Source: Bacteroidales bacterium
Lineage (GTDB): Bacteria > Bacteroidota > Bacteroidia > Bacteroidales > UBA932
Assembly: GCA_024398075.1 (NCBI GenBank)
Contig: JAKSJM010000025.1
Coordinates: forward strand, 1-37,910
Length of the DNA: 37,910 bases
Direction of reading: 5' to 3'
Shown here one piece after another: positions 1-37,910 of the stretch. The notes under the pieces were generated by a model. That model did not search any database and was not told where the DNA came from. It saw nothing but the letters and a program-made list of their open reading frames with translations. Within the stretch, counting starts at the first letter, position 1. Every line of letters starts with the position of its first letter. The translations under genes were made by a program, and so were the position numbers.

Positions 1-20
1 CTACGGCGTTCGCGCCGTGG
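1..20. terminator. GC-rich hairpin at the window edge, possible terminator
   Basis: An 8-bp stem (CTACGGCG with CGCCGTGG, one G-T wobble) closes a TTCG loop. It lies 31 bases before the first gene and is followed by CGTAACTTTT, which could end a transcript entering from the left. The T run is not directly at the stem, and the upstream gene is outside the window, so terminator is only the likeliest reading. TAACTTTT at 23-30 also matches seven of eight bases of the Bacteroidota -7 box and could start the transcript of the next gene. Confidence 0.35.
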
Positions 21-51
21 CGTAACTTTTATAAAATTAACGAACTATTGT

Positions 52-891
52 ATGAGAAAACTCCTCCTTTTTATAGCCGCATCCTTGATAGGCGCATCTG
101 TGTCTGCACAGCCATCTGTGCCTAAGTCTTATGTATTTGCTGGACAGAAAGTTAGCTTTGAACGCTCAGACATGTATGAGCGAATGGATAGGGAAGTGAT
201 AGCTTTCACGTATATGCATTCCACGTCCATTCTGATGCTGAAAAGGTCTTCGAAGTTCTTCCCGCAGGTGGAACCTATATTGAAGGAGTATGGCTTGCCT
301 GACGACCTCAAGTACATTATGGTCATAGAAAGTAATCTCGATCCTAATGCATACTCGAAGGCTGGCGCAGCGGGCTTGTGGCAGTTGATGCCTGCAGTTG
401 CGCGTGAGAATGGACTGGAGGTGAATGCCAATGTTGATGAGCGCTACAACGTAGAGAAAGCTACTCGCGTGGCATGCAAGATATTGAAGAAATCTTATGC
501 CAAGTTCGGTGACTGGCTCACAGTAGCGGCAGCGTATAATGCAGGTCAGGGTGGAATCTCCTCTCGCCTTGAGAAACAGCATCAGACCAAGGCCCAGGAT
601 TTGTGGCTCGTGGAGGAGACTTCACGCTACATGTTCCGAGTGATGGCTGCGAAGATGATGTTCGAGGATCCTGCAAGCTTCGGGTTTATGGTTCCAGAAA
701 TGTCTAAGTATCAGTATGTCGCGCCTAGGGAAGTGGTAACTGTGAAGGACCCCGTCTCGAACTTGGTTGAGTTCGCGCTCAAACACGCAGTAACCTACGC
801 ACAGCTGAAATCAGCGAACCTTTGGTTACGCGAGGACAAGCTGAACAACACATCACATAAAGAATATAGGATAATAATACCATCAGAATAA
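52..891 (+). CDS. Lytic transglycosylase, SLT domain (MltD/MltE-like), exported
   Basis: This protein probably cleaves the MurNAc-GlcNAc bond of peptidoglycan non-hydrolytically in the periplasm. A signal peptide covers residues 1-19 (cleavage near VSAQ). The SLT domain spans about residues 73-215: the catalytic glutamate is E93 in VIESNLDP, followed by GLWQLMP (108-114) and AYNAG (161-165), the three signature motifs of the goose-lysozyme-like fold. At 279 residues it is shorter than MltD, and no LysM repeat is visible in the C-terminal 60 residues. The stop codon shares a base with the next start (TAATG), so the two genes are probably cotranscribed. Family assignment is firm; the precise cellular role is inference. 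Confidence 0.9.
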   Translation: MRKLLLFIAASLIGASVSAQPSVPKSYVFAGQKVSFERSDMYERMDREVIAFTYMHSTSILMLKRSSKFFPQVEPILKEYGLPDDLKYIMVIESNLDPNAYSKAGAAGLWQLMPAVARENGLEVNANVDERYNVEKATRVACKILKKSYAKFGDWLTVAAAYNAGQGGISSRLEKQHQTKAQDLWLVEETSRYMFRVMAAKMMFEDPASFGFMVPEMSKYQYVAPREVVTVKDPVSNLVEFALKHAVTYAQLKSANLWLREDKLNNTSHKEYRIIIPSE

Positions 892-1403
892 TGAAAAGAT
901 TTTTTACTGTCATTGCGGCGCTCGCTACATGTCTAAGCGTAAGCGCTATTGAACTCCCAAATGAAAAGGGTGTCATGACCGCCAATGGTCATGTGGGACT
1001 TATGCCTGGTATAGGCTTGAATGGTTCATTGGATTATACATTAATGGATGATATGGGTCCAGGCCATTTCACTGTCGGCGGTTTTCTTGGTTTCAATGGT
1101 TCCTCTTCTGTGGCGTCTTACAATAGCTCTGCTTTCACATTCGCCGTACTTCCTCGTGTGACTTATGGAGTTAATTTTACCACTGACTTCGAGGCACATG
1201 TCGGTGCGATGGCTGGACCTGGATTCTATTCAAGCAAGACACGTGCCGAAGCCGGCGTCAAGAAGGAATCTTACGTACAGATGTCCTGCGGTTTCGTTGT
1301 AGGTGCCAAGTACTTCATGTTCGGTGATATGGGCCTCTCTGCTGAGCTTGGCTACATCACTGACATGTCGTACTTGAACCTCGGTGTCACTTACAGATTC
1401 TAG
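891..1403 (+). CDS. Small outer-membrane beta-barrel-like protein, unknown function
   Basis: A 170-residue protein with a signal peptide (residues 1-19, ending VSA-IE). The mature part alternates short hydrophobic and polar segments rich in Gly, Ser, Tyr and Phe and ends in YRF; a terminal aromatic residue is typical of outer-membrane beta-barrels. Repeated elements such as GHVGLMPGIG, GGFLGFNG and GFVVGAKYFMFGD look like transmembrane strands with turns. I cannot assign a family. It follows the lytic transglycosylase with a one-base TAATG overlap. Its stop codon lies in CTAG, which is also the stop of the opposing gene. Confidence 0.7.
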   Translation: MKRFFTVIAALATCLSVSAIELPNEKGVMTANGHVGLMPGIGLNGSLDYTLMDDMGPGHFTVGGFLGFNGSSSVASYNSSAFTFAVLPRVTYGVNFTTDFEAHVGAMAGPGFYSSKTRAEAGVKKESYVQMSCGFVVGAKYFMFGDMGLSAELGYITDMSYLNLGVTYRF

Positions 1404-2740
1404 TCTGTATATTCTGGTAGACCCTCATACATGAGCTTCCAGATAGTTGTGAAGATTCCTTCGCGACTGTCTATCGTTCCGAGCTCCTGGGATCTGCGAG
1501 TAACCATGATGCCGAGCTCTCTGAGCTTAGCGACGAAACAATCCTCGAAATAGCTGTTCCTGATGTTCCTGGAGACATTCAGGAACAGTTTTCCGTTACA
1601 GCTGACGCAAGCGGCTGCACCGCTTGTGCCTCTTTGACGACCAAGTACGAAGTCCATCTCCTTGATGTAAGGTTTGATAGCCTCTGGCAGATCTACATTG
1701 CCAAGGTTTGAAATGGTCTGTGAGCAGTACCTGTCTCCCTTGATCTTGGCCACAAGATCTATTATCGGCTTCTTGATGAAGCGTGGGATCATTGCTATCC
1801 CCTTGTTGTCTTCCAAGTTCACATTTCCTGCCACTTTTTTCTCGATTTCACCGTGGAGGAGGTAGTATTTCTTCTGGGCGACGACGGTCTCTATGAGTTC
1901 CTCAAATGAAAGATATCCATTTGTGACATCGATTCCGACGAATATGTATGATGAGAAGTTCCTAAGTGTGTTCACTGAATAAATGTTTCTCAGATCGATA
2001 GGAACGCTGATCTTGAGCACGTTCTTTCTGTTGCTGCTGTCGTCTGCCCTATGGACATCCTGGAGAGCCTCAAGCATGCATGCAGCAAGCAGCTCTGTGA
2101 TGGTGCAATTATATTCCTTGGCTGTTTTCTTGATGTCGTCTATAGGCATGATGATCCTCTCGTTGTGGAGAGCACTGTACTTGCTCTTGGTGCCAGGGAT
2201 ATGATAAGCTATCTCGTTGTTGTCCAGGCGTCCTTTCTTCCCACTGAACATCCTGAATTTGTCGACAAGCATCTCCTTGGATGGCTCCTCAGAAGGATCA
2301 AGTACCAAGTCGTTGTACTCGATCTCCAGACCATGCTTCAGACGAAGATACTCGGCTGCCAGGGTCAGAAGGAAAGTCTGTCCACCATGTCCGTCGGTCA
2401 GTGCATGGAATACATCCAAATATATAGTACATCCTTCTGAGAATACCTTGAACAGAAAACCATGCTTGAAGTCGAAGCCGTTTCTGTTCAGCTTATGATC
2501 TGTGCTGAGGCTCGGAGTCTTGTGGTTGCTCTTGAGGCTCCACCAGAAGAAACCATTCTCCAGATAACATCCGAAATTAGGGATTCTCTTCACGGTGGCT
2601 TTCAGCGCTTCCTCGAGGGTCGCGCTGTCCACATACTCGTTAAGGGTGATTCCCATCCTGAAAAGTGAAGCATACTTCTTAGTAAGAGAAGCAGGATATA
2701 TGTTGGCCGCATTGTCAAGTTTCATGTCGATGTTTGTCAT
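1400..2740 (-). CDS. Alcohol acetyltransferase / condensation-fold (CoA-dependent acyltransferase superfamily) protein
   Basis: A cytoplasmic protein of 446 residues from this start. The motif HALTDG at 112-117 is the HxxxDG catalytic signature shared by condensation domains, PapA-type acyltransferases and alcohol acetyltransferases, and no carrier or adenylation domain is attached. It probably moves an acyl group from CoA to a hydroxyl or amine acceptor, but the substrate cannot be read from the sequence. The frame stays open to an ATG at 2818, but a promoter-like TACCTTTGC (2770-2778) lies inside that extension, so I chose the ATG at 2740, which begins MTNIDMKLDN. It stands alone between a convergent gene on its 3' side and a divergent one on its 5' side. 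Confidence 0.65.
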   Translation of the reverse strand: MTNIDMKLDNAANIYPASLTKKYASLFRMGITLNEYVDSATLEEALKATVKRIPNFGCYLENGFFWWSLKSNHKTPSLSTDHKLNRNGFDFKHGFLFKVFSEGCTIYLDVFHALTDGHGGQTFLLTLAAEYLRLKHGLEIEYNDLVLDPSEEPSKEMLVDKFRMFSGKKGRLDNNEIAYHIPGTKSKYSALHNERIIMPIDDIKKTAKEYNCTITELLAACMLEALQDVHRADDSSNRKNVLKISVPIDLRNIYSVNTLRNFSSYIFVGIDVTNGYLSFEELIETVVAQKKYYLLHGEIEKKVAGNVNLEDNKGIAMIPRFIKKPIIDLVAKIKGDRYCSQTISNLGNVDLPEAIKPYIKEMDFVLGRQRGTSGAAACVSCNGKLFLNVSRNIRNSYFEDCFVAKLRELGIMVTRRSQELGTIDSREGIFTTIWKLMYEGLPEYTD

Positions 2741-2769
2741 AACTGTTTTGTTTAAAAGGTTCAACGTTT

Positions 2770-2778
2770 GCAAAGGTA
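2770..2778 (-). promoter_or_regulatory. Bacteroidota -7 box for the acyltransferase-like gene
   Basis: On the minus strand this reads TACCTTTGC, a full match to the TAnnTTTG -7 consensus with the frequent trailing pyrimidine. It is 29 bases before the ATG at 2740. No clear TTTG is present at -33. The box argues against the longer reading frame start at 2818, which would lie upstream of the transcription start. Confidence 0.55.
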
Positions 2779-2896
2779 CCGTGGTTGCTTCGCTCGGGGA
2801 AGGAAATGCCATTATCACCCCATTTCTGTGATAAAAACGTGGTTTTTGTGACTAAAATTGCGTTTTTAGGGATTAAAATAGGTGTAAATTATGCTT

Positions 2897-2917
2897 CGTC
2901 ACTTCATCAAAGTGACG
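2897..2917. promoter_or_regulatory. Perfect inverted repeat in the divergent intergenic region
   Basis: CGTCACTT and AAGTGACG form perfect 8-bp arms around CATCA. The site lies in the 230-base region between the divergent acyltransferase and GH89 genes, 54 bases before the GH89 start. There is no T run after it, so an operator is likelier than a terminator. A weak -7-like TATATTGTG follows at 2937-2945. Apart from this, the promoter box at 2770-2778 and A/T-rich sequence, I see nothing in the region. Confidence 0.4.
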
Positions 2918-2970
2918 TAAATGAGAAATAAATGCCTATATTGTGGGAAAATTATTAAGATTCAATAATT

Positions 2971-5184
2971 ATGAAAAAGATTCTCGGTGGACTTCTTGTG
3001 CTGGCTGTTGTTGCATGCCTGGCCTTCTCCTGTAAATCTGAACCTCTAAACGAAGACGTTGTCGCTGCGGAAGCTTTGGCGAAACGAGTTGTTGGTCACA
3101 AGGCCGGCAAGATATTATTCAAGGCTGCACCTGCAGACACGTCGGACTATTTCGTACTTGAAACCAAGGGCTCGAAGGTGGTTATCAGCGGAAACAATGC
3201 AAACTCTATGGCAGTAGGACTCAACCATTACCTTAAGTACTACTGTAATGTGGAGTTCGGCTGGCTTCTGAATGATACTTTTGAGATGCCTAAGAAGCTG
3301 CCGGTTGTGCCCGAACCTGTGAAGGTATATGCTAGAGTACCTGAGAGGTTCTTCCTTAATTATTGTACCTATGGTTATACCATGCCTTGGTGGCAATGGC
3401 AGGACTGGGAGCACTTCATCGACTGGATGGCACTCAATGGCGTGAATCTACCTCTTGCCATAACGGGTCAGGAGTCCATCTGGTATCAGATCTGGACTGA
3501 AATGGGCCTTACCGATGAGGAAGTCAGAAACTATTTCACCGGTCCTAGTCATCTACCTTGGCACAGAATGCAGAATATTGATCGCTGGTTTGCACCACTA
3601 CCACAGTGCTGGCTTGACGAGCAGCTTGAACTCCAGAAAAAGATCACCGCGCGCGAGCGTGAGCTCAATATGCGTCCTGTCCTTCCTGCTTTTGCAGGCC
3701 ACGTTCCGAGAGATTTGGCACGTATCTATCCTGATGCTCCAATGACTCAGCTCGAGGCATGGTCGGGCTATCAGGATGAGTATGCTTGTACCTTCCTGGA
3801 CCCAATGAGCGACCTTTACACTGAGATACAGAAGAAGTTTGTTGAGAAGGAAACAGAAATATACGGAACTGATCATGTCTATGGAATAGATATCTTCAAT
3901 GAGCTCATGCCTCCTAGCTGGGAACCTGACTACTTAGGACGAGTTAGCCGTCAGGTTTACGAGTCCCTCCAGGCTGCAGATCCTGACGCTACCTGGCTTC
4001 AGATGGGATGGCTTTTCTACAATGAGAGAAAGTACTGGACAAATGACAGGGTAGAGGCCTATCTCACATCTTTCCCTACCGATAAGCAGATACTCCTTGA
4101 CTACTATTGTGAGAGAATGGAGGTATGGCAGCGTACCGAGAGCTTCTATGGAGTGCCTTACGTATGGTGCTATCTCGGAAACTTCGGCGGAAATACATTC
4201 CTTTGCGGTCAGTTCGATGAGATCGATAAACGTATAGAAAACACCTTCGTTAATGGCGGCTCAAACTTCAAGGGCATTGGCGCTACGCTTGAAGGATTCG
4301 ATTGTAACCCTTACATCTACGAGTATATACTTGAGAAGGCTTGGCACTCACCTAAACAGTCCGACCTTCATACATGGGTGGATGCACTTGCTGACCAGCG
4401 CGTCGGAAAGGAGGATGCTGCAGCTCGTGAGGCGTGGAGGCTTCTTATCGATAGCGTGTATGTAACTCGCACCACCCCTGGACAGTCAAATGCCATTTCG
4501 CAGCGTCCTAATTTCGAGAGGACAAAGACCTATTATGGAAATAGTAGCCGAAAATACAAGAATGAGCATCTTAAGACCGCGCTTGGCCAGCTTCTTCAGG
4601 TGGAGTCGAATAGCACTGCCTACTCATTTGACGTCACAAACCTTACACGTCAGATGCTTGCAAACTACTTTGACCAGCTTAAGGGTAAGTATGCCAAGGC
4701 ATACGAAGAGGGCGATAGAGATGCGATGAAGAGCATCTCGGCCAAGATGATTGAGATCATCGAGGATGTAGACGATATCATTGGTACTCAGACATATTTC
4801 CTTGTCGGCAAGTGGATCAGCGACGCTCGCTCGTGGGGCGTTACCGACGAGGAGAAGAACTACTTTGAGGAGAATGCCCGTAACCTCATCACCACATGGA
4901 GCGATGCTGACATGCTGCTCAATGACTACGCGAGCCGTCAGTGGAATGGTCTTACCGGCTCGATGTACAAGGTCCGCTGGGAGAAGTTCTTCGCTGCTGT
5001 GGAGGCTTGCATGGACGAAGGTGCTGAGTGGGATGACGACCACTACAAGGCATTCAGCGACGATGTGACTGCTTTCGAGAAGTCATGGTGGGCTGACCGC
5101 CTCGGCACTTTCTCTTCAGTGCCAGTCGGTGACAGCAAGGCCAAGGCAAAGGAACTCTTCGCTAAATACGCAGAGGAGATCTAG
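2971..5184 (+). CDS. Alpha-N-acetylglucosaminidase lipoprotein (GH89, NAGLU-like)
   Basis: This protein is predicted to release terminal alpha-linked GlcNAc, which GH89 enzymes remove from mucin-type or heparan-type glycans. Its N-terminus is a lipoprotein signal with the lipobox AFSC (C21), so it should be anchored in a membrane facing the periplasm or surface. The 737 residues contain the NAGLU layout: a small N-terminal domain to about 105, a TIM barrel starting near YCTYGYTMPWWQWQDWEHFIDWM, and a helical C-terminal domain. Likely catalytic glutamates are E311 in DIFNELMPP and E441 in GATLEGF, matching the two conserved GH89 acids. Length is close to human NAGLU (743). The stop codon shares CTAG with the opposing phosphoesterase gene. 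Neighbouring genes encode other exported glycosidases but no SusC/D pair. Confidence 0.93.
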   Translation: MKKILGGLLVLAVVACLAFSCKSEPLNEDVVAAEALAKRVVGHKAGKILFKAAPADTSDYFVLETKGSKVVISGNNANSMAVGLNHYLKYYCNVEFGWLLNDTFEMPKKLPVVPEPVKVYARVPERFFLNYCTYGYTMPWWQWQDWEHFIDWMALNGVNLPLAITGQESIWYQIWTEMGLTDEEVRNYFTGPSHLPWHRMQNIDRWFAPLPQCWLDEQLELQKKITARERELNMRPVLPAFAGHVPRDLARIYPDAPMTQLEAWSGYQDEYACTFLDPMSDLYTEIQKKFVEKETEIYGTDHVYGIDIFNELMPPSWEPDYLGRVSRQVYESLQAADPDATWLQMGWLFYNERKYWTNDRVEAYLTSFPTDKQILLDYYCERMEVWQRTESFYGVPYVWCYLGNFGGNTFLCGQFDEIDKRIENTFVNGGSNFKGIGATLEGFDCNPYIYEYILEKAWHSPKQSDLHTWVDALADQRVGKEDAAAREAWRLLIDSVYVTRTTPGQSNAISQRPNFERTKTYYGNSSRKYKNEHLKTALGQLLQVESNSTAYSFDVTNLTRQMLANYFDQLKGKYAKAYEEGDRDAMKSISAKMIEIIEDVDDIIGTQTYFLVGKWISDARSWGVTDEEKNYFEENARNLITTWSDADMLLNDYASRQWNGLTGSMYKVRWEKFFAAVEACMDEGAEWDDDHYKAFSDDVTAFEKSWWADRLGTFSSVPVGDSKAKAKELFAKYAEEI

Positions 5185-6338
5185 AAATCGAAATCATAGC
5201 TATGCGTGAGGGTTCCGGCTACGTCGTGGATCCTCACGCTTACTTTATGGGCGTCGGCCTTTACATCCATTCTCTCCTTGTTTGAGTTCACGATGATGGT
5301 GTAGTCAGCATTGCCCCGCTCGCGAGGCTTCACCACGAAATGTTTGTGCTCGTGACCACAGAGCATCAGCTGTACGCCCGCTTCATTGAGGATGGGTGTG
5401 AACATCTCACTGATGCGTCGCTGGGTGTACCATGATGACTTTTCATTCAGCGTAGGGATGTGCATAATGCATATTTTAACCGGTGCTGAGGCGAATTCTG
5501 GAGCCTTGACGGCGTCCTTCAGCCACTGCGCCTCCTTCTCCCTATAGGCGTCGAAGTCGGCTGTGCCGAAGTACTCATCGTTGATGTCTGGTTTGTCCTC
5601 GCCGGCATCGAGCACTACAAATGCCACTGGTCCCTGGCGGAAAGTGTGATAAAGTTCGCCGGTACAGGTAGGGAAGAGCTTGCCGAATTCCTGGAACGCC
5701 AGATCGCGGGTCTCGTGGTTTCCTCTTGCGTATATCACAGGAAGAATCGCCGTCTTGTCCTCAACAGGTTTTATGATGGAGCTTAGAAGCGTGTCAAGGC
5801 TAGAGGAGAAGCTTACGATGTCTCCATTCAGCACCATGAAGTCGCTATTTGCCTGGCTTACGTCCTTCATCAGTGTGGCGTATTTCTTCACGTCGAAGTG
5901 CATGTCGTTTACGACTGAGAAGCTGCAGCTTCCCGCAGAATGGTCCAATGTCTTGAAAGAGAATGTCTTGCTGCTCTTTGTGTAGTCGTATTTGATATCG
6001 TATGCGCTGCTTTTCTCATTGACCTTCTTCGACACGATGCGATAGGTGTACTTTGTGCCTGGCGCGAGTCCGCTGACCTTCACGGTGTGGAGAGTTCCAA
6101 ACACCCTTCTGCCGGCGTATGTCTCGTAATACCTAGGCTTGGCGCTGCTATGGAAGGGCGAACCATCGTCCTCTCCCATCTCTACCCATCCAAACGACAG
6201 GGTCTCTGTAGCCCACATTATAGTCGCCTCCGTCTCGGAAACATTTGTTATCCAAGGACCTGCCTTGAAATCTATGCCTGCGGCAATGAGCAAGTTTGCG
6301 GAGAGTGCCGCAATGACGATGGAGATGATCTTTTTCAT
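5181..6338 (-). CDS. Exported metallophosphoesterase with N-terminal purple-acid-phosphatase-like domain
   Basis: A 385-residue calcineurin-like phosphoesterase. A signal peptide spans about residues 1-20. Residues 25-130 resemble the fibronectin-III-like domain of purple acid phosphatases (PWITNVSETEATIMW; LAPGTKYTYRI). The metal-binding motifs follow: DMH (145-147), NGD (171-173), GNHE (206-209) and CGHEHKH near the C-terminus. It is the last gene of a five-gene minus-strand operon and overlaps the gene before it by four bases (ATGA), so translational coupling is likely. The substrate is unknown; a phosphomonoester or phosphodiester scavenged in the periplasm is a reasonable inference. Confidence 0.85.
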   Translation of the reverse strand: MKKIISIVIAALSANLLIAAGIDFKAGPWITNVSETEATIMWATETLSFGWVEMGEDDGSPFHSSAKPRYYETYAGRRVFGTLHTVKVSGLAPGTKYTYRIVSKKVNEKSSAYDIKYDYTKSSKTFSFKTLDHSAGSCSFSVVNDMHFDVKKYATLMKDVSQANSDFMVLNGDIVSFSSSLDTLLSSIIKPVEDKTAILPVIYARGNHETRDLAFQEFGKLFPTCTGELYHTFRQGPVAFVVLDAGEDKPDINDEYFGTADFDAYREKEAQWLKDAVKAPEFASAPVKICIMHIPTLNEKSSWYTQRRISEMFTPILNEAGVQLMLCGHEHKHFVVKPRERGNADYTIIVNSNKERMDVKADAHKVSVRIHDVAGTLTHSYDFDF

Positions 6339-7762
6339 ACTATTTCTTCAATGGAGTCAATGCCATCCCTGGTGAGGGCGACGCGGAAGCGTCTGAAGCT
6401 CGTGCAGTCCTCGCTGGTCTGGAGTATAATGTTCATGAAATAAAGCCTTGTGCACGGTATTTCTTCCACGATGCCGTCTCTGTTTGCAGAAGCAATGTTC
6501 ACCACTGGGTTGTCCATTTTCTGCATGAAGTGGTTCAGGTGCAGACGTATGATGTCGTTGATGCCTGTGTTTTCGTAGATGGATGTCTGAGCCAGTTTTT
6601 GATTGTCAATGTGCACGGACATGCGGTAGAGTAAGGTCTTCTCATCCATGATCCTGTTCTCTACTGCATGGAGTCTTTTGGCATAGCGGACCCTTCTGAT
6701 ATTCTCGGGAATCTTGGAGTGATGGATAAAATCCACAGCTTCCTTGTACGTGCCGATTTTCTTGCCCTTGATGAGGATGGAAGCTTTGTTGTCGTGGAAT
6801 TTGCTTCCTATCTTGTGGGCGAAGTAAAAGCGTGATAGCTCCTTGATTCTATCCTTGATCATGTAGCTGATCACAAGGATTATGAAGAATGGGAGAGTGA
6901 AATTTCCGAACTTCTGCTGGAAAAAGAAGCTGACGACTGTTGCGAACACCATCGCAAGTCCTGCTGCTATGCTGAAGTATATCTGCTCGAGCAGCAATCC
7001 ATCCTTCTTTTTCGGAATGGATAGGAACATATCGCTCTCTATGTATTTCTTCAGGATGCTGTGTCTGTGAACAGTATCCCTGTTTGCTTGCTTCTCGCCT
7101 GGGATGAGGTTTGGATATTCTCTTTCTTCCCTATATGCAAATATGGTCTTCAGACTCTCGTGAATCTCGTCGGAATCCTTGATTTTCAGTAGCTTGATCC
7201 CGTAATACCTGATGATGTTTGAGATATAGTCATCTCCGTATGAGAAATATTCCAGGGCACTTACTGGAACTGATTTCCCTGTGATTATATCTTTTGATGC
7301 CGAGTACTCCCTAAGAATGTCAGTTGTCTGCTGCACATATTCATGGCATAGCATTTCCACGTCTTCAGCGGGAGACGCGCCTATTCGCCTCACGGCGTCT
7401 CGCGCTGCGCTCTTCACGATAGCAGAGAACATCTTTATCTGATACTCAAACTCATCCAGCGTGGCGTCAGAAGGCTCTGTAGCAAGGTGTGAGAATGCTT
7501 TGCGCAAGTATCCAAGTGGCTGCGCGTCACCGTGGACTATTTCGCCGAGGGGGTACTTAGGCGTAATCAGGCGCACGTTTGACTTTATGTCCTGATAGAA
7601 ATTTGCCTTCGTGTAAGTGTTTGGATTGATGTCCAGGCTTTTCGGGAAAAATAGCCACATGTTTGCAGAGAAGTCACTTTTACGGGACTTCTCGTCAGCG
7701 ACGAATCCTAACTTGAATTCAAGGGCGAACTTGTCGTGTATTTTCGTCGTTACCTCTATCAT
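6335..7762 (-). CDS. Unknown protein with a central pair of transmembrane helices
   Basis: A 475-residue protein I do not recognise. It has no signal peptide. Two hydrophobic segments at about residues 261-281 and 288-304 are the only membrane helices visible, leaving a soluble N-terminal part of about 260 residues and a C-terminal part of about 170, probably both cytoplasmic. The C-terminal part is rich in basic and aromatic residues (KELSRFYFAHKIGSKFHDNK). It is cotranslated with its neighbours: its ATG overlaps the stop of the GHL10-type gene and its stop overlaps the start of the phosphoesterase gene, both as ATGA. The context links it to an operon of exported hydrolases, so it might be a membrane-bound accessory or signalling protein; this is inference. 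Confidence 0.75.
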   Translation of the reverse strand: MIEVTTKIHDKFALEFKLGFVADEKSRKSDFSANMWLFFPKSLDINPNTYTKANFYQDIKSNVRLITPKYPLGEIVHGDAQPLGYLRKAFSHLATEPSDATLDEFEYQIKMFSAIVKSAARDAVRRIGASPAEDVEMLCHEYVQQTTDILREYSASKDIITGKSVPVSALEYFSYGDDYISNIIRYYGIKLLKIKDSDEIHESLKTIFAYREEREYPNLIPGEKQANRDTVHRHSILKKYIESDMFLSIPKKKDGLLLEQIYFSIAAGLAMVFATVVSFFFQQKFGNFTLPFFIILVISYMIKDRIKELSRFYFAHKIGSKFHDNKASILIKGKKIGTYKEAVDFIHHSKIPENIRRVRYAKRLHAVENRIMDEKTLLYRMSVHIDNQKLAQTSIYENTGINDIIRLHLNHFMQKMDNPVVNIASANRDGIVEEIPCTRLYFMNIILQTSEDCTSFRRFRVALTRDGIDSIEEIV

Positions 7763-8883
7763 CGGATCTTCTCAATTTCAGCCTTTACTGCATCCCAGTA
7801 CTCCGGGTGTTTTCTGAAAGGCTCAAGTGAGAATATGCAGAGACCATCGGCTCCGGAAGCCTTGGCATACTGGAAGTATTTACTGAAGTCGCCATCACGT
7901 GGTACGATGAATCCAGAGTAGAGTTTTGCAGGATTTCCCGCTGCTTTAAGTGCCTCTATGCCCTCACGAGATGCAGTCTCCACCCATTCTGCTGGCTGTG
8001 CGTATGAGTCGTGATAAATCATTGGACAAACGAAATCGCAGTCAGTGAAGTGAACCCAGTCCTGACGCACGAGCTTCTTTGATTCCTCCGGGGATGCGAA
8101 TACAGCTGCGGAAGAGACCTTGCCGCAGCGTTTGATCTCTGCGCACAGCTCGCTTGCCATCTTCGCCATGGAGTCCCACCTGAACTGCATCCACTCCTCA
8201 TTGGCTGTAGGGTCCTCGAGGTCCAATGGATCCGTTCCCGTCTGCGCCTTGAACTTCTCTCTGCAGACGTCGCAGTAGCAGCAGTCCCAGAGTGGATAGA
8301 CCTTGTCCTGCACTACGCCTCTTGACTCATGCAAGCCATATGGGAGTATGGCGTCCGGATAGCGGATAAAATCAAGGTGGATGCCTGTAAGCCCTTCTAC
8401 TTCAGCTAGTTCTCTTACCCTATCTTTTAGGTATTCTGTGACACCCTCGTGGTTCGGACAGAGAAATCTGTAATGCTCTCTGTTGTACATCTTGAAGTCT
8501 GCGAGGTTTGTCCCCTCGCCATTCACCTGGTACCAGTCGTGGTGAGCGTTCCTTAGTGACATCTCTGTCCTGTTTGTGGTCCACATCCATGCGTGGAGCT
8601 CCAGGTCATATTTCTTTGCGTAGACTGCAGCACGACGAAGGATGACAAGTGCCGCGCTGTCACGAAACGCGGTGCTGTCTCCCAGCACTTTCGGATATCC
8701 TCCATGGCACTCAATGAGGATGCCATCGAGCCCTGTCTCGGCCGCCCTTGCGAAATAGTCTTCGAGTACTTCCTCCTCCATGGATGCCTTGCCTGATACC
8801 CATGCATATACCTTAAAATGTTCCTTTGGGGTGCAGCTGCATAGCGTCAATGCTGCCAACGCTGTGATAATCTGTTTTTTCAT
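7759..8883 (-). CDS. GHL10/DUF187-type glycosyl hydrolase-like lipoprotein
   Basis: A 374-residue TIM-barrel protein with a lipoprotein signal (lipobox LCSC, C17). Family hallmarks are the N-terminal strand motif DGILIECHGG (about 53-62), ELHAWMWT (about 95-102) and GIHLDFIRYPD (168-177), where D171 corresponds to the conserved acid of the hydrolase-like family. A cysteine cluster CCYCDVC followed by REKF, common in this family, may bind a metal or form disulfides. Members are putative glycosidases; the activity of this subgroup is not something I can name. It overlaps both neighbours by four bases (ATGA), inside the five-gene operon. Confidence 0.8.
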   Translation of the reverse strand: MKKQIITALAALTLCSCTPKEHFKVYAWVSGKASMEEEVLEDYFARAAETGLDGILIECHGGYPKVLGDSTAFRDSAALVILRRAAVYAKKYDLELHAWMWTTNRTEMSLRNAHHDWYQVNGEGTNLADFKMYNREHYRFLCPNHEGVTEYLKDRVRELAEVEGLTGIHLDFIRYPDAILPYGLHESRGVVQDKVYPLWDCCYCDVCREKFKAQTGTDPLDLEDPTANEEWMQFRWDSMAKMASELCAEIKRCGKVSSAAVFASPEESKKLVRQDWVHFTDCDFVCPMIYHDSYAQPAEWVETASREGIEALKAAGNPAKLYSGFIVPRDGDFSKYFQYAKASGADGLCIFSLEPFRKHPEYWDAVKAEIEKIR

Positions 8884-9971
8884 CTCGCTTTCTTGTATTC
8901 GTGCATGATTCCACTGTCACCTACAAGGTATATCTTACCTTTCTCTACCAGAAGGGCTCTGCCTCTTCCTGCCTCCATGTTTGACTTGTTGTCTACATTC
9001 ACGGCAGTGACAAGTCCTTTATGCGTGCTCTTTATGTTCTTGAAGATTGTGTGCCCGACAAACATCCTTTTCACTCCGAAGTAGGACAGGATTTCCTTTA
9101 CGTCCTTGGTGTCTGAAGGATTGTACTTCTTCTTGTTGAGGACCAGTCCTCTGTACCAGATGGGGCCGTCTGACCCGTACATGAATGGAATGAGACCATC
9201 TGAAGCATTGCGCTCCTTCTTGGTCATGAACAGTCCCTCGCTCACGGTTTCATTGATCGTAGGGATGTCTGCCCCTTGTTCTATGAGCCCTGTGCTGAGA
9301 CCTGCGTGCACGAAAACTGCATCTCCGACCACTTCCATGGTGTTTCTGGTGGCAAGCCAGCGGCCTAGCTCTGTGTCAGGCCCCCACAACTGCCTGTATT
9401 TCACGCCCAGCGTATCCGCAAGCGCCTTGTATTTAGGCTTCATGTATCTGTAGTCGCCGGCCAGGACCATTGTCTCATGGTTTCCGTATACGAAAGTGAC
9501 GCGGCCTCCTGCCTTCGCCGCCTCATCTTCCAGTTTGTAGATGAGCCAGAATATTTGAGGGACATCCTCACCTCTGTCAAATACATCTCCAATGATGAAG
9601 AGCTCTCCTTCGCCAAATGTCCATCCAAGCTCCTCGTCTATCACTTTTCCTGCCTTTAGTATGCTCACGAAGCAGTCCATGCGTCCGTGAGGGTCAGACA
9701 TGATGAACATCTTCTCTGGCATGGGACGCTTCCAGTCAGGCCGCTTCGTTTCGTGGAGTTTGACCTCGAAGCTCCACTTGCCGTCGTGCTCGGTGACTGT
9801 GAATGTGTCAGCTCCTGTAAGTGAGTCGCTTATGACCCCGTCGGTGCTGACGCTAATGACCCTTTTCGTGCTGTCATTTACATGAAAGATATATGGTCCG
9901 TCAGCGTTCAGACCCTGTCCAAACAGGGATATGCTGACAAGCAGGAACAGTAAGGTGAGTGCTTTCTTCAT
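8880..9971 (-). CDS. Exported PPP-family (Shewanella-like) protein phosphatase
   Basis: A 363-residue phosphatase with a signal peptide (about residues 1-19, cleaved near LFGQG). It carries the PPP-type signatures rather than general phosphoesterase ones: SDPHG (92-96), GDVFDRG (128-134), GNHE (163-166), later FVHAG and VGHT. The combination DxH-GDxxDRG-GNHE marks the Shewanella-like/bacterial PPP phosphatases, which act on phosphoserine, phosphothreonine or phosphotyrosine in known members. Residues 20-85 precede the catalytic domain and look like a small beta domain. Three bases separate it from the FAD oxidoreductase gene upstream, and four bases overlap the GHL10-type gene. Location outside the cytoplasm makes a protein substrate less obvious. 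Confidence 0.82.
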   Translation of the reverse strand: MKKALTLLFLLVSISLFGQGLNADGPYIFHVNDSTKRVISVSTDGVISDSLTGADTFTVTEHDGKWSFEVKLHETKRPDWKRPMPEKMFIMSDPHGRMDCFVSILKAGKVIDEELGWTFGEGELFIIGDVFDRGEDVPQIFWLIYKLEDEAAKAGGRVTFVYGNHETMVLAGDYRYMKPKYKALADTLGVKYRQLWGPDTELGRWLATRNTMEVVGDAVFVHAGLSTGLIEQGADIPTINETVSEGLFMTKKERNASDGLIPFMYGSDGPIWYRGLVLNKKKYNPSDTKDVKEILSYFGVKRMFVGHTIFKNIKSTHKGLVTAVNVDNKSNMEAGRGRALLVEKGKIYLVGDSGIMHEYKKAR

Positions 9972-9974
9972 AGG

Positions 9975-11402
9975 CTAAAGGACAGCTCCCCAGTTTTTCA
10001 GGGTTTCTATAAGTGTGCTTGTATCAATGTCCTGGACTGGCTTTCCACTCGCTACGCTAAGTGCTGCGGCAGCTCCTGCGGCCTGACCTGTGCCCATGCA
10101 GCTTCCCTGCACACGCAGTGACGCCAGCGCCTGGCGGTCAGTGGAGATACAGCGGCCCGCTACCAGTAGGTTAGGGAAGTCGCTTGCGATGAGGGCACGA
10201 TAAGGGACGTATGCTGGCTGCTCCAGGTCTACCCTTATCTGGCCGGAACCCTTGCTCGCATGCATGTCTATAGGATGTATACCTCGTGATATGCTGTCCT
10301 CATAATGGTATCCGCTCACGTACTCGTCGCCAGTCACTGTGTGGACGCCCAGTATTCTTCTGGACTCGCGTATGCCTGCCTGAGGCGCTGTCGCTGATAC
10401 GTAGCAGTCCTTGAATTCAGGGAAATGCTTTCTCAGCACATCCACGAAGGTGAAGATGTCTTCGCGCAGCTGGCACTCCGCCTCTGTGAAATCTCTATTG
10501 TTTGTGGAGTCCGTGGCGCGGCGCGTGATGTTCACTGCGCAGCTGCCTTTGTGCAGGACGTTGTTGAACCAAGGACCTCCGAAGTCTGGAAGGTCCAGGC
10601 CCTCCTCCTTGAGCTGGAGGAGTTTTTCGCGCACCACCTTGCACTGGCTGTGACCATTGATTCCATTGTGGAACATGCATTTGTTAAGCAGCTCGGTCTC
10701 TGTGTCTACTCCTGAAAGCACGAAGCAGAATGAAGAAGGCTGCCACTCTCCATCAGGATTCTCCTGCATAGGTACGCCGGCCATGTGGGCCAAGTCGCCA
10801 TCGCCAGTGCAGTCGATGACTGTCTTGCACTCAAGTGCCTCGAAGCTGTTCTTGTTCTGTATGAAGACCTTGGTGACCTTCTTTCCTTCCAGCTCGCAGC
10901 CTACGAGTGAAGAGTGCATGTACATGTCGACTCCAGCTTCACGCACCATCCTCTGGCAGAGGAGCTTATATAGCTCAATGTCGAAGTCAACATTGGCTTT
11001 TGGCCACTCGATAAACGCGCCTCCCATGCTCTCGAGTCGCTTGATGAACTCCCATGGAATGCCGCCTATCACCAGGTCGCCCTTGAACGCGAACACGCTG
11101 AGCGGTGTCACAAATCCGGCGGTCGCCATGCCACCGAGGAAACCATATTTCTCGATGATGGCTGTCTTCATGCCCTGTCGCGCTGCGGCAATGGCTGCGA
11201 TGAAACCTGCAGGGCCTCCACCACATACTACTACGTCATAAGATCCAGCGACAGGCGCTGAATTGACTATCTCTTTCTTCGATGATGATTCACAAGATGT
11301 AAGGCTCGGAGCGACAGCAAGCGCCGCTATTCCAGCCAATCCTTCCTTAAGGAAGATTCTTCTACCAATGTTTGTCACTTTGATTCCAATATTTTCTGCC
11401 AA
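9975..11402 (-). CDS. Tat-exported FAD-dependent oxidoreductase (FAD_oxidored family), probable lipoprotein
   Basis: A 475-residue flavoprotein. The N-terminus has a twin-arginine signal (RRIFLKEG, R14-R15) followed by a hydrophobic stretch ending in LTSC (C37), so it appears to be a Tat-dependent lipoprotein that folds with its FAD before export. The Rossmann dinucleotide-binding motif is VVVCGGGPAGFIAA (about 57-70), followed by an acid after the second strand (IIEKYG) and a GGMATAG segment typical of this family. The C-terminal region has a second FAD contact (LLVAGRCISTDRQA). The substrate is unknown. It is the first gene of the five-gene minus-strand operon and is divergent from the GH3 gene across 72 bases. 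Confidence 0.85.
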   Translation of the reverse strand: MAENIGIKVTNIGRRIFLKEGLAGIAALAVAPSLTSCESSSKKEIVNSAPVAGSYDVVVCGGGPAGFIAAIAAARQGMKTAIIEKYGFLGGMATAGFVTPLSVFAFKGDLVIGGIPWEFIKRLESMGGAFIEWPKANVDFDIELYKLLCQRMVREAGVDMYMHSSLVGCELEGKKVTKVFIQNKNSFEALECKTVIDCTGDGDLAHMAGVPMQENPDGEWQPSSFCFVLSGVDTETELLNKCMFHNGINGHSQCKVVREKLLQLKEEGLDLPDFGGPWFNNVLHKGSCAVNITRRATDSTNNRDFTEAECQLREDIFTFVDVLRKHFPEFKDCYVSATAPQAGIRESRRILGVHTVTGDEYVSGYHYEDSISRGIHPIDMHASKGSGQIRVDLEQPAYVPYRALIASDFPNLLVAGRCISTDRQALASLRVQGSCMGTGQAAGAAAALSVASGKPVQDIDTSTLIETLKNWGAVL

Positions 11403-11432
11403 GTTACTGATTTTTGTTCAAATACTAATTGC

Positions 11433-11440
11433 TATATTTG
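11433..11440 (+). promoter_or_regulatory. Bacteroidota -7 box for the GH3 gene
   Basis: TATATTTG fits TAnnTTTG exactly and lies 34 bases before the ATG at 11475. A T-rich TTTTTG at 11411-11416 could serve as the upstream element, though the spacing of 16 bases is short. On the other strand only an imperfect TAGTATTTG is seen for the divergent FAD oxidoreductase operon. Confidence 0.55.
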
Positions 11441-11474
11441 TAAAACTCGTACGACAAACCAATAAACCCATATA

Positions 11475-13775
11475 ATGAAGAAAACGATAATCACTATTGC
11501 CGCTGCGCTTTGCTCATTCAGCATGTTCGCGCAGCCTCAGCTCAGGAAAGACAACATTGACGAGGTCCTGAAGGCCATGACCCTTGAGGAGAAAGCCGCA
11601 CTTTGTGTGGGAGGCGCCCGCGCTGCCATTGTGGAAGGCGTGACCTCTGGCTTGGTCAACGAGGTTCCTGGAGCTGCTGGAAACACCAGACCCATCCCTC
11701 GCCTTGGCATCCCGAATACGGTTCTTGCAGATGGTCCTGCCGGACTGCGCATCAACCCTAAGCGTGACGGCGCCAGCCAGACTTTCTATTGTACAGGTTT
11801 CCCTGTAGGAACCCTTCTCGCATCATCTTGGGATGTGGCTCTCGTGCAGAAGGTGACAGAGGCTATGGGTAATGAGGTTCTCGAGTACGGCGTGGATGTC
11901 CTCCTCGCTCCTGGTACAAATATCCATCGTAACCCTCTCTGTGGCCGTAACTTCGAGTATTTCTCAGAGGATCCTATTCTCTCTGGAAACATGGCTGCAG
12001 CTTATATCAATGGTATTCAGGCAAACGGTGTGGGTACTTCACTCAAGCACTACGCTGCAAATAATCAGGAGACAAACAGAAATGAGGACGATGCCATCGT
12101 AAGCGCACGTGCCCTTCGTGAGATCTACCTGAAGACTTTCGAAATCGCCATCAAGAAGGCTGATCCTTGGACAGTGATGTCATCGTATAACAAACTCAAC
12201 GGTGAGTACACCCAGCAGAGCGAGGACCTCCTCACAAAGGTCCTTCGTGATGATTGGGGCTACAAGGGCATCGTGATGACCGACTGGGGAAACAAGCAGG
12301 GTACAGTGAAGGCTGTGCATGCTCAGAATGACCTCATGGAGCCAGGAAACCAGAACGAGATCGACCGCATCGTGGCAGCGGTGAAGGACGGTAGCCTCTC
12401 CGAGGCTGACCTTGACAGAAATGTCCGCAACATGCTTGCTTATATCGTGAAGACTCCTCATTTCCAGAATTATAAGTTCTCGAACAAGCCTGACCTTGCA
12501 GCTCATGCGAAGGTGGCTCGCGAGGGCGCAGCCGAGTCCATTGTCCTCCTCAAGAATGAGAATGGTGCCCTTCCTATGGCAGGCGGTGAGACCGTGGCTC
12601 TCTATGGTATCGGCGCCATTGACTTCGTGGCTGGAGGTACCGGTTCAGGAAATGTGAACAAGGCATATGTAGTGAATATGGTAGATGGTCTCAAGAATGC
12701 AGGCTTCAAGCTTGATCAGGCCATCATCGACTACTATCAGTCATATATCGCATTCGACAAGGCTTCGAAGAAGCTCGCAGGCACAGCTCAGGGCTGGTCA
12801 ACATGGGGTGGCACCAAGTACAGCGAGATTGCTGTCCCAGCAAATGCAGTCGCAAGCCATGCGAAGGCAAATGATGCAGCTATCATCGTGATAGGCCGTA
12901 ATGCCGGTGAGGGCGCAGACCGTAAGGTCATCGACGACTTCGAGCTTACCGACATCGAGCGTAATCTCATCAGCAATGTCTCAAGAGAGTTCCACGCCCT
13001 CGGAAAGAAGGTCGTAGTGGTTCTCAACATCGGTGGCGTCATCGAGACCGCTTCTTGGAAGCACCTTGCAGATGCTATCGTTCTCCCTTGGTCTCCGGGA
13101 CAGGAGGGTGCCAATGCTGTCGCTGACATCCTTGTCGGCAAGGTAAACCCTTCAGGAAAGCTCCCTATGACTTTCCCTATTTCATACATCGACCATCCGT
13201 CTTCAGCAAACTTCCCTTCAAATTATACCAGAAATGCTGTTCCTATGTTTGGCTGGGGCAGACCTGCTCCTAAGCAGAAGGATGTCGATTATACAAATTA
13301 TGAAGAGGGTATCTGGGTTGGTTACAGATACTTCGATACAAATGCCAAGGAAGTTTCTTACCCATTCGGATTTGGTCTCTCTTACACTTCATTTGCATAT
13401 TCTAAGCCTGTTGTGAAGGCTACCAAGGACGGTTTCACAGCTACTGTCACAGTTACAAACACCGGTAAGGTGGCTGGTAAGGAAGTCGTTGAGGTCTATG
13501 TAAGTGCCCCTGCGGCAGGTCTTGAGAAGCCTGAGAAGGAGCTTAAGGCATTTGCCAAGACCGGCATGCTCCAGCCTGGACAGAGCGAGACACTCACTTT
13601 CAATGTCAGCGCTTATGAACTCGCTTCATTCAATGAAGCAGCGAACTGCTGGGAGACTGCAGCGGGCGCTTATACCGTGAAGTTCGGTGCGTCTGTAGCG
13701 GATATCCGCGCTACCGCTGCCTTCAAGCAGGCAAAGGCTGCCAGCTGGGCAGTGAGTGATGCTTTCGTGAAGTAA
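11475..13775 (+). CDS. GH3 beta-glucosidase-like glycosidase, exported
   Basis: This is a predicted periplasmic exo-beta-glycosidase, most likely a beta-glucosidase or beta-xylosidase. The 766 residues comprise a signal peptide (1-19, MFAQ), the N-terminal GH3 barrel, the C-terminal alpha/beta sandwich and a fibronectin-III-like domain from about residue 640. The nucleophile is D270 in IVMTDWG. The likely acid/base is E479 in GEGADRK. No PA14 insert is evident. One base separates its stop from the next gene, so the two are probably one transcript. A promoter-like TATATTTG lies upstream. Substrate specificity within GH3 cannot be settled by eye. Confidence 0.92.
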   Translation: MKKTIITIAAALCSFSMFAQPQLRKDNIDEVLKAMTLEEKAALCVGGARAAIVEGVTSGLVNEVPGAAGNTRPIPRLGIPNTVLADGPAGLRINPKRDGASQTFYCTGFPVGTLLASSWDVALVQKVTEAMGNEVLEYGVDVLLAPGTNIHRNPLCGRNFEYFSEDPILSGNMAAAYINGIQANGVGTSLKHYAANNQETNRNEDDAIVSARALREIYLKTFEIAIKKADPWTVMSSYNKLNGEYTQQSEDLLTKVLRDDWGYKGIVMTDWGNKQGTVKAVHAQNDLMEPGNQNEIDRIVAAVKDGSLSEADLDRNVRNMLAYIVKTPHFQNYKFSNKPDLAAHAKVAREGAAESIVLLKNENGALPMAGGETVALYGIGAIDFVAGGTGSGNVNKAYVVNMVDGLKNAGFKLDQAIIDYYQSYIAFDKASKKLAGTAQGWSTWGGTKYSEIAVPANAVASHAKANDAAIIVIGRNAGEGADRKVIDDFELTDIERNLISNVSREFHALGKKVVVVLNIGGVIETASWKHLADAIVLPWSPGQEGANAVADILVGKVNPSGKLPMTFPISYIDHPSSANFPSNYTRNAVPMFGWGRPAPKQKDVDYTNYEEGIWVGYRYFDTNAKEVSYPFGFGLSYTSFAYSKPVVKATKDGFTATVTVTNTGKVAGKEVVEVYVSAPAAGLEKPEKELKAFAKTGMLQPGQSETLTFNVSAYELASFNEAANCWETAAGAYTVKFGASVADIRATAAFKQAKAASWAVSDAFVK

Positions 13776-13776
13776 T

Positions 13777-14475
13777 ATGAAGTCACTCTTTACCAAGCCT
13801 TGGGTGCTGGTTCTTTGGCTAGTCACAGCGGCCTTGTACTTCGTTTGCAGGTACACAGTCGGCCAGCCTCTTGAGGCCATCACCAAGCTTTTACCAGAAA
13901 TAGTTCTCATGGTCGCCCTCTACTATAACAGGGCGGCCATTGAGAAGAAAGTGTATATGCCAGTGATGTTTGCTCTGCTCTTCTCGATGATAGGCGACAC
14001 AGCTGGTGAAATGAAGGGAGGAAATATAGGGCAGATAGCTTTTGTGCTCCAGATTTTCTTTTTCCTGATAGCTCAGATCCTGTATACTGTGAGCTTCGCA
14101 CGCAATATCCAGGCTTCTGCTTTTACTGATGTGAAGAAGGCTGTCGTGAAGGTGCTGCCTCTGCTTGTCATACTGGTGTATCTGGTGGTAGTGGGCACCA
14201 AGGTCTTTGCTTCTATCGACAGCACAGTGTTCATCATAGCGTGTGGCGTGTACCTTCTGGCCCTGCTGGGTACAGGGACCACCAGCGTGCTTCAGACCCG
14301 TCCTCATGGCTGGCTGTTTGTGCTTGGAGCGATGTTCTTCATCTTCTCCGACTCTATCATCGCGATAGGTGCATTCGTGAAGCCAGTGCCGAATTCGGGG
14401 CTCATCATCATGAGCACCTACTTTATTGCGCAGCTGCTTCTAAATATCTCACTGATAGGGGATTCCCGTAGTTAG
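13777..14475 (+). CDS. YhhN family membrane protein (lysoplasmalogenase-like)
   Basis: A 232-residue integral membrane protein with about eight hydrophobic segments. It fits the YhhN/TMEM86 family: a TKLLPEIVLM segment after the second helix, FSMIGDTAGE in the middle, and GAMFFIFSDSIIAI and YFIAQLLL near the end, carrying the conserved aspartates. Known members hydrolyse the vinyl-ether bond of lysoplasmalogens. It starts one base after the GH3 stop and must be cotranscribed with it, although the functions have no obvious link. Its stop overlaps that of the convergent radical SAM gene in TTAG. Confidence 0.8.
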   Translation: MKSLFTKPWVLVLWLVTAALYFVCRYTVGQPLEAITKLLPEIVLMVALYYNRAAIEKKVYMPVMFALLFSMIGDTAGEMKGGNIGQIAFVLQIFFFLIAQILYTVSFARNIQASAFTDVKKAVVKVLPLLVILVYLVVVGTKVFASIDSTVFIIACGVYLLALLGTGTTSVLQTRPHGWLFVLGAMFFIFSDSIIAIGAFVKPVPNSGLIIMSTYFIAQLLLNISLIGDSRS

Positions 14476-15536
14476 AGAGTTTTGTGATAATGGCAGTTGA
14501 TGACTTCGTCGCAGCTGCCATGCCAGTTATGCATCCCGTTTCCAAGACAGTTCTTGAAGACGGGACAATTGGTACATTTACCCCTGCGTGCCCAACTCCT
14601 GTCGCGGAACACCTGGAACTTGTTCTGCCAGACGTCGAAGAAATTGTCTTTATAGATGCTGCCCTGCGAGAATGCGTCTCTGTCGATGTTTGGGCATCCG
14701 CAGATCCTGCCATCAATGAGGATGGAGCCAATGGTGAGGCCTGCCCTGCAGATGTATGGAGTCTGCCTTACCTTGGTCTCGTATTTACCTAGATAGCCCT
14801 CGCAGCTGAACGTGACGTTCATCTTCGACTCCGGATGATCTCTTTTCGCCTGTATGAAGTCCATCAGATACTTGAACTCATCGTCAGAGAGATGCATGTC
14901 CGGATCGTCCTTGGCACGTCCTATAGGGATGATGGTGAATATTCTCCACTGCCATACACCAAGCGAGGCAAGTATGTCGTGGATCTGCTGCAACTGGCTG
15001 ATATTCTTTTTGTTCACGCAAGTGACTACGTCGAAGACAACGCGCTTGTCCTTCGCCACAATGGCTATGGCTTCCTTCGCTCTTGCGAAGCTCCCGCCAC
15101 GTCCTCGCATCCAGTCATGCTCGTCCTCAAGGCCATCGAGGCTTATGGTCAGCATCCGCATACCCGCTCCCATAAGTTTCGCGTGCATCTTCTCGTCGTA
15201 AAAGAATCCATTGGACACCATGCCCCAAGATACACCGCGTTTTGTCAATGCTTTCCCTATCTCTTCTATGTCAGGACGCAACAAAGGCTCTCCTCCAGTC
15301 AGTACGACGGAGAATTCTCTATTCAGGGTTTTCTTCGGGATAGTGTCAAACGCCTTCAGGAAGTCCTCCAGTGGCATATCTACATCGGCGCTTGCACTCA
15401 TACAGTCGCTGCCGCAGTGCCTGCACCTGAGATTACATCTGGTGGTGCATTCCCAGAACAGATAATTCAGTTCATGCTCCCTGGCCTCATTTTCTCTGAA
15501 GAGGCGAAACAGGAAATCCCTTACGGCGGGAATCAT
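14472..15536 (-). CDS. Radical SAM/SPASM enzyme of an rSAM/lipoprotein system
   Basis: A 354-residue radical SAM protein. The SAM-cluster motif is CNLRCRHC (C34, C38, C41), followed by GGEP at 81-84 and the usual half-barrel. The C-terminal SPASM-type domain holds more cysteines for auxiliary clusters: C263-x12-GRICGC (C281), C321-x2-C324-x5-C330, then C342 and C348. Such enzymes usually modify a peptide or protein. Two bases upstream is a gene for a small lipoprotein. This pairing matches what I recall as a Bacteroidetes rSAM/lipoprotein system (TIGRFAM models for the enzyme and its partner), whose chemistry is unknown. The partner lipoprotein is the natural candidate substrate, but that is inference. 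Confidence 0.88.
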   Translation of the reverse strand: MIPAVRDFLFRLFRENEAREHELNYLFWECTTRCNLRCRHCGSDCMSASADVDMPLEDFLKAFDTIPKKTLNREFSVVLTGGEPLLRPDIEEIGKALTKRGVSWGMVSNGFFYDEKMHAKLMGAGMRMLTISLDGLEDEHDWMRGRGGSFARAKEAIAIVAKDKRVVFDVVTCVNKKNISQLQQIHDILASLGVWQWRIFTIIPIGRAKDDPDMHLSDDEFKYLMDFIQAKRDHPESKMNVTFSCEGYLGKYETKVRQTPYICRAGLTIGSILIDGRICGCPNIDRDAFSQGSIYKDNFFDVWQNKFQVFRDRSWARRGKCTNCPVFKNCLGNGMHNWHGSCDEVINCHYHKTL

Positions 15537-15538
15537 GG

Positions 15539-15925
15539 CTACTGCTTGCGAAGCTTTATCGTGATGTCTTCGCTGCCAAAGTTTGTCACCACTGTGTCTT
15601 TAGTCGAGTAAGCGCCATCAGCTGGGCTGACAAGCATCTCGACTTCTGTACCCATCATTTCTTCCTGGATTCCCATGCAAAGTACTCCTTCGTCTGAGCT
15701 ATAGCCACTTAGACTCCATGGCTGTCCCTGGACACCGGCCTCCCGGTCTCTAAACTTGATGGTGGCATCCTTGATAGGCGAGCCATCCTCTGCGTCCACT
15801 ACCTTGATCTTGACCTCGGGCAACCCGTAATATGGTACCGCCGTGCCGTAGCAAGCCTGGAAAACGAAAAGAGCCGTGGTAAGGGATGCTCCCTTGAGAA
15901 TGTTTCTTATAAGTTTCATAATCAC
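15539..15925 (-). CDS. Small lipoprotein partner of the radical SAM enzyme
   Basis: A 128-residue predicted lipoprotein. The lipobox is VFQAC with the lipidated C25, followed by YGTAVPYYG. The rest resembles a small beta-sandwich domain of the carboxypeptidase-regulatory or transthyretin-like kind: VKIKVVDAEDGSPIKDATIKF, a middle with SLSGYSSDEGVLCMGI, and a final strand DITIKLRKQ. Only one cysteine (C83) remains after the lipobox. Two start codons six bases apart are possible (15925 and 15919). It is two bases upstream of the radical SAM gene and 29 bases downstream of a shortened AraC gene. The arrangement fits the rSAM/lipoprotein system. Whether it is modified by the enzyme is unknown. 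Confidence 0.8.
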   Translation of the reverse strand: MIMKLIRNILKGASLTTALFVFQACYGTAVPYYGLPEVKIKVVDAEDGSPIKDATIKFRDREAGVQGQPWSLSGYSSDEGVLCMGIQEEMMGTEVEMLVSPADGAYSTKDTVVTNFGSEDITIKLRKQ

Positions 15926-15941
15926 CAGTATCTAGATGCAG

Positions 15942-15950
15942 GCAAATATA
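15942..15950 (-). promoter_or_regulatory. Possible -7 box for the lipoprotein/radical SAM pair
   Basis: On the minus strand this reads TATATTTGC, an exact TAnnTTTG match, 16 bases before the lipoprotein start and within the 29-base gap after the AraC-like gene. It would leave a leader of only about ten bases. No convincing -33 element lies upstream. It suggests that the pair can be transcribed independently of the AraC remnant. Confidence 0.45.
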
Positions 15951-15954
15951 ATGA

Positions 15955-16296
15955 TTATTTCGTTGAATTACGATATTGTCTTGGAGACATCCCCGTGATT
16001 CTCTTGAAATACTTGCCGAAAAGAGACTGGTTCGGGAAAGAAAGGGTATCGCTAATCTGCTCTATGCTCATGCTTGTAGACCTGAGCAGAGCCTTGGCTT
16101 CTGCACAGACGAAGTCTGTCATGTTGATGCTGATTTTCAATGATCCTTTTGTGAGGAAGATGACAGCCGTTGAACTGGCGAAATATGGATCCTGGCTTAC
16201 TTCCCAGAATTCATCATGATTAAGCACGAGCACATCGTTGTGGATGCGCCTGTCGTGGCCAACTACTGAATTGAAGTAGTCCCTTTTGCGTATCAT
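15955..16296 (-). pseudogene. AraC-type regulator with an apparent in-frame internal deletion
   Basis: A 113-residue reading frame with two parts that do not normally touch. Residues 1-62 resemble the start of a Bacteroidetes AraC-family sensor domain (RIHNDVLVLNHDEF, then VIFLTKGSLKISINMTDF). Residues 63-110 are the end of an AraC DNA-binding domain: VCAEAKALLRSTSMSIEQISDTL, then FPNQSLFGKYFKRITGMSPRQYR. Full-length relatives are about 280-300 residues, so roughly 170 residues, including the first helix-turn-helix, seem to be missing between about residues 62 and 64, with the frame kept. It may be a dead gene or a small regulator with one helix-turn-helix. It is immediately upstream of the lipoprotein/radical SAM pair on the same strand. 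Confidence 0.65.
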
Positions 16297-16432
16297 AGGT
16301 TGAATAGGCGGTTTTCAAATATTTGTTAAATATGACTAAAGTTTGGAATATTTCGTATGATTGTTACCAATTATTTGGAGGAATGTGCGAAAATGCAAGA
16401 AAAAAATCATTATAATGTGCTATATTTACGAA

Positions 16433-18061
16433 ATGAAAATCACTCAGAAGACTCTTGCGGAGGTCTTTAGGCATTCGGTATCCGCATTCAAGGACCAGAT
16501 TTGGGCTAGGACCTATGACTCCCAGACTATCTACACGTATGAGTCTTTCGGCCATCGTTGTCACATGCTGTCGAATGAACTGCTCCAGTATGGAGTGGCT
16601 GCAGGAGACAAGGTCGCTATCTATTCCATTGGACTGCCTAACTGGTCGTTGGCGTTCTTCTGTGCCACCGCATTCGGTCGTGTGGCTGTGCCTATCCTGC
16701 CGGATTTCTCTGGCAACGAAGCAGAGCATGTGCTTGAGCACAGCGAGGCTAAAGTCTTGTTTGCCAGCAAGCTTCAGCTTGCGAAATTGAGTGAGGAGGT
16801 GCTGTCCAAGCTAGTTCTTGTGTACGAGATAGAGTCGATGACATTGATAAGGAACAACGCCAAAGAGATGTTTGCTCCCGTGGATGTCGCTGAGCCTAAG
16901 GAGAGTGATCTCGCCGCCATCATCTACACTTCGGGTACCACAGGACAGGCGAAGGGCGTGATGCTATCGCACCAGAATTTCATTGCGAACCTACACGCAG
17001 GCATCCATTTTTATCCCCTGGGGAAAAAGGATGTGCTTCTTTCCATACTTCCATTGGCGCATGCATACGAGCTTAGCCTCGGCATGCTGTATCCTTTCAT
17101 CTGTGGCGCAAGCGTGGTGTACCTATGCAAGGCGCCGAACCCAAGTTTCCTCATGAAGGTGATGCAGGAGGTGCGTCCTACGGCCATGCTGACTGTGCCG
17201 CTCATCATCGAGAAGGTGTATAAAGGCACCATTGTTCCAATGGTTAAGAAAAGCTCAGTCCTGTCGTGGATGGACAAGCACATGAACAGGGTTCTGTGCC
17301 GACTCATTGGCAAGAGAATGATAAAGACTTTCGGCGGTCGCATGTCTTTCTTCGGCATCGGCGGCGCGAAGCTGGACATAGACGTGGAGCGCTTCCTTCA
17401 GAAAGCGCGCTTCCCTTACTATATAGGTTACGGTCTTACTGAGTGTGCCCCGTTGCTGGCGCTCTGTACGTACAAGGACACTGTGCCAGGCCAGATCGGT
17501 AGGGCAGTGCATGGCGTTACGCTGAAGCTGGACAACATAAATCCAGAGACCGGGGAGGGCGAGATAGTAGCCAAGGGCCCGAACATAATGCCAGGTTACT
17601 ACAAGGATGAGGAGCGCACTGCAGATGCCTTCAACGAGGATGGATGGTTCCGTACAAAGGATGTGGCGAGCGTGGACTCGAAGGGACGTTATGCCATCAA
17701 AGGCCGAATCGGAAACATGATCCTAGGCTCTTCAGGAGAGAATATCTATCCAGAAGAGATAGAAAAAGTGGTGAAGGAAATCCCTATGGTTGAGGATGTT
17801 ATCGTCATCTGCCGAAACCATAAGCTCGTGGCGCTCGTGAGGGCGGCCGACAAGCTTGTGGATATGAAGAAGGCGGAGACTGACGAGCAGTCTCGCGCTG
17901 CCGTGGCTGGCTTCAAGAAGACCATCAAGGACTATGTCAATGCCAGGGTGAATCAGAGCTCGAAGATACACGACGTCCAGGTGATGAAGGAGCCATTCGA
18001 GAAGACCGCCACCATGAAGATCAGGCGCTTCAAGTATAAGGACGACGCGCCTACCATTTAG
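16433..18061 (+). CDS. AMP-forming acyl-CoA ligase (long-chain fatty acid-CoA ligase-like)
   Basis: A 542-residue ANL-superfamily enzyme that activates a carboxylic acid, most likely a fatty acid, to the acyl-adenylate and then the CoA thioester. The P-loop-like motif YTSGTTGQAKGVMLSH starts near residue 163, YGLTECAPL near 333, and the C-terminal hinge and lysine region ends with EKTATMKIRRFKY. No signal peptide or membrane helix is seen. The frame is open upstream to a TTG at 16361, but the first plausible start is the ATG at 16433 (MKITQKTLAEVF), which matches the normal N-terminus of the family; an ATG at 16415 is an alternative. It is divergent from the AraC-like gene and its stop overlaps the convergent PTS IIC gene (TTAG). 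Confidence 0.88.
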   Translation: MKITQKTLAEVFRHSVSAFKDQIWARTYDSQTIYTYESFGHRCHMLSNELLQYGVAAGDKVAIYSIGLPNWSLAFFCATAFGRVAVPILPDFSGNEAEHVLEHSEAKVLFASKLQLAKLSEEVLSKLVLVYEIESMTLIRNNAKEMFAPVDVAEPKESDLAAIIYTSGTTGQAKGVMLSHQNFIANLHAGIHFYPLGKKDVLLSILPLAHAYELSLGMLYPFICGASVVYLCKAPNPSFLMKVMQEVRPTAMLTVPLIIEKVYKGTIVPMVKKSSVLSWMDKHMNRVLCRLIGKRMIKTFGGRMSFFGIGGAKLDIDVERFLQKARFPYYIGYGLTECAPLLALCTYKDTVPGQIGRAVHGVTLKLDNINPETGEGEIVAKGPNIMPGYYKDEERTADAFNEDGWFRTKDVASVDSKGRYAIKGRIGNMILGSSGENIYPEEIEKVVKEIPMVEDVIVICRNHKLVALVRAADKLVDMKKAETDEQSRAAVAGFKKTIKDYVNARVNQSSKIHDVQVMKEPFEKTATMKIRRFKYKDDAPTI

Positions 18062-19131
18062 TCAAGCTTCAAATCTCCGTCCTTGATCCAGGAGATCTTT
18101 CGGAAGAAAAGACCGAATAACCAGCATAGAATGGCCGGCAGGACTATGCACACGAGTGCGAGGCCTGTCCAGTCCATTGCTGTAGCCACATGACCTGTCG
18201 CAGACCATCCTGTCCACACTCCGATAGGCCCGCAAAGGCCGCATGTGCCCATACCTGAGTTTATCGCTGCGCCATTCATCTCGAGATGGAAGACGCATGT
18301 CGCGATAGGGCCTATGATCATGGATGTGAGTATGACAGGGATCCAAATCTTAGGGTTCTTGATTATGTTGCCCATCTGTAGCATGCTGGTGCCTATACCC
18401 TGGCTGACGACGCCACCCCAGCGGTTTTCGCGGAAGCTGAGGACAGCGAAACCGACCATCTGCGCGCAGCAGCCAGCGACAGCGGCGCCTCCAGCGAGGC
18501 CTGTGAGGCCGAGTGCGGCGCAGATGGCTGCGGAGGAGATGGGGAGGGTGAGCGCTATGCCGACTATGACAGCCACGATCATGCCCATGAGGAAAGGCTT
18601 GAGCTCTGTCGCCCACATGATGGCATTGCCTATCCAGCTGGCTGCGGCGCCTATTGGACCTGCTACGAGGTATGCTATACCCACTCCTACGAGCAAGGTC
18701 ACGAGCGGAGTCACCAGGATGTCTATTTTAGTCTCCTTGCTCACGGCTTTTCCCGCTTCCGCGGCAATGATGGCGACTATCAGCACTGCCAATGGGCCAC
18801 CAGCCCCACCAAGGGCGTTCGTCGCATAACCTACAGGAGCCAGTGTAAACATTACCATGCCAGGAGCCTGAAGGGCGTATCCTATGGCGACAGCCATCGC
18901 CGGTCCCACCATCGCCGACGCTATGCTTCCGATGGTGAAACCCTTGCCGGCTATGGTCACTACCTCACGCGTGAGGATACCAATACCGAATTCATTGCCC
19001 AATGTGTTCAATATGGTGCCGACGAGCAAGGTGCAAAAGAGGCCCTGTGCCATCGCTGACATCGCGTCTATTCCGTATCTTTTAAGCGAAAATACAATGT
19101 TTTTCTTCTGAAGGAATGCTTTTACAGTCAT
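18058..19131 (-). CDS. PfoR-like PTS IIC-type membrane protein
   Basis: A 357-residue membrane protein with about nine hydrophobic segments, very rich in Gly and Ala. The sequence fits the PTS_EIIC_2 group related to PfoR, for example GGAGGPLAVLIVAIIAAEAGKAVSKETKIDILVTP, the repeated GPIGAAAS and GPIGVWTGW segments, and an absent IIA/IIB domain. No PTS IIA, IIB, HPr or EI gene is nearby, so sugar phosphorylation by this protein is doubtful and it may be a transporter or sensor of another kind. A conserved SFRENRWGGVVSQGIGTSMLQMGNI loop follows the central helices. It is a single-gene transcript with its own promoter box. Confidence 0.8.
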   Translation of the reverse strand: MTVKAFLQKKNIVFSLKRYGIDAMSAMAQGLFCTLLVGTILNTLGNEFGIGILTREVVTIAGKGFTIGSIASAMVGPAMAVAIGYALQAPGMVMFTLAPVGYATNALGGAGGPLAVLIVAIIAAEAGKAVSKETKIDILVTPLVTLLVGVGIAYLVAGPIGAAASWIGNAIMWATELKPFLMGMIVAVIVGIALTLPISSAAICAALGLTGLAGGAAVAGCCAQMVGFAVLSFRENRWGGVVSQGIGTSMLQMGNIIKNPKIWIPVILTSMIIGPIATCVFHLEMNGAAINSGMGTCGLCGPIGVWTGWSATGHVATAMDWTGLALVCIVLPAILCWLFGLFFRKISWIKDGDLKLD

Positions 19132-19140
19132 CTTTTATGT

Positions 19141-19151
19141 CACAAATTGTG
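19141..19151. promoter_or_regulatory. Short palindrome just downstream of the PTS IIC promoter
   Basis: CACAA and TTGTG arms surround one A. The site lies between the -7 box at 19162-19169 and the start codon at 19131, roughly where an operator would block early elongation. Five-base arms can arise by chance. Confidence 0.25.
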
Positions 19152-19161
19152 TTTTATCTGT

Positions 19162-19169
19162 CAAAGTTA
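19162..19169 (-). promoter_or_regulatory. Bacteroidota -7 box for the PTS IIC-like gene
   Basis: On the minus strand this reads TAACTTTG, an exact TAnnTTTG match, 30 bases before the ATG at 19131. No clear -33 element is present. It lies back to back with the promoter of the divergent GH3 gene. Confidence 0.55.
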
Positions 19170-19183
19170 TATCATTTTTTTGA

Positions 19184-19214
19184 TTGTAGCATTCTTATTC
19201 TTTGCCTAACTTTG
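19184..19214 (+). promoter_or_regulatory. Promoter of the second GH3 gene
   Basis: TTG (19184-19186), 20 bases, then TAACTTTG (19207-19214) matches the Bacteroidota -33/-7 pattern with normal spacing. The -7 box is 38 bases before the ATG at 19253 and lies inside a longer TTG-started reading frame, which supports the ATG as the true start. Confidence 0.65.
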
Positions 19215-19252
19215 TAAACCATTATCAGATAATCTTTAAAAAATTTAATCAT

Positions 19253-21568
19253 ATGAACTTTAGACATGTGGCGGCCGCATTTGGTGCCGTAGCTTTGCTT
19301 GCTGGTTGTGGCGGTAGCCAGAATTCAGTTAAGCCTGCCATCGAGAAGGATGGTTCCATCGAGGCGAAGATCGAGAAAACTCTCAAGGGAATGAGCCTTG
19401 AGGAGAAGGCTGGACAGCTCGTTCAGATCAACATTTCCGAGATCTACGATAGTAAGACTAAAAGCATGAAGGAGGACAAGCTTGAGACTGTGATCGGACA
19501 GTACAAGGTCGGTTCCATCCTGAATGTCGATTACGCCCTTCCAAAGGATGAGGTCGCTGCTTTCGTGAAGATCATCCAGGATAAGTCGCTCGAGACCATG
19601 GGCATCCCTTGCCTCTATGGACTTGACATGATTCATGGTGCTACTTATTACAAGGAGGGAACTTTCTTCCCTCAGGAGATCAACCTTGCAGCAACATTTG
19701 ACCCTCAGTACGCAGCAGCGATGGGCAAGGCTATTGGTTATGAAACCCGCGCTGGACTCGTTCCATGGGTGTTCTCTCCGGTAATGGACCTTACACGCAC
19801 ACCTCTTTGGTCTCGTAACTGGGAGAGCTTCGGTGAGGATCCATACCTGCAGAGCGTGATGGCAGAGGCTGAGACCAGGGCCATCCAGGGCGACGATCCG
19901 AATGCCATCGACAAGTTCCATTGTGCAGTGTCCCTGAAGCATTTCATGGCCTACGGTGCACCTACCACAGGTAAGGACAGAACTCCAGCCATCGTCGCTG
20001 AGAATGACCTTCGCGAGAAGTACTTCGCACCTTTCAAGGCATGCGTTGAGGCTGGTGCACTCACTATCATGGTGAACTCTGCCAGCATAAATGGCATCCC
20101 TACACATGCGAACTACAAGCTTCTTACCGAGTGGGTCAAGGAAGGTCTTAACTGGGATGGTATGATCGTTACTGACTGGGCAGACATCAATAACCTCTAC
20201 ACCCGCGATCATCTTGCAGTGGATAAGAAGGATGCTCTCCGCATCGGTATCAATGCGGGTATCGATATGGTCATGGAGCCATACGACGCTACCGCTGCTG
20301 GCCTCATCGTTGAGCTTGCAAAGGAGGGCCTCATCCCTATGGCTCGTCTCGATGATGCTGTACGCAGAGTTCTTCGCGTGAAGTATCGCCTCGGTCTTTT
20401 CGACGCTCCAGTATGGGATACAGACGACTACGACCAGTTCGGCTGTGATGAGTTCAAGACCGCTTCCTATAACGCAGCCCTCGAGAGTGAGGTGCTCCTT
20501 AAGAATGACGGTGTTCTCCCTCTCAAGAAGGGCTCTCGCATCCTCGTGACAGGTCCTACCGCTGACTGGGTGCGTTCTCTCAATGGAGGATGGTCATACA
20601 CTTGGCAGGGTACCAATGATCCTGCATACGTAGGTGAGTTCAACTCTATCTACGAGGCTCTCAAGAACAAGTTTGGCTCTGTGACATATGTTCCATCTGT
20701 GGAGTTCGCTGACGGATTTGGAGATTGGCAGAAGGAGAATGTGGGTGGCTTCGCTCCTGCAGTGGCTGCTGCTCGAGCAGCTGATGTGATCGTAGCTTGT
20801 ATCGGTGAGAACTCATACTGTGAGACTCCTGGCAACTTCGATAATCTTGAGCTTTCAGAGAACCAGATCGCTCTCGTGAAGGAACTCGCAAAGACTGGCA
20901 AGCCAGTCGTTCTCGTGCTCGCAGAGGGCCGTCCAAGAATCATAGCTAAGATCGAGCCTCTCGCAAGCGCAGTGGTAGACGTGATGCTTCCAAGCAACTA
21001 CGGCGCAGACGCTCTTGCAGAGCTCCTCAGTGGAGACGCGAACTTCTCAGGTAAGCTTCCTTTCACATATCCTAAGCACACTGCTTCACTCCATACCTAT
21101 GACTTCAAGGTCAGCGAGGTGGTTTCTACCATGTCAGGTATGTATAACTATGACGCTGTGATGGACGTGCAGTATCCATTCGGTTCAGGTCTCAGCTACA
21201 CTAAGTTCGAGTACTCAGACCTTAAGGTTGACAAGGCTGAGTTCGCAAGCGGTGATGTTCTCAAGTTCACAGTGAATGTGAAGAACGTAGGTGAGATGGC
21301 AGGTAAGGAGTCTGTACTTCTCTACTCTAGCGATCTCGTAGCTAGCCTTATGCCTGATTTCAGACGTCTGCGCGCATTCTCGAAGGTCTCTCTCGCTCCA
21401 GGCGAGCAGACCACTGTCGAACTCACAGTGCCTGCTGACGATCTGGCTTTCGTGGGCCAGGATATGAAGTGGCGTCTCGAAGAGGGCGACTTCCATATCG
21501 CTGTGGGCGGTCAGTCACTCATGATCCACTGTACAAAGACCAAGGTTTGGGAGACTCCTAACAAGTAG
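19253..21568 (+). CDS. GH3 beta-glucosidase-like lipoprotein (BglX type)
   Basis: A 771-residue glycoside hydrolase family 3 enzyme with a lipoprotein signal (lipobox LLAGC, C19). The N-terminal barrel carries the nucleophile D308 in MIVTDWADI, preceded by GLDMIHGATYYKEGTFFPQE and by SLKHFMAYG in the substrate pocket. The second domain contains GENSYCETPG with the probable acid/base glutamate, and a fibronectin-III-like domain closes the protein. It likely acts on beta-linked gluco-oligosaccharides in the periplasm or at the surface. The start at 19253 is chosen because it gives the lipoprotein signal and lies downstream of a good promoter. It differs clearly from the other GH3 in the window, so the two are not a recent duplication. 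Confidence 0.93.
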   Translation: MNFRHVAAAFGAVALLAGCGGSQNSVKPAIEKDGSIEAKIEKTLKGMSLEEKAGQLVQINISEIYDSKTKSMKEDKLETVIGQYKVGSILNVDYALPKDEVAAFVKIIQDKSLETMGIPCLYGLDMIHGATYYKEGTFFPQEINLAATFDPQYAAAMGKAIGYETRAGLVPWVFSPVMDLTRTPLWSRNWESFGEDPYLQSVMAEAETRAIQGDDPNAIDKFHCAVSLKHFMAYGAPTTGKDRTPAIVAENDLREKYFAPFKACVEAGALTIMVNSASINGIPTHANYKLLTEWVKEGLNWDGMIVTDWADINNLYTRDHLAVDKKDALRIGINAGIDMVMEPYDATAAGLIVELAKEGLIPMARLDDAVRRVLRVKYRLGLFDAPVWDTDDYDQFGCDEFKTASYNAALESEVLLKNDGVLPLKKGSRILVTGPTADWVRSLNGGWSYTWQGTNDPAYVGEFNSIYEALKNKFGSVTYVPSVEFADGFGDWQKENVGGFAPAVAAARAADVIVACIGENSYCETPGNFDNLELSENQIALVKELAKTGKPVVLVLAEGRPRIIAKIEPLASAVVDVMLPSNYGADALAELLSGDANFSGKLPFTYPKHTASLHTYDFKVSEVVSTMSGMYNYDAVMDVQYPFGSGLSYTKFEYSDLKVDKAEFASGDVLKFTVNVKNVGEMAGKESVLLYSSDLVASLMPDFRRLRAFSKVSLAPGEQTTVELTVPADDLAFVGQDMKWRLEEGDFHIAVGGQSLMIHCTKTKVWETPNK

Positions 21569-21617
21569 TTTCTCCTTTCGAAATAGATACTTTTTTTCGT
21601 TTTCTTGAAAATAGTGT

Positions 21618-21625
21618 TACCTTTG
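21618..21625 (+). promoter_or_regulatory. Bacteroidota -7 box for the queuosine-precursor operon
   Basis: TACCTTTG followed by C is an exact -7 match. It would place the transcription start near 21632, at the foot of the leader hairpin that begins at 21633. The -33 element is not clear in the T-rich stretch at 21591-21598. Confidence 0.6.
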
Positions 21626-21632
21626 CCCTCGA

Positions 21633-21652
21633 GATACGGGAGGTCCCGTGTC
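21633..21652 (+). promoter_or_regulatory. Leader hairpin directly before the preQ1 aptamer
   Basis: GATACGGG and CCCGTGTC form an 8-bp stem (one T-G pair) around AGGT. It begins at the predicted 5' end of the transcript and ends one base before the aptamer stem at 21654. It could protect the mRNA 5' end or help the aptamer fold. Confidence 0.5.
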
Positions 21653-21653
21653 A

Positions 21654-21682
21654 AGTGTGCTTGGTACCACTAAAAAAACAAG
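21654..21682 (+). ncRNA. preQ1-I riboswitch aptamer
   Basis: The RNA fits the compact H-type pseudoknot of the preQ1-I class. P1 is AGTG (21654-21657) with CACT (21668-21671). The loop is ten bases, TGCTTGGTAC, ending in C21667 directly before the 3' strand of P1, where the ligand-pairing cytosine sits in known aptamers. A run of seven A (21672-21678) follows, then CAAG (21679-21682), which pairs with loop CTTG (21660-21663) to make P2. The P2 tail ends three bases before the ATG of a queuosine-precursor transporter, so preQ1 binding would most likely hide the ribosome entry region. P1 is only 4 bp, somewhat short for the class. Confidence 0.75.
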
Positions 21683-21685
21683 AAA

Positions 21686-22363
21686 ATGAAAAAAGTATCT
21701 ATTACCTTCCTTTGGATGGCAGTACTGTTCAATGTCTGCCTCATCGCTTCAAATCTTTTCGCATCGAAAGTTTTCATGCTCTGGGACTGGTGTGTCCTTC
21801 CCGGCGCTGTGATCATCTTTCCTATTTCGTACATTCTGAACGACTGTCTCAGTGAGGTCTATGGCTATCGTAAGGCTAGACTCGTCATTTGGACAGGTTT
21901 CGCGATGAATCTGTTCTTCGTGCTGGCTTCTCAGCTTGTTCTTCTCCTTCCTGGCGCACCATTCTGGGATGGTCAGGAAGCATATCAGTTCGTGTTTGGC
22001 TCTGCTCCCAAGGCTTTGATAGCATCGCTTCTTGCCTTCCTTGCGGGCTCTACTTTGAATGCTATGGTGATGAGTCGCATGAAGGTGGCAGACAAGGGAA
22101 AGCGCTTCGGACTTCGTGCCATCGTTTCTTCTGTAGTAGGAGAATTGGCCGACTCCATGATCTTTATCCCAATAGTTTTCTGGGCTTCAGGAATCAAGAC
22201 AGTGCTGACTATGATGGCGTGTCAGGTGACAGTGAAGGTGCTCTATGAACTCATCATCCTACCACTCACAACAGTGGTTGTGAAAAAGGTCAAGGCGTCT
22301 GAGGGAATCGATACTTTCGACGAGAACATTTCGTATAATCCATTTAAGATTAAAGATATTTAG
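21686..22363 (+). CDS. yhhQ: Queuosine precursor transporter (YhhQ/QPTR family)
   Basis: A 225-residue membrane protein with about six hydrophobic segments. It carries the family signature LNDCLSEVYGYRKARLVIWTGF in the first cytoplasmic loop region and a later SSVVGELADSMIFIPIVFW. Characterised members import preQ0, preQ1 or related deazaguanines for queuosine modification of tRNA. The start codon is three bases after the P2 tail of the preQ1-I aptamer. The neighbouring queF gene begins three bases after its stop, so both are controlled together. Which precursor is carried cannot be told from the sequence. Confidence 0.88.
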   Translation: MKKVSITFLWMAVLFNVCLIASNLFASKVFMLWDWCVLPGAVIIFPISYILNDCLSEVYGYRKARLVIWTGFAMNLFFVLASQLVLLLPGAPFWDGQEAYQFVFGSAPKALIASLLAFLAGSTLNAMVMSRMKVADKGKRFGLRAIVSSVVGELADSMIFIPIVFWASGIKTVLTMMACQVTVKVLYELIILPLTTVVVKKVKASEGIDTFDENISYNPFKIKDI

Positions 22364-22366
22364 AAT

Positions 22367-22828
22367 ATGGCAGAAGGACGTGAGACTGAGGGACTTAAGT
22401 CTCTTGGTGCGAAGACAGAATATAAGAGCGACTATGCTCCAGAAGTGCTTGAGACCTTCGTGAACAAGCACCAGGAAAATGACTATTGGGTAAGGTTCAA
22501 CTGTCCTGAGTTTACCAGCCTTTGCCCTATTACCGGCCAGCCTGATTTCGCGGAGATCCGAATCTCCTACATCCCGGATGTCCGCATGGTGGAAAGTAAA
22601 AGTTTGAAACTATACCTTTTCAGCTTCAGAAATCATGGGGATTTTCACGAGGACTGCGTGAATAAGATCATGAAGGACCTCATCAAACTTATGGATCCAA
22701 AGTACATCGAAGTCACCGGTCTATTCACCCCTAGGGGTGGCATCTCCATCTATCCTTATGCAAATTATGGCCGTCCAGGTACCAAGTATGAGGCCCTTGC
22801 AGAGCAAAGATTTGCTACTCACGATTAA
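22367..22828 (+). CDS. queF: NADPH-dependent 7-cyano-7-deazaguanine (preQ0) reductase QueF
   Basis: A 153-residue, single-domain (type I) QueF that reduces the nitrile preQ0 to the amine preQ1. The catalytic residues are C53 in [12 protein letters not shown] and D60; the QueF motif [21 protein letters not shown] starts at E76 and holds the NADPH and substrate contacts. Its length fits the B. subtilis-type enzyme. It lies three bases downstream of the transporter and is therefore under the same preQ1 riboswitch, which would give product feedback. No other queuosine gene is in the window. A hairpin and a strong terminator follow the gene. Confidence 0.95.
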
Positions 22829-22854
22829 AATGTTTAAGTGTTCCAAAAAGGCTG

Positions 22855-22888
22855 ATATTGAACGTAGTTAGTTCAATATTTCTTGAAC
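22855..22888 (+). repeat. Overlapping inverted repeats between queF and ilvD
   Basis: ATATTGAAC (22855-22863) and GTTCAATAT (22871-22879) are perfect 9-bp arms around GTAGTTA. A further TTGAAC at 22883-22888 can also pair with the GTTCAA at 22871-22876, around six bases. The two hairpins exclude each other. They could be an RNA switch, or an operator with three half-sites. Confidence 0.5.
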
Positions 22889-22913
22889 ATTGTGGATATT
22901 ACTTACAAATTGA

Positions 22914-22945
22914 AAGGAGAGAAGTTTTCAAAGGCTTCTCTCCTT
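22914..22945 (+). terminator. Strong intrinsic terminator between queF and ilvD
   Basis: AAGGAGAGAAG (22914-22924) and CTTCTCTCCTT (22935-22945) form a perfect 11-bp stem around a ten-base loop, followed by GTTGTTTTTGTG. It should end the queuosine transcript about 85-115 bases after queF. If transcription entered from further left it could also act as an attenuator for the ilv-leu operon. Confidence 0.8.
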
Positions 22946-22978
22946 GTTGTTTTTGTGTCTTCTTTGCTTTCAAAAAGA

Positions 22979-23009
22979 TTGTTTTTCTTATAGAAAAGAA
23001 TTAAATTCG
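22979..23009 (+). promoter_or_regulatory. Probable promoter of the ilv-leu operon
   Basis: TTG (22979-22981), exactly 20 bases, then TAAATTCG (23002-23009), which matches seven of eight bases of the -7 consensus. It lies after the terminator and 24 bases before the ilvD start, giving the operon its own transcript. Confidence 0.5.
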
Positions 23010-23033
23010 TAGCTCACGTTAGTAGGTAACATT

Positions 23034-24863
23034 ATGAAACTTAGAAGTAATATCACCCAGGAAGGACGTAGGATGTCTGGTGCCAGAGCACTTTGGCGTG
23101 CGAATGGCATGAAGGCCGAACAGTTCGGAAAGCCAGTCATCGCGATTGCAAATTCATTTACTCAGTTCGTTCCTGGCCATACACATCTTCACGAAGCAGG
23201 ACAGATCGTGAAGCAGGAGATTGAAAAACTTGGATGCTATGCCGCAGAGTTCGATACCATTGCCGTAGATGACGGTATCGCCATGGGCCATGACGGCATG
23301 CTTTATTCACTTCCATCAAGAGACATCATCGCAGACAGCGTCGAGTACATGGTGAATGCACATAAGGCAGATGCGCTCGTATGCATTTCAAACTGCGACA
23401 AGATCACCCCAGGCATGCTTATGGCTGCCATGAGATTGAACATACCTACGGTCTTCGTTTCGGGAGGCCCTATGGAGGCCGGTATCCTTGGCGCAGCTCG
23501 CCTGGATCTCATTGACGCGATGGTGAAGTCGGCAGACCCTTCGGTCAGCGACGAGGATGTCGCTGCGATCGAGGCTTGCGCTTGCCCTGGCTGTGGCAGC
23601 TGCTCTGGAATGTTCACTGCAAACTCCATGAACTGCCTTACCGAGGCCATTGGACTCTCGCTTCCAGGAAACGGAACCATACTCGCGACACACGCTCAGC
23701 GTATCGAGCTCTTCAAGAAAGCAGCCCGCCTCATCGTGGAGAATGCGTACAAGTACTACGACCACGACGATGAGTCAGTGCTTCCGAAGAGCATCGCCAC
23801 CAAGGCTGCGTTCATGAACGCGATGACACTCGACATCGCCATGGGTGGCTCCACAAACACGGTTCTTCATCTTCTCGCAGTGGCAAATGAAGCTGGTGTG
23901 GACTTCAAGATGGCTGACATCGACGCGCTATCGCGCAAGGTTCCTTGCATCTGCAAGGTGGCGCCTAACACTCAGAAATATCACATCTCCGACGTAGGTC
24001 GTGCTGGTGGCATCGTGGCCATCATGGCAGAGCTCGCGAAGGGTGGCCTGGTCGACGCTTCGCTCAAGCGCGCAGACGGCATGACACTCGCAGAGGAGAT
24101 AGAGAAATACTGCATCACCGGCGATTGCTGCGAGGATGCTAAGAAAATCTATGCAGTGGCTCCTGCAGGACGTTTTTCCAATGTCCTCGGTTCGCAGGAA
24201 ACCTACTGCGAGTCATTTGACACAGACAGGGAGAATGGCTGTATTCGTGACATCGAGCACGCCTATACGAAGGATGGCGGACTTGGTGTTCTGTTCGGAA
24301 ACATTGCCCAGGATGGATGTGTCATCAAAACTGCAGGCGTAGACGAAAGCATCTGGCACTTTGAGGGCCCTGCGAAGGTGTTTGACTCTCAGGAGGCAGC
24401 ATGTGATGGCATCCTCGGTGGCCAGGTAAAGAGCGGTGACGTGGTAGTCATCACTTACGAAGGCCCTAAGGGTGGTCCAGGCATGCAGGAGATGCTTTAT
24501 CCGACTTCGTACATCAAGTCAATGCACCTCGGCAAGGAGTGTGCGCTCCTTACTGATGGCCGCTTCAGTGGCGGTACTTCAGGCCTTAGCATTGGACACA
24601 TATCTCCAGAGGCTGCATCGGGCGGAAACATTGCGCTTGTGCGTGATGGAGATATTATCGAGATCGACATTCCTGCAAGAAGCATAAATGTACACCTCTC
24701 CGACGAGGAGCTTGCAGCGCGTCGCGAGGAAGAGCTTGGCAGAGGCCGCAAGGCGTTCACTCCGCCATTCCGTCAGCGCATGGTCTCAAAGAGCCTCAAG
24801 GCCTATGCATCTATGGTGAGCAGCGCAGACAAGGGAGCAGTCAGAATCATAGAGGAGGACTAG
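23034..24863 (+). CDS. ilvD: Dihydroxy-acid dehydratase IlvD
   Basis: This enzyme removes water from 2,3-dihydroxy-3-methylbutanoate or -pentanoate, the last step before transamination to valine and isoleucine. The 609 residues follow the E. coli protein closely in pattern and length (616). Visible are [13 protein letters not shown] near the N-terminus, [10 protein letters not shown] with cluster ligand C121 and the metal-binding D122, and [20 protein letters not shown] (from C182) with the next cluster cysteine at about C190. The segment NSFTQF lacks the extra cysteine of the plant-type [2Fe-2S] enzymes, suggesting the oxygen-labile [4Fe-4S] type. It is the first gene of the twelve-gene run. 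Confidence 0.97.
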
Positions 24864-24864
24864 G

Positions 24865-26583
24865 ATGGAGAAAATGATGACAGGTGCTGAGATTCTCATC
24901 GAATCTCTTCTCGCAGAGGGTGTCGATACTGTCTTCGGATATCCCGGAGGCCAGATTATCAGCGTATACGACAAACTTTACAATTACGAGGACCGTTTGA
25001 AGCATGTTCTCGTACGCCACGAGCAGGGCGCTGTGCATGCTGCGCAGGGCTATGCTCGCGCCACTTCGCGTCCAGGCGTGGTGATAGTCACATCGGGCCC
25101 AGGCGCGACAAACGTGATCACTGGTGTGGCTGATGCCATGGTGGATTCCACTCCTATCATTGTGATAGCAGGACAGGTTGGAAACGCTGCGCTCGGTACA
25201 GACGCGTTCCAGGAGACTGACCTCGTGGGCATGACTTGTCCTATCGACAAGTGGACCTTCCAGATCCGCAAGCCAGAGGACGTCGCTCCAGCCGTGGCGA
25301 AGGCATTCCATATCGCTTCCACTGGCCGTCCAGGTCCTGTGGTGCTTGATTTTACAAGGGATGCACAGAATGGAGTCGCTGAGTTTAAGTACAACAAGTG
25401 CGACTATATCAGGACATATTCTCCTTGCCCTGAACCAGATGAAGAGCTCATCGACCAGGCTGTGGAGATGATAAATCGCGCAGAGAAGCCATTTGTGGTG
25501 TTTGGACAGGGTGTACTGCTCTCGCATGCCGAGCAGCAGCTGCTGGAGTTCCTCCGCAAGGGAGGCATCCCTGCCGCTTCCACCATGCTTGGACTTAGTG
25601 CTCTTCCTTCAGATTTCCCTTACTATGTGGGAATGGCCGGCATGCACGGAAGCATTGCCGCAAATATGATGACTCAGGAGTGTGACCTGCTCATCGCGGT
25701 GGGTATGCGTTTCGATGACCGTGTAGTCGGCAAGGCGTCTGAGTATGCCCGAAATGCGAAGGTTATCCACATCGACATAGATGCCACTGAAATAGGAAAG
25801 ATCATCCCTGCGGATATCGGCATACTCGGCGACGCAGGTACCGTGCTCGAGAAGATCACCGAGAAGATGCAGTTCTCATTCCACGACGAGTGGGCAGTCA
25901 AGGCTCGCGAATATGACAAGGTGGAGAACACAGAGATCTGCTTACCTGAAACAGCCCCAGTCGAGGGACCTATCCACATGGGTGAGGTCGTAGCCAAGGT
26001 GGCGGCTGTCTCAAACAATGAAGCCATTGTGGTGACAGACGTGGGACAGAATCAGCTGATGTCTGCTCGCTACTCCCGCTTCTCGAAGACCCGCAGCTTC
26101 ATCAGCAGCGGCGGCCTCGGCACCATGGGCTTCGGCCTTCCAGCAGCCATCGGCGCGAAGATGGGCCAGCCTGACAGGGAAGTGTGTGCGTTCCTTGGTG
26201 ATGGCGGTCTTCAGATGACCATCCAGGAGCTCGGTACCATCATGCAGGAGCATGTGGCCGTAAAGATAGTTGTGCTGAATAACAATTGGCTCGGAAACGT
26301 AAGGCAGTGGCAGGAACTCTTCTACAAGGAGCGTTACTCCCAGACCCGCATGCTGAATCCAGACTACAGCCTCATTGCGCAGGCATACGGCATCAAGTAT
26401 AGGCTGGTAGAGGATAGGGCAGAGCTTGACGAGGCCGTCAAGGAAATGATCGAGGCCAAGGAACCTTACATCCTAAATGTCCATGTGGAGGAGGCCGGCA
26501 TGGTCTATCCTATGATTCCAGGTGGCAAGTGCGTAGACGAGATACTCATCAGAAAAGACGAATGGTTTGACAATGGAAGATAA
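24865..26583 (+). CDS. ilvB: Acetolactate synthase large subunit IlvB
   Basis: The catalytic, ThDP-dependent subunit, which joins pyruvate with pyruvate or 2-oxobutyrate. The 572 residues show the three usual domains: the N-terminal PYR domain with catalytic E53 in VRHEQGAVHAAQGYAR, the central domain, and the C-terminal ThDP motif GDGG (445-448) to NNN (472-474). FQETDLVG and the following VTDVGQNQ are also family hallmarks. The start is one base after the ilvD stop and its end overlaps ilvN. Catabolic ALS is unlikely because of the coupled regulatory subunit. Confidence 0.97.
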   Translation: MEKMMTGAEILIESLLAEGVDTVFGYPGGQIISVYDKLYNYEDRLKHVLVRHEQGAVHAAQGYARATSRPGVVIVTSGPGATNVITGVADAMVDSTPIIVIAGQVGNAALGTDAFQETDLVGMTCPIDKWTFQIRKPEDVAPAVAKAFHIASTGRPGPVVLDFTRDAQNGVAEFKYNKCDYIRTYSPCPEPDEELIDQAVEMINRAEKPFVVFGQGVLLSHAEQQLLEFLRKGGIPAASTMLGLSALPSDFPYYVGMAGMHGSIAANMMTQECDLLIAVGMRFDDRVVGKASEYARNAKVIHIDIDATEIGKIIPADIGILGDAGTVLEKITEKMQFSFHDEWAVKAREYDKVENTEICLPETAPVEGPIHMGEVVAKVAAVSNNEAIVVTDVGQNQLMSARYSRFSKTRSFISSGGLGTMGFGLPAAIGAKMGQPDREVCAFLGDGGLQMTIQELGTIMQEHVAVKIVVLNNNWLGNVRQWQELFYKERYSQTRMLNPDYSLIAQAYGIKYRLVEDRAELDEAVKEMIEAKEPYILNVHVEEAGMVYPMIPGGKCVDEILIRKDEWFDNGR

Positions 26584-26875
26584 GTTATACATCATATCAG
26601 TTTACTCGGAGAACCAGGTAGGTCTTTTGACCTCCATTTCGAGCATCTTCACCAGAAGAAACATAAACATCGAGAGCCTGACTGTGTTCCCATCTGAGTT
26701 CCCGAAGATCCATCACTTTACGTTCAGGATCTTCACCACTCCAGAGAGTGCGGCACAGGTGGTTAGGCTCATCGAAAAGAAGGTTGAGGTGGTCAAGGCA
26801 TTCTGGTTTGAGTGCAACGAAGTGAACGCATCGGAACATGATATAGTGAATCAGTTCCTTATCAATAGAAATTAA
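26573..26875 (+). CDS. ilvN: Acetolactate synthase small (regulatory) subunit IlvN, short form
   Basis: A 100-residue regulatory subunit, essentially one ACT domain (YIISVYSENQVGLLTSISSIFTRRNINIESLTV) plus a short tail. Many small subunits are about 160 residues, so this is the short type, comparable in size to E. coli IlvN. Feedback by valine would act through this domain. The ATG at 26573 lies within the end of ilvB (11-base overlap); an in-frame TTG six bases earlier is a less likely start. Overlap implies coupled translation, which keeps the subunits balanced. Confidence 0.92.
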   Translation: MEDKLYIISVYSENQVGLLTSISSIFTRRNINIESLTVFPSEFPKIHHFTFRIFTTPESAAQVVRLIEKKVEVVKAFWFECNEVNASEHDIVNQFLINRN

Positions 26876-26896
26876 TAATTTAAAAACATAAGTATT

Positions 26897-27946
26897 ATGG
26901 CAAAAATGAATTTTGGCGGTGTCGAGGAAAATGTTGTGACCCGCGAGGAGTTTACCCTTGAGAAGGCACGCGAGGTGCTTGATGGAAAGAAGCTTGCAGT
27001 TATCGGATATGGCGTTCAGGGTCCTGGACAGTCTCTTAACCTTCGTGACAATGGTTTCGATGTAATCGTTGGCCAGCGTCCTGGAAAGACCTACGAGAAG
27101 GCCATCGCAGATGGTTGGGTACCAGGTGAGACCCTCTTCGGCATCGAGGAGGCTTGTGAGAAGGGTGACATCATCATGTGTCTCCTTTCAGATGCAGCTG
27201 TAATGTCTGTATGGCCTACCATCAAGAAGTATCTTACTCCAGGCAAGTCACTCTACTTCTCACATGGTTTCGCTATCACCTGGAGCGACCGCACAGGCGT
27301 CGTTCCTCCAGCTGACATCGACGTTATCATGGTAGCTCCTAAGGGCTCTGGTACCACCGTACGTTCACTCTATCTTGAGGGTCGAGGCATCAACTCTTCA
27401 TTTGCTGTATACCAGGATTACTCTGGCAAGGCTATGGACAACACCATCGCCCTCGGTATCGGAATCGGTTCTGGCTATCTCTTTGAGACTACCTTCCAGC
27501 GTGAGGCTACTTCAGACCTTACTGGTGAGCGTGGCTCACTTATGGGTGCTATCCAGGGTCTTCTCCTTGCTCAGTATGAGGTTCTTCGTGAGAATGGCCA
27601 TACTCCATCAGAGGCATTCAACGAGACCGTTGAGGAGCTTACCCAGTCACTTATGCCTCTCTTCGCGGCTAAGGGTATGGACTGGATGTACGCAAACTGC
27701 TCTACCACTGCTCAGCGTGGTGCCCTTGACTGGATGGGACCTTTCCACGATGCTTGCAAGCCTGTAGTTGAGAAGCTCTATGCTTCAGTCAAGAGCGGAA
27801 ATGAGGCTCAGATCTCTATCGATGCGAACTCAAAGCCAGACTACCGCGTCGGCCTCGAGGCAGAACTCAAGGCTCTTCATGACAGTGAGATGTGGCGTAC
27901 TGCGGAGACCGTACGTGCTCTCCGTCCTGAGAATCTTAAGAAATAA
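26897..27946 (+). CDS. ilvC: Ketol-acid reductoisomerase IlvC
   Basis: This enzyme rearranges and reduces 2-acetolactate or 2-aceto-2-hydroxybutyrate. The 349 residues match the length of class I enzymes. The Rossmann motif is [10 protein letters not shown] (37-46), with Pro-Gly where most class I enzymes have His-Ala, as is common in Bacteroidetes. The cofactor loop [12 protein letters not shown] (about 58-69) contains one arginine and a threonine that could contact the NADPH phosphate. Catalytic acids are expected in the C-terminal knotted domain ([31 protein letters not shown]). The gap to ilvN is 21 bases. Confidence 0.95.
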
Positions 27947-27948
27947 TT

Positions 27949-29448
27949 ATGGATAAGAATAGAGTATACATCTTCGACACCACTCTCCGTGATGGAGAGC
28001 AGGTGCCGGGATGTCAGCTTAACACAGTCGAGAAGATCCAGGTCGCGAAGGCTCTGGAGGAACTCGGTGTAGACGTCATCGAGGCTGGTTTTCCTATTTC
28101 CAGTCCAGGTGACTTCAACTCTGTGGTGGAGATCTCCAAGGCTGTGACCTGGCCTACCATATGTGCGCTCTCAAGGGCTGTGCAGAAGGATATCGATGCT
28201 GCTGTGGAGGCTCTCAAGTTTGCCAAGAGAAAGAGAATTCACACTGGTATCGGTACTTCTGACTCACACATTCGCTACAAGTTCAACTCTACCAGAGAGG
28301 AGATCATCGAGCGCGCAGTGAGGGCTGTGAAGTATGCTAGACAGTTCGTGGATGAGGTTGAGTTCTATGCAGAGGATGCAGGACGTACTGACAACGAATA
28401 TCTCGCACAGGTAGTCGAGGCGGTGATCAAGGCCGGAGCTACAGTCATCAATATCCCAGATACCACAGGATACTGTCTTCCTGCCGAGTATGGCTCGAAG
28501 ATCAAGTATCTCATGGAGCATGTCGATGGTATCGACGATGCCATCATCTCCACACATTGTCACAATGACCTCGGCATGGCTACGGCAAACACCATGGCTG
28601 GCCTTCTCAATGGAGCACGCCAGTGTGAGGTGACCATAAACGGCGTAGGCGAGCGCGCAGGTAACACCGCGCTCGAGGAGATCGCCATGATTCTCAAGTG
28701 TCACAATGACATTGACCTGCATACAAACATCAACACCACGAAGATCGCTCCTATGAGCCGCATGGTGTCAAGCCTCATGAACATGCCTGTTCAGGCAAAC
28801 AAGGCCATTGTGGGACGAAACGCATTCGCACACTCATCCGGTATTCACCAGGATGGCGTGCTCAAGGAGGTTTCTACCTACGAGATCATTGACCCTAAGG
28901 ATGTCGGTATCGACGATAACAGCATCATCCTTACTGCAAGAAGTGGCCACGCTGCCCTCAAGTTCAGGCTTGAGACACTCGGCATCAAGATGACGGATGA
29001 GAAGCTTGATGCATTCTACAAGGAATTCCTCAAGCTCGCTGACCAGAAGAAGCAGGTCAATGACGATGACCTTCTCGTGCTTGTCGGAGCGGAGCGTGCC
29101 GAGACTGCACATGTGAAGCTTGATTACCTTCAGGTGACTGCCGGAAAGGGCATGCGCCCTGTGGCAAGTGTGGGACTCGACCTCTCGGGCGAGAAGTTTG
29201 AGGCTGCCGCTAGTGGCAATGGCCCTGTAGATGCTGCCATCAATGCCGTGAAGTGCATCATCAAGAGGCACATGACCATCAAGGAATTCACCATCCAGAA
29301 CATCACCAAGGGTTCTGATGACGTGGGTAAGGTGCACATGCAGGTAGAGCACGAAGGCCATGTTTACTATGGCTTCGGCGCAAATACAGACATCATCACC
29401 GCATCAGTCGAGGCATTCATCGACTGTATCAATAAATTCAAGAGATAA
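27949..29448 (+). CDS. leuA: 2-isopropylmalate synthase LeuA
   Basis: The first committed step to leucine: acetyl-CoA plus 2-oxoisovalerate. The 499 residues comprise an HMGL-type TIM barrel with the signature [17 protein letters not shown] at the N-terminus, the metal-site [12 protein letters not shown] in the barrel, a linker with [11 protein letters not shown], and a C-terminal LeuA dimerisation/regulatory domain from about residue 370 that usually binds leucine. It starts two bases after the ilvC stop, and its stop shares a base with the leuC start (TAATG). A second synthase of the same fold lies three genes downstream. Confidence 0.95.
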
Positions 29449-30818
29449 TGAATACGCTATTTGACAAGATCTGGGATTCGCACGTCGTTTCGCTCATCGA
29501 GGACGGACCTACCCAGTTATATATCGATAGACTCTACTGCCATGAGGTGACAAGCCCTCAGGCATTCGATGGTCTTAGAGCGAGAGGCATAAAGTGTCTT
29601 CGCCCTGAAAAGATCTTCTGTATGCCTGACCATAACACCCCTACGCACGATCAGGACAAGCCTATTGAGGATCCTGTGGGCAAGAAGCAGGTGGACGCAC
29701 TCGCAGCGAATGCTGCAGAGTTCGGTCTGCGCCACTTTGCCATGGGTACTCATGACAATGGTATCATCCATGTCGTAGGTCCGGAGAAGGGGCTTTCACT
29801 CCCTGGAATGACCATTGTGTGCGGTGACTCGCACACCTCTACTCATGGTGCCATGGGTGCCGTTGCATTCGGTATCGGTACATCGGAAGTTGAGATGGTT
29901 CTCGCCAGCCAGTGCATCCTTCAGCAGAAGCCTAAGAGCATGAGCATCAGAATCGAGGGCGAGCTTCGTCCAGGTGTGACTGCCAAGGACATTGCCCTTT
30001 ATCTTATGATGAAGCTTACCACCAGTGGCGCTACAGGTTACTTCGTGGAGTATCGTGGCTCGGCTGTCAAGGCTCTCAGCATGGAAGGCCGCCTCACGCT
30101 CTGTAACCTCTCTATCGAGATGGGCGCGCGTGGAGGCTTCGTCGCTCCGGATGAGACCACCTTCGAGTACATCAAGGGACGCGAGTATGCGCCTAAGGGA
30201 GAAGAATGGGACAAGGCCGTAGCATACTGGAAGACCCTTTATAGCGGTGAGGACGCTGTGTTTGACCGCGAAGTGGTCTACGATGCGGCAGATATTACAC
30301 CAATGATTACGTACGGAACAAATCCAGGCATGGGTATGCCTATCGATGGTTCCATCCCTATGGACACAGCCCAGAAGGCTCTTGACTATATGGGACTCGA
30401 GGCTGGTGAGAAACTGCTTGGCCGTCCTATAGACTACGTGTTCCTTGGAGCTTGTACAAATGGGCGTATAGAGGATTTCAGAGCCTTCACTTCCGTTGTA
30501 CGTGGACACAAGAAAGCTGAGAATGTGACAGCGTGGCTTGTTCCTGGCTCGTGGATGGTATACGACCAGATCAAGGAAGAAGGACTTGACAAGGAGCTTG
30601 AGGCTGCAGGCTTTGCCATCCGTCAGCCTGGCTGCTCTGCTTGTCTTGCGATGAACGATGACAAGATCCCTGCAGGCAAGTACTCTGTATCGACCTCGAA
30701 CAGAAACTTCGAGGGCCGTCAGGGTCCAGGTTCAAGAACCTTCCTTGCCAGCCCGCTCACCGCAGCCGCTGCTGCCATCACAGGAAAAGTTACAGACCCT
30801 AGAGAATTCATCCAGTAA
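29448..30818 (+). CDS. leuC: 3-isopropylmalate dehydratase large subunit LeuC
   Basis: The aconitase-family large subunit, which isomerises 2- to 3-isopropylmalate with LeuD. The three [4Fe-4S] ligands are visible as C336 ([11 protein letters not shown]), C396 and C399 (GCSACLAMN). [14 protein letters not shown] and the C-terminal [18 protein letters not shown] are also family motifs. Length (456) is normal. One-base overlaps with leuA and leuD (TAATG both times) point to tight translational coupling. Together with LeuD it could also serve the citramalate route. Confidence 0.96.
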
Positions 30819-31432
30819 TGAAAGCGAAGTTCAATATTATAGAAAGTACATGTATTCCACTTCCATTGGAGAACGTGGATACAGACCAGATCATCCCTGC
30901 CAGGTTCCTCAAGGCAACCACCAGGGACGAGAAGTTCTTTGGCGACAACCTCTTCTGCGACTGGCGTTACGACAAGGATGGCCAGCCTAAGAAGGATTTC
31001 GTATTCAATCAGCCAGACTTTTGTGCTGCACCTGCAGAAGGAGTCCATCAGATTCTTGTAGCAGGAAAGAACTTCGGTTCAGGATCAAGCCGTGAGCATG
31101 CCGCTTGGGCTATCGCTGGTTACGGATTCCGTGTGGTAATCTCAAGTTTCTTCGCTGATATCCACAAGAATAACGAGTTGAACAACTTCGTTCTTCCAGT
31201 AGTGGTTTCAGAGGATTTCCTTGCAGAACTTTTCGATACCATCTCATCTGACCCTCAGATGAAGGTGAAGGTGGATGTGCCAGCACAGACAGTGACAAAT
31301 ACAGTCACAGGTCGTTCAGAGCATTTCGATATCAACGGCTACAAGAAGTATTGCCTTATGAATGCCCTTGACGACATAGACTATCTACTTGAACAGAAAA
31401 CAAAAATAGAAACCTTTGAATCGACCAGATAA
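30818..31432 (+). CDS. leuD: 3-isopropylmalate dehydratase small subunit LeuD
   Basis: The 204-residue swivelling-domain subunit that completes the active site of LeuC. Motifs: VDTDQIIPARFLK near the N-terminus and GKNFGSGSSREHAAWAIAGYGFRVVISSFFADI in the centre. Length is typical of the E. coli-type protein (201). Its last 17 bases are shared with the start of the next gene. Confidence 0.95.
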   Translation: MKAKFNIIESTCIPLPLENVDTDQIIPARFLKATTRDEKFFGDNLFCDWRYDKDGQPKKDFVFNQPDFCAAPAEGVHQILVAGKNFGSGSSREHAAWAIAGYGFRVVISSFFADIHKNNELNNFVLPVVVSEDFLAELFDTISSDPQMKVKVDVPAQTVTNTVTGRSEHFDINGYKKYCLMNALDDIDYLLEQKTKIETFESTR

Positions 31433-32978
31433 TTTGCCCATTGAAATAATGGACACCACTCTCCGTGATGGAGAGCAGACCGCCGGGGTATCCTTCAACG
31501 ATGAGGAGAAGCTTGCAATCGCCAAGCTCCTCCTTGATGAGTTGAAGGTAAACCGTATCGAGGTGGCTTCTGCGAGGGTGTCCAAGGGCGAGCTGAACGC
31601 ATTTTCCAAGATCTGTAAGTGGGCAGCAGAGGCTGGCCATCTGGACAAGGTGGAAGCGTTGGGCTTTGTAGATGGTGGTGTCAGTGTAAACTGGATCTAT
31701 GATGCCGGCGGCAGGGTAATGAATCTGCTGGCCAAGGGATCATTGAGACATGTCACCACGCAGCTAAGAAAAACTCCAGAGCAGCATTGGACTGACATCA
31801 AGGGAGTCGTGGAGATGGCTGCAGCGAAGGGTATGAGTGTGAATCTCTACCTTGAGGATTGGTCAAATGGCATGATGGACTCTCCGGAGTACGTCTTCGC
31901 CATGATGGATGCATTGAAGGATTGTAGCATCTGCCGCTTCATGCTGCCAGACACATTGGGTGTCCTCCATCCACAGCAGACCTACCATTTCTGTAAGGAG
32001 ATGGTGAACCGCTACCCAGGCATTAGCTTTGACTTCCATGGACACAATGATTATGACCTCGCGGTGGCAAACACCATGGGTGCAGTCGAAGCCGGTGTGA
32101 CAGGCATTCATGTGACTGTCAATGGTCTCGGCGAGCGCACAGGAAACACTCCTGTCGCATCCATTGTGGGATGTCTGAATGACAAGCTTCCAGTGCCAAA
32201 TACTGTCGTTGAGGCCGCCCTAGCCCATGTTTGTGGTTATGTAGCAAGTCTCTCCGGCATCAGGATTCCTGAGAACAAACCCATCGTGGGTGATGCTGTG
32301 TTCACGCAGAGCGCCGGCGTGCACGCTGACGGCGACTCGAAAGGAGGTCTCTACGAGAACGCCCTCCTTCCTGAGCGCTTTGGCCGTGTGCGCAAGTATG
32401 CGCTTGGAAAGACCAGCGGCAAGGCAAACATTGAGAAGAATCTCGAGGAACTTGGCATCAAGCTCACTCCGTCCCAGGTCAAGCTTGTGACCCAGAGGGT
32501 GGTTGAACTGGGCGACAAGAAGGAATCTGTGACCACAGAGGACCTCCCGTACATCATCTCAGATGTCCTGAAGGGAGAGTTCTCTACTGGCGAAGATAAG
32601 ATCAAGGTAGTAAATTACAGCTTGCAGCTTACCAAGAGCATGAAGCCAGTTGCCACCATCCGCATAAGCATAGATGGCCAGGAGTACGAGGAGGTAGCTT
32701 CTGGAGCTGGACAGTACGATGCCTTCATGAAGGCGCTTTGGAAGGTATATGACAAGCTAGGTAAACCACATCCACGACTCACTGACTACGCTGTCAGCAT
32801 TCCTCCAGGAGGAAAGACGGATGCATTGGTACAGACTGTCATCACTTGGGATAACCAAGGATCGGAATTCAAGACCAGGGGCCTTGACGCCGACCAGACA
32901 GAAGCGGCCATCAAGGCCACATTCAAGATGTTGAATCTGATAGAAAAACAATATAGTCATGAAACTCAAAATAGCTAA
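31416..32978 (+). CDS. Second isopropylmalate-synthase-like enzyme, probable (R)-citramalate synthase
   Basis: A 520-residue HMGL-type synthase with [19 protein letters not shown] at the N-terminus, [22 protein letters not shown] in the barrel, [16 protein letters not shown], and a C-terminal LeuA-type regulatory domain (about residue 390 on). It differs clearly from LeuA and is longer. A TAG at 31407 closes the frame upstream, and the beta-strand IEIMDTT must be included, so the TTG at 31416 is the start, overlapping leuD by 17 bases. The enzyme most likely condenses acetyl-CoA with pyruvate to citramalate, giving 2-oxobutyrate for isoleucine after LeuCD and LeuB. The assignment rests on context and on the lack of a threonine dehydratase gene here; homocitrate or isopropylmalate synthase are alternatives. 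Confidence 0.85.
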
Positions 32979-34026
32979 GCTCCCAGGAGACGGCATCGGT
33001 CCTGAAGTTGTGGAGCAGGCCGTAAAGGCCGTTGACGCAGTGGCAAAGAAGTTTGGCCACGAGGTAGAGTACACATTCGGTTACGTGGGAGCATGTGCCA
33101 TCGACAGGACTGGCTCAGCGTTCCCAGAGGAGACCTTCAAGGTGTGCATGGATGCAGACGCAGTGCTTTTCGGTGCTGTGGGTGATCCTAAGTATGACAA
33201 TGATCCTACTGCCAAGGTTCGTCCTGAGACTGGACTTCTCGCCATGAGAAAGCAGCTCGGTCTTTTCTCGAACCTTCGTCCTGTAGAGACTTTCAAGAGC
33301 CTTGTCCACAAGAGCCCACTCAAGGAGGAACTTGTGGATGGCGCAGATTTCCTCTGTGTTCGCGAGCTCACAGGTGGTATGTATTTCGGTGAGAAGGGTC
33401 GCCGTGACAACGGAGACACAGCCTTTGACACAAATCTCTACCATCGTTTCGAGGTGGAGCGTATCCTCAAGCAGGCTTATGAGTTCGCGAGACTTCGTCG
33501 CAAGCATCTTACTGTAGTTGATAAGGCCAATGTCCTCGAGTCATCAAGGCTCTGGAGACAGGTGGCTCAGGAGATGGCTCCTCAGTATCCAGACGTAACC
33601 ACAGACTTCATGTATGTGGACAATGCTGCCATGAAGCTCATCACTGGACCTAAGTTCTTCGATGTCCTCGTGACTGAGAATACCTTCGGAGACATCCTTA
33701 CTGACGAGGCTAGCTGCGTTTCTGGATCAATGGGTCTGCTTGCCTCAGCATCTTTGGGAGAGCACACAGGTGTATTTGAGCCTATTCACGGCTCATATCC
33801 TCAGGCTGCAGGTAAGAATATCGCTAACCCACTTGCCACTATCCTTTCAGCTGCCATGATGTTTGAGTATGCGTTTGGACTCATGGAGGAAGGAAAGGCT
33901 ATCAGAAAGGCTGTGGCTGATTCCATCGATGCCGAGTATGTCACAGAGGACCTCGCAAATGGTGGCAAGGCTTATTCAACCTCTGAGGTAGGTGACTGGG
34001 TTGCGAACAGGATCGCTGAGTGCTAG
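32959..34026 (+). CDS. leuB: 3-isopropylmalate dehydrogenase LeuB
   Basis: An NAD-dependent oxidative decarboxylase converting 3-isopropylmalate to 2-oxoisocaproate; the citramalate route would use it on 3-methylmalate. The 355 residues begin with [16 protein letters not shown] and contain [26 protein letters not shown], the metal-site [15 protein letters not shown] and [12 protein letters not shown], then [28 protein letters not shown] near the end. The ATG lies 20 bases inside the preceding gene. A 36-base gap separates it from ilvE. Confidence 0.96.
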
Positions 34027-34062
34027 TTATCAGAATTGTCGGACGCTTAATACTATAATATT

Positions 34063-35100
34063 ATGCAAAATCTTGATTGGGGAAACCTCGGATTTGAGGT
34101 TAGAAGGACAAATGCTGTCATCGTCAGCAAGTTCAAGGATGGAAAGTGGTCTGAGCCAGAAGTGTGCAAGGACCTTGATATAACTCTCAATGTCTATGCA
34201 GGTGTACTGCATTACTCAAACTCGTGCTTCGAGGGCCTCAAGGCCTTCAGAGGTGCAGATGGAAAGGTACGTCTTTTCCGTCCAGATGAGAATGCGAAGC
34301 GAATGGCACGTGCTGGACAGTTCCTCGACATGGCCTATCCTTCAGAGGAGATGTTCGTGAAGATGTGCCTTATGTGCGTGAAGGAGAATCTTGATTTCCT
34401 TCCTCCATACGGATACAATGCTTCCATGTACCTTCGTCCACTGCTTATCGGCTCAAATCCTCAGCTGAATCTTCTCACATCTACTGAGGTCACTTTCATT
34501 GTGATGGGCAATCCAGTTGGTAGCTACTCAGGTGCAGCAGCGCTCACATCTGTGAATGCTGTCATCTGCCGTGACTATGATCGCGCAGCGCCAAATGGAA
34601 CCGGAAGCTACAAGCTCTCAGCGAATTATGCTCCTTCTTTCAGGGCATACAACCTTGCTCATGCAGCTGGTTACAAGGAACTTCTTTTCCTTGATTCAGC
34701 AACCCATACAAAGATCGACGAGTTCGGTTCATCAAACTTCTTCGGTATCAAGGGCAATTCCTATGTGACTCCGCTCTCGAATAGCGTTCTTCCATCCATC
34801 ACAAACAAGTCTTTGCAGACCATTGCTGAAGATTTCGGCCTGAAGGTGGAAAAGAGAGCTGTTCTTCTTGAGGAACTTCCTGAACTTGAGGAGGTTAATG
34901 CTTGTGGTACAGCTGTCGTCATCACTCCTATCTGGAATATAGTGGACAAGCCATTCATCCAGTCAGATGAGATCACAGCAGACTACGAGTACGCAGAGCC
35001 AGGTGTTTGTGGCGCTACCAGTGCCAAGCTTTACAAGCAGATTCGTGCCATCCAGGATGGTCTCGAGCCTGATACCCATAACTGGTGTGTAGAACTTTAA
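34063..35100 (+). CDS. ilvE: Branched-chain amino acid aminotransferase IlvE
   Basis: A fold-type IV PLP enzyme that makes valine, leucine and isoleucine from their 2-oxo acids. The PLP lysine is K184 in GTGSYKLSANYA. FEGLKAFRGADGKVRLFRPDEN, YLRPLLIGSNPQL and EVNACGTAVVITPI are family motifs. At 345 residues it belongs to the longer type resembling eukaryotic and Bacteroidetes BCATs, rather than the 309-residue E. coli IlvE. It completes the branched-chain pathway in this operon. Confidence 0.94.
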   Translation: MQNLDWGNLGFEVRRTNAVIVSKFKDGKWSEPEVCKDLDITLNVYAGVLHYSNSCFEGLKAFRGADGKVRLFRPDENAKRMARAGQFLDMAYPSEEMFVKMCLMCVKENLDFLPPYGYNASMYLRPLLIGSNPQLNLLTSTEVTFIVMGNPVGSYSGAAALTSVNAVICRDYDRAAPNGTGSYKLSANYAPSFRAYNLAHAAGYKELLFLDSATHTKIDEFGSSNFFGIKGNSYVTPLSNSVLPSITNKSLQTIAEDFGLKVEKRAVLLEELPELEEVNACGTAVVITPIWNIVDKPFIQSDEITADYEYAEPGVCGATSAKLYKQIRAIQDGLEPDTHNWCVEL

Positions 35101-35103
35101 AAC

Positions 35104-36423
35104 ATGAAAGTATTCAGTGAAGAATTGGTAGCAGAGGCCTGTCGCGTAAATAGCGTCGCAGACCTCTCAAATGCTACTATCGGTGAAGTCCTTCTGGTCG
35201 CACAATGGCTGGAGAACAAGACCGGCATTCCTTTTATCCGTATGGATCAGGGATCTCCAGGTCTGCCGATTAATAAATATGGTGTAGAAGCTGAGAAGCG
35301 CGCCCTCGATGCTGGGTTGGGCTCGCAGTATCCTGCTGCAGCTGGTGTGAAAGAGCTCAAGGATGCAGCGTCGCAGTTTGTGAAGGCATTTATAAATGTC
35401 GACATTTCTCCACGTAGCTGTGTGCCTACGACTGGTTCTGTAGCTGGTTCGTTCGGCTCTTTCATCGCCTGTACCCAGAGAATTCCTGGAAAGGACAAGG
35501 TCCTTTTCATTGATCCTGGTTTCCCTATCCAGAAGTCCCAGCTTAGGGTGCTTGGTGTGGACTGGAGATCCTTTGATATCTATCCTTACCGTGGAGCAGA
35601 AAAACTGCGTCCAGTTCTTGAGGAGGAATTTTCGAAGGGAGATATCGCAGCCATCATCTACTCAAACCCTAACAACCCGGCTTGGATATGCCTTGATGAG
35701 GATGAGCTTCAGGTTATAGGCGAGCTCGCTACGAAGTACGATGTCATCGTGATGGAGGATCTGGCTTACTTCTGCATGGATTACAGAAGGAATCTCGGTC
35801 ATCCATACGAGGCTCCATACCTTCCTACGGTAGCGCGCTACACAGACAACTATATTCTCATGCTCTCCGCCTCAAAGATCTTCAGCTATGCCGGACAGCG
35901 CATCGCGCTTACCTGCATCAGCGACAAACTCTACGAGAAGCAGTATCCTGCCCTTGCGCAGAGGTATCTCGACGCAGGTGTGTTCGGCGTGACCCTCACG
36001 GCGTCTATCCTCTATATGATCACCAGTGGCTGCACGGCTACCACCCAGTATGCCTATGCAGAGATGCTCAGGCTGTCATGTGAAGGAAAGATCAACTTCG
36101 TGGAGGATACCAGAGAGTACGCAGTCCGTGCGGAGAAGATGAAGGAAATCTTCTGCAGACATGGATTCCATGTGGTATACGACAGGGATGTCACCCAGGA
36201 TGTGGGCGACGGATTCTTCTATACTCTTGGATATGGAGACCTGTCAGGCGAGGAACTGGTGGTCGAGCTCATGTACTATGGAGTGAGCAGCATCAGTCTC
36301 AGCACTACCGGCAGCCTCAATGGAGGCGTACGTGCGTGCACCAGCCGCATGAGAAACGAGCTCTATCCAGTCCTTGAGGAAAGGATGGCGGAGTTTGAGC
36401 GAGATCATTGTAAAAATAGATAA
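35104..36423 (+). CDS. Class I/II PLP-dependent aminotransferase
   Basis: A 439-residue fold-type I aminotransferase. The PLP lysine is K258 in MLSASKIFSYAGQRIAL; IIYSNPNNPAWICLDEDEL carries the conserved asparagine and EDLAYFCMDYRR the aspartate and tyrosine that contact the pyridine ring. The substrate is not evident. It starts three bases after the ilvE stop and is surely cotranscribed. Possibilities include an alanine/valine-pyruvate type or an aspartate or aromatic aminotransferase. Its place in the branched-chain operon favours an amino donor cycle using pyruvate or glutamate, but this is inference. Confidence 0.85.
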   Translation: MKVFSEELVAEACRVNSVADLSNATIGEVLLVAQWLENKTGIPFIRMDQGSPGLPINKYGVEAEKRALDAGLGSQYPAAAGVKELKDAASQFVKAFINVDISPRSCVPTTGSVAGSFGSFIACTQRIPGKDKVLFIDPGFPIQKSQLRVLGVDWRSFDIYPYRGAEKLRPVLEEEFSKGDIAAIIYSNPNNPAWICLDEDELQVIGELATKYDVIVMEDLAYFCMDYRRNLGHPYEAPYLPTVARYTDNYILMLSASKIFSYAGQRIALTCISDKLYEKQYPALAQRYLDAGVFGVTLTASILYMITSGCTATTQYAYAEMLRLSCEGKINFVEDTREYAVRAEKMKEIFCRHGFHVVYDRDVTQDVGDGFFYTLGYGDLSGEELVVELMYYGVSSISLSTTGSLNGGVRACTSRMRNELYPVLEERMAEFERDHCKNR

Positions 36424-36438
36424 AGAATTGACTCAGAT

Positions 36439-37893
36439 ATGATTACATTGCTTATAAGTATGGCATTGCTCGTGCTGGGCTACGTCTTCTATGGTAGCCT
36501 GTGCGACAAGGTCTATTCACCAGATGCGAAAGCATTGACCCCAGCTTATGCAAAGCAGGACGGAATCGATTTCATGCCTATGCCGACATGGAAGGTGTTC
36601 ATGATCCAGTTCCTTAACATCGCTGGTACTGGCCCTATCTTTGGTGCCATCCTCGGCGCCAAGTTTGGTCCTTCATGCTATCTTTGGATAGTGCTGGGAT
36701 GCATCTTCGGAGGAGCCATGCATGACTATTTCAGTGGCATGCTGTCCCTGAAGCATGGTGGTGCCGGCTTGCCTGACATCATCGGTGAGTATCTCGGAAA
36801 GAAGACCAAGGCAGTCATGCTGGTTTTTTCAGTGGTGATGCTGTTGCTCGTGGGTGCTGTGTTTGTATATAGTCCAGCCATCATCCTTGGCGATCTCGCT
36901 GGTGACGGTTCTTCAAAGGCCGTTCTCATCTGGGTGTTCATAGTGCTGGCTTACTACATCGTGGCAACATTGGTCCCTATCGACAAGATCATTGGCAAGA
37001 TTTATCCGCTTTTCGCGGTGGCACTCATCTTCATGGCGGTTTCGCTCTTTGTGTGCCTTATCGTGAAGTGGCCTGCCGGCGTCCCTGAGATCTGGGATGG
37101 CCTTCAGAATAGGACTCCGCAGGCTGGAGCCATCTTCCCTTGCCTGTTCATTTCCATTGCGTGTGGCGCCATCAGTGGCTTCCATGCTACTCAGTCGCCA
37201 CTTATGGCTAGATGCATCAAGAACCAGAACCTCGGAAAGAGAGTTTACTATGGTTCAATGATCACAGAGGGACTCATCGCCCTCGTCTGGGCTGCAGTTT
37301 CGTCATATTTCTTCTATGCTGGAGGAAATGTGGAGATGGGCGCGGAGAGTGTGACATCGGCACCTGCAGTGGTGACCACCGTCTCAAAGCATTGGCTCGG
37401 CGCATTCGGTAGCGTGCTCGCTATGCTCGGCGTAGTCGCAGCTCCTATCACCAGTGGTGATACAGCGCTGCGCTCTGCTCGCCTCATTGTCGCTGATGCG
37501 TTCAAGATCGACCAGGCTCCTATCTCTAAGAGACTCCTGGTTGCTGTCCCTATCTTCGTAGTGACAGGCCTGCTGCTTTGGTTCAATGTAGCAGATGCCT
37601 CAGGATTCGACATCATCTGGAGATACTTCGGATGGGCAAACCAGACGCTTGCGGTATTCACCCTTTGGGCGATTACTTCATATCTTTATCAGCATCGTAG
37701 TGGCATGTGGTATTTGATGTCATTGATTCCTGCAGTCTTCATGACAGCGGTATGTACATCATTCATCTGCACTGCTAAGATCGGCTTCAACATGCCTCAG
37801 TCTACTATCCCTTACGTAGCTGGCATAAGTGCACTTGCAGCCGTCATCCTGTTTGTCGTTCTTACACGCAAACTTAAAAGAGTGAACGAATAG
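36439..37893 (+). CDS. CstA-family transporter (carbon starvation protein), short form
   Basis: A 484-residue polytopic membrane protein with about 13 hydrophobic segments. Family hallmarks are QFLNIAGTGPIFGAILGAKFGP, GGAMHDYFSGMLSLKHGG, CGAISGFHATQSPLMARC and APITSGDTALRSARLIVADAF. E. coli CstA and BtsT are about 700 residues, so this is the shorter form common in Bacteroidetes and Firmicutes. Known members take up peptides or pyruvate. It starts 15 bases after the aminotransferase stop and is the last gene of the run. Pyruvate would be a substrate of both synthases at the head of the pathway, so pyruvate import is an attractive inference. Confidence 0.9.
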   Translation: MITLLISMALLVLGYVFYGSLCDKVYSPDAKALTPAYAKQDGIDFMPMPTWKVFMIQFLNIAGTGPIFGAILGAKFGPSCYLWIVLGCIFGGAMHDYFSGMLSLKHGGAGLPDIIGEYLGKKTKAVMLVFSVVMLLLVGAVFVYSPAIILGDLAGDGSSKAVLIWVFIVLAYYIVATLVPIDKIIGKIYPLFAVALIFMAVSLFVCLIVKWPAGVPEIWDGLQNRTPQAGAIFPCLFISIACGAISGFHATQSPLMARCIKNQNLGKRVYYGSMITEGLIALVWAAVSSYFFYAGGNVEMGAESVTSAPAVVTTVSKHWLGAFGSVLAMLGVVAAPITSGDTALRSARLIVADAFKIDQAPISKRLLVAVPIFVVTGLLLWFNVADASGFDIIWRYFGWANQTLAVFTLWAITSYLYQHRSGMWYLMSLIPAVFMTAVCTSFICTAKIGFNMPQSTIPYVAGISALAAVILFVVLTRKLKRVNE

Positions 37894-37910
37894 TTATTAA
37901 TACTTAACAA

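Follow-up and report, generated by a model that had tools for sequence, protein, structure and literature searches.

The window, a stretch of 37,910 nucleotides of Bacteroidales DNA, carries the gene of a radical SAM/SPASM enzyme directly behind that of a small lipoprotein (Table 1). The stop codon of the lipoprotein gene ends at 15539 and the ATG of the enzyme lies at 15536, leaving two bases between them. The initial annotation had given this spacing correctly, but a lipoprotein of 128 residues; signal peptides of relatives start at the ATG at 15919, which yields 126 aa with the lipobox FQA-C23 and renumbers the cysteine formerly called C83 to C81. A YhhN-family gene (13777-14475, Pfam 88.5 bits) is convergent with the enzyme gene and overlaps it by 4 bases at its end. 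The Bacteroidetes -7 promoter box has the consensus TAnnTTTG, and one octamer upstream of the pair fits it, a candidate promoter element; counts of promoter-like sites (4 against 2.5 expected) and terminators (0 against 1.7 expected) were uninformative, and no RNA element reached Rfam gathering scores between 13700 and 16500.

Table 1. Features of the enzyme and lipoprotein genes, with positions in the window.
Feature	Position	Strand	Remark
Radical SAM/SPASM enzyme, TIGR04133	14472..15536	-	354 aa; NCBIfam 465 bits, Pfam Radical_SAM 80 bits
SPASM-type cysteines C263, C281, C321, C324, C330, C348	14493..14750	-	C245 just upstream
Linker motif G247-Y-L-G-x-Y-E253-x-x-x-R257, radical SAM to SPASM domain	14766..14798	-	R257 in 212/212 rows
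C34xxxC38xxC41, radical SAM [4Fe-4S] cluster motif, then G42-S-D-C45	15414..15437	-	212/212 rows
Putative substrate lipoprotein	15539..15919	-	126 aa with the conserved ATG as start, 128 aa with the GTG at 15925
Variable lipoprotein body, residues 36-126	15542..15814	-	Many relatives have a short, largely acidic tail instead
Y30-Y31-G32-L33-P34, second XYG site	15818..15832	-	YGxP, as is typical outside the window's clade
First XYG site, C23-Y24-G25, including the lipobox Cys	15845..15853	-	CYG at lipobox in all 81 profile matches
Signal peptide, residues 1-22, MKLIRNILKGASLTTALFVFQA	15854..15919	-	Proposed leader for the enzyme
TATATTTG	15943..15950	-	Candidate promoter element; fits Bacteroidetes -7 box TAnnTTTG

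With 465 bits against a cut-off of 425 (E = 1.3e-139), the enzyme matches NCBIfam TIGR04133 far above chance, in agreement with the earlier assignment of the pair to a Bacteroidetes rSAM/lipoprotein system. This system is, however, confined neither to Bacteroidota, as a Treponema plasmid carries one of the TIGR04133 type, nor to lipoproteins, as a partner at each of three loci (L163, L172, L174) has a plain signal peptide ending in AQYG[AV]P and no lipobox. The NCBIfam check of both paired families, which the initial annotation had proposed, gave a divided answer: the enzyme model is matched here and both TIGR04133 and TIGR04134 at a second such cassette in this genome, but the lipoprotein of the window has no NCBIfam match even at E = 10, and TIGR04134 searched against the whole genome exceeds its cut-off only at the second cassette (66.4 bits).

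In an alignment of 212 enzyme rows, some of them near-identical, C34, C38, C41, C45, C245, C263, C281 and C348 are present in every row and C321, C324 and C330 in 211; a smaller alignment (A2) held 36 rows, namely the window enzyme and 35 of 73 listed enzyme ORFs. The two marks of the radical SAM/SPASM superfamily that had been read from the sequence are both there, the CxxxCxxC motif as C34-x3-C38-x2-C41 and the additional set of SPASM cysteines, although the latter departs from the textbook motif CX2CX5CX3C: the fourth cysteine is replaced throughout the TIGR04133 family, position 334 being G in 192 rows, A in 10, S in 9 and a gap in one (n = 212). Among other NCBIfam models the enzyme scores 124.8 bits with TIGR04103, which we take to be the PlpX-type family IPR026482, 128.7 with the heme b synthase AhbD and 123.9 with TIGR04053, and it resembles AhbD, NirJ2 and mycofactocin enzymes to about the same degree as TIGR04103. 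A viperin-type defence role was considered and rejected, as the two PADLOC viperin matches (80.5 and 67.8 bits) are far weaker than that to TIGR04133 and look general to the superfamily.

Across relatives, the lipoprotein family is the sole common neighbour of the enzyme (165 of 194 loci; the next family reaches 13), and no third gene recurs in these 194 loci among ORFs of at least 60 aa. A partner bearing the motif X-Tyr-Gly (XYG) adjoins 104 of 113 sampled enzymes, 112 of them from Bacteroidales genomes and one from elsewhere in the phylum, compared with 1 of 48 mock anchors, so that the linkage in relatives expected by the initial annotation is borne out. By set, the partner was found at 75 of 80 enzymes (genome_contigs) and at 25 of 29 (relatives), the two sets overlapping. 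The window genome's own two enzymes are left out of the count of 113; G801 and G659, whose matches are split or cut by contig ends, were also left out, and at L190 and L200 two enzymes flank one partner, which was counted for each. At five enzymes with both flanks present (L122, L162, L167, L182, L194) no XYG partner was found.

In the window's clade the motif sits at the lipobox as CYG; elsewhere it reads [EMKVAL]YGxP. Among 118 neighbouring lipoproteins, taken regardless of motif and including probable non-partners (four, L167, L193, L227 and L228, are without any YG), YGxP stands within the first 40 mature residues in 86, compared with 0 of 45 other lipoproteins, and within 300 residues in 99 compared with 5 of 45. 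One site was taken per partner, the first YGxP if present, which favours Pro at +3 by construction. In these 114 first sites X is Cys in 33, 32 of which are the lipobox Cys, and another residue in 81; the 82 non-lipobox sites have mainly E (26), M (14), K (13), V (8), A (7) and L (7). The +2 residue varies (T, V, S, C, A, M, I), and an aromatic residue is common at +7 (F in 31 and Y in 28 of the 114). The distance from lipobox to motif is also variable, with a median of 9 and a maximum of 99 residues; YGxP occurs two or three times in 14 of 118 partners, and 23 of 84 loci have two to four partners. Variable distance, repeated copies, multiple partners and variable X therefore point to the anatomy of a RiPP core rather than to a fold. 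Deviating forms are MYATPYGDY in the genome's second cassette, with Tyr-Ala at the usual position, and CYA in the neighbouring lipoprotein at L228.

The body of the lipoprotein is dispensable: 21 of 77 CYG partners in the genome_contigs set are shorter than 80 aa, and some partners comprise 53-78 aa. As the functional part it was rejected, since Pfam DUF7382 matches below threshold only (18.9 against 27.4 bits) and many partners are without it. In a 32-row alignment (A3) of the window lipoprotein with 31 of 39 listed full-length lipoproteins, all picked for CYG, the second site Y30-P34 is missing in the other 31 rows; the invariance of CYG within A3 proves nothing, because the rows had been picked for it. 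C81 is not conserved in the 32 rows. The earlier expectation that the product is no cysteine-rich, sactipeptide-like one and that other residues would have to be the target is sustained.

Compared with BamD, the signal peptide of the partner is under unusual constraint. At 30-45% identity of the mature part the median identity of partner signal peptides is 73%, whereas BamD reaches 29% in the same band; in the lower band BamD signal peptides are 38% identical (26 pairs, 22-30%), which is above their mature part, and those of the partners 64% at 15-30%. The BamD control had usable signal peptides from 26 of 30 loci, with pairs below 22% mature identity left out, and was used instead of a within-locus control, which yielded no more than 8 pairs, at a median identity of 92%, and was uninformative. 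In addition, a profile of the signal peptide alone, derived from the CYG-selected rows of A3 but built without the Cys or YG, matched 81 peptides, and all 81 have CYG at the lipobox.

A constant export signal together with a Tyr-Gly motif suggests that the backbone is rebuilt at this motif, as it is by cyanobacterial spliceases. We propose that the cytoplasmic TIGR04133 enzyme would bind the unprocessed lipoprotein via its conserved signal peptide, in the manner of a RiPP-type leader, and act at the X-Tyr-Gly near the lipidated cysteine, namely at C23-Y24-G25 and perhaps also at Y30-Y31-G32-L33-P34. That XYG is the modified site is very probable. For the complete picture, a splicease-like enzyme that modifies the lipoprotein at XYG and uses its signal peptide as leader, the prospects are about even. 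The chemistry, which the initial annotation had called unknown, is narrowed by the shared Tyr-Gly, at which spliceases that excise tyramine are known to act: the most likely reaction would be the excision of a tyramine equivalent from the tyrosine with rejoining of the backbone, and we are equally prepared to see this reaction confirmed or refuted. As a counterpoint to this reading, X in the window's clade is the lipobox Cys, and the lipidation and cleavage enzymes would have to tolerate that. The ketoamide left behind might, more tentatively, serve as a membrane-anchored protease-inhibiting warhead with its specificity set by X, here Cys, Glu, Met, Lys, Val, Ala or Leu; this would account for the multiplication of partners, the variation of X within loci and the dispensable body. 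It is likewise possible, though somewhat doubtful, that Bacteroidales, in about a quarter of the sampled genomes, carry spliceases acting on envelope lipoproteins, with the ketoamide as a membrane-held inhibitor of proteases.

Another radical chemistry at XYG, either a C-C or C-O cross-link of the tyrosine ring to a neighbour or an oxidation or decarboxylation of the PqqE, MftC or triceptide kind, is a minor but serious possibility. SPASM enzymes are versatile and catalyse many such cross-link, oxidation or decarboxylation reactions, the +7 aromatic is common besides Tyr-Gly, and AhbD, NirJ2 and mycofactocin enzymes are roughly as similar as TIGR04103. However, no fixed cross-link partner is visible, because the +2 residue varies and the CYG clade has not kept the +7 aromatic, and what stays constant is the pair Tyr-Gly, which spliceases also target. 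We regard it as rather unlikely that the lipoprotein is only a partner or anchor with XYG as docking motif, the real target being another protein or a small molecule. AhbD/NirJ-type enzymes, which act on tetrapyrroles, do score similarly, and NCBIfam ranks TIGR04133 and TIGR04134 only as hypothetical equivalogs; multiple XYG copies, several partners per locus and bodies lost while XYG is kept are nevertheless a better fit to a substrate, and no common third gene family accompanies the enzyme. Lipoprotein sorting signals lie next to the lipidated Cys, and CYG abuts this residue in the window's clade, so signal peptide and CYG might be an export or sorting signal, like the Bacteroidetes surface-export motifs, kept for transport; yet this is improbable, as the motif elsewhere lies up to 99 residues away and is repeated, occurs also in partners without lipobox, and has no YGxP counterpart in the first 40 residues of the 45 unrelated lipoproteins from the same kind of loci. 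A sactipeptide or ranthipeptide thioether maturase, to which the SPASM fold, StsB and PapB NCBIfam matches far under cut-off and PDB SkfB (47.5 bits) would point, can hardly be present, since C81 is not conserved and the residue preceding YG is not Cys in 81 of 114 first sites; the lack of conservation of C81 also led to the rejection of Cys-based products.

Pairs of a radical enzyme and a small protein anchored in the membrane are found in many bacteria of the gut and rumen. If the splicease-like reading holds, the envelope of gut and rumen Bacteroidales would commonly carry proteins with a spliced backbone, so that a rare chemistry would gain a new location and perhaps a new function (anchored protease inhibition), and signal peptides would be added to the known kinds of RiPP leader. 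For a catalogued pairing that is unexplained in the literature searched, this offers an inexpensive test, namely whether a specified tyrosine loses 135.0757 Da, and even with a different reaction the probable target site is now named. No paper in the literature searched names TIGR04133, TIGR04134, TIGR04103 or "radical SAM-associated putative lipoprotein", and the one paper there that brings together radical SAM, SPASM, lipoprotein and Bacteroides deals with graspetides and is unrelated.

Compared with known systems, the locus resembles the rSAM/lipoprotein system TIGR04133/TIGR04134 in an enzyme above cut-off and an adjoining small lipoprotein, but departs from it in that TIGR04134 does not recognise this lipoprotein, whose clade has CYG at the lipobox. 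TIGR04133 falls within a broad clade that contains the PlpX-type family: together with TIGR04103/TIGR03913 and 8 intermediates it is joined at 100/99 against 6 other SPASM rows. Selection of these intermediates by TIGR04103 score biases the wider clade towards that family, and the clade is not XYG-specific, because no clear XYG peptide was seen near the seven added intermediates. Without added intermediates TIGR04133 groups with TIGR04103/TIGR03913 at 90/78; once they are added, an exclusive grouping with these two is absent from the best tree but is not rejected either (p-AU 0.084). Joining it with the Agathobacter enzyme and its sister L285 gave a p-AU of 0.104 and with L282-L284 one of 0.0475. 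The TIGR04133 branch is long (2.3 changes per column). L222, L230 and L179 (started at an inner Met) and L245 (poor match) were left out of both trees, and L246 and L247 (long branches) out of the second. The GDL-motif peptide system (TIGR03913 with DUF1843 peptides) has its enzyme in the same wider clade; of the ten DUF1843 peptides read, six have XYG near the N-terminus (e.g. PYGPAM, LYGGAM, PYGVAI, LYGVGI) and four XYM or XYA, but they are small and, unlike TIGR04133 partners, without signal peptide.

In the spliceotide system PlpX-PlpY, family IPR026482, the enzyme PlpX requires the RRE protein PlpY (PMC11002830). The motif that PlpX modifies is XYG, with MYG and LYG as its natural forms, and GGPIRPLYGLPI is among the tags listed alongside (PMC10533398). 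The PlpX-type 420-aa enzyme is longer than the one described here (354 aa), has the fourth SPASM cysteine that TIGR04133 lacks, and modifies a Nif11-leader peptide, whereas the candidate substrate here would be a lipoprotein whose signal peptide takes the place of the leader. With 124.8 bits against a cut-off of 725 our enzyme is no member of TIGR04103, and it is a counterpoint to a PlpX-like reading that this score is no better than those of AhbD or TIGR04053 and that no PlpY-like gene recurs at the 194 loci (ORFs from 60 aa upwards), while a 71-aa PlpY candidate adjoins the Nostoc enzyme. Shared, however, are the XYG target motif, the radical SAM/SPASM enzyme adjoining its precursor, and G42, G247, E253 and R257: G42 is present in 6 of 6 TIGR04103/TIGR03913/Agathobacter rows and the other three in 6, 5 and 5 of 6, all compared with 0 of 8 other SPASM rows, and the linker counterpart of the Nostoc TIGR04103 protein reads GYYGPYERLLR. 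At this Nostoc locus the sequence ALYGLPPELF, a YGxP form with an aromatic residue at +7, spaces Tyr, Gly, Pro and Phe as in EYGTPYADF.

The pairing of the radical SAM/SPASM enzyme with a small lipoprotein is already catalogued as the rSAM/lipoprotein system of NCBIfam (models TIGR04133 and TIGR04134). The initial annotation had matched the pair in the window to such a system, and the NCBIfam search confirmed the match for the enzyme, which exceeds its curated cut-off, but not for the lipoprotein, which finds no NCBIfam match up to E = 10 and has DUF7382, scoring below threshold, as its sole Pfam match. Immediately upstream of the lipoprotein gene sits an AraC-type fragment, a family absent from the commonest neighbours of the enzyme in relatives' loci. 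The genome itself (2.49 Mb, 82% complete) harbors a second TIGR04133/TIGR04134 cassette on a different contig, with an enzyme 49% identical to that of the window (TIGR04133 544.7 bits, above cut-off) and a lipoprotein reaching 66.4 bits with TIGR04134 (cut-off 39.8); the lipoproteins of both cassettes are barely similar (37% over 57 residues, E = 2e-4).

Features of the window and of the compared loci (L, fetched locus; L002, second cassette of the same genome)
Feature	Position	Strand	Remarks
YhhN-family membrane protein	13777-14475	+	convergent with enzyme gene, ends overlap by four bases
Radical SAM/SPASM enzyme, 354 aa	14472-15536	-	TIGR04133 465 bits, curated cut-off 425
Small lipoprotein	15539-15919	-	two bases upstream of enzyme gene
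AraC-type fragment, 113 aa	15955-16296	-	C-terminal HTH half only, Pfam HTH_18 45.7 bits
Second-cassette lipoprotein	L002:2550-2942	-	MYATPYGDY in place of EYGTPYADF seen in others
Treponema saccharophilum plasmid cassette	L235:3625-5101		enzyme + CYGMP lipoprotein, beside invertase-type recombinase
DUF1843 'GDL motif' peptides	L237:3153-3866, L239:1787-2242, L241:1537-2237, L281
Unannotated 35-aa ORF ending MYGTGVRM	L234:3841-3945	+	just before radical SAM gene, Agathobacter rectalis plasmid

Comparison of neighbourhoods also bears out the proposed linkage in relatives, as a small lipoprotein is the single common neighbour family of the enzyme, found in 165 of 194 loci (the window's locus counted twice), with the runner-up family at 13/194. 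Since the lipoprotein lies on the strand opposite the enzyme in 17 of the 80 loci of the genome_contigs set, the association outlives the operon. Defining a partner as a signal peptide followed by an X-Tyr-Gly (XYG) motif, we found one at 104 of 113 enzymes (112 from Bacteroidales and one from elsewhere in the phylum), with 75/80 in the genome_contigs set and 25/29 in the partly overlapping relatives set, versus 1 of 48 mock anchors within the same 13-kb loci, tested on one flank with a relaxed form of the definition. Among the nine misses, L159 and L231 have a contig end less than 250 bases upstream, and L187 and L217 do have a motif-bearing ORF overlooked by the definition, which leaves five (L162, L167, L182, L194 and L122, the sole one outside the order). 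For 118 neighbouring lipoproteins selected irrespective of the motif, YGxP occurs within the first 40 mature residues in 86; among 45 unrelated lipoproteins taken from loci of this type, it does so in none (Fisher p = 1e-19). Within 300 residues, the counts are 99/118 versus 5/45.

In the window's clade, Tyr-Gly follows immediately after the lipidated cysteine (FQA-C-Y-G). A signal-peptide-only profile, built without Cys or YG from rows that had been chosen for CYG, matched 81 peptides among 16,212 six-frame ORFs, from 76 of the 81 sources; every one of these peptides has CYG at its lipobox. The remainder of the order mostly uses X-Y-G-x-P with F or Y frequent at +7; X at 82 non-lipobox sites is mostly E (26), M (14), K (13), V (8), A (7) or L (7), and 15 partners have YG without Pro. 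The distance from lipobox to motif has a median of 9 and a maximum of 99 residues, CYG sites included. Compared with BamD, the partner signal peptide is under odd constraint: at 30-45% identity between the mature parts of partner lipoproteins, their signal peptides reach a median identity of 73% (268 pairs), versus 29% in the same band for BamD of related Bacteroidales genomes (247 pairs).

The lipoprotein body is free to change or disappear and Tyr-Gly persists; of the genome_contigs set's 77 CYG partners, 21 have fewer than 80 aa, and the shortest across the order have 53 aa. Two to four partners per locus are present in 23/84 loci, two or three YGxP copies in 14/118 partners, and the L187 partner is tandemly repeated and contains DDVECIYGPPP. 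At L186, five signal-peptide lipoproteins stand in tandem upstream of the enzyme, the nearest three with XYG (X = D, L or K). Partners at three loci (L163, L172, L174) have a plain signal peptide ending AQYG[AV]P and no lipobox, indicating that the system can do without lipidation.

The arrangement is that of a RiPP maturase and its precursors: a radical SAM/SPASM enzyme beside proteins that have in common a segment resembling a leader and a short core that repeats. As sequence comparison supports well, the enzyme very probably targets the lipoprotein's XYG motif. Concerning the reaction, the best single reading, to which we give an even chance, is excision of a tyramine equivalent leaving a ketoamide, as catalyzed by PlpX-type spliceases. 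After synthesis, the lipoprotein would be recognized via its signal peptide in the cytoplasm and excised at Tyr24, perhaps also at Tyr31, followed by export, lipidation of Cys23 and cleavage. A ketoamide adjoining the membrane anchor would fit a role as a tethered protease inhibitor, with X setting the specificity; use of this moiety in protease inhibition is mentioned in one study (PMC11002830), and as of 2022, according to another, spliceotides had yet to be isolated from a natural source and had no known role (PMC8868522). The papers searched gave no earlier mention of XYG in these lipoproteins or of a link to spliceases.

Several findings speak against a splicease. X in the window's clade is the lipobox cysteine itself, the second-cassette lipoprotein has Tyr-Ala where Tyr-Gly is usual, and no PlpY-like gene recurs among ORFs of at least 60 aa in the 194 enzyme loci. 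Moreover, the window enzyme is not a PlpX by score, with 124.8 bits against a cut-off of 725 for TIGR04103, which we take to be the family of PlpX, an assignment in keeping with the Nif11 precursor and the small partner protein reported for PlpX; AhbD (128.7 bits) and TIGR04053 (123.9 bits) score equally well. A first tree placed TIGR04133 with a TIGR04103/TIGR03913/Agathobacter group (support 90/78). In a second tree with added intermediates, found by the TIGR04103 model, the wider clade received 100/99 against six other SPASM rows, and inside it TIGR04133 was not joined to TIGR04103/TIGR03913 alone. Holding these together, a grouping neither demonstrated nor rejected, gave a p-AU of 0.084, and 0.104 with Agathobacter and L285 or 0.0475 with L282-L284. 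Agathobacter aside, there were seven intermediates, and no clear XYG peptide was seen near them.

Of 393 Bacteroidales genomes, 94 carry TIGR04133, as do 3 of 394 sampled across the phylum, the window's included; relatives of the window enzyme at E <= 1e-50 were found in 31 of 61 genomes. The lipoprotein of L010, from a congener genome (G012), is the same as in a Candidatus Cryptobacteroides onthequi record (L081), which makes Candidatus Cryptobacteroides the probable genus of the window's genome. Plasmid records annotated with TIGR04133 come from Parabacteroides distasonis and Treponema saccharophilum, and an unannotated Phocaeicola plasmid record encodes an enzyme 48% identical. As the Treponema enzyme (451.4 bits) and its neighbour (43.7 bits) both exceed the TIGR04133/TIGR04134 cut-offs, the cassette has left Bacteroidota.

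The PlpXY work gives MYG and LYG as natural sites and lists tags including GGPIRPLYGLPI, most tags placed in FtsZ not being accepted (PMC10533398). A Nostoc plasmid carries a PlpX-type locus (enzyme 853 bits versus TIGR04103) that encodes a small protein of 71 aa and a Nif11-leader precursor ending ALYGLPPELF, whose Y-G-x-P-x-x-x-F spacing equals that of Bacteroidales EYGTPYADF and whose YGLP recurs in the second site of the window lipoprotein (YYGLPEVKI). Comparing 12 TIGR04133, 6 TIGR04103/TIGR03913/Agathobacter and 8 other SPASM rows, we found G247, E253 and R257 of the GYxGxYExxxR stretch, together with G42 behind the cluster motif, in nearly all rows of the first two sets, the Agathobacter row lacking E253 and R257, and in none of the eight others. 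Counting W197 (present in 2/8 others), five columns mark the group, a number reached by 8 of 3003 regroupings. The 35-aa ORF of the Agathobacter plasmid is a candidate spliceotide-like precursor. In the TIGR03913 system, DUF1843 partner peptides carry XYG near the N-terminus in 6 of 10 cases and XYM or XYA in 4, which suggests a shared site of action for this system and the spliceases.
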